From contig QHYH01000109.1 in the NCBI GenBank assembly GCA_003223215.1, positions 1 through 64,000 of the forward strand: 64,000 bases of DNA, written 5' to 3'. The position numbers were made by a program, and so were the translations under genes. This DNA comes from Acidobacteriota bacterium (GTDB taxonomy: Bacteria; Acidobacteriota; Terriglobia; Acidiferrales; UBA7541). This document shows positions 1 through 64,000 of this stretch, one piece after another; the stretch's first letter is position 1, and every line of letters begins with the position of its first letter. The notes under the pieces are model-generated. The model saw only the letters and a list, made by a program, of their open reading frames with translations, did not search any database and had not been told where the DNA came from.

Positions 1-211
1 AAAAACACTCGATTTAGGGCATAGAACGCCCCGGCTGTAAGTCGTTGGTCAACAACTAATTCCGAGGCGCCCTTGAAATAACTCGTAAACTGGGGCTAGG
101 GCCGGGCAGGCCCGATGTGAAGCCTGCGGAGATGCGGCGCAGTAAGGCCGATCGATGAAACAGGAACCCGCCGAAAGTGCTCTGGTTGAAACCAAACCAG
201 GCTTCGTAGGA

Positions 212-242
212 ATCCTCGCCCTTTTTTAAGGGCGGCGAGGAT
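212..242. repeat. Inverted repeat in gene-free region
   Basis: ATCCTCGCC at 212-220 is repeated in inverse as GGCGAGGAT at 234-242, around an A/T-rich centre. It could form a hairpin. The whole stretch 1-743 has only short overlapping ORFs with no family resemblance, and I see no RNA gene in it, so this is the only structure I can point to there. Its role is unknown. Confidence 0.4.
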
Positions 243-743
243 GTCAAAGCTGCGTTGTTCACGGACTCCTGATGGCCAAAGACATACTCTGTATCCGATC
301 TATCGAGCAGCAGAAGATGGCCGGCGCCACATGCCTCTCGGCCCGCTCGGGATCCCTGGCCATCTCGGTGTTTCGAGCGATCTATTACGCGTGCACAGCA
401 GTGGCAGGCTCGCGCTGGAATTGGCAATCAGTGCGCCCATCGCGTGGACGCTCGTGCGGGGTGATGGTTGGAGCTATCAGCTATGCCGGAACGAAAATCG
501 AACTGCCTTGGATTGTTAGTTGCGCTCGATCTGATCGATCTGCTCCTTGACTTGACATCTCCGCTGTTGAAAGGCAAGGTTATTCTGCATTGCATGCGAT
601 GAGAACCTTCCATGGCGCTGCGACCGTCTAACGCCTTCCCTTGATATTGTCCGCTGACCGCGGCTTTCGCCGGCAATTCCTTTCGTTCCGACTTACCGAA
701 TCCTACTGAGGACCAGGCTGCGATCCTGGAGGAGAGTTCGCCC

Positions 744-1766
744 ATGAAATCACTCAAGATCAGTGTCGTGGGATTTGCTTGCACCCTCGCCCTGGTGGTC
801 ATGAGAGGGGCTGTTTCGGCTCCTGCGAGCACCAACGGACCAACACGCAACTTCGTATTTACCTACCTCACCAAAATCCCGGCCCTGTCTCCGGACGACA
901 AGGTGTCACGAATGTGGATTCCCCTGCCGCAATCGGATCGCTACCAAACCATTCGCAATCTGAAGATTGACGCTCCTTTCGCCTATGCCGAGCGTCGCGA
1001 TCCCGAGTATGGCAACGAATATCTCTATGTCCAGGTTCCGCCGTCGAAGCTCAAGGAGCCCTCCGAAGTCCGCGTATCTTTTGAAGCCACGCGTCGCGAG
1101 CATCGTGTCTCGCTCGATGCGCGCTCGGTCGCCTCCGAATCTCGTCCGATCTCGCCCGATCTTCAGCGTTTCCTCCAACCCGACCGCCTCATTCCCCTCC
1201 AGGGAACCATTGAGGAGCTTTCTGCGCAGCAGACTCACGGGCTTGCGGACCCGCTCGCCAAGGCCCGCGCCATTTACGACTACGTCGTCGCCACCCTGCG
1301 TTACGACAAGTCCGGCACGGGCTGGGGTAACGGGGATGCCATCTGGGCTTGCACCGCCAAGCGCGGCAACTGCACCGATTTTCACTCTCTGTTGATCGGT
1401 ATGATGCGCGCGGCCGGCATTCCCGCGCGATTTGAGATCGGTTTCCCTCTGCCCGAGGATCAGCATGACGGCACCGTGCCTGGGTATCACTGCTGGGCGG
1501 AGTTCTATGTCGAGCCTTATGGCTGGATTCCCGTGGACGCCTCGGAAGCCTGGAAACATCAAGATAAGAAGGACTATTTTTTTGGCGCGCACGACGACAA
1601 TCGCGTGCAATTTACCGTGGGACGGGATATTCGGTTAGATCCTCCACAACAGGGAGCTCCTCTCAACTACTTCATCTATCCCTACGGCGAACTGGACGGC
1701 AAACCCCTCGCCCTGGCCTCCCAGTTCACCTTCCACGACCGTATGAACGCCGCCGGCAGAGACTAG
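744..1766 (+). CDS. Transglutaminase-like (papain-fold) exported protein
   Basis: A 340-residue protein with an N-terminal hydrophobic stretch (residues about 7-28) that looks like a signal peptide. The C-terminal half carries a transglutaminase-core triad: Cys210 in GNCTDF, His249 in GYHCWAEF and Asp265 in VDASEA. Family members act as cysteine proteases or cross-linking enzymes; the actual substrate is not evident. The ATG at 744 is preceded by a GGAGGAG ribosome site at a normal distance. The gene stands alone, 125 bp before ribBA on the same strand, so co-transcription is possible but unproven. Confidence 0.8.
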   Translation: MKSLKISVVGFACTLALVVMRGAVSAPASTNGPTRNFVFTYLTKIPALSPDDKVSRMWIPLPQSDRYQTIRNLKIDAPFAYAERRDPEYGNEYLYVQVPPSKLKEPSEVRVSFEATRREHRVSLDARSVASESRPISPDLQRFLQPDRLIPLQGTIEELSAQQTHGLADPLAKARAIYDYVVATLRYDKSGTGWGNGDAIWACTAKRGNCTDFHSLLIGMMRAAGIPARFEIGFPLPEDQHDGTVPGYHCWAEFYVEPYGWIPVDASEAWKHQDKKDYFFGAHDDNRVQFTVGRDIRLDPPQQGAPLNYFIYPYGELDGKPLALASQFTFHDRMNAAGRD

Positions 1767-1891
1767 AAAACCGCTGGCCAATCGCCGGTCAATTTGCAAG
1801 CGAACGCCAGCATGCTGCGAGCTGCCAGAACAGCGTCCCGGCTTGCCTCTTTCTTCTCTTCCCTTTATAAGTTAGAAGTAGGCTTTTCCCT

Positions 1892-3073
1892 ATGAATGAA
1901 ACCAAATCTCCTTTTGCTACGGTGGAAGAAGCCGTGGAAGAAATTCGCCAGGGCCGCATGATTGTGCTGATTGACGACGAGGACCGCGAGAACGAAGGCG
2001 ACCTCGCCATGGCCGCGGAGAAAATCACCCCCGAAGTCATCAACTTCATGGCCAAGTACGGCCGCGGCCTGATCTGCATGCCCCTCACCGAAGACCGCTG
2101 CGACGAGCTGCACCTCCCGCTCATGTCGCCCATCAACACTTCCGCCCACGGCACCGCTTTTACCGAGTCCATCGACGCGCGCGTCGGCGTCACTACCGGC
2201 ATCAGCGCTTCCGACCGCGCCGTCACCATCCTCACCGCCATCGATCCGAAGACCAAGCCGCAGGACCTCGCCCGCCCCGGCCACATCTTCCCGCTGCGCG
2301 CGCGCCATGGAGGAGTGCTTGTCCGCGCCGGGCAGACCGAAGCTTCGGTGGACCTCGCGCGCATTGCCGGGCTTTATCCTGCCGGGGTCATCTGCGAAAT
2401 CATGAACGAAGACGGCACCATGGCTCGCGTGCCGCAGCTCATGGAATTCTGCAAGGAACACGACATTAAGATGCTCACGGTGGCGGACTTGATTCGCTAC
2501 CGCATGCAGCATGAGCGGTACGTCCGGCGCGTCGCGGAAGCCATTCTCCCCACGCGTTTCGGCGCATTCAAAATGATCGCCTACTCAAGCGACGTGGATC
2601 ACGACCAGCACATCGCGCTCGTTCGCGGTAACCTCGAGGGCCATCCACCTGCGCTCGTGCGCGTGCACTCGCACTGCCTCACCGGCGATGTCTTCGGTTC
2701 CACCACCTGCGATTGCCGAGAACTTGTTACGCTATCGCTCGAAGCCATCGCCAAAGAAAATCGCGGCGTGTTCCTTTATCTTCATCACACCGGCCGTGGC
2801 TTCTCCGTCGATCCCGCCGAAGAGCCTGGCACGCTGCCACAGATTCATATACACAAGCGAGGCCAACTCGATCGCGAGCCCGCTCGCCAGCGCATGGTGC
2901 AGCACGAAAGCGGAATAGGCGCGCAGATCCTGATCGACCTCGGCCTCAGAGACATTCGGGTTCTCACCAACCATCCCAAAAAAGTCGTCGCGCTGGAAGG
3001 CTACGGCATCACCATCGCAGATCAGGTCCCGTTGCGCATCGAAGCTCCCAAGTCCCACCAGGTCCCAGGTTGA
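1892..3073 (+). CDS. ribBA: Bifunctional 3,4-dihydroxy-2-butanone-4-phosphate synthase / GTP cyclohydrolase II
   Basis: 393 residues, the normal size for RibBA, which supplies both precursors for riboflavin: ribulose 5-phosphate to dihydroxybutanone phosphate, and GTP to the diaminopyrimidine. The N-terminal half has the DHBP synthase acidic loop [10 protein letters not shown] near residues 30-40. The C-terminal half has the GTP cyclohydrolase II zinc ligands HSHCLTGD...CDC and the NHPKKV segment. The usual QEGRGIGL loop is replaced by HTGRGFSVD, so GCHII activity should not be assumed without comparison to relatives. No FMN riboswitch-like sequence is visible in the 125 bp upstream. Confidence 0.92.
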
Positions 3074-3351
3074 ATCGACAGCGGTAAAGCCATCACGTCC
3101 TTTTCGGGCCAAGCTAGCTCTCCCCCCTCGCTTGCGGACGACGGTCTTTCCCCGACAGGTTCTTTCCACGGTCAGGTATTTGCGCATCTGCAAGATCTCT
3201 CGCCCCGTCGTCGGACCGCCTCCCGGCACCTGCTGAAGCGCTCGCCGTGTGAGAAAGGAGCAGGCAGGGAGAATACACATCCGAGACTGCCACGCCACCC
3301 TGGGGGGCAGATGCGTACTTCAATCGCTGTCCTGCTTTGCTCCCTACGCGG

Positions 3352-4722
3352 CTAGAGCCGGTTGCCTTGCGCGTCGAAGAGTTCGACTTCCCCGAACAGC
3401 ACCGCCTGCGATTCGATTTGCGAGCGGTCGCCCGCCAACACCATCTGCATGTTTCCCGAGTCAAGATATTTTCTGGCCGTTGCCAGTAACTCTTCGGGGG
3501 TGACGGCCCGGACCTTGGCACGATACGTTTCGAGGTAATCGTCCGGCAGCTCATGCTCTGCCACGGTGGAGAATTGCGTCAGCAGGCCCTCTTGCGTTGC
3601 CAGGCCCAGCGAAAACACGCCGCTCAGGTAATTCTGCGCATCGGCCAACTCCGCGGGTGGAACCGGAAGGGACCGCAGCTTGTTCAATTCGTAGAAAATC
3701 TCTGTCAGCGATGCGGCCACAACGTCGTTGCGTACTGCCGCGGACACCGAGAAAAAGCCGTGCTGGCGAAGGGGCGTCACGCCGCTGCGCGGGCTGTAGG
3801 TATAGCCTTTGTCTTCGCGGATGTTCATCACCAACCGCGAATTGAAGGCGCCCCCGTACAGACAATTCGTAACGCCGAGCTTGATCCAATCCGGATGCTT
3901 GCGCGTGATGGCGTGGCATCCCGCCAGGATTTGCGTCTGAACAGCGCCAGGCATATGCACGAGATACACGCGGCGACCCCGCGGATTCGCTGGCGCCGGG
4001 AAAGCTTTTGCTTCCGGTTGCTTCCCGCTCCACGCGTGAAAAACCGTCTCGATCGTCTTCAGCATTTCTTGCGGATCAAAATCGCCAACGAGAAGGAGTA
4101 GAGCATTCCGTGGCGTATACAATTCGCGGTAAACCGTGTTCAAATCGTCGAGTTTGTAGGCGGCGACTTGCGCTTCAGTCGGCGCTACGTGAGCATACGG
4201 ATGCGCGCCAAACAAAACCTTGCGCAGCCGTTCGCTAGCAAGGAAGCCGGGCTGCGTGCGCTGGAGTTTCACTTCCTCGAGTTTCTGGCGGCGTTCCCGT
4301 TCAAACTCCGCTTCGGGAAACGAGGCTTCACGCGCCAGCTCCTGCACAAGGTCAAGCAGCGGTTCCGCAAATTCCGACAGGCCGCTAAAAGAAATAGCAC
4401 TCGCGTCCGACCCAGCGTGTGCGGAGAGGTCCGCGCCGATGCGCCGCAGGTCTTCTTCGATCTTGCGGCTGGCGCGCTTCCGGGTGCCCGACCGAAGCAC
4501 GGTCGCGGTCATTTCCGCGAGCCCGATAGAACGATCCGCAGCTGCGGCATTTCCCGAGCGAAACAGGAGCTCGCCGTGAAACTTCGGAATGGTGTGAGAC
4601 TCCGCGAGAATCACTTCCAGGCCGTTCGCCAGCCGCGTCCTGGTGCGCTTCGGCCACGTCACTTGCCGTTCGGGAGCAAGGGCGGGCACGCCAACAGCCA
4701 CTTCCGCCGGGCGCGAACCCAT
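3352..4722 (-). CDS. M16 peptidase-like protein, zinc-motif-lacking subunit
   Basis: 456 residues of the M16 (pitrilysin/processing peptidase) fold. The position where active members have HXXEH reads GLAEMTATVLRSG, so the zinc site is missing. The C-terminal-half substrate-binding signature is retained (NSRLVMNIREDKGYTYS). This is the expected partner of the active subunit encoded immediately upstream; in two-subunit M16 enzymes one chain carries the metal and the other the Arg/Tyr substrate clamp. Its ATG (4722-4720) overlaps the upstream stop codon as TAATG, indicating translational coupling. Confidence 0.88.
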   Translation of the reverse strand: MGSRPAEVAVGVPALAPERQVTWPKRTRTRLANGLEVILAESHTIPKFHGELLFRSGNAAAADRSIGLAEMTATVLRSGTRKRASRKIEEDLRRIGADLSAHAGSDASAISFSGLSEFAEPLLDLVQELAREASFPEAEFERERRQKLEEVKLQRTQPGFLASERLRKVLFGAHPYAHVAPTEAQVAAYKLDDLNTVYRELYTPRNALLLLVGDFDPQEMLKTIETVFHAWSGKQPEAKAFPAPANPRGRRVYLVHMPGAVQTQILAGCHAITRKHPDWIKLGVTNCLYGGAFNSRLVMNIREDKGYTYSPRSGVTPLRQHGFFSVSAAVRNDVVAASLTEIFYELNKLRSLPVPPAELADAQNYLSGVFSLGLATQEGLLTQFSTVAEHELPDDYLETYRAKVRAVTPEELLATARKYLDSGNMQMVLAGDRSQIESQAVLFGEVELFDAQGNRL

Positions 4723-6053
4723 TACGCGGCCTCCCGGACGCCCGCGTCCGCGGGTGACCCGATCTTCGCCGGAGCGCGAAAGACGATCGCGCGTTTTTCG
4801 TTGCGCAGATATTTCTTTGCCACGGAGTGAACCTGTTCAGGGGTCACGGCAAGAAATCCCTCGAGGATTCTATTCACCAGCTGCGGCTCATCGTCAAAAA
4901 GCGTGAAGCAAGCGAGCAAATGCATCAGGCCATATTTCGGCATGTAGTTCCCGCGTCCACTTTCCAGGGTCGCGTAATAATCCGAACGCCATTTCACCTT
5001 GAGCTGCTCAAGTTCGTCGGCGCCGATTCCCTCTTCCTGCACCTGGTGAATCACGGCGTTGAAAGCGGCGAGGGCGGCTTCGCCCGAATACTCCGGCTTA
5101 TGAAGAATGCGAGTGGTCATCTGGCTAGGTCCGTTGTAACCGAAAAGATCATCGATGCCGCCGTCCGCCTCCACGGCGATTTGCTTTTCCAAAACGAGCT
5201 CGCGGTAAAGTCTTCCCGCTCTTCCGCCGTGCAGCGCCTGGTCGAGCAACGCCATCGCGCACCAATCCGCGGTGCGCCGCTTCGGCAGCAGGTAGCCGAT
5301 AGCGATGGCGGGCAACGTGCCAAATTTCTCCTCGACCTGGCCGCGCCGTTCTTCGGTTTGTTCCGGTTCGCTAGGATCGGCGAACGCCGGTGGAGATCCG
5401 GCAGGAACGCCGCCAAAATGCTTTTCGGCCAGCGCCAAGCCTTCCGCAGGTTTGACATCACCAAGAATAAGAAGCACGGCGTTGTTGGGCACATAATAAG
5501 TCTTGAAAAAGGCCTGAACGTCCCCGAGGTGCGCGGCATCCAGGTCCGCGAAATCGCCGTAGAAATTGTGCGCGTTGGCCCAGTTGCGAAAGGCAACCGG
5601 TGGCATGTCGAGCCAGGGGAATCCGCCGTAAGGTTCGTTCATGACGTTGACGCGGACTTCTTCCTTTACGACATCGCGCTGATTTTTCAGGTTTTCTTCG
5701 TCAACCTTTAGCGCGTGCATGCGATCCGCTTCGAGCCACAGCACGCGTTCCAAGGCGTTCGAGGGAACGGCCTCGTAATAATTGGTCACGTCGTAGCTGG
5801 TCGAGCCGTTCAGCACGCCGCCGCTCGAGTTGATCAGCTTGATGTGCTGCATTTTGGGGGCATTTGCGGAACCCTGGAACATCATGTGTTCGAACAGGTG
5901 TGCGAAGCCGCTGCGCCCCTGTGGTTCGAGACGGAAGCCGATTTTGTAGTACACGCCCACGGTGACGACCGGCGCCGTGGAGTCCGGCGCAACGACCACG
6001 TGCAAACCGTTGGCTAATTTCCTGTGTTCTACGGCAATGTGCAGTCGATTCAC
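4722..6053 (-). CDS. M16 zinc peptidase, active subunit
   Basis: 443 residues with a complete inverted zinc motif HLFEH (His52, Glu55, His56) and a downstream glutamate in the KNQRDVVKEEVR segment that can act as third ligand. M16 enzymes degrade or process peptides; no signal peptide is evident at the N-terminus (MNRLHIAVEHRKLANGL). It is the first intact gene of a two-gene M16 operon, overlapping the next gene by one base. A decayed DUF2520-type gene lies just upstream on the same strand and may once have been part of the same transcript. Confidence 0.92.
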   Translation of the reverse strand: MNRLHIAVEHRKLANGLHVVVAPDSTAPVVTVGVYYKIGFRLEPQGRSGFAHLFEHMMFQGSANAPKMQHIKLINSSGGVLNGSTSYDVTNYYEAVPSNALERVLWLEADRMHALKVDEENLKNQRDVVKEEVRVNVMNEPYGGFPWLDMPPVAFRNWANAHNFYGDFADLDAAHLGDVQAFFKTYYVPNNAVLLILGDVKPAEGLALAEKHFGGVPAGSPPAFADPSEPEQTEERRGQVEEKFGTLPAIAIGYLLPKRRTADWCAMALLDQALHGGRAGRLYRELVLEKQIAVEADGGIDDLFGYNGPSQMTTRILHKPEYSGEAALAAFNAVIHQVQEEGIGADELEQLKVKWRSDYYATLESGRGNYMPKYGLMHLLACFTLFDDEPQLVNRILEGFLAVTPEQVHSVAKKYLRNEKRAIVFRAPAKIGSPADAGVREAA

Positions 6054-6084
6054 CGGTTTCCCACTCGAACCTTGAGCTTCGTTT

Positions 6085-6606
6085 TTATGGCAGCAGAACT
6101 TCTTTCCAATTCCGCGGTGGTGCCAGCGGAATCCTGGGCGAGCACGCGCGCGGCAAGACGACTAAGACCTTGATAGCCTTGGGCGATCTCCTCCGGCGAA
6201 TCGCCGAGCGCGCGTAGTGCGCCTCTACAATCTTATAACCTCCTCTTGCCAGAGGCCCAGTCCATGCCGCGCGCGGGCCGCTTCGTTGCATTTCATCCCG
6301 AGTGAGATGAGCAACTGCGTCGCCGCTTCCACCAAGGCAAGTACTTGGCCCGAGGCGAGCGTCGCGGCGGCGTGATACAGGGTTTTCTTGTCTAGGGCAA
6401 TGTGCACCGGCGATCCGCCCAGCGCTCGGGCGATTTGCCTCGAGGCGCACGGCAACGACGTCTCCCTCCACGGCGAAGCCTTCGAGATCCGGCACACCGA
6501 CTCCGCTGAAGGTCTGCAATGGGTGCATGCTGCCGACGGCCGCCCCGCACTCTTTCACCGGTGCAAGCGCCCGCCCGGCCCCCACGATGGCCAGGGTCTT
6601 TTCCAT
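6085..6606 (-). pseudogene. Decayed Rossmann-like/DUF2520-type protein
   Basis: The start reads MEKTLAIVGAGRALAPVKECGAAVGSM, joining the first Rossmann glycine motif directly to what is normally a segment about 90 residues later, so the middle of the nucleotide-binding domain is deleted. The SGVGVPDLEG and FAVEGD motifs follow. The frame is then lost: the expected continuation (RQIARALGG...LDKKTLYHAAATLASG...GLGLWQEEVIRL) lies in another frame at about 6245-6440, and PRAAWTGPLARGGYKIVEAH returns in the first frame near 6220. Deletion plus frameshifts mean the gene is dead. The identification rests on my recognition of the family motifs. Confidence 0.75.
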
Positions 6607-6649
6607 AGCGTGCTAGGATAACCTGAGGGCAACGCCGAGACCAATCTTC

Positions 6650-7804
6650 ATGCATCTTTTGGGAATCGCGCTGTTTGGATGGATCGCGCTGTTTTGGCTC
6701 ACCTACGGTCTCCGGGTTGCCTACGGAGCGATACGCCTTCCCTGGGTGAGAGATTTCCCGCCCGCCGCGGATGCGGACTGCCCGCGAATCTCCATTCTTT
6801 TCAGCGCCAGAGACGAAGAGGAAAAGTTGCCCGCTGCGCTTGCAACACTCATGGAAATGGATTATCCGGGCTTTGAAGTGGTGGCAGTTGACGACCGCTC
6901 GCAGGACGCAACGGGACAAATTCTCGACACATTTGCCGCGGCGCACCAACGGCTCCGCGTTGTGCACGTGGACCGGCTGCCCGAAGGCTGGCTGGGCAAG
7001 CCGCATGGACTCGAGAAAGCCTACGAAGCTTCGTCGGGCGAGTGGCTGCTGTTCACAGACGCGGATGTGCGCTTCAAGCCCGATGTGTTGCGCCGCGCGA
7101 TTTCGCTCGAGAAAGCGCACAACCTGGACCATCTGACCCTGTTGGGCGACGTGGAGATGGTGGGATTCTGGGAGGCGGTGCTTGTCACTTTCTTCGGACT
7201 GGGCTTTCACCTGGGAGCGGACCCATCGCAAGCCGCCAATCCGCGATCCTCCCGCTACGTGGGAGTCGGAGCATTTCAATTGGTGCGCCGTTCGGCCTAC
7301 GAAGCAAGCGGAACGCACCGGCGGCTGGCGATGGAGGTGGTCGACGACATGAAACTGGGGAAAATCGTAAAGCAAGCGGGCTTTCGCTCCGGTTGCGCGG
7401 TGGCGCAGGATTTTGTCGCGGTGCGCTGGCACGCGGGAGTGGGCAATCTGGTCCGCGGAGTGACCAAAAACTTCTTTGCTGGCGCAGGCTACGACCTGAG
7501 GCTCGTGGCCTTCGAAGTGGCCGTGTTGTTGATGACGGATATTCTGCCGTTTGCGGGTGTGTTTTTCGGGCACGGGTGGATTTTCGGATCGAGCGCGATT
7601 GCCGTGGCGATTGCACTCGGTTTCCACGCCGGCGTGGCGTGGGTCATGCGCGTGTCGCCGCTGTACGCGCTGACGCATCCTTTGGGGGCCCTGCTGTTCT
7701 GTTACATGCTGCTGCGATCGACGGTGGTGACGCTGTGGCAGGGCGGGATCGTGTGGCGAGATACGTTTTATCCGCTGGACGTTTTGAAACGAGGGGCGGT
7801 GTAG
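6650..7804 (+). CDS. Membrane-anchored family 2 glycosyltransferase
   Basis: 384 residues. An N-terminal membrane segment (residues about 3-28) is followed by a GT-A domain: ISILFSARDEEEKLP at the start, VAVDDRS as first acidic motif, LFTDADV as the DXD-like metal site, and MEVVDDMKLG plus a RWH segment as the later catalytic region. Three further hydrophobic segments close the protein. The arrangement resembles carotenoid or hopanoid-associated GT2 enzymes (CrtQ/HpnB-like), which transfer sugars to lipid acceptors, but the acceptor cannot be read from the sequence. The 3' end overlaps the convergent GNAT gene by 37 bp. Confidence 0.85.
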   Translation: MHLLGIALFGWIALFWLTYGLRVAYGAIRLPWVRDFPPAADADCPRISILFSARDEEEKLPAALATLMEMDYPGFEVVAVDDRSQDATGQILDTFAAAHQRLRVVHVDRLPEGWLGKPHGLEKAYEASSGEWLLFTDADVRFKPDVLRRAISLEKAHNLDHLTLLGDVEMVGFWEAVLVTFFGLGFHLGADPSQAANPRSSRYVGVGAFQLVRRSAYEASGTHRRLAMEVVDDMKLGKIVKQAGFRSGCAVAQDFVAVRWHAGVGNLVRGVTKNFFAGAGYDLRLVAFEVAVLLMTDILPFAGVFFGHGWIFGSSAIAVAIALGFHAGVAWVMRVSPLYALTHPLGALLFCYMLLRSTVVTLWQGGIVWRDTFYPLDVLKRGAV

Positions 7805-8310
7805 CTTGCCGGACGATCGATCGCATACCGAACCAGGCGCACGCCGTCTTTCTCAAATTCGCATTCCACTTTGAGACCGAGTTTCTCCATGATTCGAACG
7901 GAAGCGGTATTCGCCGGCCTGGCTATGGAGACAATGCGATCCAGGCCCGCGGCGCGTTCAAACGCATCCCGCAGGGCAACCCGGGCCGCCTCCGTCGCGA
8001 GGCCACGCCCCCAATACCGGCGTGCAAGCCACCAGCCAATCTCTGCCTCAAGCTCGTCGCCCCAGAATCCCACACCACAGAAACCGATCATTTCCTCGGT
8101 GGGTTTTACCAGCAATTTCCACCTGCAGAAGCCACGAGCGAGAAAAAGTTCCATCTGACGGTTCACAAACAACTGGATGCGCTCGTCGGTCCAAGGCACC
8201 CCGCCGGTGATGTAACGCATGACTTCCGCGTCGCTAGCGATCGGACGTAAGGCGATCCAGTCCGAGGATTGCCAGGTACTGAGCACCAGCCGATCGGTCT
8301 TGAAAATCAT
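7768..8310 (-). CDS. GNAT N-acetyltransferase, RimJ/RimL type
   Basis: 180 residues beginning MIFKTDRLVLSTW, the standard opening of RimJ/RimL-type acetyltransferases. The acetyl-CoA loop region is WWLARRYWGRGLATEAARV (about residues 93-111), and the late strand-helix motif ARPANTASVRIMEKLGLK is present. These enzymes acetylate protein N-termini, antibiotics or small amines; the substrate is unknown. It lies 15 bp from the uvrB stop on the same strand, so it may be transcribed with uvrB. Confidence 0.88.
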   Translation of the reverse strand: MIFKTDRLVLSTWQSSDWIALRPIASDAEVMRYITGGVPWTDERIQLFVNRQMELFLARGFCRWKLLVKPTEEMIGFCGVGFWGDELEAEIGWWLARRYWGRGLATEAARVALRDAFERAAGLDRIVSIARPANTASVRIMEKLGLKVECEFEKDGVRLVRYAIDRPASYTAPRFKTSSG

Positions 8311-8325
8311 GACGATACCGGGCGG

Positions 8326-10395
8326 TTAGGACTCCGCCATTCGGGAACTCTGTTCGACCGGATCGGACCCCGAGTCCGATTGGCGAGAGAAGAGCCCAGC
8401 CATGTCCTTTTGCTTGAGGGAACGGATGCGGTCGCGGAGTTGGGCGGCGCGTTCGAATTCGAATTTCTTGGCGGCTTCGCGCATTTGCTTTTCGAGCTGC
8501 TGGAGCAATTGGGCGAGTTGCTGTTCGTTCTTGATGCCTGCGGCGGCGGCGTCGAGGGTGGTGTCGTCGACGGGCACGGAGACGTAATCGGCTTCGACGA
8601 TGCGCGCCAGCTCCATATCCACGGACTTCACGATGGACATAGGCGTGATGTTATTTTCTTTGTTGAAGGCCACTTGCTTAGCGCGGCGGCGGTTGGTCTC
8701 GTCGATGGCCTGATTCATCGAGTCGGTGCGGCGGTCGGCATAAAGAATGGCGCGGCCTTCGATGTGACGCGCGCAGCGGCCAATCGTTTGAATCAGCGAA
8801 GTGGCGCTGCGAAGATAGCCCTCCTTATCGGCGTCGAGAATCGCGACGAGAGAAACTTCCGGCAAGTCCAAACCTTCGCGCAGCAGGTTGATTCCGATGA
8901 GCACGTCAAATTCACCGCGGCGCAAATCGCGCAAAATCTTGATGCGATCGAGCGTTTCGACTTCCGAATGCAAGTAGCGGCAGCGAACGCCGATTTCGGT
9001 GAAATATTCGGACAGGTCTTCGGCCATGCGCTTGGTCAGCGTGGTGACCAGCACGCGCTCGTTTTTCTCGGCGCGAGCACGGATTTCTTCGAGCAGGTCG
9101 TCCACCTGGCCTTTGACGGCACGAATTTCGACTTCCGGATCCACCAGCCCGGTGGGGCGAATCACCTGTTCGACGACCATGCCGCCCGCGCGGGTGAGTT
9201 CGTAAGGACCGGGCGTGGCAGACACATAGATGACCTGATTCAGGCGATGCTCGAATTCCTCGAAGGTAAGCGGACGGTTGTCTAGCGCTGATGGCATGCG
9301 AAAGCCGTAATCGACCAATGTCTGTTTGCGCGAACGATCGCCATGGAACATCCCGCGCACCTGCGGAACGGTTTGGTGGGATTCGTCAATGAACATCAGG
9401 TAGTCCTGGGGCACGTAATCGAGCAGGGTGGGCGGAGCCTCGCCGGGCAAGCGGCCGCTGAGATGGCGCGAATAGTTTTCGATGCCGTGGCAGTAGCCGA
9501 TGGTGCGCATCATTTCGATGTCGAACAGAGTGCGCTGCGCGACACGCTGAGCTTCAACAAATTTTCCCTGCTTCTCGAGCTCTCTCTTCCACCACTCGAG
9601 CTCTTCTTGAATGCCCACGATGGCGCGGTCGCGCTGGTCCTGGGGCATGACGTAATGGGTTTTCGGGTAGATGGGGACGCGCGACAAGTCTTCGTTGCCG
9701 GCGCGGACTTCGCCGGTGAGCGGGTCGATCTGACGCAGCGTGTCGATTTGGTCGCCCCACATTTCGATGCGATAGGCGTGATCTTCATACGTGGGATAAA
9801 TCTCGATCATGTCGCCGCGAACGCGGAAGGTACCGCGGCGCAAGTCTTCGCTGCGCTCGTACTGGATGTCGACGAGGCGGCGCAGGAGAGCTTCGCGCGA
9901 AGTCTGGTGGCCCTTTTCGAGCATGACCAGCATGCCATAGTAAGCTTCCGGCGAACCGAGGCCGTAGATGCAGGAGACCGAAGCGACAATGATGACGTCA
10001 CGGCGCTCGAAGAGCGAACGCGTGGCGCTCATGCGCAGCTTGTCAAGCTCATCGTTGATAGTTGCTTCTTTATCGATATAAAGATCTGCCGACGGGACAT
10101 AGGCTTCGGGCTGGTAATAATCGTAGTAGCTGACGAAATACTCGACGGCGTTTTCCGGAAAAAACGCTTTGAACTCGTGATAGAGCTGTGCCGCCAGCGT
10201 TTTGTTGTGGGCGAGAACCAGTGAGGGGCGATTGAACTGCTCCATGAGCTTGGCCATCGTAAAGGTCTTGCCGGAACCGGTGACGCCGAGAAGTACCTGA
10301 TGCTTGTCGCCGGATGCGACGCCGGAGGAAAGCTGATCGATGGCGGCAGGCTGATCGCCGCGAGGCTGGTAGTTGCTGTGCAGCTCGAATTTCAT
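8326..10395 (-). CDS. uvrB: Excinuclease ABC subunit B
   Basis: 689 residues from the chosen start, matching the family length. UvrB is the damage-verifying helicase of nucleotide excision repair. Visible elements are Walker A GVTGSGKT (about residues 37-45), the beta-hairpin region [13 protein letters not shown], the helicase motifs ESHQTVPQ and [15 protein letters not shown], the [10 protein letters not shown] motif, and the C-terminal UVR motif [13 protein letters not shown]. The open frame extends 84 codons upstream but overlaps the neighbouring gene; [15 protein letters not shown] is the family start and has an AGGAGA site 9 bp before it. A TATAAT hexamer sits at 10440-10445 on the minus strand, with no obvious -35 partner. 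Confidence 0.97.
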
Positions 10396-10495
10396 CGAGA
10401 GGGTCTCCTGCCGGTTTTGCCAGGCATGGCAGAAACTTTCATTATACTCCGTCATGCAAGCCCGGGGATTTTCTGACGAGGCGCGGCACGCTCCC

Positions 10496-11473
10496 TTAGC
10501 GCTGCGGCGGCCCCGGAGCTTCGGTGAGCAGCAAAACCTCGAGATCACTCTTGGCTTCAACGTGGTAATGCACGCCGTTGGAGCCGTCAGCCTTGGCAAC
10601 GACAACGTCCATTTGCTGGGAGGCGTTTTCGGTGGCGCGCACGACAAGGCCGCTGGTGAGCGAAATGTAGGTGATCACTTCGTTCGAACCTTTGGCGGTG
10701 CCCATGGTTTTCAGCTGGTGGAGTTTGAAGGCTTCGGGCGTGGCGTCCTTGGGAGAAGATTTTTGCACCAGCTTGGCGCTGGTGAACAACACCGCGCAAT
10801 GGTCCATCGGACCGTTCGAGAAAGTAGCTTCTCCGGTGCTGGAAAGCTGCGCGGGGCGGCAAGGCTCGTCGCGGACGTAATAAGAATCACGCGTCCAGCT
10901 GAGCGCGGCGATCGGAGAAGTGGCCGGCTCGGGTTGCTCGACCTTCCATTTATCTCCGATTTTCGCGCGCGACGAAGGAATGGCCCAGGCTACGGCAAAC
11001 CGCGCCAGCCACTCTTTCCAGATCTGCTGTTGCTCGGGAGTAAGACCGTCGAGGCCGGTGATTTTTTCCGCAAGTCCTTCTGCCGAGATGGTGAATTCGA
11101 CGGGATTCCCTTCCGGCGAGAGGGGCGAGGCTTCGAACTTGGATTTCTCACCCGCCGGCTTTGCCGGGACGCCAAAATTATCGTTGAGGAATTGGCCCCG
11201 CGCGCGCATCGCGAATCTGTCGCCGGCTGGCTGCAAATGCAAAACCTCAATGCGGAGCAAACCCTGGGTGTCTGTCTGCGCAGCCGTCGGGGCCAGAGCG
11301 AGAGCAACATTGCTCTCGGTCTTGACGTTTTTCGAGCTTTGGCAGCGGATGAGATAGGTGAGAGTTTGTCCGGCGTGCAGCTGGGGAAGGAGACTCGTAC
11401 GCTGCTCCCGCGAGGGGGCGGAGGAAGCCACAGAAAGCAGCAGGCTCGTGAAAAGGAGAACGGTGCGCTTCAT
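10496..11473 (-). CDS. Secreted protein of unknown function
   Basis: 325 residues from [18 protein letters not shown], a clear signal peptide. The frame opens 52 codons earlier, but that part is arginine-rich and not family-like. The mature part starts near [22 protein letters not shown] and has alternating beta-strand character, with conserved-looking blocks such as [23 protein letters not shown] do not recognise a catalytic motif. It lies about 100 bp upstream of uvrB on the same strand. Likely an exported protein conserved only among close relatives. Confidence 0.65.
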
Positions 11474-11698
11474 CGGACACCAGATCGAGGATACCGCGAA
11501 AAAGCCCGCTGCGGAGCCAGTTCGGAAACGAATTCTACTCTTCCACCGCTTTTGAGCGGGTGCACGGCTTCTGCGCTCTTGTGTTCGCTCAGAGGGTAAA
11601 GGCAAGCAAGGCAGCCGCCAGCGCAGCACGCTTCATCCTGATCCTCCGGTAGTTCTAATGACTCTCGCAGACGGCAAAGAAAGCGAGTATGCAAAAGC

Positions 11699-14326
11699 TC
11701 AATTCACGACTTGGGGTTGTGGAGTACTCTCCACCGTCAGACGGAGATCGGCGAGCGGCCCGGAGATTTTCAGGACATGCCTTTTTGCGGAAGCCTTTTT
11801 GGGTGTTGCTCTGGCCGGTTCCCGGGGCTGCATGGAGACACTCAAGTCCGCGTCCGAGCCAAAGCTCAGCGTACCTTGCACCGAAGTTTGCTCAAGGGCG
11901 GCATTCAGTTGCAGCCATTGCAACACGATGCCGCGATTGCGGATCAGAAAGGCGCATTCGCCCGCGGGCCATCGGGAAGTCCCCGAGTGTTCAGCGCCGT
12001 CTGCAATGCTGGCCGGCAAATCCAACCCGTTGAGCTCGACCTGTTTCAGATTCACGAAGCCGCTTCCGTCCAGACTCCGGAGCAACTCTTCGCGTCCAAC
12101 TCCTGCGGTCTTCAATTGCAGGTTTCCCGAACCGGCGCCGCTCAAACGGTCCGCCAGCCGCTCCGTTCCCGGCAATTTCGCAAGATTGACTTGTTCGAGG
12201 TCGGCTCTGATTTCGTAGCTCGGGCGTGGCAAGAAGCTGGCGCTGATCTTTGCCCGGACCCGCCCCCCGGCCCATTCGGCCCCGGAGTTCCGCACCTCCA
12301 TCTTCAAATCCCGCAGCGAGCCCTGGGCCACAACATTCTCCAGTTTCAGCTTTTCAACGGTCAAGCGAGCAATGCGAAGGCGTCCCTCGGCGTCGACGCG
12401 CCGCAGCAGTTCGCTGGCGGGCGTCGCGGGAGTAACTTCTCCCAAAAAGGAATGCAGCAGCCGCTCGAGCCAGTTCGGGCGCGCGCGCGGCCCCACCCAG
12501 CGATCCAGCTCAGCGGCATTCAAATGGTCCACGTTCAAATCGAATTTCCAGTGTGCGGCAGTATCTTTATCGGTCTTGGGCTCTTCTTCTATCTCTCCCA
12601 CCCAATTCCCGCCGAAGCCTGCGACCCTCAGCAGGCGGGCCGCGCGCCGCCCTTCGTTCCAGCCCAAGCTCGCTTCCGCTAGACTCAGCGGCTGGTTCAA
12701 GCCCGCAACCGTCAGCGATCCTTCGTTTACCGAGACTGACCCGTTCCAGCGCCCGTGGAAGGGCTCCTTCCATCTCCACTGGGTCACCGCGCTGGCCTCA
12801 CCCGTAAGTTCCCAGCCGTGATTGACCGGCCGCCCCAGAGAAGCCGCAAGCTTCAGAAAATCTTCGACCTTGGAAATATTTCCCTCGATGCCGATGCTTC
12901 CGGAGCCCGTCTTCAAATCCTGCGTAAACGTCAGATCCGCGGCATTCTCCATTGCCGGCGCGGCGCGGCGCAGCTTTGGTGCGATGACTTCGCGAGGAGC
13001 ACCGCCGAGTGCGACTCGCACAGGGCCGATCACCATGCGCGACCGCTCGCGTCCGCCGTTGACACGGCCGATTCGTACGGGCTCGACAAATCCCGGAACC
13101 TTGACCGTGCCACCGTTGCTCGAGAGCGCCGCAGATTGGATGGAGAGCGGCCAGCCATGCAGAATCATGCCACCGGTAAAATATTGGTCGGCGATGATAC
13201 CTTCGGCGACGTCGGGATGGAAGGCGCGATACCAAGCCAGCAAGTCCGAAGCCTGAACGCCCATCGAGTCCAGGCGCAATTCCATGGGCGTTGCGCTTTC
13301 CGAGGCGTAGCGGAACTTTCCGCGCAAGTTCGAGCGTAATCCTTCCACCGCGAATTGATCGGCGAGAATAGTCCCCGTTCCGACGTTCCATCGCCCGCTG
13401 ACGTCCACATCCAACCCGGGATTATCGGCCCGCTCGCTCAAATCCCAGCGGTGAATTCGACTCGCGCGAGCCTCGACGGAATAGGTCCAATCGCCCGGGC
13501 CATCATCCGTAGACGCAGTGCTCTTCGCCGTGGCGTACAAAGTAAACAGACCGCGGACGCCGTAATCCTGACCATGGTGAAGGCGGAAGACATCGGCGAG
13601 GGAAGCTTCGCCCCAGCGCAAGGTGATTTCCGCAGGCTGTAAGCGAGTGGAGGTCCCCGCCAGGTCCCCGTGGACGCGAATAATTCCCGTCGATTGCAGG
13701 AGAACGCCGCTGCGCCATGGCTGGGCTTCGAGTTGAAGCTCCCAGCGGCCAGGAGAGACTTGTTCGACGCTGCCGGCAACTCCGGTGAAGGCGAACGGAA
13801 GTTTCTCCTGTTGATTCTTGAAATCGATACGCCCTTCGTAGAATTTGATTTTTTGAAGGTGATTCACGGGAGGGACCGGCGAGGGCGGCCCATAAATCCG
13901 CAGTCCTTGCGTGGAAGTGTTCTTCGCCGGAGGAAGCCAGCCCTCAAGGTTCCATCGCCCTGCAAAGGTGCGCACCAAAATGAGGCTTGGCCTGCTGAAA
14001 GACAAGGTGCCAAATTCAAAATGGCCGCCGAGCAGGCCCTTCCACCGCAACCCGGCGCTCAGATGCTCGGCACGAAGGAAATACTCGTAGCCGAATGCGG
14101 GGTCTTCGCCCACGGTAACTCCGTCGGCGTAGAGTTGCAGGTTTGGGAAAATGCGAGCATCAAAACTGCGTACCTCAACGGGCCGTCCAAAGGCCCGTTC
14201 GAGACGTGCGGTGAGATAGGTGTGCACGCGATGCGTCCGCACCAGGAAGGACATGGCCATCTGTAAGGCAACAACCGCCAACACGATGGCGAGGCCCGAC
14301 TTCCACCATTTTCTGAGCTTGCTCAT
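11699..14326 (-). CDS. AsmA-like envelope protein
   Basis: 875 residues with one N-terminal membrane segment (about 11-29) and then the AsmA opening: LTARLERAFGRPVEVRSFDARIFPNLQLYADGVTVGEDP. A very long beta-rich region follows, with AsmA-type repeats (LRGKFRY, VNEGSLTVAGL, RADLEQVNLAKLP, GSGNLQLKTAG near residues 730-760). Family members sit in the inner membrane with the bulk in the periplasm and are linked to outer-membrane assembly or bridge-like lipid transport. It follows the rnc-lepB pair on the same strand with a gap of about 70 bp. Confidence 0.85.
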   Translation of the reverse strand: MSKLRKWWKSGLAIVLAVVALQMAMSFLVRTHRVHTYLTARLERAFGRPVEVRSFDARIFPNLQLYADGVTVGEDPAFGYEYFLRAEHLSAGLRWKGLLGGHFEFGTLSFSRPSLILVRTFAGRWNLEGWLPPAKNTSTQGLRIYGPPSPVPPVNHLQKIKFYEGRIDFKNQQEKLPFAFTGVAGSVEQVSPGRWELQLEAQPWRSGVLLQSTGIIRVHGDLAGTSTRLQPAEITLRWGEASLADVFRLHHGQDYGVRGLFTLYATAKSTASTDDGPGDWTYSVEARASRIHRWDLSERADNPGLDVDVSGRWNVGTGTILADQFAVEGLRSNLRGKFRYASESATPMELRLDSMGVQASDLLAWYRAFHPDVAEGIIADQYFTGGMILHGWPLSIQSAALSSNGGTVKVPGFVEPVRIGRVNGGRERSRMVIGPVRVALGGAPREVIAPKLRRAAPAMENAADLTFTQDLKTGSGSIGIEGNISKVEDFLKLAASLGRPVNHGWELTGEASAVTQWRWKEPFHGRWNGSVSVNEGSLTVAGLNQPLSLAEASLGWNEGRRAARLLRVAGFGGNWVGEIEEEPKTDKDTAAHWKFDLNVDHLNAAELDRWVGPRARPNWLERLLHSFLGEVTPATPASELLRRVDAEGRLRIARLTVEKLKLENVVAQGSLRDLKMEVRNSGAEWAGGRVRAKISASFLPRPSYEIRADLEQVNLAKLPGTERLADRLSGAGSGNLQLKTAGVGREELLRSLDGSGFVNLKQVELNGLDLPASIADGAEHSGTSRWPAGECAFLIRNRGIVLQWLQLNAALEQTSVQGTLSFGSDADLSVSMQPREPARATPKKASAKRHVLKISGPLADLRLTVESTPQPQVVN

Positions 14327-14396
14327 GCCGTTCGGAAGTTTAAGGAACTCTAGCCCAAAAAGGTAGCGCCCGACGAGGACGAACGCTAGTCCCTCG

Positions 14397-15212
14397 CTAA
14401 TGCACGGTATGAAGCATACGGCTCCATCGCGTGCGCGAAGGCAGGTGCGCGAGTGTATCGAATACCCCTACCAGCCTCGACCAGAACGTGCTTTCCCCGG
14501 TGTAGTCGTTGCTCTTAGCTTCGACCGACCAATAGATCAAGAAAGGCCGCCCCATAATGGCGTCGCGGTCCACGAAGCCCCAGAAGCGGCTGTCCCAGCT
14601 CTGATCGCGATTATCCCCCATTGCGAAATACTTCCCGGCCGGCACAACAATTTCTATGCCCTTCACAAACTTTCTCATTTCCTGCGCCCACTCCGGCTGA
14701 AGTTGCGACGCAATCATCTGGCTTGGGGTCGGAGGAAAGTTGTAGTTCAACGGGTCATAACGGGCCGAAGGATCGTGGACGACGTAGGGCTCGTTAAGCA
14801 TCTTGCCGTTGACGTAGACCGCCTGGTCCACCACCTTCACACGGTCGCCCGGCAAGCCAATCACACGTTTCACAAAATGCTGGTGTTCCTGATAAGGGAA
14901 CTTGAAAACGATGATGTCGCCGCGCTGGAGCGGGCGATACGGCAGGAATTTGTCATACCAGGCGCCGGTGCCGCCAAAAATAAACTTGTTGACCAACAGG
15001 TGGTCCCCGATCAGCAGCGTCCCTTCCATAGATGCCGACGGAATCTTGAAGGCCTGCACAATGAAGGTCGTGCCGAACAGAGCCAGAATCACGGTAACCA
15101 GCAGCGACTCCAGATACTCGGAAAGAGTGGTTTCTTCCCGGCGTTCCCGGCGCTTTTCTGGCTTAGCCACCGGTGTTTGTTCCTGGACTGGGGCCAGTGT
15201 TTGCTCAGGCAT
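14397..15212 (-). CDS. lepB: Signal peptidase I
   Basis: 271 residues. LepB removes signal peptides from exported proteins at the membrane. The catalytic Ser61 lies in IPSASMEGT and the general-base Lys115 in HFVKRVIGLPGD; MGDNRDQSWDSR and GFVDRD are the later signature boxes. One membrane segment (about 37-54) precedes the active site. The N-terminal 30 residues are charged and Glu/Arg-rich. It begins 6 bp after the rnc stop, so the two form an operon. Confidence 0.95.
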   Translation of the reverse strand: MPEQTLAPVQEQTPVAKPEKRRERREETTLSEYLESLLVTVILALFGTTFIVQAFKIPSASMEGTLLIGDHLLVNKFIFGGTGAWYDKFLPYRPLQRGDIIVFKFPYQEHQHFVKRVIGLPGDRVKVVDQAVYVNGKMLNEPYVVHDPSARYDPLNYNFPPTPSQMIASQLQPEWAQEMRKFVKGIEIVVPAGKYFAMGDNRDQSWDSRFWGFVDRDAIMGRPFLIYWSVEAKSNDYTGESTFWSRLVGVFDTLAHLPSRTRWSRMLHTVH

Positions 15213-15218
15213 TCCTGC

Positions 15219-15968
15219 TTAGCCTTTCACTCCTGTCCGCTCGAGTTGTTCCAGCGCGCTGCGAGCCGCCCGCTGCTCCGCCTCTTTTTTCGTGCTGCCC
15301 TCGCCCCTCGCCAGGCATTCCCCGTTAATCCAAACTTCGATCTGGAAAGTCTTTTGATGATCCGGCCCGCTCTCTCCCGCCAGGCGATACTCTGCCGGCG
15401 CTTGCCCTCGCCCTTGCAGAAATTCTTGCAGCGCCGATTTGCGGTCTGATTCCGCGATGCGCTCACCGCGTCCCTCAAGTGCCTGCTCGAACAGGACCCG
15501 CTGCAACAATTCCCTGGCGGCGCTGAGCCCGGAATCGAGATAGACAGCCGCCACCACAGCTTCGAAGGCATCGGCGAGCAGCGTTTGCTTTTCACGCCCC
15601 CCGGTTTTCTCTTCCCCGCGTCCCAAGCGGAGGTGCTCTCCAAGGTGCAAGCGCCGGGCTGCCGACTCGAGCGAACTTGCGTTTACGATGCGCGCCCGGC
15701 TCTTGGAAAGCTGGCCCTCGGACCAGTCCGGAAAAGCGGCGAGGAGATACTCGCTGGCAAGCAGTTCGAGGACCGCGTCCCCAAGAAATTCCAGCCGTTC
15801 GTTATCCGACAGATGTGTGGAATCTCCCGGCGCATCCGCACTGGCTCCGCGCAACTCAGGGATCGCCGAACTGTGGGTCAAAGCTCGATCGAGCAGCCCT
15901 CGATTCGAGAACTTGTGACCGAGGCGTTCCTCCAACGCCGCTTCGGGATTCCGCATCACTTCGTGCAT
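15219..15968 (-). CDS. rnc: Ribonuclease III
   Basis: 249 residues. Cuts double-stranded RNA in rRNA and mRNA processing. The signature NERLEFLGDAVLELL and the second acidic site ADAFEAVVAAVYLDSG are present. A C-terminal dsRNA-binding domain runs from about residue 175 (KSALQEFLQGRG to AARSALEQLE). An internal Met5 (MRNPEAALEERLG) is an alternative start. It is the first gene of an rnc-lepB operon. Confidence 0.95.
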   Translation of the reverse strand: MHEVMRNPEAALEERLGHKFSNRGLLDRALTHSSAIPELRGASADAPGDSTHLSDNERLEFLGDAVLELLASEYLLAAFPDWSEGQLSKSRARIVNASSLESAARRLHLGEHLRLGRGEEKTGGREKQTLLADAFEAVVAAVYLDSGLSAARELLQRVLFEQALEGRGERIAESDRKSALQEFLQGRGQAPAEYRLAGESGPDHQKTFQIEVWINGECLARGEGSTKKEAEQRAARSALEQLERTGVKG

Positions 15969-15993
15969 AATTCGGGCACGCTGCCTGCCCTGC

Positions 15994-16896
15994 TTACTTT
16001 GGCGCGCTCAGCTCCGTAGAACTTTTCTTCTTGGTGTCGTCAGCCTGCGCTTTGCAAACCGGCTGCATCTGGCCCGGCGAGGAAGCACACTTGTTGAACG
16101 CGGTGATGGCGTCGTCGAAATGCGAGGTGTTCTTGTTGGCCACCCCCAGCAGGTAGTAGTTGACCGGGTCGGGGTTCGGGTCCACTTTCACCGCTTCATC
16201 GAGCTCGGTGATGGCCTCCGCATTCCTTCCCCGCCGAATGTAGACCAGTCCCAGACCGCTGTGGGCCATGGCCAAGTCTTGATTTTTCGCCGCAGCAAAC
16301 GTTTCATCCGTCATGTTCGCCGGCTTGGGAAGCGTAGGAGCGATCTCGATCGCCTGCTTTGAATACTGTTCCGCCTTCGCGAGCAACTGGGCCGCTTCTG
16401 CCGCCGGAGTGCTCGCATTGATTCTGCGCGGAAGCGTCTGGGCCATGAGCGCGAGTGTGGAGACGTCATTGGGCACGAGCGCAATTGCCTTTTCTCCGTA
16501 TTCCTGCATTTTCTGCACTTGGTTCTCTTGCAAGTAAGCAAAAGCCAACGGGGCGTACACACCGGACTTGTAGCGCGTTTCGGGGTATTTCTGGAGAAAA
16601 GCCTCGCCCGACTGGATCTTCTGTTTTGCGTCATTCATCGGCACCGCTTGGAACGCCTTGAAGGCCGCATCTTCTTCGGCGCTCACCGGAGGCGGCGCGC
16701 TGTCCAAAGACAGCGGGGTGACGTCCGGCGTCTTGGACTTGTCGGTGGACGGCGCCGGCGGCTGGCTCTGGCTGCCCTGGCCGCTTTGGCCGTTCAGAGA
16801 ACCCTGGCTCCCCTGTGCCACAGCCAGGCCGCAGGAGCTCATCAAGAATCCCGCTAGGGTCAGTGCTTCCAACCAAAGATTCGCCTTTCTTCTCAT
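15994..16896 (-). CDS. Exported TPR-repeat protein
   Basis: 300 residues. MRRKANLWLEALTLAGFLMSS is a signal peptide that ends near Cys22, so a lipoprotein is possible. A low-complexity Gly/Ser/Gln linker follows. Residues about 75-280 contain TPR-like helical pairs (FAYLQENQVQKMQEYGEKAIAL, AHSGLGLVYIRRGRNAEAI, YYLLGVANKNTSHFDDAI). TPR proteins are scaffolds; no partner is evident. A GGAGAA ribosome site precedes the ATG. It lies 25 bp upstream of rnc on the same strand. Confidence 0.78.
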   Translation of the reverse strand: MRRKANLWLEALTLAGFLMSSCGLAVAQGSQGSLNGQSGQGSQSQPPAPSTDKSKTPDVTPLSLDSAPPPVSAEEDAAFKAFQAVPMNDAKQKIQSGEAFLQKYPETRYKSGVYAPLAFAYLQENQVQKMQEYGEKAIALVPNDVSTLALMAQTLPRRINASTPAAEAAQLLAKAEQYSKQAIEIAPTLPKPANMTDETFAAAKNQDLAMAHSGLGLVYIRRGRNAEAITELDEAVKVDPNPDPVNYYLLGVANKNTSHFDDAITAFNKCASSPGQMQPVCKAQADDTKKKSSTELSAPK

Positions 16897-17228
16897 GCCA
16901 TTTCTCCTATTCCGTCTCGTTCCCTACCCGCTTAAGGGTATCACTTCACCATCGCAAACCTACCTCGGGACACCTTGCTGGCCGGTATCAAGCTCTTTGC
17001 TCTCTCTACGCTTCCTTGCCGGCCGATTGCAGGTTCCCGGAAAACTCGACGCACTTTTGTCAATCGCCTGCTTTGCATGCCGATCCGCTTTGTCTGCCGG
17101 ACGAGGAGCCAGTTTGAGCAAGGCATGCTGCTCCCGCGCAAAGTCTCGCTCCTCGAACAACGCAAGCCCGATCCCTTCATGCTTCGTTGTCTCCCGTCGC
17201 AGAGACCTAAACCGAAATGAAACTCTGT

Positions 17229-18857
17229 CTATGGCTGCGACGCAGGCTTGTCGTTTGCAGATGCGGCAAGTTCCTTTTGCGCTGCCTGCCTGGCCTCCGC
17301 CGGTCCGCCCTCGACCGCCAGCGCCGATTCGTACTCCGCTTTCGCCTCGGAGGTATTGCCTTCATAATCATAAAGCCGCGCCAGGTAAACATGCGACCAG
17401 GCCAGTACTCGGGGGTCTCCTGTGGCGGCGTGCTCTCCGGCGGTTAATCGGCCAAAGACTTGCTTGGCCCGGGCGGAGTCGTGATTCATGTAGGCGGCCA
17501 CGCCCATACCAAACCAGGCGCGCGGCTGGTCGGGATACTTGCTCAAAACTTTCTGGAATGCAGCTTCGGCGGCGCGAGGATTCTTTGCGGCAATCTGCCG
17601 CTCGCCTTCCGTAAGCGCCGAGATAGCTTCCCTGTCGTCGGGTACGGTTGTCGGCAAGGCTTTTTTCGGGTGCGCCACGGCTTCCACCGCTGCACCGTCG
17701 GTCTCGGTCGCATCGGCAGGGGCGAACTGGATCGCGGCTATGCGTTTGGCCTCCGCTTTTTCGTCGATGCTCCTCACCAAATCAGGGAAATACCGTTTCA
17801 TCGATGGTTCCGACTTTTCAAAATCGGCCAACGCGGTGACCAGGGGCCTTACCAAAACGTACCCGTCAGCGTCGTTGCGGGTCAACGCCGCTTCACGCTC
17901 CCCCGGCGAAATCCGCTTCATTCGTAGTTCCACCGCGCGTACAATGCACTCTGCGAAGTACGAGGGAAAATCATCCTTCAGGTCTTTCACGAGCCGCGGC
18001 GCTTTCGCGGCGGTGTCGTAGAGCAGCCCCTTCACCGCGACCACATGGGGATACATGAGCGGGAGCGGGTCCAGCATAAAGTGCAGGAAGGCGTGTCGCA
18101 CTACGTCCAGAGGGATGTCATCTGCTCCGCTGAGCACCAGCGCATAGTGGTCGCCAAAATTCCTCACGTTGGTAATTCGCCCTACCAGCGGTTCGACAAT
18201 GATGTTGAACTTCCGCGGGCCGTAAGGATCGAGAGTCTCCCGGAGATACCCGGCCGAGGTGTACACCACTTGTGTTAACGGTTCATGCAGGCGCTGGATT
18301 TCCCGGTTGTAAATCGGCTGCACTTGCTGCCAGAGATCGCCAATCTTCTGTTCCTGGTAATAAGTCGAAAGAAGTTCGCTGAATCCCAGAAGCGCGATCA
18401 CATCGGGCGGCAATTCGTCACGCCGCAAGATGGACTGAAACGCAGGAGCGGGACCGGACACCAGCCCAAACCACAAGTATCTGGAGAGTGTCGCTCCAGG
18501 GTCGCGCAATTCGTGCTGCCGATAGAATTGCCGAACCGCATCCACCGCTGGCCCGCTCTGCTGCCGCAACCGCTCGCGCATCTGGGCACGGAAAGCGGTC
18601 CAATTATCGGAGCTCATGTTAGATTCAAAACCCGAAGCGAGCAGCGCGCACATGGTGGTAAACATGGCTTCGCTGCCATCCACGGTCACGGTGGTTTCGG
18701 CGGGAGCCTGCGCGCGCGAGGCGACGGCGGGCGCCTGCATCTTGCGCGGCGTCTGCGTCTGTGATTGCGATGGGGCTAGCGGGGTGCCCTGCGAGGCAGC
18801 CTGCCAGGCCATGGTGGCACCGAGTCCCAAAAGCGCCGTTAGTCCTAGTTTTCTCAT
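17229..18857 (-). CDS. Exported protein of unknown function with C-terminal TPR-like repeats
   Basis: About 542 residues starting at MRKLGLTALLGLGATMAW, a signal peptide; a GTG seven codons upstream (18878) is an alternative start. The central region (about residues 60-390) is a conserved-looking helical domain, including RYLWFGLVSGPAPAFQ, GPRKFNIIVEPLVGRITNVR and RHAFLHFMLDPLP. I do not recognise it and no metal-binding motif stands out. From about residue 415 TPR-like units appear (AEAAFQKVLSKYPDQPRAWFG, ARLYDYEGNTSEAKAEYESAL). The 332 bp between this gene and the downstream TPR gene contain nothing I can identify. Confidence 0.65.
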   Translation of the reverse strand: MRKLGLTALLGLGATMAWQAASQGTPLAPSQSQTQTPRKMQAPAVASRAQAPAETTVTVDGSEAMFTTMCALLASGFESNMSSDNWTAFRAQMRERLRQQSGPAVDAVRQFYRQHELRDPGATLSRYLWFGLVSGPAPAFQSILRRDELPPDVIALLGFSELLSTYYQEQKIGDLWQQVQPIYNREIQRLHEPLTQVVYTSAGYLRETLDPYGPRKFNIIVEPLVGRITNVRNFGDHYALVLSGADDIPLDVVRHAFLHFMLDPLPLMYPHVVAVKGLLYDTAAKAPRLVKDLKDDFPSYFAECIVRAVELRMKRISPGEREAALTRNDADGYVLVRPLVTALADFEKSEPSMKRYFPDLVRSIDEKAEAKRIAAIQFAPADATETDGAAVEAVAHPKKALPTTVPDDREAISALTEGERQIAAKNPRAAEAAFQKVLSKYPDQPRAWFGMGVAAYMNHDSARAKQVFGRLTAGEHAATGDPRVLAWSHVYLARLYDYEGNTSEAKAEYESALAVEGGPAEARQAAQKELAASANDKPASQP

Positions 18858-19020
18858 TCCGGCTGCCGCAGCCCTCACTCGGGCAAGTCGCTTTCTCTAT
18901 TTTTCACCTTTAGCATCTCTCAGCATGGAAGGGAACACCGGGGAGCGCTCCAGGTTCTCTCACAATGCTGCGGCATCCCTTCAATCTAACGTTGCCCTCA
19001 CTATCCGTCAAGGAATCGCG

Positions 19021-19040
19021 TTTATTCGAGTTTATTCGAA
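19021..19040. repeat. Tandem 10-bp repeat in divergent intergenic region
   Basis: TTTATTCGAG and TTTATTCGAA stand head to tail in the 360-bp gap between two divergent secreted-protein genes. It could be an operator half-site pair, but nothing ties it to a regulator. The rest of the gap (18858-19217) shows no gene. Confidence 0.3.
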
Positions 19041-19217
19041 TCGCGCTTGGGCGCGGAAGTCTTCCGAGCCAGTCGGATCGAGCGAACAAGGCGTTTTCGA
19101 CCGCGTTCCCTTTACGGACTTTCTTCGTTCATCTGGTTGCAACGCTTGCCCCCATTCAACGCATCTGCTTAGACTAGAAATTCGCGCAAGCTTTTGAAAC
19201 AGGATGGCTCTCGAGGA

Positions 19218-20681
19218 ATGGCTCGGCTTCCAAGGCACACACTCCTTCTTATCCTCGGACTTCCCGTCGTGTCGGCCGCTCCTCCGGGTAGGGTGTACGC
19301 CCAGCTAGTTCGCCAGGGCACCACCACGCCAGGCCAGCAAGCGGCTACCGGGCAGAACAGTATGAAATCCCAAACATCCTTGGGGAAGAAGCGCCTTTCT
19401 CAAGAGGTACAGCTTACCGGCGACGCGTCCTGGATGGATACCGGCATCGACGTGCAGCCTGGCGAACACGTGGTCATTACCGCAACCGGTAAGCTGCGCT
19501 ACTCCGAAGCCAAAGAAGACAATGGGCCCGACGGTCTTGCCCGGGGCTTTCGTGATCTCCTGCGCATCCTGCCTTTTAACGAAGCGGGACGCGGCGCTTT
19601 GATCGGGCGCATCGGCGACAAAGACGTGGCGCAGCCCTTCCTGATTGGCTCGCACCGCGATGTGGTTGCGCCCATTGCCGGGTACCTGACGCTCGGAATC
19701 AACCAGACAAGCGACGATACCGGCAGCGGCACCTATGTCGTGCAGATTGAGGTGTACGCTCCGGAAGACGGCCAGGCGCACACCGTGGCCAAGCAACTCG
19801 GCTCCATCCCCGGCATCGACAGTGCTCTTTTCTCCAAAATCCCGCGGCGTGTCTCGGACAAGCAAGGCCATCCGGGTGATATGGTCAATTTTCTTATTCT
19901 TGGCTCGGAACCGGCCATGCAACAGGTTTTCACTGCCGCTGGCTGGGTAAAGGTGGATGCCGACGTCCAAGATGCGATCCTCCACGGCGTTCTTGAAAGC
20001 ATTTCGAAAGAGTCCTATGTGACCATGCCCATGAGCCAGCTCTATCTGTTTGGCCGTCCGCAGGACTACGGCTGGGCGCACGCCGAACCCATTAGCGTGG
20101 TAAAGACCCGCAACCACCTGCGCATCTGGAAAGCTCCGTATCAAGTTCATGGAGAAACGCTCTGGGTAGGCGCTGCGACTCATGACATCGGACTCGAACG
20201 GGACCAGCGCAACAATGGAATTACCCACAAGATCGATCCCGATATTGACCTTGAGCGCGACTACCTGGAGAAGACGCTTTCCTCTACGGGTTTGGTTAGC
20301 GAAATCACTTACTTGCTCCCCGACCATCCCCTGAAGGAAGCCACGACGGCCACCGGCGGCAGCTTTCATTCGAACGGCAAAGTTCTTGTGCTGAAACTCG
20401 CCGAATCCGCAACCACGCTATCGATCCTCAAGCGCCGCGCTTCGAGGTGCTCCGCTCGTGTCGGACTGCTGCGGAATTTGCGCTGCGGCGTGCTCGGCAT
20501 TTTCTACTTCTCAGGCTCCAACTCCAACTCGATGACGCGGTCCACTTCCTCGGCCTGCGCTTCCGGGAGCTTCAGCACCAGTCCTCCCTTGACGACGCTG
20601 ACCTCGACGGTCGTTCCATCACGCAACAACTTCGCCGAACGCACGCCGCGCGGGATGCCTGCCAGCGCCAGCAACGGCTGA
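19218..20681 (+). CDS. Exported LssY_C-domain protein
   Basis: 487 residues from MARLPRHTLLLILGLPVVS (signal peptide); the frame also opens at a TTG eight codons earlier. Residues about 60-170 look like a LecA/PA-IL-type beta domain (DVQPGEHVVITATGKLRY, GALIGRIGDK, GYLTLGINQTSDDTGSG). Residues about 200-395 look like an LssY_C domain (DMVNFLILGSE, QLYLFGRPQDYGWAHAEP, WVGAATHDIGLE). After about residue 400 the frame runs 178 bp into the 3' end of the convergent fucosidase gene with unlike, Arg/Cys/Ser-rich sequence, so the natural C-terminus may have been lost by a frameshift. Confidence 0.65.
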   Translation: MARLPRHTLLLILGLPVVSAAPPGRVYAQLVRQGTTTPGQQAATGQNSMKSQTSLGKKRLSQEVQLTGDASWMDTGIDVQPGEHVVITATGKLRYSEAKEDNGPDGLARGFRDLLRILPFNEAGRGALIGRIGDKDVAQPFLIGSHRDVVAPIAGYLTLGINQTSDDTGSGTYVVQIEVYAPEDGQAHTVAKQLGSIPGIDSALFSKIPRRVSDKQGHPGDMVNFLILGSEPAMQQVFTAAGWVKVDADVQDAILHGVLESISKESYVTMPMSQLYLFGRPQDYGWAHAEPISVVKTRNHLRIWKAPYQVHGETLWVGAATHDIGLERDQRNNGITHKIDPDIDLERDYLEKTLSSTGLVSEITYLLPDHPLKEATTATGGSFHSNGKVLVLKLAESATTLSILKRRASRCSARVGLLRNLRCGVLGIFYFSGSNSNSMTRSTSSACASGSFSTSPPLTTLTSTVVPSRNNFAERTPRGMPASASNG

Positions 20682-21838
20682 TTCCAGTCGAGCACATGCA
20701 CGTAAACGGTCGAACCCCGCTCGGTCGTCACGCCCCAAGGCCCCGCAGGCACGGGACCACCACGCGTTCCATAGACGGACTGCCCGTATTGCTTGGTCCA
20801 CTTCCCCATTTCCGTCAGGCGCTCGACAAACTCCGGCTGAATCTCTCCATTCGGCATCGGCCCGACATTCAAAAGGAAATTCGCATTCCTTCCCGCCGCG
20901 CGCACCACATAGCGGATCAAATCCGCCGTGCTCTTGTAATGATGGTCGGTAATATTGAATCCCCAAGAGTTGTTCATCGTTTCCGCGGTTTCCAGCGGAA
21001 GAGCGCTCACGCCTTGCTCCGGATTGAAGCCGGTGGTGTGCCCGCCGGGCAAATCCTTCTCAAACATCTGAAAATCCTCGCCGGGGAAGGGAGTCTTGTG
21101 ATGATTGCTGCCAACGAGCGCTGGTGGCTGGAGTTGGTGAATGAGCGCGTAGGTCCGCGCAAGACGCCAATCGGCGTCAGGCTTGTCCCACATTCCGTCA
21201 AACCACACGCCGCCGATTTCTCCATACTTCGTCAGCAATTCTCGCAACTGTCCATCCATGAAGTTCAGATAAGCATCCCAGTTCCCGGAATCCGGCCGCC
21301 CGGTGCGCTGCCCTGTCCGTCCGCGCGGAAAATAGTCCTCGGAATGCCAATCCAGTTGCGAGTAGTAGACAAAGAGCTTGATTCCCTGCTTGTGACACTC
21401 TGCCGCGAGCATGCCGATCACATCTTTTCCGTAGGGCGTGCGCGCCACAACGTTCCAGTCGGTCAGCTTCGAATCGAACATCGCGAACCCGTCGTGATGT
21501 TTGGATGTGATGGTGATGTACTTCATCCCCGCCGTCTTCGCCAGCGTTACCCACGCCGCCGGATCAAACTTGAGGGGATTGAAGAAGTTCGGGAGCTTTG
21601 CGTAGTCGGTGCGGTTGATGGGCCGGGTTTCCATTACCCATTCCCCGTCGCCCAGCACGCTGTACACCCCCCAGTGAATGAACAACCCGAACTTCGCGTC
21701 CTGGAACCATCCGCGCGCCTTGAGGTTTTCCTTCGTAGGCGTATAAGTCTCTTGCGCGCTCGCCGAAGAAGAACCGGCCAGCATCGCGCAAAGGACCGTC
21801 GCGCAGCACACCGGTCGTAAGCGGAGATGCAGATTCAT
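20504..21838 (-). CDS. Exported alpha-L-fucosidase, GH29 family
   Basis: 444 residues from MNLHLRLRPVCCATVLCAML, a signal peptide; the start has a GGAGG site 8 bp upstream, and the longer frame adds only 21 basic residues. GH29 hallmarks are GLFIHWGVYSV, TSKHHDGFAMFDSK and the nucleophile-containing GGVWFDGMW (Asp in WFD). It cleaves terminal fucose from glycans, probably in the periplasm or outside the cell. The C-terminal part is a beta-type domain. The gene is monocistronic and convergent with the LssY_C gene, overlapping it. Confidence 0.93.
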   Translation of the reverse strand: MNLHLRLRPVCCATVLCAMLAGSSSASAQETYTPTKENLKARGWFQDAKFGLFIHWGVYSVLGDGEWVMETRPINRTDYAKLPNFFNPLKFDPAAWVTLAKTAGMKYITITSKHHDGFAMFDSKLTDWNVVARTPYGKDVIGMLAAECHKQGIKLFVYYSQLDWHSEDYFPRGRTGQRTGRPDSGNWDAYLNFMDGQLRELLTKYGEIGGVWFDGMWDKPDADWRLARTYALIHQLQPPALVGSNHHKTPFPGEDFQMFEKDLPGGHTTGFNPEQGVSALPLETAETMNNSWGFNITDHHYKSTADLIRYVVRAAGRNANFLLNVGPMPNGEIQPEFVERLTEMGKWTKQYGQSVYGTRGGPVPAGPWGVTTERGSTVYVHVLDWNQPLLALAGIPRGVRSAKLLRDGTTVEVSVVKGGLVLKLPEAQAEEVDRVIELELEPEK

Positions 21839-22035
21839 CGAGGACCTCCACAAAACATCGTTGCGGCTCCTTCTTGGAGACGGAGATTTTAACCGACGCA
21901 CCGAACGATGGGTAAGATTTCTGAAGCCGCAGTATTCTTTTGCGCCTGCGGTTTGTCGCTCTTGCGCGGCTGGCTCGAATCATTCATAAGTCTCTCGTTT
22001 GAAAGCGAGGAGTGTTATCCTCTCTTCGTTTTTTG

Positions 22036-24192
22036 ATGGAAGGACCGTTGAGAAAGACTGCTATTTGCGCGCCAACGCTTGCCAGTGCTCTCGGCATCCT
22101 GCTGATCGCTGCTGGTGCTCGGCAGACTCCTGGCGACCAAAAATCAGAGACAACCGCACCGCGCCAGCAAGACTGGCCAGTCTATGGGGGTTCTCCAGAG
22201 AACACTCGCTATACCACCCTCGCCGAAATCAACCGCGAAAATGTCAAGCAATTGGCCGTCGCCTGGAGCTACGACACGGGCGAGGAAGGTGGTCTGCAAA
22301 CCAGTCCCCTTATTGTCGGCGGAACCCTCTACGGGCTCACGCCAACACAGAAAGTTTTCGCCTTGGATGCCGCCACCGGAAACGAGCTGTGGAAATTCGC
22401 CTTGGGCGTCGTCGGGTCACAGCCGGATCGCGGACTGGCTTACTGGAGCGACGGTCAAGATAAGCGGATTCTCGTTGGCGTGATGAATTTTCTGTACGCT
22501 CTCGACGCCTCGACGGGCCAACCTATCCCGGGCTTTGCAAAGCAAGGACGCATCGATCTGCGCGAGGATTTAGGGCGCACCCCCGCCACCGCCCAATCGA
22601 TCGATCTGACCAGCCCGGGAATCGTCTACCGGGACCTCATCATCGTCGGTGGTCGCAACCCGGAGACGCTGCCCGCGCCTCCCGGTGACATTCGCGCCTA
22701 CGACGTTCGCACGGGCCGATTGCGCTGGTCATTTCACACCATTCCTCATCCCGGTGAATTTGGATACAAGACCTGGCCGGCACAAGCTTGGAAAACCTCC
22801 GGTGCCGCGAACAACTGGACAGGCATGGCTCTCGATCCCCAGCGAGGAATTGTCTATGCTCCGACCGGCTCCGCCGCTTTTGATTTCTACGGCGCGGACC
22901 GCATTGGCGACGATCTCTTCGCGGATTGTCTGATCGCTTTGGACGCCGAAACCGGCAAGCGAATCTGGCATTTCCAGGGTGTCCACCACGATCTCTGGGA
23001 TCGCGACTTCCCTTCGCCACCCGCGCTCGTCACTGTCAAGCGCGACGGCAAAAACGTGGACGCCGTTGTGCAAACCTCAAAACAGGGCTTCGTCTACCTG
23101 TTCGACCGTGCCAACGGAAGGCTGCTCTTCCCGATGGAAGTCCGCAAATATCCTTCGAGCCCCGTGCCCGGTGAGCGCGCTTCCGCGACGCAGCCGCTCC
23201 CTCGGCGTCCCGCACCTTTTGCCCGCCAGCTTCTCACCGAAGAACTGCTGACCAACCGCACCCCGGCAGCTCATCAATGGGCGCTCGAGCAATTCCGGAA
23301 ATTCCGAAGCAACGGCCAGTTTGTTCCGTTTTCCGTTGGCAGCGATACAGTGATTTTCCCCGGCTTCGATGGTGGCGCCGAGTGGGGTGGGCCTGCCGTG
23401 GATCCCGAAACCGGCATCATCTACATCAATTCCAATGATGTCGCCTGGACCGGCGCTCTAGCGCCCAACACCGGCAAGAACAGCCCGCGTTCCATCTATC
23501 TGAGCCAGTGTGGTGTTTGTCATGGCGAAAAAATGACCGGCTCGCCACCCGCGATGCCGTCGCTCGTCGGAGTGAGTAGCCGCCTGACAGCAACACAAAT
23601 CTCCGCCGTCATCAAGAACGGAAAGGGCCGCATGCCCGGCTTCCCGAACCTCAACCAGGATCAAGTTTCTGCTCTGATCGATTACTTGATGAGCGGTAAG
23701 AGCAAAGAACTAAAAGGCTCGGCGCCCCTGCTGGCGATGAAATTCCGCTTCACCGGCTACCGCAAATTTCTCGATCCGGAGGGCTATCCCGCCGTGGCTC
23801 CTCCCTGGGGCACGCTCAACGCCATCGATCTGAATACCGGGGAATACGTTTGGAAGATTCCCTTCGGCGAGTATCCGGAGTTGGCCGCACAGGGCCAGAC
23901 CGACACCGGCACAGAAAACTATGGTGGCCCTATCGTCACCGCCGGAGGCCTTCTCTTCATCGGCGCGACCAACTTCGACAAAAAATTCCGCGCCTACGAC
24001 AAATCCACCGGCCAACTCCTCTGGGAAGCAGCGCTTCCCTTCTCCGGAAACGCAACTCCGGCCAGCTATGAAGTAAACGGTCGCCAGTTTGTGGTGATTG
24101 CCGCAGGCGGCGGCAAAGATCCCAAGTCCCGTTCCGGAGGCGTCTACGTCGCCTTCGCGGTCCCCGATGAGCCCTCGAGGTCGCGTCAGTAG
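22036..24192 (+). CDS. PQQ-dependent dehydrogenase with internal cytochrome c domain
   Basis: About 718 residues. A signal peptide (RKTAICAPTLASALGILLIAAG) leads into an eight-bladed quinoprotein propeller: DWPVYGGSPENTRYTTLAEINREN, YGLTPTQKVFALDAATG, DIRAYDVRTGRLRWSF, FQGVHHDLWDRDFP. A c-type haem site CGVCH (Cys492, Cys495, His496) with a distal Met region (GRMPGFPNL) is inserted between blades, then the propeller resumes (GTLNAIDLNTGEYVWK, GGLLFIGATNFDKKFRAYDK). It oxidises a sugar or alcohol in the periplasm and passes electrons to its own haem. The start is uncertain: GTG 22012, ATG 22036 or TTG 22048. Confidence 0.88.
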   Translation: MEGPLRKTAICAPTLASALGILLIAAGARQTPGDQKSETTAPRQQDWPVYGGSPENTRYTTLAEINRENVKQLAVAWSYDTGEEGGLQTSPLIVGGTLYGLTPTQKVFALDAATGNELWKFALGVVGSQPDRGLAYWSDGQDKRILVGVMNFLYALDASTGQPIPGFAKQGRIDLREDLGRTPATAQSIDLTSPGIVYRDLIIVGGRNPETLPAPPGDIRAYDVRTGRLRWSFHTIPHPGEFGYKTWPAQAWKTSGAANNWTGMALDPQRGIVYAPTGSAAFDFYGADRIGDDLFADCLIALDAETGKRIWHFQGVHHDLWDRDFPSPPALVTVKRDGKNVDAVVQTSKQGFVYLFDRANGRLLFPMEVRKYPSSPVPGERASATQPLPRRPAPFARQLLTEELLTNRTPAAHQWALEQFRKFRSNGQFVPFSVGSDTVIFPGFDGGAEWGGPAVDPETGIIYINSNDVAWTGALAPNTGKNSPRSIYLSQCGVCHGEKMTGSPPAMPSLVGVSSRLTATQISAVIKNGKGRMPGFPNLNQDQVSALIDYLMSGKSKELKGSAPLLAMKFRFTGYRKFLDPEGYPAVAPPWGTLNAIDLNTGEYVWKIPFGEYPELAAQGQTDTGTENYGGPIVTAGGLLFIGATNFDKKFRAYDKSTGQLLWEAALPFSGNATPASYEVNGRQFVVIAAGGGKDPKSRSGGVYVAFAVPDEPSRSRQ

Positions 24193-24244
24193 TTAAAGTA
24201 TCGACTAGGTTTACGTTCCCTGAGATTCACTCGCATTAGCTAAG

Positions 24245-25219
24245 CTAGAGCGCCCTCTTCAGCACTTCGCGGGGAATATTCGCACCGCTCACAAGCAGCA
24301 CTGGAAAGTCTCCGCAGCCCTCCCCCGCTTTCAGCAGTGCCGCGGTGCTTGCTGCTCCGGCAGGTTCCGCAAGGACGTGCTCCTCCATAAGCAAAATCGC
24401 AATCGCCTCGAGCATTTGCTCCTCGCTGACCAACACCACGTCATCGACGAGTGCCCTCACGTCGCGCACATTCTCGGCTTCTGGCGTCCTGGTGGCCAGC
24501 CCGTCGGCTATCGTGTCACAGGTTTCTGTGCCAACAACTCGTCCTTGTTTCCACGACAGGTAATACGCCGGCGCGCGCTCCGCTTGCACGCCAATAATCC
24601 TCACCTGCGGCGCAACCTGCTTCGCCGCCGCAGCAATCCCGCGAATCAGCGCCGTATCTCCCATCGGCACCACGATTGCGCTGGCCTTTGGAAGTTGCTC
24701 CAGGATTTCACACGCAATCGTCGCCGGTCCTGCGGGCAAGTCCAAATCGGTTGCGTCGTTCAAGAAATAAACGCCCGGCTGCTTCGCGTACTCTGCCGCC
24801 AGTCGGAACGCCGAAGCAAGATCCCCTCCGCCACTCTCCACAAGAGCAGCCCCCAGGGCGGCAATTCTTCCCCGCTTGACCGGATTGCAATTCGCGGGCA
24901 AAAAAATCCTCGCCGCAATGCCGAACTCTTTTGCCGCGTAGGCCACCGCCGCGCCGTGATTTCCCGTGCTCGATGCGATCACTTCTCGCACCGCTTCCTT
25001 CTTCATTCTTTGTGCCAGCGCGTAGAAAGCCCCGCGCACCTTAAAAGATGCTGTCGGCAACTCGGTCTCTAGCTTCAAATAAACATTCTTCGCCGTGCGC
25101 TGGCTCAGAAACGGCCCTGCGATCAGCCGCGTCTCGGCGAAATATTGCGCCAAAAATTTCTGTGCCTCTCGAATCGCCGCAAGGCTCGGTTGAATTTGCG
25201 CGCCCGCCCCAGCACTCAT
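24245..25219 (-). CDS. PLP-dependent threonine/serine dehydratase-like enzyme
   Basis: 324 residues, fold-type II PLP enzyme. The cofactor lysine is in TASFKVRGAF, followed by SSTGNHGAAVAYAAKEFG and the serine-dehydratase order of motifs. The phosphate-binding glycine loop, usually SGGGGL, reads PMGDTALIRG, an unusual variant, so substrate preference (threonine, serine or a racemase-like reaction) is open. The start at MSAGAGAQIQ has an AAGGAAAG site; the frame opens 46 codons earlier but that part is Arg/Cys-rich and not homologous-looking. The gene is monocistronic. Confidence 0.82.
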   Translation of the reverse strand: MSAGAGAQIQPSLAAIREAQKFLAQYFAETRLIAGPFLSQRTAKNVYLKLETELPTASFKVRGAFYALAQRMKKEAVREVIASSTGNHGAAVAYAAKEFGIAARIFLPANCNPVKRGRIAALGAALVESGGGDLASAFRLAAEYAKQPGVYFLNDATDLDLPAGPATIACEILEQLPKASAIVVPMGDTALIRGIAAAAKQVAPQVRIIGVQAERAPAYYLSWKQGRVVGTETCDTIADGLATRTPEAENVRDVRALVDDVVLVSEEQMLEAIAILLMEEHVLAEPAGAASTAALLKAGEGCGDFPVLLVSGANIPREVLKRAL

Positions 25220-25515
25220 CTCATCTTTCCTTGGCAGCTGCCTCCGCTTGCAGGCGCAAAGCATACAGGGAGGAAGCCGTGGCCAACAGCGCCGCCCCGA
25301 GAAAGCCCCAGCATCATAGCCGTATCCGATAAGCACTTCGCCGCCGGGGAAGCGCATTGATCCGCCGCTTATAAGTTATTCTTTTTACAGGTCTTGCTAC
25401 AACCCCTCGCGACTTTTGGCGCGACGCCGGGTTTCATCGAATGGGTGGTCTCAACTGGCATAGACCTCCCGGAACAGAAACTGGAAAGCCAGCCAACGCC
25501 AGAAAGGTGAGAATC

Positions 25516-26634
25516 ATGCGTATCGCGCGCTTCATTTTCTTGTTTGCCCTTGCCGCCGGAATCATGGCGATTCCCGCTCCATCCCGGGCGCAAGTTGCCG
25601 TGGGCGTCTCCATCCGCATTGGCCCTCCCGCCTTGCCCGTCTATGTGCAGCCTATCTGTCCCGGACCGGGCTACATCTGGATTCCCGGTTACTGGGCTTA
25701 CGGACCCGACGGTTACTTCTGGGTTCCCGGCACGTGGGCGCTCGCTCCCGAGTCGGGCCTGCTCTGGACTCCCGGCTACTGGGGATTTGGCGAAGGTGTC
25801 TATCTCTGGCACGCAGGCTACTGGGGACCAAGAGTCGGCTTCTACGGCGGCATTAATTACGGCTTCGGCTACACTGGCGTCGGTTTCGTCGGCGGCTACT
25901 GGCGCGGCGGAAATTACTATTACAACCGCTCCGTGAGCAACGTGAACGTCACGGTGATCCACAACACCTACAACACGACCGTCGTCCATAACAACACCAC
26001 GATAAACCGCGTCAGCTTCAACGGTGGTCCCGGCGGAATCACCGCTCGGCCCACCCGCGAGGAGATGGCCGCTGAACACGACCGCCACGCCCCCACGACC
26101 GCAGAGCAGAACCACCATTTTGAAGCTGCGCGCGGCGATCGCAGCTTCCTGGCTTCCGTAAACCACGGTCGCCCGGAAGTCGCGGCAACTCCGCGTTCCG
26201 GCGAGTTTCGCGGTCGCGGAGTAGAGCGTGGCAGAGACGCTAACATGAACCGCCCGCCCGAGAACCGCGGCGATTCCAATCGTGCGGACAGGTCTCGTGA
26301 CAACAACGGACGCATCCGTGACGACCGCCCGCCCTCGGCACGCTCGTCGCATGACGCTTCCTACAATTCCCGGTTGGACGAGAAACACCAGAGGGAAACC
26401 GACAAGGTGCAGCGGCAACAGGATACGGAGCGTCAAAAGCTCCAGCAGCGGCACGACCAGGAGCGGCGGAATCTTGGCCGCCAGAATGCGAGCCAACAGC
26501 GGCAGGAGCAGGGCCAGCGCGGTCAGCAGCAGCAAATGGACCAGATGAATCGCCGGCATGAACAGCAATCACAAAAGCTCGAGCAACGCCAGCAGCGCGA
26601 AAACCAACGGCAAGAAGGCAAACCGCACAAATAA
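25516..26634 (+). CDS. Exported YXWGXW-repeat protein with charged C-terminus
   Basis: 372 residues from MRIARFIFLFALAAG (signal peptide), preceded by an AAAGGTGAG site. Residues about 40-150 are built of aromatic repeats of the YXWxxGYW type (GYIWIPGYW, GYFWVPGTW, LLWTPGYWGF, VYLWHAGYWG), found in exported or outer-membrane-linked proteins of unknown role. Residues about 195-372 are Arg/Gln/Glu-rich and very hydrophilic, ending in a probable coiled coil (QRQEQGQRGQQQQMDQMNRR). The two-part build suggests surface or nucleic-acid/polyanion binding, but that is speculation. Confidence 0.75.
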   Translation: MRIARFIFLFALAAGIMAIPAPSRAQVAVGVSIRIGPPALPVYVQPICPGPGYIWIPGYWAYGPDGYFWVPGTWALAPESGLLWTPGYWGFGEGVYLWHAGYWGPRVGFYGGINYGFGYTGVGFVGGYWRGGNYYYNRSVSNVNVTVIHNTYNTTVVHNNTTINRVSFNGGPGGITARPTREEMAAEHDRHAPTTAEQNHHFEAARGDRSFLASVNHGRPEVAATPRSGEFRGRGVERGRDANMNRPPENRGDSNRADRSRDNNGRIRDDRPPSARSSHDASYNSRLDEKHQRETDKVQRQQDTERQKLQQRHDQERRNLGRQNASQQRQEQGQRGQQQQMDQMNRRHEQQSQKLEQRQQRENQRQEGKPHK

Positions 26635-26727
26635 TCGCGGGCAAAGGCGCACCCGATAGGCAATCCACCAGCGGACAGTCGCGAACGCCGCCAGTGTCGC
26701 CAACCTCTGTGATTTCGCGGGATCACT

Positions 26728-27546
26728 GGCGGTGACTCTCGCCGGCTCTCCTCGTAGCGGCCGGACTGGTTATCGCGCTTCTCCCCTGGCAGCCCCTCAA
26801 CTATCGCGCCTTTCACGCTCTTGTGCGCCTGCGCGACAACTTTTGGCTCGAATTCTGGGATGGCAACGACGGTAACTCCAACGAGCTGGGTGGACATCGA
26901 AAAGCATCCCACGATCAATCCTGACGAAGGAGCCCGATTGGCCAAGCTCGGCGAAATTCCCTAGATGCAAGAAAAGCTCGGCAAAGCCCTTGCTTTCCTC
27001 GCCCTCCATCCAGGCTTGTATTAGTTCAATGCGTGCGAAGATTTTTGTACGTCTGGACGGGCTTCTGGAATCTTGATCCGTCCAACCTGCTGGACGAGTT
27101 TCACGGTTTCGCCAATGTCTATCTGACTTCATCGCTCACTCTGGCCATGTTACTTGGCCTGTGGCGCGCCCTCCGCAATTCTGGCTCTCTTCGTGGGGAA
27201 GCTTCTCCCAGGCCGGGCGCTGCCCTTTGCTCTGATGCTGGTTCGGGCCGGCATTCCCGCAGCGTCGCCGGTCCCGCCTTTCGTTCTTCTCGCGAGGCCG
27301 TCCTCCCTCATCTGCCTTATCTGCCAGTCTTGTTGATTTATCCTCGATCTTCTATATAACGCATCCGACCATTCGCCACCGCCACGCCATTGATCCTGAA
27401 ATCGTCGTCCTCGCCGCCCTCGGTCTCCGCTTTCTCTTCCCGGCCTCGAGTTCTAGCAAGTCGACCGCTCTCCCGCCCGCTGCTACCCCTTCGCAGCCGA
27501 ACGCAACCTTGGTTGGTTATTGTAGCTCCCCGCAAACGGTTTCATG
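26728..27546 (+). pseudogene. Remnant of a GT39-type membrane glycosyltransferase (C-terminal half)
   Basis: Spread over three frames are pieces that read as one GT39-like (PMT/ArnT-type) C-terminus: ALLPWQPLNYRAFHALVRLR and NFWLEFWDGNDG (about 26776-26880), then INPDEGARLAKLGEIP followed by a stop and MQEKLGKALAFLALHPGLY (26915-27020), then FLYVWTGFWNLDP (27044-27085), and finally YITHPTIRHRHAIDPEIVVL and LGLRFLFP (27354-27450). The order matches the family (re-entrant NYR segment, Trp-rich segment, final YRHPIDPE-like motif). Several stops and shifts separate the pieces, and no N-terminal half is visible, so the gene is dead. Confidence 0.7.
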
Positions 27547-28600
27547 AACTGGAGCGTCCTGCTGACGCCGCAGCCTCTTGAGTCTTTCTCGACTCTCTCC
27601 ACAGTTCGAGATAGGGCTGCAATTCGCGCATCATTTTCTGGAATTGCGCCAGGTCAAGCGACTGCGCGCCGTCGCTCATAGCTTTCTCCGGAGCGGGGTG
27701 CACCTCCACGATCAAGCCATCCGCGCCAATCGCCACGCCCGCACGCGAAACCGCCGGCACCAGGCTGCGCTTCCCCGTCGCGTGGCTCGGATCCAAAATC
27801 ACCGGCAAGTGCGTCAGTTCATTCAGCACGGGAATTGCCGCGATGTCGCAAGTGTTTCGCGTCGCCGTTTCGAATGTCCGAATTCCCCGCTCGCACAAAA
27901 TCACATCCGGATTCCCATGCGCGGTGATGTATTCCGCGGACATCAGCAACTCCTTCACCGTGCTGCTCAATCCGCGCTTCAGCAGCACCGGTCGCCCGCA
28001 TTTTCCCAGTGCTTTCAGCAGCATGAAATTCTGCATGTTCCGCGCGCCCACCTGCATCACGTCCGCGTATTGCGCCACCAGGTCCACGCCGCTCTCGCTC
28101 ATCACTTCCGTAATAATCGCCAGCCCCGTCACGCGCTTGGCTTTCTGCAGCAATTTCAATCCCTCTTCTTCCATGCCTTGAAAATCGTACGGCGATGTTC
28201 GCGGCTTGAACGCGCCCCCGCGCAGCAGTTTCGCTCCTGCCTTCGCCACGGCTTCGGCCGCCTGCATGATCTGCTTTTCCGATTCCACCGAGCAGGGCCC
28301 GGCCATCACCACAAATTCGTCGCCGCCAATTTCCGAGCCGTTCACCTTGATCCGCGTCTTCTCCTTGCGGAATTCCCGGCTCACAAACTTGTAGGGCGCC
28401 GAAATGCGCACCACATTGTCCACCTGCGGCATCGCTTCGATCGATTCCATGCACGCCGTCACGTCGCCCACGCCCACCACGCCGATAACGACGCGCTCCT
28501 CCCCTTCGATCGAGTGCACTTTGTAGCCGAAGTGCCTTACCTGTTCACAGACTTCGTCGATCTCTCCCCGCGTCGCATGCAGTTTCATGGAAATGATCAT
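27542..28600 (-). CDS. aroF: 3-deoxy-7-phosphoheptulonate (DAHP) synthase with N-terminal regulatory domain
   Basis: 352 residues. Condenses phosphoenolpyruvate and erythrose 4-phosphate, the first step of aromatic amino acid synthesis. Residues about 1-75 are a ferredoxin-like regulatory domain ([20 protein letters not shown]), as in Thermotoga-type AroA enzymes that are feedback-inhibited by Tyr or Phe. The barrel has [44 protein letters not shown] and [10 protein letters not shown]. Start ATG 28600 has a GGAG-type site; the longer frame runs through a terminator and is rejected. Upstream lie a promoter, an aromatic-rich leader ORF and an intrinsic terminator, described separately. Confidence 0.95.
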
Positions 28601-28726
28601 TTCTCCGGCCCTCCCAACGGATCCTTGTCCGCGATTTTTCTTGCAAACTTTTCCCGCGCATTCCTTCCTGGCCGTCTCACTCGCCCAACTCTTCCGCCGT
28701 ATCCGCGCTCGAAATGTCTCGCGCCC

Positions 28727-28757
28727 AAATAAAAAACCCACTCGGCTGGCGAGTGGG
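28727..28757 (-). terminator. Intrinsic terminator in the DAHP synthase leader (candidate attenuator)
   Basis: On the minus strand CCCACTCG (28757-28750), loop CCAGC, CGAGTGGG (28744-28737), then TTTTTT (28736-28731) and ATTT. An 8-bp GC-rich perfect stem directly followed by a T tract is a textbook Rho-independent terminator. It stands 27 bp after the leader ORF stop and about 127 bp before the DAHP synthase start, so a transcript from the promoter at 28875-28903 must pass it to reach the gene. Confidence 0.88.
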
Positions 28758-28784
28758 CTGAAAATCCTTTTTCGCTGATTTCGC

Positions 28785-28865
28785 TTACGGAACCGCCCTC
28801 CGCCATCCGGATGGATGCCACGTAAATCGATACCAGCAATACCAGTTGGCGTGTTGCGTGTTCAT
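28785..28865 (-). CDS. Candidate aromatic leader peptide (26 residues)
   Basis: ATG at 28865 to TAA at 28785. It begins MNTQHAN and continues WYCWYRFTW (residues 8-16), then [10 protein letters not shown]. Four Trp, two Tyr and one Phe in 26 residues is far above chance, and six of the seven fall in residues 8-16. The position, between a promoter and an intrinsic terminator upstream of the aromatic pathway entry enzyme, matches trpL/pheL-type leader peptides whose ribosome stalling controls termination. There is no Shine-Dalgarno sequence; the -10 element ends 9 bp before the ATG, so the message would have a 5' end of about three bases and be read as leaderless. Confidence 0.72.
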
Positions 28866-28874
28866 GGAGCCCAC

Positions 28875-28903
28875 AGTGTATTCCGGCTTTTTCGCATTTT
28901 CAA
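28875..28903 (-). promoter_or_regulatory. Sigma-70-like promoter of the leader-aroF transcript
   Basis: TTGAAA (28903-28898) and TACACT (28880-28875) on the minus strand, separated by exactly 17 bp. The predicted start of transcription falls about three bases before the leader ATG. Confidence 0.65.
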
Positions 28904-29006
28904 CTATTTCTTTTCTCGCGCCATTTCCCCCTCACCGGCGGGCATTTCTCGGGCGCTAAGCCAGTCCGTTCCCATTTCGATTTTCCATTTTGCCGTTTTC
29001 CCGCGA

Positions 29007-29807
29007 TTAGAAGAACAGCAGCGCGATTTTGTAGCGCACAAAACCCGGCCCCTCGCGCGTGCGGCAGGCTCCTACCGCGACGTTGCGGTACGGCTCGCGG
29101 CGAATCTGTTTCTCCAAAGCCGGCGGAAATTCGCCCAGATCCCCGGTCTCGAAGCGAATCACCGCCCCCGACCGCGAACCCGGTAATCCCGCCAGCCCAT
29201 CGCAAGCCCTGCGCGCGTCCTCCGCTGTCCGTGCGACGCGCAAGCCTTTCGCGCTCAGCAGCGACGCCACCTGCCTCTCCTGCTGCTCCAAACTCACGTC
29301 GCCAAAGGACTGCGAGAAATCTTCGACGGCAAAAAGCCCGTCCGTTCCGCGCACCACCGCGATGCCTACGGCCGTTACGCGCGGGCTGAGAATGTTGGCG
29401 CGATGACCGGGGGAATGCATCCATCCGGAATGAATCGTCGCCGGATCTTTCCCGATGGCAATGTTCTCGGCAATGTACGTGAACCGCGCGCCTGCATTGG
29501 TGAGCCGTTCCTCGAGTCCAGGCTCGCCGGGGAGCTGATGCTCGAAGGTATTGAGGTCGAGCATGAGCAACGCATGCTTTCGCGCCGCTCTGAACAGCGC
29601 GTCGTCCCGCATCAATTCTGGAAGGTGATTTGCGGTGCGCTCGTGATTGAGCAGGTCAAACAGCTCGCGCTCGGCGTCGTTCGGCTGCGTTTGCGCACTG
29701 CGCGATGCCGGAACGAAAAACAAAGAAACGGAGGCTAAAGACGCGACGATTTTTTTCACGCTCGCGAATGCATCCGCGGCAACCAGGGCGGTCGCAAACT
29801 TTTTCAT
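29007..29807 (-). CDS. Exported CAP/SCP-domain protein
   Basis: 266 residues. A hydrophobic segment at about residues 18-37 (KIVASLASVSLFFVPAS) is likely a signal peptide. The CAP domain covers about 45-170: DLLNHERTANHLPELMRDD, HALLMLDLNTFEHQLPGE, AENIAIGKD, SGWMHSPGHRANILSP. The His and Glu of the CAP cavity are present. The C-terminal 90 residues form a second beta-containing segment. CAP proteins are secreted and of varied function. It follows the anti-sigma gene by 12 bp, so it may belong to the sigma-factor operon. Confidence 0.85.
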   Translation of the reverse strand: MKKFATALVAADAFASVKKIVASLASVSLFFVPASRSAQTQPNDAERELFDLLNHERTANHLPELMRDDALFRAARKHALLMLDLNTFEHQLPGEPGLEERLTNAGARFTYIAENIAIGKDPATIHSGWMHSPGHRANILSPRVTAVGIAVVRGTDGLFAVEDFSQSFGDVSLEQQERQVASLLSAKGLRVARTAEDARRACDGLAGLPGSRSGAVIRFETGDLGEFPPALEKQIRREPYRNVAVGACRTREGPGFVRYKIALLFF

Positions 29808-29819
29808 GCCCCTGGGAAT

Positions 29820-30533
29820 TTACCCGCGTACGCGGACGGCACTGAAGCTCAGCACCACATGCCCCCCGGCGGTCGGCCGGCCGAAGCTGAGCATCGGGCT
29901 GAAGCGCGAGAAGAGCAGCATCTGATCCAAATGGTGACGCAGTTCCAGGCTCGTGGGACCGGAGAGAATCTGATAATCGGTCATGTGACCTTGCGCGTCC
30001 ACCGTCACGTCCACCAGCAGCCCGTGCGGCAGGGAAAGTTCCGTGTCATGCTTTTCGGGCGCCCACGATTCCGGGTAATCGGAAAGCGAAACCAGCTCCG
30101 CCGGGCGCATCAGGTTGATGGGCACATCGTTTTCCACGGCGCGCACGGTGATTCCCGGAGCAATCATCTGAAACACCAGCGCAAAAATCAGTACCGCAGA
30201 AAACAATCCGCCGGTCGCTGGAACTGTCAGCGGGCGAAACACGTTTTCGAGAATGATTCCGGCATGCCCCCGGAACTGCCGGAAGCGGCTTACCCAATCC
30301 TGCGATTGCTGCGCGGCCACCTTGATGCGCACCGCGAGATTTGCGGGCGGAACATTTTTCGGCATGCGAGAGAGCAACACCGCCAGCTTGCGGAACCGTT
30401 GCAATTCCTCGCGGCAGCCGCTGCAAACTCTCAGGTGCTCGCTGATGGCTGCGCGTTCCTTCACGCGCCGTTCGCCAATCAGCGCATCATCCAGATAACC
30501 AGCCAGATTTCTTCGTACCGTGGTGCACTTCAT
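29820..30533 (-). CDS. Zinc-finger anti-sigma factor with TonB-like C-terminal domain
   Basis: 237 residues. The N-terminus has the anti-sigma zinc motif His-x3-Cys-x2-Cys (HLRVCSGC, residues about 32-39). A membrane segment lies near residues 108-130 (GGLFSAVLIFALVFQMIAPG). The periplasmic part (about 150-237) resembles a TonB C-terminal domain: LVDVTVDAQGHMTDYQILSG, LLFSRFSPMLSFGRPTAGG, VVLSFSAVRV. The start overlaps the sigma gene stop by 4 bp. It should hold the ECF sigma factor inactive at the membrane; the TonB-like part may sense the signal or bind a partner (inference). Confidence 0.85.
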   Translation of the reverse strand: MKCTTVRRNLAGYLDDALIGERRVKERAAISEHLRVCSGCREELQRFRKLAVLLSRMPKNVPPANLAVRIKVAAQQSQDWVSRFRQFRGHAGIILENVFRPLTVPATGGLFSAVLIFALVFQMIAPGITVRAVENDVPINLMRPAELVSLSDYPESWAPEKHDTELSLPHGLLVDVTVDAQGHMTDYQILSGPTSLELRHHLDQMLLFSRFSPMLSFGRPTAGGHVVLSFSAVRVRG

Positions 30534-31420
30534 GAGAGCCCCTCTCCCGCGGGATTCGCCCGCGGGGCTGTGTCTTGCGATGCAACCGAAATAGGCCGCC
30601 CAGCCGAAGAGGCATTGCTGTAAAGCGACGGCCGCGGCATCACCGCTCGTTCGCGAACAAAGGCTTGAACGTGTGTCGGAATATGCGTCAGCGGAGTTTC
30701 CGGCCTACCGGTTCTTATCGCCTTTCGTTCCGCTTTGGGTTCCTGCAACAAGGGTTCGAGAATTTCTTTCAGCGCGCGGCGCCCGCGCAAGATCCGCGAC
30801 TTGACGGTGCCGACGCTGCACTCCAGAACTTCCGCGACCTCCTCGTAACTTAAACCTTCCAAGTCGCGCAAAATCACCGCGCTGCGAAAGGCCTCCGGCA
30901 CCTGCTGCAACGCGCCCTGCACGGCATCCTGGATTTCGTGCGCGGCGAGCTGCTCGAAGGGCGTGCCGCAGGCGTCCGCAATCTCGAAACGCGCCTGCCC
31001 TTCCTCCGGCTCCGCATCGATCGAAACATTTTTCTGGAGGTGCCGCTTGAACCAACGCTTCTGGTTCAGCGCTTCGCGAATCGCGATGCGATAGAGCCAG
31101 GTCTTCAGCGAACTGCCTTGGCGGAACTTGCGGATGCCGCGAAAGGCCTTCAAAAAAACCTCCTGCGTGCCGTCAGCCGCGTCCGAGGTGTCGCCAAGCA
31201 TGCCGAGGATCAGGTTGTATACCGGCGCATGATAGTGGGTGACGAGCCAGTCGAATGCCGTCTCCGAGCCCGCCTGGAGCTCGTGGACGAGTTCGGCTTC
31301 ACCGCCGCCCCAACTTAGGGCACTAGCCCAATCGGACACCGCCGGCCTTTCCGACCCGAAGCTGCTGGAGCAGCCGCTGCTCAACATGCCTTCGACATGC
31401 ACGCTCGGGTCACCCTGCAT
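30530..31420 (-). CDS. ECF (extracytoplasmic function) RNA polymerase sigma factor
   Basis: 296 residues. Region 2 runs from about residue 50 (FDWLVTHYHAPVYNLILGMLGD to QEVFLKAFRGIRKFRQGSSLKTWLYRIA), and region 4 from about 165 (VPEAFRSAVILRDLEGLSYEEVAEVLE, SVGTVKSRILRGRRALKE). Both ends are extended beyond the roughly 190-residue norm: about 45 residues in front and a Pro/Arg/Ser-rich tail of about 70 residues behind. The 4-bp overlap with the anti-sigma gene means coupled synthesis of regulator and inhibitor. Related RpoE-like factors respond to envelope stress. Confidence 0.92.
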   Translation of the reverse strand: MQGDPSVHVEGMLSSGCSSSFGSERPAVSDWASALSWGGGEAELVHELQAGSETAFDWLVTHYHAPVYNLILGMLGDTSDAADGTQEVFLKAFRGIRKFRQGSSLKTWLYRIAIREALNQKRWFKRHLQKNVSIDAEPEEGQARFEIADACGTPFEQLAAHEIQDAVQGALQQVPEAFRSAVILRDLEGLSYEEVAEVLECSVGTVKSRILRGRRALKEILEPLLQEPKAERKAIRTGRPETPLTHIPTHVQAFVRERAVMPRPSLYSNASSAGRPISVASQDTAPRANPAGEGLS

Positions 31421-31429
31421 TCCCGGGCC

Positions 31430-32090
31430 CTAATACTGCGGCCTACCCTGGAAATCAACCGCTTGCCGGGCCCGGCCTCTAGCTCGCCGAACCCGCTGTC
31501 CGCTCTCCTTCTTTAGACACCGAAGGAAGCGGCTTTGTTTCCCAATACTTAGACCTACCAAACAAGCACATTCTGGCACCAAGCGACGGCGAGTGCAATG
31601 GGACGAAAGATAGGGCCTCGCGAAGGGCCCCTCGGGATTGGGGCAAGCTTGCGACGGTCGAGGGAACAGGAAAACCCCTCTCGCAAGGTTGGAACGACGC
31701 GGCCGCCTTTCGCCGACGTTTTTCGATGCGCCCCATCCGCATTTTTGGGTAGGTGTTCATTCTACAGGACTTAGGCCATAGCCCCCGGCGCTTTAGTCCG
31801 CGCGCCTCCGCAATGGGAAGGCCGCGGAGAAAATGGTTTTGGAACTCGGCCTTGCCGAGTCGCGAAAGGCCATGGACCACAGCCCAGCACTCGCTAGCAG
31901 AAACAAATTCAAGTGAAGCAAGCGCCCACCTCGAAATGAAGTGGCGACCCGACAGGTGAGATCAGCACCTTGAGCAAATTATTGACGCCACGGGCGGAGG
32001 ACTCGAGAACGGAAAGGTGCTCCTTCGCGAGTTTTCGAAGATTTTGGAAGGCGCATCGGCTGGTTTAAGGCCGCGCCTAACCACAGGGCG
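31430..32090. other. Gene-free stretch with possible coding relics
   Basis: About 660 bp without a gene I can support. On the plus strand, pieces such as DQHLEQIIDATGGGLENGKV (from about 31965) and MVLELGLAESRKAMDHSPAL (from about 31833) look like protein but lie in separate short frames ended by stops. I do not recognise a family. The minus-strand ORF at 31479-31880 is Arg/Ser-rich and is not counted. Confidence 0.35.
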
Positions 32091-32095
32091 GCGGC

Positions 32096-32614
32096 TCAGC
32101 TGGTGGCGGCGGCGAGGAGGGAAAGCCACTCATCCCAATCATTCAGCACGATGTTGAAATCGGCACTCGCCAACGGACGGCTGGCCGAAGGAATCAGGGC
32201 AACAACCTTTATCTTCGGAAAATTCGCCTTCAGCCAATCGACCATTTCCTTTCTCGTTTCTTCGGGCGCCGTGTGGCCAACGACAAACACATCGACATTT
32301 TGAATCGAGGTCAGAGCCCGCTTTGCCGCTTCGTTTTCCGCGACCGACATGACCTGATGGCCGCAGCGTCGAAAAAGTTCGGCCCTGGCGTTCAGGTCCT
32401 TTTCGTCATAGCCGATCTGAAACACGATCTGCTTTACCGGCGATTTGATGGAAATCCTTTCGCCCGTCTGTCGGTTGGCGATGATGTATTCACCGGGCGA
32501 AAATGCGGCAAGCTTCTTCACACGGGCTCTGGCGCGTTCCACATCGCCCGCTCCTTCGATCAGGCGAAGGCTGCCGTCGCTTTCCATCTTGCAGATGTCG
32601 AATTGCTGGGACAT
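32096..32614 (-). CDS. Response-regulator-like (pseudo-receiver) protein
   Basis: 172 residues. Residues 1-60 form a small N-terminal segment (FDICKMESDGSLRLIEGAGD, GEYIIANRQTGERISI). Residues about 65-160 follow the alternating beta/alpha pattern of a receiver domain (VFQIGYDEKDLNARAELFRR, VDVFVVGHTAPEETRKEMVD, KIKVVALIPS). The usual phosphoacceptor Asp region reads VDVFVVGHTAP, without a clear acceptor Asp at the strand end, so it may be a non-phosphorylated receiver. Single gene with no kinase nearby. Confidence 0.65.
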   Translation of the reverse strand: MSQQFDICKMESDGSLRLIEGAGDVERARARVKKLAAFSPGEYIIANRQTGERISIKSPVKQIVFQIGYDEKDLNARAELFRRCGHQVMSVAENEAAKRALTSIQNVDVFVVGHTAPEETRKEMVDWLKANFPKIKVVALIPSASRPLASADFNIVLNDWDEWLSLLAAATS

Positions 32615-32820
32615 GGCTAATTGCGACCTGGAATGACTGGGCCCGACAGGCAGGATTGAATCACAGGTTGGGCTCCCTGTCCACCCCTTAGCCTAGGCGG
32701 ATTTATACACTTTATGCGCTATTCCTCCGCGGCGAGACACAAGCCAGTACCCGGAGTGATATCATTCGGCCAGTCCGAGGCCGGTGCTTCCGCCGAAGGA
32801 AACGCCCAAGGAGAAGGCCG

Positions 32821-33705
32821 ATGGCAAAACGGTGTTCCTCGCTCGCGACGATTTGTGTGGCAATGTCCTGTGCTGCGCTTTTATGCTGCCTGGCACGGGG
32901 AGAAGCGCAAGTGCAGCAGCAAAAGGCGTCGGTGCGGATTTTCAACACGGCGAAGCAGAAACTTCGTGAAGGCAAGACGATTGTTGGCGCCACGGTTTTT
33001 TCTCCAGACCCCAACATTTACTGCGCGATGGCCAACGCCGGATACGATTTTCTGTGGATCGAGATGCAGCACAGCCCTTTGACCTATGGGGATGTGGCGA
33101 AAATGATTTGGGCCTGCCGAGGGGCTTCGGCGATGCCATTTATCCGCGTGCCGGACGCGACTGAGGGCGACATTCAGAAAGCGACCGACATTGGCGCGGT
33201 CGGAATCATCGTTCCTACCGTGGACACCGTGGAAAAGGCGCAGGCCGCCGTAAAGTGGTCCAAATATCCGCCAGAAGGCCGGCGCAGCCAGGGCAACGGG
33301 CAGTACGGCGCCCTGTGGGGAAGCGACTATCGTCAGATCGCCAATGACAATATGGTGGTGGTGATTATGATTGAGACGCCCATCGGCGTGGAAAACGCGG
33401 AAAAGATTGCGTCGGTGCCGGGGATCGATGTGATTTTCGCGGCGAGCACAGACCTGGGAAATTTCTCCGGGCATCGGCAGGGCGAGAAGGACTATGAAGC
33501 GCTGGTCACGCGAATCCACGACGTGACGCTCGAGCACGGGATCCGCTTGGGCGGGCCACAGGCTTGGAAGGGACGTCCGGGATTCACGTTCTTCCAGGGC
33601 CCCGGCGAGACGGAACTGATCCGAGCCGGAGCGCGCGCGAACCTCTCGGCGAATCCTGAAGCGAAGCCGACGGCCGCGCCGGTCGAAGGCGAGAAGCCGA
33701 GGTGA
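32821..33705 (+). CDS. HpcH/HpaI-family aldolase-like protein with a signal peptide
   Basis: 294 residues. The first 30 (CSSLATICVAMSCAALLCCL) look like a signal peptide. The rest is an HpcH/HpaI barrel: KTIVGATVFSPDPNIYCAMA, FLWIEMQHSPLTYGD with the metal-ligand Glu, PFIRVPDATEGDIQKATDIG, GIIVPTVDTVEKAQ, VIMIETPIGVENAEKIASV with the second Glu, and IFAASTDLGNFSG. Family enzymes cleave 4-hydroxy-2-oxo acids in the cytoplasm, so export would be unusual. The tail is Ala/Pro/Lys-rich. Confidence 0.8.
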   Translation: MAKRCSSLATICVAMSCAALLCCLARGEAQVQQQKASVRIFNTAKQKLREGKTIVGATVFSPDPNIYCAMANAGYDFLWIEMQHSPLTYGDVAKMIWACRGASAMPFIRVPDATEGDIQKATDIGAVGIIVPTVDTVEKAQAAVKWSKYPPEGRRSQGNGQYGALWGSDYRQIANDNMVVVIMIETPIGVENAEKIASVPGIDVIFAASTDLGNFSGHRQGEKDYEALVTRIHDVTLEHGIRLGGPQAWKGRPGFTFFQGPGETELIRAGARANLSANPEAKPTAAPVEGEKPR

Positions 33706-33815
33706 GGAAGAGAAGAGCAGAGAAAGGGAGATCAGGGGTTGCAGGGAACACATGAGAATCAGATAGCTGAGTTTCCTTGCGCTCCCCTCACTCGTGACAT
33801 TGGCGGCCGAAGGTA

Positions 33816-33863
33816 AGGGGAACGACACCATCGTTCCCGGGGCGCAGCATCACGCTGCGCCCC
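33816..33863. repeat. Double hairpin between convergent genes
   Basis: Two perfect hairpins stand side by side: GGGAACGA (33818-33825)...TCGTTCCC (33831-33838), and GGGGCGCAGC (33839-33848)...GCTGCGCCCC (33854-33863). There is no T tract, but the position between two converging genes suits a bidirectional end of transcription or a REP-like repeat. Confidence 0.6.
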
Positions 33864-33895
33864 TGAAGCAAGGACAACAAACAGCGATGCGGCAG

Positions 33896-34414
33896 TTACC
33901 GTTGTGCCGGGCTGGTCGAGCTCGGCAAACCCGCGGATGCCGACGGCGAGGCACTGCAAGGGCCGAGATCCTTCACGAGCTTCTTGGCCGTGAACGTCTC
34001 CGTACCGCCATCGTTCTTGGAGGTCTTGCCCTTGAGCAGCACACGCTGGCCGGGCTTTAGATACACGTCACCGGGAACCAGTGCGTAGGATTTGTCGTTC
34101 TTTTCGTCGAGCAGACGCAGGCCGTCGTCGGCAGGTTGAACGCAGCCGCTCATGCGACCGCGGTAATGCAATGCAAGAAAGAGAGTGCCCACGCCAGCAG
34201 CGGCTCCTGCTCCGATGGCAGCGCCAGTCGCGGAGCCGTAACCGCCCTTGGGCGCCATGTAGGTGCCGCCCCCTCCGGTCCCGCCGCCACCGTACTGGGC
34301 GAAGGCTTGGCCAGCCGCCAGGAACACCAGCGAAGAACAAAGAACAAGCCGGAGGACACTCTTGGCCAGAAAACGTCCGAGTTGCCGGGGGAAATTGGCA
34401 GAAATCTTGTTCAC
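33896..34414 (-). CDS. Exported small protein with Gly-rich segment
   Basis: 172 residues. A long basic N-terminus leads to a signal-peptide core (VLRLVLCSSLVFLAAGQAFA). A Gly-rich run (QYGGGGTGGGGTYMAPKGG) and a short Gly/Ala hydrophobic segment (about residues 62-80) follow. The C-terminal part (DDGLRLLDEKNDKSYALVPG to FTAKKLVKDLG) has beta-rich character. I do not recognise a named domain; similar small exported proteins are typical of this phylum in my recollection. Confidence 0.6.
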   Translation of the reverse strand: MNKISANFPRQLGRFLAKSVLRLVLCSSLVFLAAGQAFAQYGGGGTGGGGTYMAPKGGYGSATGAAIGAGAAAGVGTLFLALHYRGRMSGCVQPADDGLRLLDEKNDKSYALVPGDVYLKPGQRVLLKGKTSKNDGGTETFTAKKLVKDLGPCSASPSASAGLPSSTSPAQR

Positions 34415-34746
34415 AACGGCCTCCCTTCAAACCGAAATGCACGTTTTGATCGACAGCACGCCGTTGCTCGTCTGGACCGCGAAACTGGTGAAGAAATTCC
34501 AAGCCGTTGCGTAAAAGGTGCAAAGCCGGGAACAACTCTGCGATAAATGCGATGCGTCGCCGGGGATGACTTTTGCCCTATCCCCTTGATTCCTTACCTT
34601 TTCCTGACCTTTTCTTTTCCTCGGCTTCCTGGCCGGCTGCCCCCCGGGGCGCAAGCTAAGCGGGGGAGGCTAGTCGAAAGGGGGTGAATGGCTTCGGGGG
34701 AGATACCTAATTTACTACCGGTGCCAGCATGTTGTAGGCTGCCGGT

Positions 34747-35145
34747 ATGCTCATCGGTCAGAAGTTAAGGGAAATTCGTGAAGCAAAAAAGATGAGTCAG
34801 ATGGAAATCGCAGAGTCCACGGGGCTGGTGCAGCCCTATGTATCCCGCGTGGAGAACGGGCACACGATTCCGGGTGTGGAAACGCTGGAAAAGTGGGCCA
34901 GCGCTCTGAAGATTCCGCTTTACCAGATTCTCTACGACGGCGAAGAGCCGCCCAAGCCGTTGAAACTTTCCGGCAATCATAACCGCGAGTTGTGGGGAAA
35001 TTCCGGGCGCGATTCGCACCACCTCAAGCGGCTGCGGCAATTCCTGGCGAGAATGAATGAACAGGAACGCGAGTTGCTGCTATCACTGGCGGGGCGGATG
35101 GCGTCGCGGCCGCGGCGAAGGGCGGCCGAGGACAAGAGGAAGTAA
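34747..35145 (+). CDS. XRE-family HTH transcriptional regulator
   Basis: 132 residues. The N-terminal HTH is complete: IGQKLREIREAKKMSQMEIAES, VQPYVSRVENGHTIPGVETL, KWASALKIPLYQILYDGE (residues 3-70). The C-terminal 50 residues form a charged helical segment (HHLKRLRQFLARMNEQEREL). It probably binds DNA as a dimer; no target can be read. The 330 bp upstream (34415-34746) contain no other gene. Confidence 0.88.
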   Translation: MLIGQKLREIREAKKMSQMEIAESTGLVQPYVSRVENGHTIPGVETLEKWASALKIPLYQILYDGEEPPKPLKLSGNHNRELWGNSGRDSHHLKRLRQFLARMNEQERELLLSLAGRMASRPRRRAAEDKRK

Positions 35146-35181
35146 CCCTGGTGCGGGCGGATGGTCGTCAGTTCTAGGTCC

Positions 35182-35776
35182 TCAGTTTTCTGCTTTTGGA
35201 TTTAGTTTATTGTCTTTTGGTTCCCGGTTTTCGTGCTGAACGCAGGCCTGCCTGGAAGCGGCGTCCGAGTCTGAATTCTCGGGAGACTCGACGCCGGCGC
35301 GGGCAATGAGCCGGCGAAGCGCTTCCTCGCCACCGGCGCCGCGCTGGGTTCCGGCGATGAAGCCGTCGCGGTCAATCACCACGTAAATGGGGATAGACGG
35401 TGGCCTGATACATGGCCGCAAGGTTGGTGTCTTCCATCAGCACGATTTTGCAATCGCGCGGGTGCTGTTCGAGGTATTTCTTGACCGTTTTCTTGGATTC
35501 ACCGACGTCGATAGCGAGAAGAATGAGCCCTTTGGCGGCGAGTTCCTTGCCGATCTTGTCGACGAAGGCGGCTTCGTCCGCGCAGTAGCCGCACCAAGTG
35601 GTCCAGAATTCAAACAGAGCTACCTTGCCCTGGATGGTCCGATTGGTGAACTTTTCGCCGGTCGTCGTGGTGGCGGAAAAACGCGGGGCGGGTTCCTTTT
35701 CGTTGGAGCCGACGGCGAGACCGAAGGCGCTGCCGAAGAAAATAGTTTGCACGCGCATGGCCGCAATGTAGCACAC
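35182..35776 (-). pseudogene. TlpA/ResA-like thioredoxin-fold protein, frameshifted
   Basis: The first frame encodes a thioredoxin-fold protein: GKVALFEFWTTWCGYCADEA with the CGYC redox motif, then ILLAIDVGESKKTVKKYLEQ and LMEDTNLAAMYQATVYP. There the frame is lost (near 35395); the expected end, PSIPIYVVIDRDGFIAGTQR and GEEALRRLIARAG with the cis-Pro segment, lies in the next frame down to 35182. Together they form one full-length TlpA-like protein, an envelope thiol oxidoreductase. The break is a small indel and could be a sequencing error. Confidence 0.75.
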
Positions 35777-35979
35777 ATCGTGGAGCAGGGCTCAGGGGAC
35801 GGGGGGATAAAGACTGGGGAATAGGGCACCGAAACGGCCGGCACTGCGTGCTTGCTCCGGCGATGACGGCCCAAAGTATTTTCTCCGAGCAGGCCGAGCA
35901 GCGAGCAGGCGAGCAGGGCGGGGAGTGGTTTTCGGGCCGTGCGTGTGTTAAAGAGGGCGCGGAAGTAGCCGGAGGGAAC

Positions 35980-36906
35980 ATGCGGAGAGAGCGAGAGTAC
36001 GGGTTCACCGTATCCAGGTTGGTCTTGCTGCTGGCGGTCTTTGTTGTCGGGGCTGGCGTGACCGCGGAAAACGTGGCCCCGCTGAATGCCCAGACTGCCG
36101 GCCAGCCGACGGACAAAACCATCGTGGTCTTTGGGCAGTCCATTCATTATTGGGATGTCGGCTCGGGACCGGTGGTCGTGTTGGTGCACGGGCTGGGGAG
36201 CCGCAAGGAGGACTGGCTGCCGGTTCTGGAGCCCCTGGCGCAGAAATACCGGTTGCTCGTGCCCGACCAAGTCGGGTTTGGAAAATCAGACAAACCGCTG
36301 CTGGACTACAGCGTGCAGACGTATGTGGATTTTCTGAATGAGTTTTTGCGGCAGTTGAAGGTAGAGAAGGTGAGCTTGGTGGGCGAATCGCTGGGCGGGT
36401 GGATCTCCGCGCTGTACGCGGTGGAATTGGCCGACGGAGCGCACCTGATTCCGATGGAGAAGCTGGTGCTGGTGGACGCGGCCGGGTTGAAGCAGGACAC
36501 GCCGATTCCGAATCTGAATCCAAGTTCTCTGGCGACGATGCGCGGAGTGATGGAAGCCGTGTTTTACGATACGAGCTGGCTGAATGAGGATGCCCTGCGG
36601 AAGATTTTCACGGACAAGCTGGCGACACACGACGCGTACACGGTGCGGAGTTTTCTGGGGAATCCGATGATCGCTACGGAAAGGTTGGACGCCCGCATTG
36701 GGAAGATCAAAACGCCGACGCTGGTGGTGTGGGGGAAACAGGACAAACTACTTCCGATCGCGGCCGGGGAACGCTACGCGGCGGGAATTGCTGGGGCGAA
36801 GCTAATCACTTTCGACAAGTGCGGACATGTGCCTCCGATTGAGAAGTCGGATGAGTTTGTTGCGGCGGTGATGGCATTTCTGAGCGTAGAAGCGGCACTG
36901 CACTGA
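35980..36906 (+). CDS. Exported alpha/beta hydrolase
   Basis: 308 residues from MRREREYGFTVSRLVLLLAV, with a GGAGGGA site 3 bp upstream; the frame opens 44 codons earlier without support. A signal peptide is followed by a standard hydrolase domain: VVVLVHGLGSRKEDWLPV (oxyanion HG), nucleophile Ser in LVGESLGGW, acid Asp in VVWGKQDKLLP, and catalytic His in KCGHVPPIEKSDEF. The strand order fits the epoxide-hydrolase/meta-cleavage hydrolase group, but the substrate is unknown. Confidence 0.87.
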   Translation: MRREREYGFTVSRLVLLLAVFVVGAGVTAENVAPLNAQTAGQPTDKTIVVFGQSIHYWDVGSGPVVVLVHGLGSRKEDWLPVLEPLAQKYRLLVPDQVGFGKSDKPLLDYSVQTYVDFLNEFLRQLKVEKVSLVGESLGGWISALYAVELADGAHLIPMEKLVLVDAAGLKQDTPIPNLNPSSLATMRGVMEAVFYDTSWLNEDALRKIFTDKLATHDAYTVRSFLGNPMIATERLDARIGKIKTPTLVVWGKQDKLLPIAAGERYAAGIAGAKLITFDKCGHVPPIEKSDEFVAAVMAFLSVEAALH

Positions 36907-36921
36907 GGAGGAGCGCGCAAA

Positions 36922-37578
36922 TCACGGCCGGCGGAAAAGGACGCGAAAACGGCGGACGTCCGGCTCGCTGACATCAGGAAGAATGTCGAACAAGATTTTC
37001 TCGAGACCGTGAGCGGTGAGGGCGGAAATTTCCGCACGCGTGAGGGCCAGGGCATTTCACCTTCGGGATCAGAAGCTTCGCGGTGGCGCGCGATCAGGAG
37101 CAGATGGCCGCCCGGGCGGAGAAACGCGGCGATGTTTCTCGTGGCCTCAGGACGAAGCGCGGCGGGCAAGACCTGGAGCGTGTTCGTTTCGAAAACAAAA
37201 TCGAACTGGCCGCGCCAAGGCGCGGGAGGATGCGGCAGATCGGCGGTCTGATAGTCCACTCGGAAATGGGGGGAAGCGCTTTCGGGCATTGCGAATGGCG
37301 GTCTCGGAAATGTCGAACCCGGTAGTGCAAAAACCCCACCTGGCGTGTTGCGCGGCGGCGGCGCCGAGCCCGCAGCCAGCGACCAACGCGGATTTTCCGG
37401 CGGCTTGTTGCGGATACTGCATCCAGAAACCGATGACAGGCGTGGGATGGTAGTCCGCCCAAGGTACAGTGCTCTTCCCTTCCTCGGCTTCGCGGTAGAG
37501 AACGTCAAACCATCCGGTGGGATCGTCCTTGCGGCTGAACTCGGCGGCAAGTTCACGAGCCCGCTTGCGATCTTGCAT
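36922..37578 (-). pseudogene. Class I SAM-dependent methyltransferase, two frameshifts
   Basis: Start MQDRKRARELAAEFSRKDDP at 37578; the SAM site is SALVAGCGLGAAAAQHARWG. At a run of six G (37268-37273) the frame shifts, and the continuation SPHFRVDYQTADLPHP, FDFVFETNTLQVLPAALRPE and LRPGGHLLLIARHRE is read in the next frame. Near 37044-37046 a second indel restores the first frame: LTRAEISALTAHGLEKILF to RRFRVLFRRP and TGA at 36922. The sum is one complete TPMT/TehB-like methyltransferase. Both breaks lie in homopolymers, so sequencing error is possible. Confidence 0.78.
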
Positions 37579-37805
37579 ATGGCGAAATGATAGCGCGAGA
37601 AATCAGTAGAGAGACGGCCGGAGCGGGACATGCCCGCCCTGACATTGATGTGGAGGGTGTAGGAGCAGGCGTAATCCTCAAACGCGCGGGCTATTGCTGG
37701 TTGGTGAACGTTGCAGCACGACGATGCTAAGGTGCGGGGTGAATCGCAGTACTCTTGAAATAAGTGGACGTGCGTCGAAACTGCGGTTGTTCAGCGGAGG
37801 CAAAT

Positions 37806-38144
37806 GTGGAGTACAAAGACAGACGCCGTGGGCCCAGGTATTCATTTATCGCAAGCGCGGAGCTGATCGAGCAGAGAGCCGACGTGCGTATCGCCTCGCG
37901 CGTAAGCGAGCTGAGCATGGGCGGCTGTTATCTGGACATGATGAACCCGTTCCCTATGGGAACTTCTGTGCTGGTGAAAATCTCGGCGGGCAATGATTTT
38001 TTCCAGGCCAAAGCGAAAATCGTATACTCGCAAATGAATATGGGCGCGGGCGTGGTCTTTCAGGAGTTTGACCAGGCCTCGCGGATTGTGCTGGAACGCT
38101 GGATGGACGAGGCGAAGAAGGAAGCGGTTAAGCAAGAGGGATAG
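37806..38144 (+). CDS. PilZ-domain protein
   Basis: 112 residues starting at GTG (VEYKDRRRGPRYSF), which has a GGAGG site 5 bp upstream; the frame also opens at 37764. The c-di-GMP signature is present: RRGPRY, then SELSMGGCYLDMMNPFPMGT. Strands VLVKISAGNDFFQAKAKIVY and GAGVVFQEFD complete the barrel. It probably responds to cyclic di-GMP. There are no motility or cellulose genes beside it. Confidence 0.85.
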   Translation: MEYKDRRRGPRYSFIASAELIEQRADVRIASRVSELSMGGCYLDMMNPFPMGTSVLVKISAGNDFFQAKAKIVYSQMNMGAGVVFQEFDQASRIVLERWMDEAKKEAVKQEG

Positions 38145-38271
38145 TCCCAACCGGCAGAGAAACCGAAACGCGGCTCCTGGAGCGATCCGACAGATTAGTT
38201 TCGAAGGCAAGCTTCCTCAAGAATTTCAACACAAACCCGCCCTCTCGCCTGCACGCGGTTTCGCCGCGCTT

Positions 38272-39981
38272 TCAGAAGGCGCTGCGCTTGAATTCCGAGA
38301 TGAGATAGTCACACGAACGGACGCAGAGTGCCATGATAGTGAGGGTGGGGTTCTGGCAAGGATTCGAGACAAAGCTGGACGCGTCCATGACAAAGAGATT
38401 CTGGATGTCGTGGGTTTGCTGAAACGGATTGAGCACGGATTTCTTCGGGTCAGAGCCCATGCGGGCGATCCCGGCTTCGTGCAGCGCCCAGCGCGGCGCG
38501 GACGGATGCGCGTAAGTGCGAATGTTCTTTGCCCCGGCAGCTTCGAGCATTTCGCCGGCCGAATCGCCCATATCCTGGATCATGGCGCGCTCGTTTTCGC
38601 CGTCAGACATGTGAATTTTCAGGACCGGGATTCCGTAGATGTCTTTCACCTGCGAATCGAGTTGGACGAAATTTTCCCAGCGCGGCAGGACTTCGCCAAA
38701 ACCCGTGATTTCGATGGTCGTGCGCGGCTCGAGCACAGCTTTCTTGTAGGCCTCACCGAAACCAGGAGCGCCCAAATGGAAGCCGGTGTGAGACCCGCCT
38801 TCATAACCGTAACCGCGGAGAAATTTCTTGTACGGGGGAGTGTTGGGTAGGTTGCGGAAGCGTGCGATGTAGACGCCCATCGGTTTGTGAGGTCCGCCGC
38901 CTTCCGGAGCCGGCTTTAACGCGAAGGAAGGAAACTCACCGCTGCCCCCGCCGCTGCGAACGTGCGCGGTCAGGTAATGCCCGAGCACACCGCTCGAATT
39001 CGCGAGCCCATTCGGGTATTCGCGCGTCGCCGAGTTGAGCAGAATGCGGACCGACTCCTGCGCTTGCGCGCAAAGAATGACCGCGCGGGAATAAACTTCG
39101 TTAGGCTGCCGCGTATTTCGATCGATATAAAGAACGCCCCGCGCACGGTTGTGGTCCGGATGCATGAGAACTTTGTAGACCATAGCGTTCGAAATGAGCG
39201 TGCATTTTCCGGACGCTAGAGCGTCGGCGACGGTCGTGAACGCCGAGTTAAAGTAAGAATGGGTCATGCAGCCACGTTCGCAAGGACCGCAAAAGTGGCA
39301 AGGGCCGCGACCGTGCAAAGGCTGGGTCAGATTTGCGACACGCGCGGGCATGACCACGCGGCCGAGCTTTTCACGCACGCGCTCGCGGAAGAGCGTCTCC
39401 TGGCAGGTGAGCGGAACCGGCGGCTGGAATCGACCGTCGGGAAGAAAATCGATGCCCTCCGCGCTTCCAGAAATACCGACGTATCTTTCGACAAGATCGT
39501 AGTACGGCTCGATATCTGTGTATCCGAGCGGCCAATCTTCCCCATAGCCGTCGTGAGAAGCCGCCTTGAAATCCCAATCGCTGTAGCGCAGGCTGAGCCG
39601 GCCCCAAACGTTGGTCCGCCCACCGGTAATGCGCAGGCGGCCCATCCAAAGAAAAGGCTGGTCGGGAGGGGTAGTGTACGGTTCATCCAGGTCGTTGATG
39701 AACCAGTCGGCGTTGTATTCGCTGCAAGCGAATCTGGACTGGATCGGACGAGTCTTGCGCACGACTTCCGGAGCCATGTCGCGATATTTCAGCTCGAACG
39801 GGGGCTTGTGCTCGGTGAAATTCTCGTCGGACTGAGCTTTGCCGGCTTCGAGGAGAGCTACGTGCAATCCGGCTTCCGCCAGCCGTTTGCACGCCCACCC
39901 GCCAGAAGCGCCGGAGCCTACAACAATGACGTCGTAAAGGCGGTGGTGTTTCTCGGCATTCGGTCTCACTGAGAGACGCAT
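38272..39981 (-). CDS. GMC-family FAD oxidoreductase
   Basis: 569 residues. The FAD-binding N-terminus is DVIVVGSGASGGWACKRLAE with ALLEAG at the second strand. RITGGRTNVWGRLSLRYSDW is the second GMC signature region. A Cys cluster CHFCGPCERGC lies near residue 235, as in gluconate dehydrogenase large subunits. The C-terminal active-site region is APRWALHEAGIARMG and SNPCQNPTLTIMALC with the His/Asn pair. It oxidises sugars or sugar acids. The likely small subunit is encoded divergently at 40418. Confidence 0.9.
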   Translation of the reverse strand: MRLSVRPNAEKHHRLYDVIVVGSGASGGWACKRLAEAGLHVALLEAGKAQSDENFTEHKPPFELKYRDMAPEVVRKTRPIQSRFACSEYNADWFINDLDEPYTTPPDQPFLWMGRLRITGGRTNVWGRLSLRYSDWDFKAASHDGYGEDWPLGYTDIEPYYDLVERYVGISGSAEGIDFLPDGRFQPPVPLTCQETLFRERVREKLGRVVMPARVANLTQPLHGRGPCHFCGPCERGCMTHSYFNSAFTTVADALASGKCTLISNAMVYKVLMHPDHNRARGVLYIDRNTRQPNEVYSRAVILCAQAQESVRILLNSATREYPNGLANSSGVLGHYLTAHVRSGGGSGEFPSFALKPAPEGGGPHKPMGVYIARFRNLPNTPPYKKFLRGYGYEGGSHTGFHLGAPGFGEAYKKAVLEPRTTIEITGFGEVLPRWENFVQLDSQVKDIYGIPVLKIHMSDGENERAMIQDMGDSAGEMLEAAGAKNIRTYAHPSAPRWALHEAGIARMGSDPKKSVLNPFQQTHDIQNLFVMDASSFVSNPCQNPTLTIMALCVRSCDYLISEFKRSAF

Positions 39982-40417
39982 GCTAACAAGCGGGCTGCCG
40001 ACCGGTCAATCAAGGCAGATGACAAGGAGTCACCTTCCGATTAACACTCGGAAGCCTGGGGTCGGGTCTGCTTATTACCGTTTTCTTGACCTCGGTATGA
40101 CATCCCGGTCAGTGTCAGCCGCGTAAAACAGCCCAAGGCTGAAACACGGGATCGAGACCCGCATTGCTCGGCGTGATTCCAGCGGGAATACCGCATTGCG
40201 GCCGCGCGGAAAGCCACGGCGAGACACCCGGCCACAAACGCCAGCGTCGCCAAATCATTTTCATCGCATAGGATCGTACATGACGATGTTTGGCCCGGCC
40301 AGTGTCGGCTTTGTAAGATAATCGGGAAACCGGGCTTCCGAATCCTCTTCGAGACTATTTGGCCAGCTGGGGTGCGGATGGTACTATCGGCGCGCGGGTT
40401 CGAACGAAGGGTGGGCG

Positions 40418-41068
40418 ATGAACAAGGAAAAGAATCTGCTCGTGATCGGCAGCGGGGCTGCCGAGATCACGCGGTTCACGCGGCGGATGATCGTGCAGGC
40501 CCTGCTGGCCGGAGCAGGGGCGGCGTGGCCGCTGGTGGCGAATTCTCATCCTATTTATGGGCTGCTGAGCGGTAAAGCAGCTCTGGATGAGGTCGAGAAG
40601 CTTGGCGCTGCTAATTCGAAGCCTGCTTTCCTCAGTTCGTCACAAAATGAAACTCTGACCGCGATTGCGGAAAGCGTTGTGCCAGGTTCGACCAAGGCGC
40701 AGGTGAGCCGCTTCATTGACGTTTTGCTCAGCGTGGACAAGCCGGAGAGCCAGCACAAATTCCTGGAATCTCTGACGGCGCTTGACGCGGAAGCTCAGAA
40801 GCGATTCGGCAGGCGCTTCCCGGCACTCGACGAGGAACAAAAAGATGCGTTGTTGAGCGATGTGTCGACGAAAGCGGAGAGCCCGAAAACTCTGGAAACA
40901 GACGCCGGCAAGAAACAGCCTTCGCTTTACGGTCACTTCGAGAATCTAAAAGGCTGGGTCAGCGGAGCCTACTATTCCTCGGAAGTGGGCATGCGGGAAC
41001 TGGGCTGGACGGGAGATTATGTGTTTGAGAAGTTTCCCGGCTGCCTGCACCCAGAAGGATATCACTGA
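40418..41068 (+). CDS. Gluconate 2-dehydrogenase subunit 3-like protein
   Basis: 216 residues with a Tat-like start: TRRMIVQALLAGAGAAWPLV after FTRR (residues about 20-42). The body matches the small, helix-rich subunit 3 of membrane gluconate dehydrogenases (LTAIAESVVPGSTKAQVSRF, RRFPALDEEQKDALL, YYSSEVGMRELGW). It probably guides or holds the GMC flavoprotein encoded on the opposite strand and may help carry that protein through Tat (inference). The 436 bp between the two genes (39982-40417) show no gene. Confidence 0.85.
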   Translation: MNKEKNLLVIGSGAAEITRFTRRMIVQALLAGAGAAWPLVANSHPIYGLLSGKAALDEVEKLGAANSKPAFLSSSQNETLTAIAESVVPGSTKAQVSRFIDVLLSVDKPESQHKFLESLTALDAEAQKRFGRRFPALDEEQKDALLSDVSTKAESPKTLETDAGKKQPSLYGHFENLKGWVSGAYYSSEVGMRELGWTGDYVFEKFPGCLHPEGYH

Positions 41069-41079
41069 AAGAGAAAACC

Positions 41080-42015
41080 ATGAGCACAACCACAGGACGC
41101 AGGGAATTTCTTCGTGCGGCGGCGGTGACAAGCGCGGGACTGGCGCTTGCGAAGCGCCTGCCCGCCGCGCCGGCAAAATCCGTACTGGTGTTTACGAAAT
41201 CCTCGGGCTTTGAACACGAGGTGGTCAAGCGCATCGATGGAAAGCCCAGCCTGATGGATGACACGATCACTACTCTCGGCGACGAGAACGGATTTCACGT
41301 GGGCGTGACGAAGGACGGAAGGATTTTCGACGAGAAGAAATTTCATGACTACTCGGCGTTAGTTTTTTACACCACGGGCGACCTGACGACGCTGGGCACC
41401 GACGGCAAGCCCCCGATGTCGGCGGAAGGAAAACAAAACCTGTTGGAGGCGATACACAATGGGATGGGTTTCGTAGGTATCCACGCGGCGGCAGACACGT
41501 TTCATCCGCAGCCGGACCCAAAGGACCTCTCGAACCGCTACATCGCGCATGGCGAACAGCAGGATCCTTACTTGAAGATGTTGGGGGCAGAGTTCATCAT
41601 TCACGGGAGCAATCCGCGGCTGCAGGATGCCAGTCTGATCGTGAACGATCCGAAATTTCCCGGACTCGAAGGCGTGAGCTCGCCGGTCAGTCTCAAGGAA
41701 GAGTGGTATTCGCTGAAAGATTTTCAAAGCGACTTGCACGTGATTCTGACACTGGACACCAAGGGCATGCACGGAGCGTGCTACGAGCGCGCGCCCTACC
41801 CGGTCACATGGGCGCGAATGTACGGCCGGGGGCGTGTCTTCTACACGGCGATCGGAGATCGTCCGGAGAATTGGAAGAATGAGTTTTTCACAAAACTGCT
41901 GGGCGGCGGAATCCGCTGGGCGATTGGCGACGTGAACCCGAACGTGGAAACCAACCTGAAAGAAGCAGCGCCGGGCTACGCTGAAATCCCTCCAAGAGAG
42001 CCCGCAAAGAACTGA
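41080..42015 (+). CDS. ThuA-like (trehalose-utilisation type) exported protein
   Basis: 311 residues. Tat-type signal: TTGRREFLRAAAVTSAGLAL. The ThuA/glutamine-amidotransferase-like fold follows: SVLVFTKSSGFEHEVVK, YSALVFYTTGDLT, NGMGFVGIHAAADTF, GAEFIIHGSNPRLQD, ACYERAPYPVTWARMYGRGR, RVFYTAIGDRPENW. Related proteins occur in sugar-oxidation clusters. It starts 11 bp after the preceding gene, so both are co-transcribed and likely act in periplasmic sugar metabolism with the GMC enzyme. The next 340 bp (42016-42356) hold nothing recognisable. Confidence 0.85.
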   Translation: MSTTTGRREFLRAAAVTSAGLALAKRLPAAPAKSVLVFTKSSGFEHEVVKRIDGKPSLMDDTITTLGDENGFHVGVTKDGRIFDEKKFHDYSALVFYTTGDLTTLGTDGKPPMSAEGKQNLLEAIHNGMGFVGIHAAADTFHPQPDPKDLSNRYIAHGEQQDPYLKMLGAEFIIHGSNPRLQDASLIVNDPKFPGLEGVSSPVSLKEEWYSLKDFQSDLHVILTLDTKGMHGACYERAPYPVTWARMYGRGRVFYTAIGDRPENWKNEFFTKLLGGGIRWAIGDVNPNVETNLKEAAPGYAEIPPREPAKN

Positions 42016-42356
42016 TCCTTGCTCCCCTCAGCGTCGCGCAACGCTGGGCGGAAACACGCAGACCCAGGTTAATGGCACACGTGTCGAGCGCTGTGCCCGA
42101 CGTCACAAAACTATCCCTTTGCCTATGAATCCGTTGCTGGGAACCAAAAACCCTCCGGTTCGGCCTCGAGCGTGCCCTGGTCATCGTGCTCTCGGTCTAA
42201 ATGCGGGTTTTCGAGCAGTCCCCCGGTATTGGCTGAGTCCATGACTCAAGACCCTCCTTAGACCGGAGCAAGCTTATAGGAAGTCCCCACGCCGATGCTG
42301 TAGATGGCCAAGACAAAAGGCAGCATACAAGACGGGAACCGCAAGCGGGGTGGGAA

Positions 42357-43312
42357 ATGAGAATCCTGGTTGCAATCGATGGTTCGAAAGGGTCCGAAAT
42401 CGTTCTGCAAGAGGCGTTGGAACGGTCATGGGCACCGGGAACGCGCTTTTGCCTTCTCACGGTATTAGATCCTTTCTTCTTTACACGAACGCCGCTGCTC
42501 CTTGAGGAACCAAGATAGCAGCAGGAGAACTTCTCGAAGAAGCGGCAGAGAAGTTCCGAGCCGCTGGCTGGGAGACAGAGACCAAGGTTGCTCTTGGAAA
42601 CCCGCGCAAAACGATCAGCCGTTGTGCCGAGGAGTGGCGATCAGATTTGGTGGTGGTAGGTTCGCACGGCTTGAACGTGCTGGAACGCCTGGCCCTGGGG
42701 AGTACGGTGCGTACGGTACTGCGTCACTCGAAATGCTCGGTAGAGATAGTGAGGGCGCCGAGGAAGGAGACCGCGACCGATGATCACCGGAAAAGAATTC
42801 TTGTGGCAACCGACGGATCGGAGTTTGCAAAGGCAGCCGTGAAAGCAGTCGCCAGCGAGGCTTGGCCGCGGGATACGGATATCAAAATTATCTCCGTTCC
42901 TGAGTTTGCTTTGTGGCTCGGCGAATATCCGTACTTTCAACGCACGCAAGTCGAGGAGTTGCATCAATCCGCTCTGGACGCCGCAAATGCAGCCGTCACG
43001 CAAGCAAAGGAAATTCTGTCGAGAACAAGCCTCACGGTAACTATTGAAGTGCCGGTCGACCGTGATGCGCCGGCAAAAACGATCCTGGAAACAGCAGAGG
43101 AATGGAACGCGGACCTGATTGTGCTTGGTTCGCATGGCCGGCGAGGATTCGACCGCTGGGCGATGGGGAGCGTTTCGGAAACGCTAGCGATGGATGCGCC
43201 CTGCTCAGTGGAAGTTGTGCACATAGCAGTCAGCACGGAAGTAAACGAATGCGAGGGGGAAAACCATGAAAGTGAAAGAAGTCATGATGGGCACGCCATA
43301 CACGTGCCGTAG
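42357..43312 (+). pseudogene. Tandem universal stress protein (UspA), one frameshift
   Basis: MRILVAIDGSKGSEIVLQEA opens the first Usp domain; the frame ends in TAG at 42516. The next frame, from IAAGELLEEAAEKFRAAGWE through LVVVGSHGLNVLERLALGS, completes domain one, and domain two follows (RKRILVATDGSEFAKAAV, LIVLGSHGRRGFDRWAMGSV, APCSVEVVHI). A one-base loss near 42514 explains the break. Two Usp domains in one chain is a common arrangement with the ATP-binding G-x2-G-x9-G(S/T) site in each. The last 46 bp overlap the CBS gene. Confidence 0.75.
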
Positions 43313-43754
43313 AGAAACCAACCTCGGTCAAGCCGCGGAATTGATGTGGAAGGGAAACTGCGGCTTCCTGCCAATCACGGGAGCCGACAACAAAGTGTGT
43401 GGGGTGATCACCGACCGGGACATCTGCATCGCGCTCGGGACGAGAAACAAACTGGCAGCTGAAGTCAGCGTGGGCGAAGTGACGGAGAGCAAGTTGTCCG
43501 CTGGTTCGCCCGAAGATGAAATCCACGTGGCCTTGCTCACTATGCGGGAAGGAAAAGTGCGCCGCTTGCCGGTCGTTGATGCAGCTGGCCAGGCCGCCGG
43601 GGTATTGTCCATGGACGACGTGTTGCTGCGCGCCGAGCCGTCCGGCTCAGGGAAGATTGTAGAGCTGTCCACCGACGAGGTAGTCCGCTCGTATCGCGCC
43701 ATTAATCAGCGCGAGCTGCCACAGCTGGTGAAGAAGCATACCGCGGCAGCGTGA
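43266..43754 (+). CDS. Tandem CBS-domain protein
   Basis: 162 residues with two CBS domains: VMMGTPYTCRRETNLGQAAE to KVCGVITDRDICIALG (about 5-62), and VTESKLSAGSPEDEIHVALL to AAGVLSMDDVLLRAEP (about 75-125). CBS pairs bind adenosyl ligands and sense energy status. No enzyme domain is attached. It follows the UspA gene, and the two families often sit together in stress-response loci. Confidence 0.9.
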   Translation: MKVKEVMMGTPYTCRRETNLGQAAELMWKGNCGFLPITGADNKVCGVITDRDICIALGTRNKLAAEVSVGEVTESKLSAGSPEDEIHVALLTMREGKVRRLPVVDAAGQAAGVLSMDDVLLRAEPSGSGKIVELSTDEVVRSYRAINQRELPQLVKKHTAAA

Positions 43755-43766
43755 AGCTTCTCGCTA

Positions 43767-44072
43767 TCACATGGGAATTGGCCGGCTGATGCGCGGCCTG
43801 ACGTACCAGCAGGGCGCGAAGCCTCCGTGCGGAAACACGGAGTGGACACAGGTGAAGGTCTGCTCCGGGTTTTGCTGGTCGATTTCGTAGCCGGTCTTTC
43901 CGCTGTTTTCCGGAATGGCCAGAATGCGCGGGACGGTGAAGGATTCCAAAGGATCGGCCGGTTTCGGATGGATAAGCCGCACGCGAAACCACACGTAGTC
44001 GCCCGCATACGCTGCAATAAGAAGAAGCAGAGTTCCTTTGACAAATCTTTGAGTTGCAATGGGAAGGCTCAT
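43767..44072 (-). CDS. Small membrane protein of unknown function
   Basis: 101 residues. One N-terminal membrane segment (FVKGTLLLLIAAYAGDYVWF) is followed by a short extracytoplasmic part with two Cys (TFTCVHSVF, FAPCWYVRPR). I do not recognise a domain. It is convergent with the CBS gene (12 bp gap). Confidence 0.55.
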   Translation of the reverse strand: MSLPIATQRFVKGTLLLLIAAYAGDYVWFRVRLIHPKPADPLESFTVPRILAIPENSGKTGYEIDQQNPEQTFTCVHSVFPHGGFAPCWYVRPRISRPIPM

Positions 44073-44203
44073 TCCTTTTCCTCAAACCCACGGCGGCGAA
44101 GCCACAGCATCTCCGAATGAAAATGATAAGGTTTGGAAAAGCCTGAAAGGAAGACGCAAGACTGTCTTTCGCCAGCTGTGATAAACTTAGGCACTCCTTC
44201 GGT

Positions 44204-44279
<76 letters not shown>

Positions 44280-44335
44280 ACTTACTTCTTTGTTTTCAAT
44301 CCGGTAGCAAAAACTTCAAGGGGCACTAAGGGGCA

Positions 44336-45491
44336 TTAAGCCACCTTCGAAGGCAATACGAGGCGGACGACTTTGCCGTGCGCCTTGCGTTTGCTTTCGT
44401 CCATGGCTTTGCCGTAAACGTTCATCGCCGTCACGGATGTCGGCGTGGCGCATAAGTTCCTGCTGCACTTTCATCGGAGCCCCGGTTTCATCAAGCAGGG
44501 TTCTGAATGTGTGGCGGAACGAATGCCAGCCGATACGTCCGATACCGCAACGAATGCCTGCGGGAATGATATGACGCCGCTCTACTCCCCAGGGATACCA
44601 AGGCAGCTTGCCTGCCACGAACGGGCTTGCAAACACCCAATCCTCGGGATTTTTGAACCGCGTCTTCCGCCGCCAATTCAAGAGCACCTCGGCCAATGCC
44701 GGATCAAGCGGGATGCCTGCATTGGAGTATTTGGTTTTGACATCGCTTACTACCCCGGTGACGATGCCTCGCCGCACGAGGAGTGTAAGGTCATCCCAGA
44801 GCACGTCACACCACTTAAGGGCGAAGAGCTCGCTGCAGCGGAGCCCCGTGGCGAGATCGAGGATAACCATCGTGCGGAAGGGCTCATCGAGCGCCTTGAG
44901 CAAGGGACGGAATTGAGCAACGCTAAGAACCATCGGCTCACGCTGTCGTTTGCTTGTGCCGCGGACCCGCACGAGCTTCATGGGATTCTCGCCGATCTCG
45001 GTGAGCTCCCAACGCATGGCGCAGTTCCAAAGCACGCGCATGAGATTGTGGAGATGCCCTCTGGTTCTTGAAGCCAGGTCAAGCCCCTTCAACCACTGCT
45101 CCACGGCGAAGGGCTTTACCTTGGAAATCGGGTAGTCGCCCCACCGCGGTTTGATCTGGTGATTGAGGTATGACCTGTATCCATTGGCGGTCGAGTGCCG
45201 CAGCTCGGGAAGCTCTGTTTCGAGGTATCGGCTCACCAGCATACCGATGGTGACCGCCTGTCCTTGAGGATGATCAGAGTTCACATCAAGCTTGCGATGC
45301 TCGATGGCCCGCCACGCATTGGCTTCGGTTTTGAGCATTGAGACGGGACCAATCACTTCAGATCGTTTTGTATAGCCGCCGTCGGACTTGCGTTCCCGCC
45401 AGCGATAGACAAATACGAGGTCCTGCTTTTTCGACGGCCGGGTTTCAATCCAACCGTGTTGATACGTATTTCGAGTTAGCCGCAGCATCAT
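44336..45491 (-). pseudogene. Tyrosine recombinase (integrase), frameshifted before the catalytic Tyr
   Basis: The open frame runs 45491-44316. Visible are the SAM-like N-terminal domain (GMLVSRYLETELPELRHSTA), the first catalytic Arg (LATGLRCSELFALKW), and the HxxR box HSFRHTFRTLL with KVQQELMRHADIR. The natural next residues, TAMNVYGKAMDESKRKAHGK, with the nucleophile Tyr, then VVRLVLPSKVA and TAA at 44336, are only in the next frame. A single extra base (plus-strand C44432) accounts for it. The intact reading would be a normal integrase of about 385 residues. As given, it lacks its Tyr and should be inactive. Confidence 0.88.
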
Positions 45492-45910
45492 GCTCTCCTT
45501 TTGGGATTAGAGGAGAGTTGCGGCGCAACCCTGTTGGCCTTCAGTGAAGAGCTTACACCGCTTCGCAGCAAAGCGTCCAAATCTGAGGGGCGAAAATACC
45601 ATCGTCGCCCAAGTCGGCATCCGGGGATCTGGCCGCTGCGCGCCATGCGCTTGAGGGTCTTAGGGTGTAGCCGAAGGAATCGAGCTGCTTCAGCGCAGTC
45701 CCAGACCGGCTCGGGAGTTTGATATGGCTCTGTGCTCGAAGCGGAGGGCAAACCAAATCTCTCGGCTGACAGCGATGGCTTGTTCTCGAACGAATTTCCA
45801 GTCTGGCTTTCAGATCTTAAGGATGACGAATTCACTGCAGGGCGCAAGCCATGCACTCTTTGCGAGTCTGGGTTCTTGCGCACGCCGAGTTGGGTGCTGC
45901 GGTGTTTCAT
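45488..45910 (-). CDS. Excisionase-like HTH protein
   Basis: 140 residues from MKHRSTQLGVRKNPD; the start has an AGGAAAAGAGG site. The C-terminal part is an AlpA/MerR-like HTH: VWDCAEAARFLRLHPKTLKR, ARSGQIPGCRLGRRWYFRPS, DLDALL (about residues 70-117). The N-terminal 65 residues are hydrophilic and variable. It overlaps the integrase start by 4 bp (ATGA), so both are translated together, as expected of a recombination directionality factor that steers the integrase. Confidence 0.8.
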   Translation of the reverse strand: MKHRSTQLGVRKNPDSQRVHGLRPAVNSSSLRSESQTGNSFENKPSLSAERFGLPSASSTEPYQTPEPVWDCAEAARFLRLHPKTLKRMARSGQIPGCRLGRRWYFRPSDLDALLRSGVSSSLKANRVAPQLSSNPKRRA

Positions 45911-45949
45911 TGCCTCTTTTCCTTGGTTCCCCCGGTTGTTATTTTCCAC

Positions 45950-45978
45950 TTGACATCCCGTCCACAATATCGTACTAT
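45950..45978 (+). promoter_or_regulatory. Strong sigma-70-like promoter
   Basis: TTGACA (45950-45955), 17-bp spacer, TACTAT (45973-45978). It drives the island genes from 46056 rightward; the excisionase-integrase operon diverges from the same gap. Confidence 0.75.
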
Positions 45979-45996
45979 GTGTGCAAACGTTTTGTA

Positions 45997-46029
45997 AAGA
46001 TGCATCTCTCTCTGAAAGGGTTGCATCTT
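45997..46029. promoter_or_regulatory. Inverted repeat in the 5' leader of the island operon
   Basis: AAGATGCA (45997-46004) and TGCATCTT (46022-46029), a perfect 8-bp inverted repeat 17 bp apart, between promoter and start codon. It may be an operator or an RNA hairpin. Confidence 0.45.
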
Positions 46030-46055
46030 ACCGACGAAACCAGGAGGAGTACCCG

Positions 46056-47213
46056 ATGCCTGAAAAACCGCAAAAGCCTGAGAAGCCCACCCAGGGACAA
46101 ACTCTGTCCCTTCGCATCAGTGACGCTCTCTTTGCCCGCCTGGAGCGGGCCAAGCAACTCATGTCCTCGAAAAAGGGCGACAGTGTTTCGACTTCGGAGG
46201 TTGCCAAGCAGCTCCTTGAGTCTGCCCGCGAGGACCGCTTTGAAGTTGCGGACATGATGGCCAAGCCGACAGAAACACTTCTCGAGATTCGCAGGAAGGG
46301 AGAAGCGCAGCATATTCTGTCGCGAGCCGAGTGGATCCTGCTCTCGCACTTCGTGCAGAAGGGACTCGAAGCTTATGCCGAAAGGACACCCAATCCTGTC
46401 TCTAACGAATCACTCATCGCTGTGCTGGACGCGTTCCTGGCCGTATATGAACTGCGCACGGAACGTGCTTCCTTGCGGGACCCGTATTACATGAGCAATC
46501 TGCCGTCCGAGTGCCGTCCTCCGAAGGCGAAAGGAGCAGACGATTCGGAGCGTGCCACTTCAGAGACGGTTCGCCGGACCGTGGCCGAGACCCGCAAGCG
46601 GCTCAGCGATCCGGCAGTAAAGTGGGACACGTTTCTGGCAGGACGCAACCTGCTTATCCTGCTGGAGGACGAGAAGCTCCCCGCGGCTGACGCCGTGAAC
46701 CGTGCGCTGCGCCCCTTCTTCCCGGCTCTGTGGCGGCTGGCCGCGCGCGGCCACTACTGCCTCACGCAAAAGTCGCTCCGAGCCAAGTCCACGAGCCAGG
46801 ATTCCTTCTATCAACCGCCGATTCCATCCATCAAAGAAGGCGACTTCACGCTCTCGTTCAATCGGGGAGAGAGCAACGACCTTTACTTGCTCTTAAGTTT
46901 CCCTGGTCCACGAGGCCCGATGTACCCGATCAGTGGCTATCCGAAGATTACGGAATTTCGCGCCATGCTGGCCGCACTTGCCCCGGACAGCCCCACCCGC
47001 CGTTGGGAGGGCGGGCATTTCCTTGGCTATGTCGCGGCGTCCGAAGAGGGCAAAGGGAAGGACTACTGGTTCCGCGCCCACCACAATGGCATCACGTTCG
47101 GCCTCTCCGAGAAGGAGTGGAAGTCTGTCCAAGCGCTGTTTCGCGAGGCGTGGGAGCTGCCGGAAATCCGGATGGCCTGGGACTCGCTGACCTTGGAGTA
47201 CGGTGAGCTGTGA
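46056..47213 (+). CDS. Island protein of unknown function with ribbon-helix-helix-like N-terminus
   Basis: 385 residues from MPEKPQKPEKPTQGQ, with a GGAGGAG site 6 bp upstream; the longer frame has no such site. Residues about 14-60 (LSLRISDALFARLERAKQLM and STSEVAKQLLESARED) look like an RHH DNA-binding segment. The rest has two mixed helical/strand regions, including TFLAGRNLLILLEDEKLPAA and EGGHFLGYVAASEEGKGKDY. I recognise no enzyme motif. Being the first gene after the promoter suggests a control, replication-initiation or mobilization role, but none can be shown. Confidence 0.6.
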   Translation: MPEKPQKPEKPTQGQTLSLRISDALFARLERAKQLMSSKKGDSVSTSEVAKQLLESAREDRFEVADMMAKPTETLLEIRRKGEAQHILSRAEWILLSHFVQKGLEAYAERTPNPVSNESLIAVLDAFLAVYELRTERASLRDPYYMSNLPSECRPPKAKGADDSERATSETVRRTVAETRKRLSDPAVKWDTFLAGRNLLILLEDEKLPAADAVNRALRPFFPALWRLAARGHYCLTQKSLRAKSTSQDSFYQPPIPSIKEGDFTLSFNRGESNDLYLLLSFPGPRGPMYPISGYPKITEFRAMLAALAPDSPTRRWEGGHFLGYVAASEEGKGKDYWFRAHHNGITFGLSEKEWKSVQALFREAWELPEIRMAWDSLTLEYGEL

Positions 47214-47285
47214 TGCTCTTCAGCATCGTCATGGTAGCCAGATGCGGCCCCGCCGAGGGCGCTTTTGGCCGACCAAGAGAAGAGC

Positions 47286-47300
47286 GGTGCCTTCGGCACC
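47286..47300 (+). terminator. Hairpin after the unknown island gene
   Basis: GGTGCC TTC GGCACC, a perfect 6-bp stem, followed by GGGAGTTTTG. The weak T tract makes it a possible terminator only. Confidence 0.4.
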
Positions 47301-47341
47301 GGGAGTTTTGCGGACACGCCACCCCATGTTGGGTGCTGCAG

Positions 47342-47434
47342 AGCGCCGCGCGGCGCTGTTGGTTAACGTGCTCAGGCGGCGCGAGTTAGCAAATTGCCGG
47401 TGCGCCCGGTCAATTTCCGGCGCTCCGCGTTAAC
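47342..47434. other. Candidate origin of transfer (oriT)
   Basis: Between 47214 and 47465 there is no gene but a cluster of symmetric sequences: a perfect 16-bp palindrome AGCGCCGCGCGGCGCT (47342-47357), a hairpin AAATTGCCGG (47391-47400) / CCGG-T-CAATTT (47406-47416) with one bulge, and GTTAAC at both 47362-47367 and 47429-47434. It lies directly in front of the MobC-like, coupling-protein and relaxase genes, the usual place of oriT. The nic site cannot be assigned. Confidence 0.45.
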
Positions 47435-47465
47435 TTCTTTATTTTGTTCGCTCAAGTTAGAGCGA

Positions 47466-47861
47466 ATGGCTTTCTTCAAAGTTCGTGGCCAGGAGGTCCT
47501 CGACATGCCTGCCGATCAACTGCGCAATCGAACCGTTGGTTCGAAGATGACCGAGAGCGAGTACGAACAGCTTGTCGCTGTCGCCGAGCGTGACGGTTTG
47601 ACGCTGGGCGAATGGTGCCGTGAGGTGCTCTTGGCGCAAGCAAACACCACTGAAGAGACAAGGCCCCTTGCCACCGAACGGACTCTGCTTGCGGAAGTGA
47701 TGGCGCTGCGGACGATTTTGTTGAATGCACTGTTTAAGCTCGCTCAGGGGGCAGTGCTGACAACCGAGGAACTGGACCGGTTGATCGAGCGGGCCGATGG
47801 AGAGCGATTCGAGAGAGCGCAGGAACGATTCGCGGAAGTCCCAACCGGAGGTAGGTCGTGA
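47466..47861 (+). CDS. MobC-like mobilization accessory protein
   Basis: 131 residues from MAFFKVRGQEVLD. The segment RNRTVGSKMTESEYEQLVAV to LTLGEWCREVLLAQAN (about residues 17-58) resembles the ribbon-helix-helix part of plasmid mobilization accessory proteins that bind oriT and help the relaxase. The rest is helical with a charged tail. Its stop overlaps the GTG start of the coupling-protein gene by 4 bp, supporting a transfer operon. Confidence 0.65.
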   Translation: MAFFKVRGQEVLDMPADQLRNRTVGSKMTESEYEQLVAVAERDGLTLGEWCREVLLAQANTTEETRPLATERTLLAEVMALRTILLNALFKLAQGAVLTTEELDRLIERADGERFERAQERFAEVPTGGRS

Positions 47862-49840
47862 AGCAACAATGGGGCCGGAACTCATACGCGGGCCAGTGGC
47901 AGAATCGCAGGTCGGTGTGGACGTGGACAGCGGCGTTTTTGGCGCTGGCCAGCATGGTGGGAATTTGCGTCTACCGCTACGCCGAAGTGTGGACACCCTT
48001 AGAACGCTTCTATGTGACGACCTACATCCGCAGCGGCCTCCGAAGCCTGGTGAAGTTCTCAAGGACCGACAGCTATTGGACGGTGAGCGCCGTGGGTAAG
48101 AAAGGAAGCCATTGGGCGCTCGACGAGGAGGTCATCGAGGTAAAGACCGGGACCGGCGAGACTGCGCTTGCACTCACGCCTGAAGCTGTGGCGATCGGCG
48201 ACGTGCGGCTTGTCATACAAAAGGTGCTGTGGGACAGCGCAAGGTTACATGACTTCTTGGGCCAGTGGATCTATCGAGACGAAACCTTCCTGGACTTCAT
48301 AAAGTCAGGGCTGCTGGGAGGCGTCGTTGTTTTCCTTGTGGCTCTTGCGTTGGCAATCCCGAAGGATTCCCGGCGAGCTCGCGAGCGGAAAGAAGGACGA
48401 AGGCTCAAGGGACCAGAACTTGTGACCGCCCGGAAATTTAACCGCAGGAATCGTTCCGATGGAATCGGCTTTGAGCTGACAGAACAAACATTGATCCAGA
48501 AAGCATTCGGCAAGGTGCAACGGCTGGTTCTGCCCCGTGCCGTCGAATCGAGCCACATCCTTATTATGGGCGATACAGGGATGGGCAAGAGCACGTTGAT
48601 ACGGCAAATCCTTCTGCAAGTGGAAGCGCGTGGCGACACCGCCATCGTCTACGATCCCGCGCTCGAATACACGCCGAAGTTCTACAAGCCCGAACGGGGT
48701 GACATCATCCTGAATCCTATTGACCATCGCATGCCCTACTGGAGTCCCTCCGACGAACTGACACACGTTACGGAGTCTTCCACGCTGGCCGCTTCGTTGT
48801 TCCCCCATCGGCCCAACGAGAATGCCTTCTTCACCGAAGGCCCGAGGAAAATCTTCGCGCACCTGCTGACTTTTAGGCCGACACCCGAGGAGTTGGCTTG
48901 GTGGATGTGCCACGAAGCGGAGATCGACTACCGAGTGAAAGGCACGGAGTACGCGGCCATGATCGATCGGCAGGCCCCCGCACAGCGGAGCGGCGTACTG
49001 GCGTCGCTAAACATGGTAGCGGAAAGTCTGAAGCTGCTTCCGAAAGAAGCCGATACACCGAAGCGTTGGAGCGCGGCGGCGTGGGCGAACGAGCGCAAGG
49101 GGTGGCTCTTCCTTACCAGCACGCCGGCGACGCGGGAACGGCTCGTTCCCCTCACGAGCTTGTGGCTGGACACGCTGGTGTTGCGGCTGATGAATTATGG
49201 CCAGACAGGTCCTCGTCCCGTGTGGTTCGTCCTGGATGAACTGGCGAGCTTACAAAGACTCCCACAACTGCACACAGCGGTTACGGAAAACCGCAAATCG
49301 AATAATCCTGTTGTACTTGGCTTCCAAGGACGGAGCCAGCTAGAGACGCGCTACGGCCACGAAGCCGAGGCCATGCTCTCGCAGCCAGCCACGAAAATCT
49401 TTCTTGCTACGAGCGAACCGAACGCGGCGCGATGGATTTCGGACGCTATTGGTGAGATTGAGACGGAGCGGTTGACCGAGAGCCGGTCGGGCGGGCGATG
49501 GGGGCGAAGCCGGAACTCGGAGACCCAGAATCTCCAACGGCAACGTGAACCGCTGGTGATACCGAGCGAGATCACCGGGCTCCAGCCACTGCATGGGTAT
49601 CTGAAACACAGGAATCTCGTTGTGGGAATGAGCTTCTCCATCGTCGAACTGCCAGACAGCCATCCTTCATTCATCCAACGGCCGATGGAGATGCCACGAA
49701 AGGAAGAGCGCAAGACTGCGGCAGCGGCGGCGGGAGCAAACAGCACTTTAGAACAGAAACTCGCGTCGCAGGATGGGAAGCAGTCCCCTGAGCAAGAATT
49801 ACGGCGCAACCGAGCAGAACCAGGACACTTCTTCCGGTAG
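47858..49840 (+). CDS. Type IV coupling protein (VirD4/TraD type)
   Basis: 660 residues starting with GTG. Two membrane segments near the N-terminus (AAFLALASMVGICVYRY and GGVVVFLVALALAI) anchor the ATPase. Walker A is GDTGMGKSTLI; PVWFVLDELASLQRLPQLH carries Walker B and the linking helix; VVLGFQGRSQLETRYG and PATKIFLATSEPNAARWISD are typical TraD C-terminal motifs. Coupling proteins pump relaxase-bound DNA to a type IV secretion channel. None is encoded here, so a helper element would be needed. Only 9 bp separate it from the relaxase gene. Confidence 0.92.
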   Translation: MKQQWGRNSYAGQWQNRRSVWTWTAAFLALASMVGICVYRYAEVWTPLERFYVTTYIRSGLRSLVKFSRTDSYWTVSAVGKKGSHWALDEEVIEVKTGTGETALALTPEAVAIGDVRLVIQKVLWDSARLHDFLGQWIYRDETFLDFIKSGLLGGVVVFLVALALAIPKDSRRARERKEGRRLKGPELVTARKFNRRNRSDGIGFELTEQTLIQKAFGKVQRLVLPRAVESSHILIMGDTGMGKSTLIRQILLQVEARGDTAIVYDPALEYTPKFYKPERGDIILNPIDHRMPYWSPSDELTHVTESSTLAASLFPHRPNENAFFTEGPRKIFAHLLTFRPTPEELAWWMCHEAEIDYRVKGTEYAAMIDRQAPAQRSGVLASLNMVAESLKLLPKEADTPKRWSAAAWANERKGWLFLTSTPATRERLVPLTSLWLDTLVLRLMNYGQTGPRPVWFVLDELASLQRLPQLHTAVTENRKSNNPVVLGFQGRSQLETRYGHEAEAMLSQPATKIFLATSEPNAARWISDAIGEIETERLTESRSGGRWGRSRNSETQNLQRQREPLVIPSEITGLQPLHGYLKHRNLVVGMSFSIVELPDSHPSFIQRPMEMPRKEERKTAAAAAGANSTLEQKLASQDGKQSPEQELRRNRAEPGHFFR

Positions 49841-49849
49841 GCCAGCACG

Positions 49850-52621
49850 ATGCTAACCATCTCCAATCCACTGAGTGCGAGCCAGGCCCAGGCGTATCAC
49901 GCGGAGGAGTTTTCCAACGCGCGAGAAAACTACTACACGCAAGGCGACCAGATACGCGGTGAATGGCACGGCAGGCTCGCCGGGCAATGGGGATTGCGCG
50001 GAGAAGTGCGCGAGGAACATTTTCGGAGGCTCTCTGAAGGCCAACACCCGATGAGTGGCGAGCAGCTGGTGCGCCATCAAACAGCGCGGGAATACGTAAA
50101 CAGGCACGGTCGGAAGGTAAGTCCGATGGAGCACCGCGCGGGATGGGATGCAACGTTTTCGGCACCGAAGAGCGTGTCGCTGACTGCCCTTGTGGGCGGA
50201 GATGAACGCGTACGGGAGGCACATCGAGAAAGCGTTGGCATTGCACTCGATGAATTGGAGCGGTATGTCCAGGCGCGCATCGACGGGAATCTTCCGGCAG
50301 AAACAACCGGCAAATGGGTGGCCGCAAAATTCGAGCACGATAGCGCCAGGCCGGTAGACGGTTATGCCGCACCGCAGCTGCATACGCATGTCGTCTTCTT
50401 CAATCTTACGGAGACCGAAGAGGGCGAAGCCTATGCCCTGCAACCACGTGAACTCTACAAAACGCAGCAATATGCGACGGCGGTGTACCGCTCTGAATTA
50501 GCCGCGCAGCTCAAAACACTCGGCTACGGGATCGAACGTGGGAAGAGTGGGCAGCCAGAAATCAAAGGCTACACCGAAGAATACCTTGTGGCATCGAGCC
50601 CGCGTCGCCGGCAGATCAAGGAGCACCTCAAGAAAGAGAAACAGCGAGGAGCAGACGCGGCGCAAATTGCGGCGCACAAAACACGTGAGAGCAAGCTCAA
50701 TCTGTCGCACGACGAGGTGCAGCAGCGACATCGAGAGATAGCGGAGGCTTTCGGCAATCAGCCGGATCGCGTAGTCCGGGCTGTCAAAGAAACGGCGCGC
50801 GACATCGAGCAGGAAGCGCCTCACCGAATCGTTCAATCGGCGATGACATTCTCGAAGGAACGGAATCTGGAACGCGAGGCAGTCGTGGATGAACGTGAGC
50901 TATTGCGAGATGCGTTGAGACGTTCGATGGGAGACGCGACATTCACAGAGGTTCGCACGGAGTTTGAAAAGCGCGTCGGCGCAGGCGAATTCATCGAAGC
51001 CGAGAAACGGTCAGGCGGGCCAAGCCGCGCGTTTACGACCGAAGAGATGATCGGATATGAGCGAGATACCATCCAGATGATGCGGGAGGGACAGAACGAA
51101 TACCCGGCGTTAGCGAGCTTCGAAACGCGGCGAGAAATCGATAATCATCATCCTCATTTAAGCCAGAGCCAACGCGTAGCGGTCGAGCAAATCCTTGCAA
51201 GCCGGGATCAAGTCATGGCGCTGGAGGGTGTCGCAGGCGCCGGGAAAACGACTTCTTTAGCTGTGGTTCGTGAAGCTGCCGAGCGAGAGGGTTACAAAGT
51301 GGAGGGATTCGCCCCAACTTCACGAGCAGCACAAAAACTCACAGAGGCCGGAATCGAATCGAGTACGCTGCAACGGCATCTTGCGCAAGGCCATGACCAG
51401 ACTGGCGTACAAAAACACCTTTACGTTCTGGACGAATCGAGCCTCGCAAGTACAAAGCAGATGAACGAGTTTCTGCACCGGCTCAAAGATAGCGACCGCG
51501 TTTTGCTGGTTGGTGATACACGCCAGCACCAGGCTGTGGAAGCCGGAACACCGTATGAGCAACTACAAGAAGCCGGAATCCAAACTGCTCGACTCGACGA
51601 AATCATTCGGCAGAAAGACCCGGCCCTCAAGGAAGTCGTGGAGCATCTCTCACGCGGAGAGGTAAAGGAGGCAATCGAGAAGCTCGATACGCAGAGCCGC
51701 GTCCATGAAATTGCAGATCCTAACGAACGGCTCAAAGCAATCTCCCATGAATACGCGAAGCAGTCGGAAGGAACACTCGTTGTTTCGCCCGACAACCAGT
51801 CGCGCACGGAAATCAACCGGATGATCCACGCGGAAATGCAAAAGATAGGGCAAGTGGACCACAGGGAGAGAAGCGTGAGAGTGCTCGTCGCACGCCAGGA
51901 GATCACCGGCGCAGACCGTCAGTGGGCCGAGCAATATGAACCGGGCAACATCGTACGCTACACGAAAGGCAGCAAGACGCAAGGCATCGAAGCCGGAGAA
52001 TATTCGCGCGTGGAAAGCGTCAATGCAAAAGAAAACCTGCTCACGGTCCGGCGCGAAAGTGGTGAGAAGATCAGCTACGATCCGCGCCGCTTGCAGGGTG
52101 TGACGCTCTACCGTGAAACGGAGCGGGCCTTCTCCAAAGGCGACCGCGTGCAGTTCACAGCGCCGAACCGAGAGCAACACATTGCGAACCGCGAGTTGGG
52201 AACCATTGAGAAGATGAATGATTCGGCTAACCTGCAAGTGCACCTCGACTCGGGCCGCACAGTCTCATTAAACATCAAAGAGAATCCGCATCTCGACTAC
52301 GGCTATGCCGTGACGAGCCACAGCAGCCAGGGGCAAACCGCTGACCGTGTGCTAGTGCATGTGGACACGGAGCAGGCCGGAGAAAAACTCGTGAATCGCC
52401 GGTTGGCATATGTGGCGGTATCGCGTGGACGTTATGATGCGCAAATCTACACAAACGACAAAACGCATTTGACCGAGCAATTGTCGCGCGACGTGTCCCA
52501 CCGATCCGCAATCGAACCGAGCCGTGAGTCTGCACCCTCAGCGCAGAAGATCGAGTCGCCATCCGCGCGAAGCCAAGTGCATGAACACATACAGGCAGTG
52601 GGTCACAGCATCAGCCGATAG
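49850..52621 (+). CDS. MobF-family conjugative relaxase with helicase domain (TrwC/TraI-like)
   Basis: 923 residues. The relaxase domain (about 1-300) has QAYHAEEFSNARENYYTQGD with candidate catalytic Tyr residues, DATFSAPKSVSLTALVGG and the metal-binding histidines in PQLHTHVVFFN. The helicase part has Walker A LEGVAGAGKTTSL, Walker B YVLDESSLAS, GDTRQHQAVEAG, and late motifs YAVTSHSSQGQTADRVLVH and LAYVAVSRGRYDAQIY. It nicks oriT, stays covalently bound to the strand and unwinds the DNA. The C-terminal tail is hydrophilic. It overlaps the small ORF that follows. Confidence 0.93.
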   Translation: MLTISNPLSASQAQAYHAEEFSNARENYYTQGDQIRGEWHGRLAGQWGLRGEVREEHFRRLSEGQHPMSGEQLVRHQTAREYVNRHGRKVSPMEHRAGWDATFSAPKSVSLTALVGGDERVREAHRESVGIALDELERYVQARIDGNLPAETTGKWVAAKFEHDSARPVDGYAAPQLHTHVVFFNLTETEEGEAYALQPRELYKTQQYATAVYRSELAAQLKTLGYGIERGKSGQPEIKGYTEEYLVASSPRRRQIKEHLKKEKQRGADAAQIAAHKTRESKLNLSHDEVQQRHREIAEAFGNQPDRVVRAVKETARDIEQEAPHRIVQSAMTFSKERNLEREAVVDERELLRDALRRSMGDATFTEVRTEFEKRVGAGEFIEAEKRSGGPSRAFTTEEMIGYERDTIQMMREGQNEYPALASFETRREIDNHHPHLSQSQRVAVEQILASRDQVMALEGVAGAGKTTSLAVVREAAEREGYKVEGFAPTSRAAQKLTEAGIESSTLQRHLAQGHDQTGVQKHLYVLDESSLASTKQMNEFLHRLKDSDRVLLVGDTRQHQAVEAGTPYEQLQEAGIQTARLDEIIRQKDPALKEVVEHLSRGEVKEAIEKLDTQSRVHEIADPNERLKAISHEYAKQSEGTLVVSPDNQSRTEINRMIHAEMQKIGQVDHRERSVRVLVARQEITGADRQWAEQYEPGNIVRYTKGSKTQGIEAGEYSRVESVNAKENLLTVRRESGEKISYDPRRLQGVTLYRETERAFSKGDRVQFTAPNREQHIANRELGTIEKMNDSANLQVHLDSGRTVSLNIKENPHLDYGYAVTSHSSQGQTADRVLVHVDTEQAGEKLVNRRLAYVAVSRGRYDAQIYTNDKTHLTEQLSRDVSHRSAIEPSRESAPSAQKIESPSARSQVHEHIQAVGHSISR

Positions 52622-52799
52622 ACCCTCGATTTCCTCCGCTCTCGCCGCCGTCAAGAGTCAGGCCCGCTACGCTGCTCCCTACGGTCGCCTTGCCCTTACA
52701 CCGGAGCAAAGGAGCGAACTCGCAAGAAAGGCAGTCCAAGCTCGATGGGCAAAGGTCAAGAAGAAACGCCAACGCCCTGCCAAAACGTCGGGCGCATGA
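52581..52799 (+). CDS. Small basic protein, probably real
   Basis: 72 residues from MNTYRQWVTASADRP. The second half, LTPEQRSELARKAVQARWAK followed by VKKKRQ, is a basic helix of a type seen in many small bacterial ORFs. It overlaps the relaxase 3' end by 41 bp in another frame. Its front part coincides with the repeat at 52629-52692. Function unknown; could bind nucleic acid. Confidence 0.45.
   Translation: MNTYRQWVTASADRPSISSALAAVKSQARYAAPYGRLALTPEQRSELARKAVQARWAKVKKKRQRPAKTSGA
52629..52692 (+). repeat. Imperfect direct repeat, copy A
   Basis: A roughly 64-bp sequence beginning ATTTCCTCCGCTCTCGCCGC recurs at 53535-53600 with about 85 percent identity and two or three single-base gaps. The two copies bracket the antitoxin-toxin pair. 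Confidence 0.7.
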
Positions 52800-52805
52800 A
52801 CGGTG

Positions 52806-52811
52806 TATAAT
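52806..52811 (+). promoter_or_regulatory. -10 element of the antitoxin promoter
   Basis: A perfect TATAAT ends 6 bp before the antitoxin ATG at 52818. The start of transcription would fall on the A of the ATG, predicting a leaderless message. No -35 element is evident. Confidence 0.55.
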
Positions 52812-52817
52812 CATTTT

Positions 52818-53111
52818 ATGGCTAAGGACATAATCCACATCTCGGACTCGGAGGCGGCAAACGACTTCGCTTCACTCCTCGACCGTGTGAGCGCTGGAGC
52901 CGAAGTCATTATTGAGCGAAACTCGCGCCCCGTAGCAGTGGTGCGTTCAGCCGAAGCCCCTCGTGGACGTTTACTCTCTGAATCAATCGCCCTAGCGGAA
53001 GCACACGCGAAGGAATTGGGTTACGAACCCACGATGGATGCTGACTTCGCCGCCGATCTTAGAGAGATCATTAATAGCCGCAAACCGCGTGACCTCTCCG
53101 CATGGGACTGA
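52818..53111 (+). CDS. Phd/YefM-type antitoxin
   Basis: 97 residues from MAKDIIHISDSEAANDFASL. The N-terminal Phd fold is seen in SLLDRVSAGAEVIIERNSRP and VAVVRSAEAPRGR, followed by a flexible acidic tail that should wrap the toxin (ADFAADLREIINSRKPRDL). It overlaps the toxin gene by 10 bp. There is no Shine-Dalgarno sequence; see the -10 element just upstream. Phd-type antitoxins also repress their own promoter. Confidence 0.88.
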   Translation: MAKDIIHISDSEAANDFASLLDRVSAGAEVIIERNSRPVAVVRSAEAPRGRLLSESIALAEAHAKELGYEPTMDADFAADLREIINSRKPRDLSAWD

Positions 53112-53515
53112 TTCTCGACTCCAGCATCCTCATCGCAGGAGAACGCGGTGGCGAGAGTGTCCGAGCAATCCTCAAACGAGTACAGGCATCGCAAGGCGAG
53201 ACTGAATCGGGCCTCTCAGCGGTGACCATCGTAGAATTGACTCACGGCATATACCGAGCGAAGAGCGATACTCACCGTGAGCACAGACGAGCCTTTACCG
53301 AAGAACTGTGCCGTGACCTGACAGTCCATCCAGTAACACTCGAAATCGCTCAACTCGCTGGGAAAGTAGAGGGCGAGCAGGCAGCCCGCGGCATAAGCAT
53401 TGCCTTCGAAGATCTGCTGATTGGCACCACAGCGTTGCATCTTGGCTATTCTGTCGCAACTCTGAACGTCCGCCACTTTCGATTGATTCCAGGTCTTTCC
53501 GTGATCCAACTCTGA
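53102..53515 (+). CDS. VapC-type PIN-domain toxin
   Basis: 137 residues. PIN-domain acidic residues are visible: Asp in GLILDSSILIAGERGG, Glu in TIVELTHGIYRA, Asp in IAFEDLLIGTTALHLG and the late NVRHFRLIPGL segment. VapC toxins are RNases that cut tRNA or rRNA. Coupled to the Phd-type antitoxin by overlap, the pair is a type II module that would help keep the island in the cell. Confidence 0.9.
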   Translation: MGLILDSSILIAGERGGESVRAILKRVQASQGETESGLSAVTIVELTHGIYRAKSDTHREHRRAFTEELCRDLTVHPVTLEIAQLAGKVEGEQAARGISIAFEDLLIGTTALHLGYSVATLNVRHFRLIPGLSVIQL

Positions 53516-53534
53516 ACGATTGACAGGCAACGAA

Positions 53535-53600
53535 ATTTCCCTCCGCTCTCGGCGCCGTCAAGGGGTATGCCCGCTGCCGCGGCTCCCTGTGGTCGCCCTT
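53535..53600 (+). repeat. Imperfect direct repeat, copy B
   Basis: Begins ATTTCCCTCCGCTCTCGGCG and matches 52629-52692. It starts 20 bp after the toxin stop. In this copy the small-protein reading frame of copy A is broken. Confidence 0.7.
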
Positions 53601-54010
53601 GACTGCGGCTTCGCTCGGAAGTGCCACCCGAAACTACAACACTTGCATGGCAGTAGTTAATTCCCACCCTGCCTCCGTATACTTCAGGTAAGGAATCGAA
53701 TTGGAGCCTCGACCATCGATACCCGAATTCAGGTTTCGACTAAATGGCATTTTCCTGCCAGAGATCAACGTCCGGCGCGGACCAGACGGCGGCAACGGGC
53801 TTGCTGCGAAAGACAGAGAGCTTGGCTGGATCGTCGTGCACGACAGGTCGGACTTGATCCTCGAATGGCGGGACGAGACCGCATGGGCGCTTCTCCCGAT
53901 GGAGAATGTGCCAAGCGTCGGTCGATAAGGGCTGGAACCGCGCAACGCCGCAGGAGCTAGTCGGAATTCTATGGAGTTCCGGAGTGCTCAAGTAAGCCGA
54001 CCTAACTCCG
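53601..54010. other. Gap without a supported gene
   Basis: Three short ORFs overlap here (plus 53701-53928, minus 53634-53945 and minus 53740-54021) and none has a family signature or ribosome site that would decide between them. A small plus-strand protein (segment GWIVVHDRSDLILEWRDETA) is the most protein-like. Confidence 0.35.
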
Positions 54011-55468
54011 ATGCTCATCACAAAGTCAAAATTCGTCGCCGGGGTGCAGTGCCTAAAGCGCCTGTACTTGACAGTTCACACGCCCGAACTGGCGGCGCAG
54101 CCGGATGAGTCGGATCAGTCGATCATCGACCAAGGGCGAGAGGTCGGTCTTCTGGCACGGCAGATGTTTCCGGGCGGTGTAGTCGTTGAGTGCAAGGATC
54201 GAGAACAGGCCATCCGAATGACTCGGGAGCTAATCGAAAATCCGGAAATCCCTGCGATCTTCGAGGGTGCGTTCGAGCACCGGGGCGTTTTCGTCCGAGT
54301 CGATGTGCTCCACCGTCGTCCAGATCACCGCTGGCGGTTGATCGAGGTCAAATCGACAACCGATGTCAAAGACCACCACGTCGATGATGTTGCAACCCAG
54401 CACCGGGTGGTGACCCGCTCGGGATTCGATGTGGCATCATCATGTCTGGCGCACGTGAGTCGAGATTACGTGTATGAGGGCGGCCCTATCGACGCAAGCC
54501 GCTTCTTCAGGATCCGGAACCTCACCCGGCAAGTCGAGAGATTGCAGCCAGAGCTTACGGTTCAACTTCGCTCAGAATTTCGAGTCCTCGCGATGCCTGA
54601 GGCTCCCAATATTCCTGCTGGACGACAGTGCAGCGATCCATTCACTTGCGAGTTTTTTGATCATTGCAATCCCCCGATTCCTGACGACCACATTCTGCGA
54701 CTCCCCAGAATCCATGCCGCGACGGTGGCAAAACTTGTCGCTCTCGGCATTCAGTCGATTCACGACATCCCAGAGAATTACCCTCTCACGCAACGGCTGC
54801 GTCGTGCGTGCGCGAGCGTTCAAATGGGGAAGCCGTGGTATGGCGCGGAACTTAAGGGCGAGTTAAAAGGGCTGAGATACCCGTTCTACTTCGCGGATTT
54901 TGAAACGATAAATCCATGCATCCCGCGATTTCCGGGGATGAGACCGTACGACCAACTGCCGTTCCAATGGTCGGTTCATTTGCAACGGCAACCGGGCGCT
55001 GCGCCCGAGCATTCCGAATTCTTAGCAACCGACGAGAGCGATCCTCGCCTTCCGTTCATCTCGGCGCTTTGCGATGCCCTCGGTGATCGCGGCAGCATCG
55101 TCGTGTACCACCAGCAATTCGAATCTCTGCGGCTCTCAGACCTTGCCTCGTGGCTGCCGGAGTTCTCGGGGCGGATCAACAAGATTCAGCGCCGACTTTG
55201 GGACCTGCTGCCAGTCGTCCGCAATCACGTGTACCATCCGGCTTTTGGTGGCTCGTACTCCCTGAAGTCGGTACTCCCGGCGTTGGTGCCTGAGATGACG
55301 TATGAGGGCATGGAAGTGGCGGACGGGCAGGCTGCTGGACTGGCTTGGGAATCGCTTATTGGCGGTGCTTGCAGCGAAGCCGAGCGCCAGCGGAAACGGG
55401 CGGCGCTGCTAGACTACTGTGCTCAGGACACGCTAGCGATGGTAAGAATTGTCGATGCACTTTCCTAG
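54011..55468 (+). CDS. DUF2779-like nuclease: Cas4-type domain fused to DEDD exonuclease domain
   Basis: 485 residues. The N-terminal part is PD-(D/E)XK/Cas4-like: FEGAFEHRGVFVRVDVLHR and RLIEVKSTTDVKDHH supply the Glu, Asp and ExK residues. Four cysteines, Cys14 and Cys207, Cys213, Cys219, have the spacing of the Fe-S cluster of Cas4/AddB nucleases. From about residue 295 an RNase H-like 3'-5' exonuclease domain follows: FYFADFETINPCIPRF, GSIVVYHQQFESLRLSDLA, LLDYCAQDTLAMVRIV with the YCxxD end motif. Probably a DNA-processing or defence enzyme; substrate unknown. Confidence 0.82.
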   Translation: MLITKSKFVAGVQCLKRLYLTVHTPELAAQPDESDQSIIDQGREVGLLARQMFPGGVVVECKDREQAIRMTRELIENPEIPAIFEGAFEHRGVFVRVDVLHRRPDHRWRLIEVKSTTDVKDHHVDDVATQHRVVTRSGFDVASSCLAHVSRDYVYEGGPIDASRFFRIRNLTRQVERLQPELTVQLRSEFRVLAMPEAPNIPAGRQCSDPFTCEFFDHCNPPIPDDHILRLPRIHAATVAKLVALGIQSIHDIPENYPLTQRLRRACASVQMGKPWYGAELKGELKGLRYPFYFADFETINPCIPRFPGMRPYDQLPFQWSVHLQRQPGAAPEHSEFLATDESDPRLPFISALCDALGDRGSIVVYHQQFESLRLSDLASWLPEFSGRINKIQRRLWDLLPVVRNHVYHPAFGGSYSLKSVLPALVPEMTYEGMEVADGQAAGLAWESLIGGACSEAERQRKRAALLDYCAQDTLAMVRIVDALS

Positions 55469-55616
55469 CAGAAAACCCAACTCCTGCATTGGTTGGAGTA
55501 ACCAAAAAGACAGCGTAGCTTATGATAGCCTAGCATCGGTGTTCCGGAACCCGCCGTCTGTGCCGAGATTCATCTTAGAATTGTGTACTCGGGACTGGTT
55601 TCATCTGCAAATTCAT

Positions 55617-55832
55617 GCTCATTGAACAGCTAAAACCAAACGCGATTGTGCGCGGCCCGATCTTCCCTGAGCCCGTTCAGGTGCTCGTCGCCATCCCGAT
55701 GGGCACCTCGATCAAGCTGGTCGGCAAGGGCTTGAGTACCAATCAGGTGCATGAACTGATTCTGAATGGGAGCAACTAGCCCAATTAGACTCCAGCCCTG
55801 AAAAAGAGCCCTTCGACGGCGACCCCTTGCGT
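55617..55832 (+). pseudogene. 5' fragment of a SNF2/DEAH-type helicase
   Basis: ATG at 55617 reads MLIEQLKPNAIVRGPIFPEP and IPMGTSIKLVGKGLSTNQVH to LILNGSN then TAG. In the next frame the family continuation AQLDSSPEKEPFDGDPLRFR is present up to about 55832, after which similarity ends. I recognise this as the N-terminus of large SNF2-type helicases found in defence islands (DISARM/DUF3883-type loci). About 70 of roughly 1000 codons remain. Confidence 0.65.
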
Positions 55833-56217
55833 TTTCGACGCGCCGGGTCAGGTTGCAACCTACGATCCGATTGATCCTACCGTCCTCAATTTTGAAATGA
55901 GAGCCACGCCTGTTGGGAAGATTGAAGAAGAGAACCATCCTGACCTTGGGCTAGATTTCGTCACGGTGTATCCCCACACAGATCACAATAGCCCACTCTA
56001 TGAATACAACGGGCTGAGCGGTGGAGGATTGTGGGAATTGAGTTATGTTCCCGATGAGACAGCCATAGAAGGCTTTCGATATGAACCGATGTTTTTTGGC
56101 GTGAACTTTCTTCAGCAGCGAGAAGACACAACCAAGCCTTGCGAAAAAGTGCGCTGTTTGGGGCGCAGGGCTGTACAAAGCCTAATCAATAAGTACCGTC
56201 AGGAGAAGAAGAAGTAA
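55833..56217 (+). pseudogene. C-terminal fragment of a trypsin-like protein
   Basis: From the junction with the helicase fragment one frame reads FDAPGQVATYDPIDPTVLNF, LDFVTVYPHTDHNSPLYEYN, GLSGGGLWELSYVPDETAIE, GFRYEPMFFGVNFLQQRE. GLSGGGLW resembles the GxSGG nucleophile loop of trypsin-like proteins, but the His/Asp half is missing. An ATG at 55897 could start a 106-residue product. Best seen as a truncated gene fused at a deletion scar. Confidence 0.5.
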
Positions 56218-56434
56218 GGATTCCAGTAACGCCGTCAGCGGAATTTCGTCCGTTGCTTCTGCCCGCCCACCGTTCATCGACCTGCTGCGTGATGTCGGCC
56301 ATACCGACTGGTACAGCTTCGGTACAATTCAACAGTAGAAATGGGAAGTTGGGTCTTGAGCTAAGCGACGCCACATCAAGCAGTTACGCGTTATCAGTGA
56401 GGGTCAGAATTCCGATTCCCTCCACCGCCACTTC

Positions 56435-58906
56435 TTACTCCGTACGCAGGGCGACCATTGGATCGATGGCGGACGCACGGCGGGCCGGCAGGTACCCCGC
56501 GAACAAAGCCACAAGAAGAAGGAGCATGGAGACAAACGCGGTGGTTGGGAGGTCGCTTGGGGAAAGGTCGAAGAGCATGCTGGCGATTAACCGGGTAGCC
56601 GCGAGGGCGGAGGGAATGCCGAGGGCTATGCCGAGCAATGCGAGCCCGAGTGTTTCGCGGAGAACGAGCCAGAGAACATTTTCGCGCTGCGCTCCTACAG
56701 CGACACGGATGCCGATTTCGCGTGCGCGGCGCGTAACGGAATAGGACATCAATCCATACAGGCCGATGGAAGCGAGCAGCAGCGCGAGAGCCGCAAAGAA
56801 ACTGGAGAGCATGGCGGTGACGCGCTCTTCGACAAGTGCGCCGCTGATGACTTGGGGGATCGTTTTGGTGCTGAGCGCGTATTCGTGTCCGAGCGACTCG
56901 ACCCCGTAGCCCACGGTTTTTGCGAGCGCTTCGGGAGGTCCGTTGGTGCGCACTATGAGATCGCCCCATTGCCCCGGATACTGGAGACAGGAAAGAAAAA
57001 TGATGGGCGTGGCGGCATTGCGGAGATCGAGAATTCGGGCATTCCCGACAATGCCAATAATTTCAATATTTTGAAATTCGGGCATGAAGCCGAAGCGAAC
57101 GGTTTTTCCTATGGGATCGCCATTCGGAAAGAGGCGTTCCGCGAGAGCGCTGTTCACGATGGCAACATGCGGGTGCTTTTCGTCATCAGTCTCCTGAAAT
57201 GAACGGCCGCGAAGAAGGGGAATCGCGAGTGTTTGGAAAAAACCGGAGGAGACGGTCGCGCCATCTGCAAGGAGATGCATTCCTGTGTTCGGATCGGTCG
57301 ACGCCAGCGAGACCGTTTCGTGCCACGCATTCGGACTGGGAATGGGAAAATCTGCAAAGGCAACCGAACTCACGCTGGGAAGGCCGGCAATCCGCTGCAA
57401 GAGTTGCTTGTGATAGCTGCCCATGTCCAGCTTGTCGTAGCCGCCCGGCTTTGGATTGAGCTTGACCTGGAGCAAGCTGGATTGGTTAAAACCGAGATCG
57501 AGGGAACGCAGCCGCTCGAAGCTGCGCACAAAGAGGCCAGCTCCAAGCAATAAGATCAAGGAGAGCGCGACCTGCGTGACGATGAGAGCTTTGCCCAACT
57601 TGCCCGCGCCGCCGCTCAAACTGCGCGCATTTTGCTGCAGCAACGAGGCTGGATCTTCGCGTGAGCAGCGCCAGGCGGGCGCCAGGCCAAAAAGAATTCC
57701 GGTGAAGAGCCCTGCGAGCACGGCAAGCGAGAGCACGGTGAGATCGGGACGCAAGTCAAGCGAGACCGTTCCCTCCGTCATGAGGAGCACGAGCAAGCGG
57801 CTTCCCCAGTAGGCGAAGGCGAGGCCGAGCAAAGCGCCGGCGAAAGCGAGCGACAGGCTCTCGGCAAGAACTTGGCCGACGAGAGTCCCGCGGCTAGCGC
57901 CGATGGCGACGCGCACACTCATTTCGTGACTGCGAGCGGCAGCGCGGGCGAGCATGAGGTTCGCGAGGTTGACGCAGGCAACGAGCAAGATCAATCCGAC
58001 GATGCCGGCAAGGACGTAAAGGGGCCGTTCGAATTGGGAGCGCAAGTTGCCGCCGACGCCTTTTGCTGCCGATGAGACGTCCAAGCCCATAGAGAGAAAC
58101 GTCTGCCGGCGAAGCCCAGGAGTTTGCGTGGAAGCGGTCGCAAGAAGAACGTCCGGCCAGAAGGATTGGAGCTGAGTGCGAGCCTGCTGGATGGTAACGC
58201 CGTCATTCAGGCGGCCAATGGGGTTAAGCCAGAGAATGGAGCGGCTGCCGATATCGAATTCTCCGCTCTGAATGAGGGGCATGGCCGTGAGAGGAACAGT
58301 AATATCCGGCGGCTCGCCCGTCGTCAGGCCCGTGAACCACTTGCGAGTGACGCCGATAATCGTGAAAGGATGGCCCTCGATGCGAATCTGCTTGCCGACA
58401 ACATCGAGCGTGCCGCCGAAACGGCGCCTCCAGAATTCATAGCCGATAACGGCGACTTGCGAGGTTACCCGGCTACTGGGATTTGAATCTTCCGGAGTGA
58501 GCAATCGGCCGAGAAAAGGAGAGGTGCCGAGTTCGGAATAGCAATTGCCAGTAACGGCGAGGACGCGATCCTGTGAGAGGACACCGCTCACTTCCACATT
58601 GGGCGTCCATTCGCCGCCCCATCCGATCATGCCGGAGAAAACGCGTTGGCCACGTTCGACTTCGAGGAACATGGGATAGGAAAAAGGAATCTTGTTCCCC
58701 TGGCGGATTGCGGAAAGATGGACGAGGCGCTCCGGGTGGCGAACGGGAACGTCGCGAAGAAGCAATGCGTTGATCAGCGTGAAGATGGCGGTATTCGCGC
58801 CGATTCCCAGGGCGAGAGAGAGCACCGCGACGACCGTGAACCCGGGATTCTTGCCCAGGACACGAATGGTATAGCGCAGATTCTGCCAAAGGTTCGCCAC
58901 GAACAC
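56435..58906 (-). CDS. ABC transporter permease, MacB/FtsX type (ADOP)
   Basis: 823 residues. The opening LWQNLRYTIRVLGKNPGFTV and AVLSLALGIGANTAIFTLIN is the MacB periplasmic-core/FtsX start. An extracytoplasmic domain, four membrane segments (about 300-420), a second periplasmic domain and another FtsX unit (SSFFAALALLLASIGLYGLM, SVTRRAREIGIRVAVGAQRE, FAGYLPARRASAIDPMVALR) follow. Double-length orphan permeases are an expanded family in acidobacteria. There is no ATPase gene next to it. It is divergent from a second copy of the family at 59740, about 830 bp away; the 58907-59278 gap shows no gene. Confidence 0.92.
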   Translation of the reverse strand: MFVANLWQNLRYTIRVLGKNPGFTVVAVLSLALGIGANTAIFTLINALLLRDVPVRHPERLVHLSAIRQGNKIPFSYPMFLEVERGQRVFSGMIGWGGEWTPNVEVSGVLSQDRVLAVTGNCYSELGTSPFLGRLLTPEDSNPSSRVTSQVAVIGYEFWRRRFGGTLDVVGKQIRIEGHPFTIIGVTRKWFTGLTTGEPPDITVPLTAMPLIQSGEFDIGSRSILWLNPIGRLNDGVTIQQARTQLQSFWPDVLLATASTQTPGLRRQTFLSMGLDVSSAAKGVGGNLRSQFERPLYVLAGIVGLILLVACVNLANLMLARAAARSHEMSVRVAIGASRGTLVGQVLAESLSLAFAGALLGLAFAYWGSRLLVLLMTEGTVSLDLRPDLTVLSLAVLAGLFTGILFGLAPAWRCSREDPASLLQQNARSLSGGAGKLGKALIVTQVALSLILLLGAGLFVRSFERLRSLDLGFNQSSLLQVKLNPKPGGYDKLDMGSYHKQLLQRIAGLPSVSSVAFADFPIPSPNAWHETVSLASTDPNTGMHLLADGATVSSGFFQTLAIPLLRGRSFQETDDEKHPHVAIVNSALAERLFPNGDPIGKTVRFGFMPEFQNIEIIGIVGNARILDLRNAATPIIFLSCLQYPGQWGDLIVRTNGPPEALAKTVGYGVESLGHEYALSTKTIPQVISGALVEERVTAMLSSFFAALALLLASIGLYGLMSYSVTRRAREIGIRVAVGAQRENVLWLVLRETLGLALLGIALGIPSALAATRLIASMLFDLSPSDLPTTAFVSMLLLLVALFAGYLPARRASAIDPMVALRTE

Positions 58907-59278
58907 CTCCCCTCAAGATTCAAAGTTGGGATGTGCTCTCAACGTTTACGCTAACCGAGGAACTCTTTCAAGATGCTCGTCACTGCGCCAAGGCATGATG
59001 AATAGCTGAGGACTATCCGTGTTTGGGCCGACCTTGCTGCTTCTCACCGATGTTGGCATGGAGGGTTTCACATTACAGACCTAGATTGCGATTCGCCGGA
59101 AACCGGGACGGCCAGTGGAAGTCACACAGCCTTTGATGATCCTCTACCCAGGCGCATTAGCCATCCTTGCACTGCGAGCTGTGAATTCGCTCGACAAACC
59201 GCGACTTCAGCGCCATTTATATTGTGCAGAGATTGGCCGATTCTATCCGTACTAGCAGGCGTGGTGAGTAAAGAAGGT

Positions 59279-59710
59279 CACTACTGTCCGGTTGTCGAAT
59301 TCTCATATCGACGTAACTGTCTGTAACCCAGCGGCTTAAGTGACATTTCGACTTTTTTCGATTTGAAATGCAAACGGCGTTTTTTGGCTCCTCCCGGCTT
59401 GGTCTGATTCTGCGAAACTAATTTTTCAAATGGATCAAACAGCACCTTCGCATCAAAGCGTTCTACGGCACCAGCGAGAACGCTATGAAGACTCAAATCT
59501 GGATCGCCGTCTCGATTCATGTGCTGGTAGCCATCGCTCGCAAGCGCCTTGGGCTGGAGAAGAGTCTTTACCAAATTCTACAGATTTTCAGCATCACGAG
59601 CCTTGAAAAAGTGCCCATTTTACAAGTGTTCGAAGCATTCGACTCCCAATCGGAGTTACTCGATAACTCTAACCAGCTAATTCTGTTCGGTTTATAACCG
59701 GACAGTAGTG
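59279..59710 (+). mobile_element. Deleted IS4-family element with intact ends
   Basis: Perfect 15-bp terminal repeats CACTACTGTCCGGTT (59279-59293) and AACCGGACAGTAGTG (59696-59710). Both sides are flanked by the 9-bp target duplication AAAGAAGGT (59270-59278 and 59711-59719). Only the last part of the transposase remains, so the element is 432 bp and cannot move by itself. It lies in the 5' region of the plus-strand permease gene. Confidence 0.9.
59419..59697 (+). pseudogene. 3' remnant of IS4-family transposase
   Basis: After an in-frame stop the frame reads FFKWIKQHLRIKAFYGTSEN, AMKTQIWIAVSIHVLVAIAR, YQILQIFSITSLEKVPILQV and ends QLILFGL just inside the right terminal repeat. This is the C-terminal region of IS4-type DDE transposases, including the FxKWIKQ-type segment close to the catalytic Glu. 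The front of the gene is gone. Confidence 0.82.
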
Positions 59711-59739
59711 AAAGAAGGTATATTCCAGGAGTTTTTTGG

Positions 59740-62229
59740 ATGCATCGAGATTTTGTCTTCGCACTCCGGCAATTGAGAACGAATCTCAGGTTCAGCCTGA
59801 TCATTGTGCTCACACTGGCATTGGGTATCGGAGCTACAACTGCGATATTCAGCGTGGTGAGCGGAGTATTGCTGCGAGCCTTGCCATTTCCGGAATCAGA
59901 ACGATTGATTTCGCTGCAGACTGTGGTGTTTCCGCACGGGGAAGCGGCAACGAAGGAGGCGGGCGCCGGAACGATCGAGGATGTCTCCTTCCCCGACTTT
60001 TTTGATTGGCGCGGCCAGAGCCACACGCTGGAGGCGATTGCGTCCTACGCCTACGGAACATCGAGGAAATTCACTCCGGCTGGAAACGAACCGCCGACGA
60101 TGGTCGAAGTGGAGTATGTGTCCGCAGATTTCTTTCGTGTGCTGGGCGTGACTCCGATGCTCGGCCGATCCTTTGTTTTGGACGACGAAAGAGACGATAG
60201 CCGTCCGATCATTCTGAGTCATCAGTTCTGGGAGTCCGAGTTCCATTCTTCACCCGACATCGTCGGCAAGCACATCACGGTGAGTGACAGGCTCGCGACC
60301 GTCGTCGGTGTGATGCCAGCAGGATTCAGCTTTCCCGACCTGAGCCACCCGCCGAGCTTCTGGGGAACGTTCTGGCTGGCGAGCGCCTCTGCGGTCAACG
60401 CCATCGGTAGCCCGCAAAAGGAATCCGTTAGTCTGGCGGCCGAGCGTACCAACAGAGCTGTCCAGGTGGTTGGGCGGCTCAAGCCTGATGTCAGTGTGGC
60501 GCAGGCGCGAGCGGAAATGAATGCGATACAACGAAGTCTCGCAGAGCAGTACCCGGAGGATCGCAATGCGTTCGGCGTTGAGGTTCGACTGTTGCTCGAT
60601 CACGTTAGCGGCGATTTTCGACAGCCCTTGTACATACTCTTCGGCGCGGTCACGGCGGTGCTCCTGATCGCATGCGCGAATGTCGCGGGTCTTTTGCTTG
60701 CGCGCGGATTCGCGCGGCGCCCTGAGTTTGGCGTACGCGTCGCTCTGGGCGCCAGGCCTTCGCACATTATGCGACAAGTTTTGATCGAGTCTACAGTGTT
60801 GGCTTGTTGCGCCGGAGTGCTCGGCGTCGGCCTTGCTTTTGTACTGCTGAAAACATTTCTGGGACTTACTCCGGTTGATCTCCCTAGACTCACCCAGGTG
60901 CGAATCGACGGAATCGTATTGGGGTTTGCGTTTCTCGTGTCGCTATTGACGGGAATAGGTTTCGGAGTGGTCCCGGCATGGAGTGCGTCGCGTTCGGACT
61001 CATCCGGACTGTGGCGCGCGGGTCGCGGGATCAGCGGCGGTCGCAACGAGCATCGATTGCGCGGAATGTTGGTGATTGCGGAGACGGCGGTTAGCCTAAT
61101 CCTTCTGGCTGGCTCAGGGCTGCTCATCCGCAGCTTCTTGCAAACGATGCGAGTTCCTCCGGGGTTCGACCCGCACCACATCTTGGCCCTACGGCTGGGA
61201 ATGTCTACCGTCGAGTACCCCGAGGAAAAAGCGCCGCTTTTCTTTCGGCAGTTGTTGCCGCTGCTTTCCGCAATTCCCGGCGTCGAATCGGTAAGCAGCG
61301 CTTATCCCATCCCCTTTCCATACGACAACGCAAGCCGTTTCAGCATAGCGGGCAGGCCGGCCGATCCGAGTGACCTGCCCGTCGCCAACCGAGCTACTGT
61401 CGGACCGCGCTATTTTGAGACGTTACGAATCCCTTTATTGAAAGGGCGCACCTTTGACCGACGCGACAACCAGAGCGCGAAGCGAGTCGCTGTCGTAAAT
61501 CAGGAGTTTGCCCGTGAGTTTTTTCCGGGCGAAGATGCGATTGGCAAATTGATTCAACCCGATTTCCTGGAGTACGGCTACAAACCAACGTGGTACGAAA
61601 TCGTAGGAGTCGTTGGAGGCATCCGAACTACAGATCTCACAGAGGGTCCTAAGCCCCAATTCTTCTTACCGTACGAGCAGGCATCCCATTGGCCTCAATG
61701 GGTACTCTTGCGGGTTTCCCGTGAGCCACGGGCGTACGTGAACTCTGTGCGCGCTGCGGTTGCGGGACTCAATCGAGATCTGCCCCTTTTTGCGGTCACC
61801 ACGTTCGACGAACTTATCGTGCGATCGACGGTCTTCGCCCGCTTTGAAGCCGGGCTGCTGACGTGCTTCGCGGTTTCCGCGCTGCTTCTTGCAGCGGTGG
61901 GTTTGTACGCAGCACTTTCGGAAATGGTGGCGCGTCGTACGTTTGAAATCGGGTTGCGAGTGGCGTTGGGCGCGCAGCGGGCGGATGTTTTCGGATTTGT
62001 GGTGCGGCGAGGGCTAGTCTTGGCCGCAATTGGTTTGACAGTGGGATTGATTGGATTTGTGATTTTCGGGCGAGTCGTTGCGGACATGCTCTATGGCGTT
62101 CGAGCGCTTGATCCATTTACGGTTGCGGCAGCCAGTGTGGTGCTTCTTCTGGTGTCGCTGCTGGCGAGTGCGGCGCCCGCTTGGCGCGCTGTGCGGTTGG
62201 AGCCGACGGAAGCGCTGCGGGAGCAATAG
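59740..62229 (+). CDS. ABC transporter permease, MacB/FtsX type (ADOP), second copy
   Basis: 829 residues. Begins MHRDFVFALRQLRTNLRFSL and LTLALGIGATTAIFSVVSGV; then the MacB-like periplasmic domain, the membrane region with LIACANVAGLLLARGFARR, a second periplasmic domain (about 450-700) and the closing FtsX unit (LLLAAVGLYAALSEMVARRT, FEIGLRVALGAQRADVFGFV, AAPAWRAVRLEPTEALRE). It is related to but clearly different from the minus-strand copy. AGGAG lies 10 bp before the ATG, only 20 bp from the IS end, so its original promoter is likely displaced. Confidence 0.92.
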   Translation: MHRDFVFALRQLRTNLRFSLIIVLTLALGIGATTAIFSVVSGVLLRALPFPESERLISLQTVVFPHGEAATKEAGAGTIEDVSFPDFFDWRGQSHTLEAIASYAYGTSRKFTPAGNEPPTMVEVEYVSADFFRVLGVTPMLGRSFVLDDERDDSRPIILSHQFWESEFHSSPDIVGKHITVSDRLATVVGVMPAGFSFPDLSHPPSFWGTFWLASASAVNAIGSPQKESVSLAAERTNRAVQVVGRLKPDVSVAQARAEMNAIQRSLAEQYPEDRNAFGVEVRLLLDHVSGDFRQPLYILFGAVTAVLLIACANVAGLLLARGFARRPEFGVRVALGARPSHIMRQVLIESTVLACCAGVLGVGLAFVLLKTFLGLTPVDLPRLTQVRIDGIVLGFAFLVSLLTGIGFGVVPAWSASRSDSSGLWRAGRGISGGRNEHRLRGMLVIAETAVSLILLAGSGLLIRSFLQTMRVPPGFDPHHILALRLGMSTVEYPEEKAPLFFRQLLPLLSAIPGVESVSSAYPIPFPYDNASRFSIAGRPADPSDLPVANRATVGPRYFETLRIPLLKGRTFDRRDNQSAKRVAVVNQEFAREFFPGEDAIGKLIQPDFLEYGYKPTWYEIVGVVGGIRTTDLTEGPKPQFFLPYEQASHWPQWVLLRVSREPRAYVNSVRAAVAGLNRDLPLFAVTTFDELIVRSTVFARFEAGLLTCFAVSALLLAAVGLYAALSEMVARRTFEIGLRVALGAQRADVFGFVVRRGLVLAAIGLTVGLIGFVIFGRVVADMLYGVRALDPFTVAAASVVLLLVSLLASAAPAWRAVRLEPTEALREQ

Positions 62230-62408
62230 AGCTGCGCAATTCTCCTTTGCGTATATGGTCAGTGAACATGAACTCCCTCACGTCAGAATCTCTGCAGGCG
62301 CAGGGCAACCCCTGCAACGGATCTTAAGGGACGCCTACGGTTTCCGGGCCCAGGCTGAGATGTACCGAATGCTGACCCATTGGGGATCGGCCTCGCGAGC
62401 ATGAGCTT

Positions 62409-63393
62409 CTAGCCGGTCCGCGAGGGAATCAATGTTAACTTCTTCACGCGTGGCGATTCTGCCATGATTTCCGCTCTAGCCGTCGAGGGAAAATAACTCA
62501 GGGCCGATCTCCCGGCAATCCCAGCGTAGGCAAACCTGGGCTCGACAAGGGAGAATATCTCGCCGACGACGGTCTTGAACCAACCCTCGGCATCGTCGAA
62601 ATTGAACAAAGACGATTTCGGGCAAACAAGATATTCGTTCCACAATTCCTTGATCGCCTGGAACGGCAGTTCGAGCAGGAGGTTCCTTGCGATCATGGGC
62701 TCCGGCTCGTAGATGGTTTGCTTGAGAAAAGTCGACAGGACTTCGCGTCGCGAAACATTCAGGGTCTTTTGAAAAAAGACCGCATGGACGAAGTCATATA
62801 GGTCCGGCGAGTGGCGGCGTTGCAGTAGAGCTTTCAACTTCGATGCAAGCAGCTCTTCTAGCTGCTAGCTTTAGACATCGAATGTCGCCCCGACAAACTG
62901 CCGCGTCCGAATACGAATGGATCAAGTGCCGCATTTGGATCGGCAGCAATATCCGGTCGTACTCTTTTACATCGACATCTACCCGGATCCTTGCATCTTC
63001 CTCGCCATAGAAGCTCTTGAAATATACACGCGCCTCATAAATGCGGGCTTCGGCGTCGGCCAATCGCTTCTCCGACACTCGGCTGTCGTCGATCAGAAAT
63101 TCGACGCCACTGCGCTCGCCCGCCGCAGCGCATGCCTGTTTTAGTCCTTGCAATAGCAGGTCGACATCGAGTTCCGTTTGCGTTGAAAAATCGAGATCGT
63201 TTGAAAATCGGCCATGTTCGAAGTAGGCCTTGCGGAATGAGTTGCCGCCCTTGAGGACCAGAAGCGGCTGCAGCGGATTGTCCGCCCTGAAAATGCTGGA
63301 CAGCAGCCATCCGAATACGTAATCCCGCTGAACGTTGGCAGCATGGACGCCAAGTTCTTCGGCTTTTGCATCGATCTCATGCTTGTCGATCAT
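62409..63393 (-). pseudogene. AbiEii-type nucleotidyltransferase toxin, frameshifted by a 7-bp tandem duplication
   Basis: MIDKHEIDAKAEELGVHAAN starts a protein with the AbiEii nucleotidyltransferase core LLVLKGGNSFRKAYFEHGRF and SNDLDFSTQTELD (about residues 43-75). At CTAGCTG/CTAGCT (62858-62870) the frame breaks; the natural continuation LEELLASKLKALLQRR and DLYDFVHAVFFQK is in another frame down to 62409. Removing one 7-bp unit restores a single 325-residue reading frame. AbiEii transfers nucleotides to tRNA or other targets; no AbiEi antitoxin gene is present upstream. Confidence 0.82.
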
Positions 63394-63581
63394 CGCTGGT
63401 TGCGCAGGCTATGACACATGCAGTGCCGTGCCGTGAAATAAACGGCCCCCCGCGCTGTCCTCAAAATCGAACCCAGCGCCGCCGGTCAGTAACGGGCTTG
63501 TCGTCATCTATTCGGCTTCCTCACTCTGGTCTACGATAAATTCAATGGCTTGATATGATATCTGATCGACGGCGCCCCGTC

Positions 63582-63610
63582 TTGACAAGTGTTAAGTTAC
63601 AGGCTACACT
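63582..63610 (+). promoter_or_regulatory. Sigma-70-like promoter of the HigBA operon
   Basis: TTGACA (63582-63587), 17-bp spacer, TACACT (63605-63610). AGTGT at 63588-63592 and ACACT at 63606-63610 form an inverted pair across the spacer and could be the HigA operator. The GTG start lies 9 bp after the -10 element. Confidence 0.7.
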
Positions 63611-63619
63611 CGGCTTTGC

Positions 63620-63910
63620 GTGAAAATACGGAACATCGTCCATAAGGGCCTGACACGGCTCTACGCGGAGGGCAACCCTAAAGGCGTGCCGCCCGACACT
63701 GTGGACAAGCTCCGCAAGATGTTGGCGTTTCTCGATGACATGCAAGAGCCGGAAGAGCTGCGCGCCCTCCCCTCTTGGAAAGTACACACGCTGACGGGCG
63801 ACCGCAAAGGGACTTGGAGCCTCAGCGTTACGCGCAACAGGCGCTTAACATTTCGTATCGACGCGACAGAGCAGGAAATCTGCGATTTGAATTTGGAAGA
63901 CTATCACTAA
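63620..63910 (+). CDS. higB: HigB/RelE-type toxin
   Basis: 96 residues, GTG start. MKIRNIVHKGLTRLYAEGNP, LRKMLAFLDDMQEPEELRAL, WKVHTLTGDRKGTWSLSVTR and NRRLTFRIDATEQEI match HigB toxins, ribosome-dependent mRNases of the RelE fold. The order toxin-first followed by an XRE antitoxin is typical of higBA. No Shine-Dalgarno sequence is visible, and the predicted 5' leader is only a few bases. Confidence 0.9.
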   Translation: MKIRNIVHKGLTRLYAEGNPKGVPPDTVDKLRKMLAFLDDMQEPEELRALPSWKVHTLTGDRKGTWSLSVTRNRRLTFRIDATEQEICDLNLEDYH

Positions 63911-63927
63911 AACGAAAGGAGTAGAAC

Positions 63928-64000
63928 ATGCCGATGAAGAACCCACCGCATCCTGGCGATTTTATCCGCACGGAGATCATCGAGCCCGCCGGCCTTTCGG
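63928..64000 (+). CDS. higA: HigA-type XRE antitoxin, cut off at the window end
   Basis: The first 24 codons (MPMKNPPHPGDFIRTEIIEP and on) match the start of HigA addiction-module antidotes, HTH proteins that neutralise HigB and repress the operon. A GAAAGGAG site precedes the ATG. It begins 17 bp after higB and continues beyond the window. Confidence 0.88.
   Translation, partial: MPMKNPPHPGDFIRTEIIEPAGLS

Follow-up and report, generated by a model that had tools for sequence, protein, structure and literature searches.

A gene at positions 54011 to 55468 of the stretch analyzed here (QHYH01000109.1, positions 1-64,000, forward strand; GCA_003223215.1; referred to below as the window) encodes a DUF2779-family protein with two predicted nuclease domains that is carried as island cargo. 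The protein is most likely (probability of about 0.5) an accessory anti-phage or anti-plasmid defense nuclease that is exchanged between islands. Defense is the best-supported role, and DNA repair, which we consider possible at a lower probability, is its main rival. The family is known and uncharacterized, and the two-domain architecture has already been described and is not new. The features of the window to which we refer are as follows.

44204-44279: tRNA-Ala (ARAGORN)
44316-45491, minus strand: tyrosine-type integrase, adjoining the tRNA-Ala gene (PF00589, E=5.2e-16)
47858-49840, plus strand: TrwB-type coupling protein (PF10412, E=6.8e-78)
49850-52621, plus strand: TrwC relaxase/helicase (PF08751, E=5.2e-84)
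52803-53515, plus strand: Phd/YefM-type antitoxin (52803-53111, PF02604) and PIN-domain toxin (53102-53515, PF01850)
54011-55468, plus strand: DUF2779-family protein, 485 amino acids (ORF; PF11074, E=8.5e-42; predicted Cas4-type PD-(D/E)XK and DEDD-type exonuclease domains)
54011-54676, plus strand: N-terminal Cas4-type nuclease domain, residues 1-222, with D98, E112, and K114 (VIA-align and conservation)
54050-54052, plus strand: C14, the first of four putative Fe-S ligands (conserved in 53 of 62 members)
54629-54667, plus strand: C207, C213, and C219, three further putative Fe-S ligands, C-x5-C-x5-C (conservation)
54875-55465, plus strand: C-terminal 3'-5' exonuclease-like domain, residues 289-485, with D296, E298, E371, D398, and D473 (VIA-align and conservation)
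55615-55779, plus strand: remnant comprising the first ~50 amino acids of a DUF3883 helicase-related protein, followed by a stop (tblastn)

Predicted anatomy and conservation of the protein

The ORF extends from an ATG at 54011 to a stop codon at 55466-55468. Its product matched the Pfam DUF2779 profile (PF11074) over residues 293-417 and profile positions 1-126 of 126 (142.8 bits; cut-off, 23.3), and RNase_H_2 gave a weak match under its cut-off. NCBIfam returned sub-cut-off matches only, the best of which was the TM0106 RecB-like family (TIGR03491; 28.8 bits against a cut-off of 97.45; best over residues 335-480). No Cas4/DUF83 model in Pfam or NCBIfam matched at E<=1, nor did any family of PADLOC-DB 2.0.0 (2023), and a PDB sequence search gave chance-level matches only. 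A known PADLOC defense system was rejected because no PADLOC model matches. A chance ORF was ruled out by the DUF2779 profile match together with residue conservation across members, and a broken gene by the intact ORF and a dN/dS of 0.136.

The AlphaFold2 model of the full protein (alignment of 20 proteins) had a mean pLDDT of 93.3, and that of residues 1-287 alone had 93.4. In VIA-align comparisons, the N domain was closest to Cas4 (7mi5_A; Z, 14.3; 3.2 A; 181 residues), followed by two further Cas4 structures (8d3l_I, Z 13.7; SSO0001, Z 13.2), AdnA (11.7), and then RecE, human EXO5, MGME1, Dna2, and AddB; Foldseek found the same kinds of structure. The range aligned to Cas4 (residues 1-222) contains all four cysteines. 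Residues 289-485 were closest to the exonuclease regions of B-family polymerases (polymerase alpha; Z, 16.1; 2.4 A; 171 residues), with archaeal PolB exonuclease regions at Z 15. A Foldseek search with the full model gave three matches at E<=0.001 (Cas4 Pcal_0546, AdnA, and EXO5), with RNase T appearing from E=0.01. In the predicted structure, a small helical linker joins a Cas4-type PD-(D/E)XK domain to a B-family-polymerase-type 3'-5' exonuclease domain, in agreement with the two-nuclease chain proposed in the initial annotation, and the anatomy of the protein is settled as far as models allow.

The initial annotation had also described four correctly spaced cysteines, an ExK motif, and exonuclease signatures ending in YCxxD. 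The cysteines (C14, C207, C213, and C219) are all present, and D98 lies upstream of the ExK motif, which reads E112-V-K114. C207, C213, and C219 are spaced C-x5-C-x5-C; Cas4 and AddB have C-x2-C-x5-C, and this part of the description needs correction. The C-terminal motif (Y469-C470-A-Q-D473) is as described, and D296, E298, and D473 are in place; the second acidic motif is E371, whereas DEDD enzymes have D at this motif. The four cysteines may hold an iron-sulfur cluster.

We surveyed these positions in 62 family members, some of which are cut by contig ends (the census omits L013, which is the same place as L064, and L082, a near copy of L081; the fragments L008 and L011 are absent from both the census and the tree described below). 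In the N-terminal active site, D98 was present in 61 members, E112 in 60, and K114 in 59 (R in the other 3). The cysteines were present in 53 (C14; 5 of the other 9 were gaps), 59 (C207), 60 (C213), and 61 (C219) members. In the C-terminal active site, the counts were 60 for D296, 61 for E298, 60 for D398, and 56 for D473 (4 gaps), and position 371 was E in 60 members and a gap in the other 2. The window protein has all 13 positions checked. A lack of conservation of the catalytic residues in homologs had been named as grounds for abandoning the initial annotation; they are conserved in this census. A distant branch of the family (L057-L063, L066, and L067) has C-x2-C-x6-C spacing; a plasmid pair (L022/L102) and a viral-contig member (L089) lack only C14, and the cysteines are shifted in L086 and L093. 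One member (L090, 2442-3926), whose gene lies directly after a Res-like gene, has none of the four cysteines but retains the two active sites, consistent with loss of a metal clasp as a whole. Compared with its relative in L003 (79% identity), the window gene had a dN/dS of 0.136 as a whole (0.116 for the N part and 0.166 for the C part) and appears to be under purifying selection.

The protein resembles several known families in part. With Cas4 and UvrD-Cas4 it shares the predicted fold of residues 1-222, the PD-(D/E)XK residues, and the four cysteines; unlike Cas4, it has an extra exonuclease domain, a wider cysteine spacing, no Cas4 profile match, and no Cas1 match in its genome. With the proofreading domain of B-family polymerases and DEDD exonucleases it shares the predicted fold of residues 289-485 and the D-x-E and Y-x3-D motifs, but it has E371 at the second acidic motif and no polymerase domain. 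The TM0106 family, which we take to be COG2251, likewise combines a RecB-like nuclease with an RNase H-like exonuclease part, but the window protein matches its profile only weakly, below the cut-off. COG2251 proteins often carry tandem AAA domains, according to the portions of Majorek et al. 2014 (PMC3985635) available to us. The same portions list DUF2779 (PF11074; family F.17) among families presumed to be 3'-5' exonucleases and note its DUF83 domain; the C-terminal domain is paired there with an N-terminal DUF83-like PD-(D/E)XK domain as in the window protein, with no defining difference, and the passages on DUF2779 give neither a biological role nor gene neighborhoods. The literature searched contained no biochemical study of DUF2779 proteins, and nothing on the family was found in the literature on TM0106 and UU173. 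We know of no activity for DUF2779 proteins.

Setting of the gene in the window

The DUF2779 gene lies 1.4 kb after the TrwC relaxase gene and directly after the toxin-antitoxin pair. It follows the integrase/relaxase element; the initial annotation had placed it in island cargo. The best explanation, at about even odds when taken as a whole with the defense role, is that the gene is cargo of an integrated conjugative or mobilizable element. Between 45500 and 64000, no repeat of the tRNA-Ala end exceeded 11 bases. Imperfect direct repeats (52630-52689 and 53537-53597; 82% over ~61 nt) flank the Phd/PIN pair, as if the pair had arrived as a cassette.

Downstream, the helicase remnant mentioned in the initial annotation reads as the beginning of a DUF3883 helicase-related protein (65% identity to a Planktothrix DUF3883 protein; tblastn E=5e-14), cut after 54 amino acids; the Planktothrix gene is 2832 bp (~943 amino acids). 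Its first 51 amino acids had no other match in the window genome, and it differs from the SNF2 protein found beside relatives. For a 75-amino-acid ORF (53701-53928) and a 127-amino-acid reading (55834-56214), only their own window copies matched among the loci compared. A 106-amino-acid ORF (55897-56217, plus strand) with an SGGG stretch, presumably resembling the end of a trypsin-type protease, also had no relatives among these loci. Near the window end, there were Pfam matches to an AbiEii-type nucleotidyltransferase (62794-63393, minus strand) and a HigB-like toxin (63620-63907, plus strand). The same genome contains a second, truncated DUF2779 copy (G000:C9:6769-7047; L002, 1501-1779), in which residues 1-93 are retained at 77% identity before the frame enters unrelated sequence; judging from its sequence, this region resembles an insertion-sequence insertion.

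Cas1 had no match in the window genome (97.65% complete), and the same search was positive in 9 of 14 control genomes. A CRISPR-linked Cas4 was rejected on this basis, in line with the earlier description of a chain without CRISPR. No SNF2, Mod, or Res gene lies beside the window DUF2779 gene, and no SNF2 protein at E<=1e-100 was reported for this genome among the 2 of 14 candidates that were scored. The term stand-alone in the initial annotation is apt for the window copy, which has no intact partner helicase or defense gene beside it; we counted the missing intact defense partner against a defense role.

Distribution and neighbors of DUF2779 genes

Counting the own genome and one weak match, the protein was present in 7 of 61 relatives, and PF11074 was detected in 24 of 399 genomes of the class (own included; 22 above the family cut-off) and in 0 of 14 control genomes. 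The family spans several bacterial phyla. Of 72,556 plasmid records, 31 carried a DUF2779 gene; 27 of these 31 carriers were typed as non-mobilizable, and they include plasmids of 16 and 36 kb. No match was found in 50,697 phage records. An alignment-based scan of IMG/VR yielded 18 loci (three remote, L094-L096; two nearly identical), where a single-protein scan gave none, and the contigs concerned may be islands, not phages. In the portions of the sources available to us, PathFams ranks DUF2779 among pathogen-associated domains of unknown function (PMC8442362), and an Arcobacter plasmid paper lists it (PMC6690266).

An all-against-all comparison of neighbors across 34 loci revealed one recurring multi-gene set, consisting of an SNF2 helicase, a Mod-type methyltransferase, and a Res-type helicase/nuclease. 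This set lies beside DUF2779 in L005, L006, L049, L050, and L066, all in convergent orientation with the nearest gene 17-80 bp past the end of the DUF2779 match, and in L086, where DUF2779, SNF2, Mod, and Res follow one another on a single strand. The Res protein of L049 is of another PADLOC type, and that of L066 is a distant relative only. PADLOC matches for the L005 neighbors were DrmD (E=5.5e-205), a type III methyltransferase, and a type III restriction enzyme. L086 shares a contig (IMGVR_UViG_3300032737_000190) with L093, such that two DUF2779 genes lie ~17 kb apart, one of them heading the SNF2-Mod-Res row. At L007 (6857-9118), a DUF2779 gene cut at about residue 288 adjoins reversed SNF2 helicase remnants, i.e., a decaying locus. 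The neighbor orders of L009, L010, L018, L062, and L065 were left out. In the literature searched, which included few subscription papers and no preprints, DUF2779 was not described together with SNF2-Mod-Res. A Cas4-like nuclease fused to UvrD occurs with type III Mod/Res according to the part of PMC5704561 available to us, and this arrangement is a close precedent.

We built a tree of 55 rows, excluding L013, L082, L094-L096, and proteins outside 440-600 amino acids (L065 was kept, cut to 520 amino acids). The window protein pairs with L003 (100/99) inside a nine-row clade (100/100), in which SNF2 and type III Mod/Res genes adjoin DUF2779 in 4 of the 8 other rows. The SNF2-Mod-Res label, assigned to 7 rows (the six loci above and L090), recurs outside this clade, with at least 4 changes on the tree, forced by well-supported branches, versus 6.7 for shuffled labels. 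Across the 399 genomes, DUF2779 and this SNF2 helicase occurred together in 8, versus 2.05 expected (P=3.4e-4, kinship ignored; two candidates scored per genome). In 3 of these 8, both genes were within 10 kb of each other, and these 3 had prompted the test; without them, the count was 5 versus 1.64 expected (P=0.018), and after further removal of a stop-ridden SNF2 fragment and a 36%-identity match, it was 3 versus 1.40 (P=0.16). Because the co-occurrence fades without the prompting genomes, our confidence in the defense reading was lowered slightly.

Other neighbors were more varied. In L003 (9595-9984), L048 (10064-10471), and L079 (7627-7986), an ORF of ~130 amino acids overlaps the start of DUF2779, with a serine recombinase nearby; this ORF is unmatched in the window, and Pfam gave nothing for its L048 copy. 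L048 additionally has a type I restriction specificity protein nearby. IetA-like genes were seen near L049 (an ORF assigned to this locus by reading), in L019 (an IetA-like ATPase), and, as a related gene, near L057. The 92 near ORFs (11 loci) matched 197 PADLOC families and the 102 control ORFs (11 stretches) matched 42, a comparison not used as a statistic because one type I specificity protein alone matches 105 families. At L051-L053, L055, L056, L058, L060, and L061, the neighbors are housekeeping or unrelated genes (partly by reading of the sequences): L055 and L056 share neighbors read as rimP-nusA-infB (two each of the RimP, NusA, and IF-2 families), and L051 and L052 adjoin phosphoribosyltransferase-like genes, with a DksA-like gene also read at L052.

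For plasmids, we examined 17 of the 31 records, with flanks of 10 kb (first six) or 8 kb (rest). Genes with defense-type terms (restriction, Qat, SIR2, WYL, phospholipase-D, ATP-dependent endonuclease/UvrD, and DEAD/DEAH helicase) were present in 9 of the 17 stretches (H5, H6, H8, H12, H14, H15, H17, H20, and H29), or in 10 of 17 if H26, where a DEAD/DEAH helicase adjoins dbpA and which we counted as none, is counted in. For 12 plasmids, an ~17-kb far-side stretch of the same plasmid served as a control: defense-type neighbors were present in 8 of 12 stretches near DUF2779 and 1 of 12 controls (discordant pairs, 7 to 0; two-sided sign test, 0.016). The lone positive control was a DEAD/DEAH helicase, and one "PLDc N-terminal" control product was left uncounted. 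The enrichment is suggestive only because the term list was drawn up after the tables had been read and 4 of the 12 compared plasmids are from Arcobacter-group bacteria; plasmids also exchange genes freely. In Aliarcobacter cryaerophilus, DUF2779 begins one base after a set read as qat (qatC alone is so annotated). A TM0106 RecB-like nuclease is encoded together with a DUF2779 gene and two WYL genes in a stretch of one Sphingobium plasmid (L097, 11466-12662). SbcCD genes were found near two plasmid members and also in one control stretch.

The defense role suggested by the initial annotation is plausible and favored on this mixed evidence: the window's own clade and the plasmids often adjoin defense-type genes, while farther out in the family the neighbors are housekeeping or unrelated genes, and no PADLOC model matches. 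Neighborhoods dominated by housekeeping genes had been named at the outset as a point against defense, and the eight chromosomal loci above, outside the clade, lie among housekeeping or unrelated genes.

Possible roles

Cas4, EXO5, and AddB attack the ends of single-stranded DNA chiefly from the 5' side. By analogy, the Cas4-type module would do the same, and the exonuclease module would remove the 3' strand, such that once a helicase, translocase, or restriction enzyme has opened the DNA, one chain may break down both of its strands. With no intact partner helicase adjoining it, the window copy would act alone or with host helicases. A more specific form of the defense reading, which we put forward tentatively, is that DUF2779 is an unrecognized exchangeable nuclease component of several defense systems, chiefly of a compound type III restriction locus (DUF2779, DrmD-like SNF2, Mod, and Res), in which a two-polarity nuclease would destroy DNA opened by the restriction/translocase machinery; the window copy would then be a freed mobile form.

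Somewhat unlikely in our view, though the strongest rival, is an end-processing enzyme of DNA repair or recombination, similar in outline to AddB, EXO5, or Dna2, that would trim flaps or ends of both the 5' and the 3' type without any special tie to defense and would sit in the island incidentally. The fold list, in which AdnA, EXO5, MGME1, Dna2, and AddB come closely behind Cas4, is consistent with such an enzyme, as are the chromosomal relatives adjoining the rimP-nusA-infB set and other housekeeping genes and the SbcCD genes near two plasmid members, although SbcCD genes also occur in one control stretch. In the part of PMC7373297 available to us, Mycoplasma bovis transposon mutants include a DUF2779 gene among other nucleic-acid (DNA/RNA) metabolism genes, which fits a cellular role and counts against defense. 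However, presence in 24 of 399 genomes is too patchy for a core repair enzyme, and restriction-modification genes adjoin half of the window's own clade.

It is improbable that the protein serves the mobile element itself, either by processing transferred single strands or by attacking competing DNA or host defense. The position of the gene behind the relaxase and the toxin-antitoxin pair would suit such a factor, as would the 31 plasmid records, with carriers as small as 16 and 36 kb, and the 18 IMG/VR loci; against it, there is no match among the phage records, 27 of the 31 plasmid carriers are typed non-mobilizable, and a protein similar to the window relaxase occurs among the neighbors of just one other locus (L057) of the 34 compared. 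Very improbable is a decaying, now functionless relic of a lost defense locus, for which the helicase remnant, the second genome copy truncated after ~100 amino acids, and the cut gene of L007 beside reversed SNF2 remnants would speak, and against which stand the intact ORF, the full set of catalytic residues, and the dN/dS of 0.136 to L003.

DUF2779 is a family of several phyla with two complete conserved nuclease sites, yet no activity or role was found in the literature searched. If the recurrent SNF2-Mod-Res seat reflects function, type III restriction loci would gain a degradative arm, and there would be a simple test of the DUF2779 role; if it does not, the DUF2779 protein would still be a ready-made dual nuclease for biochemistry.
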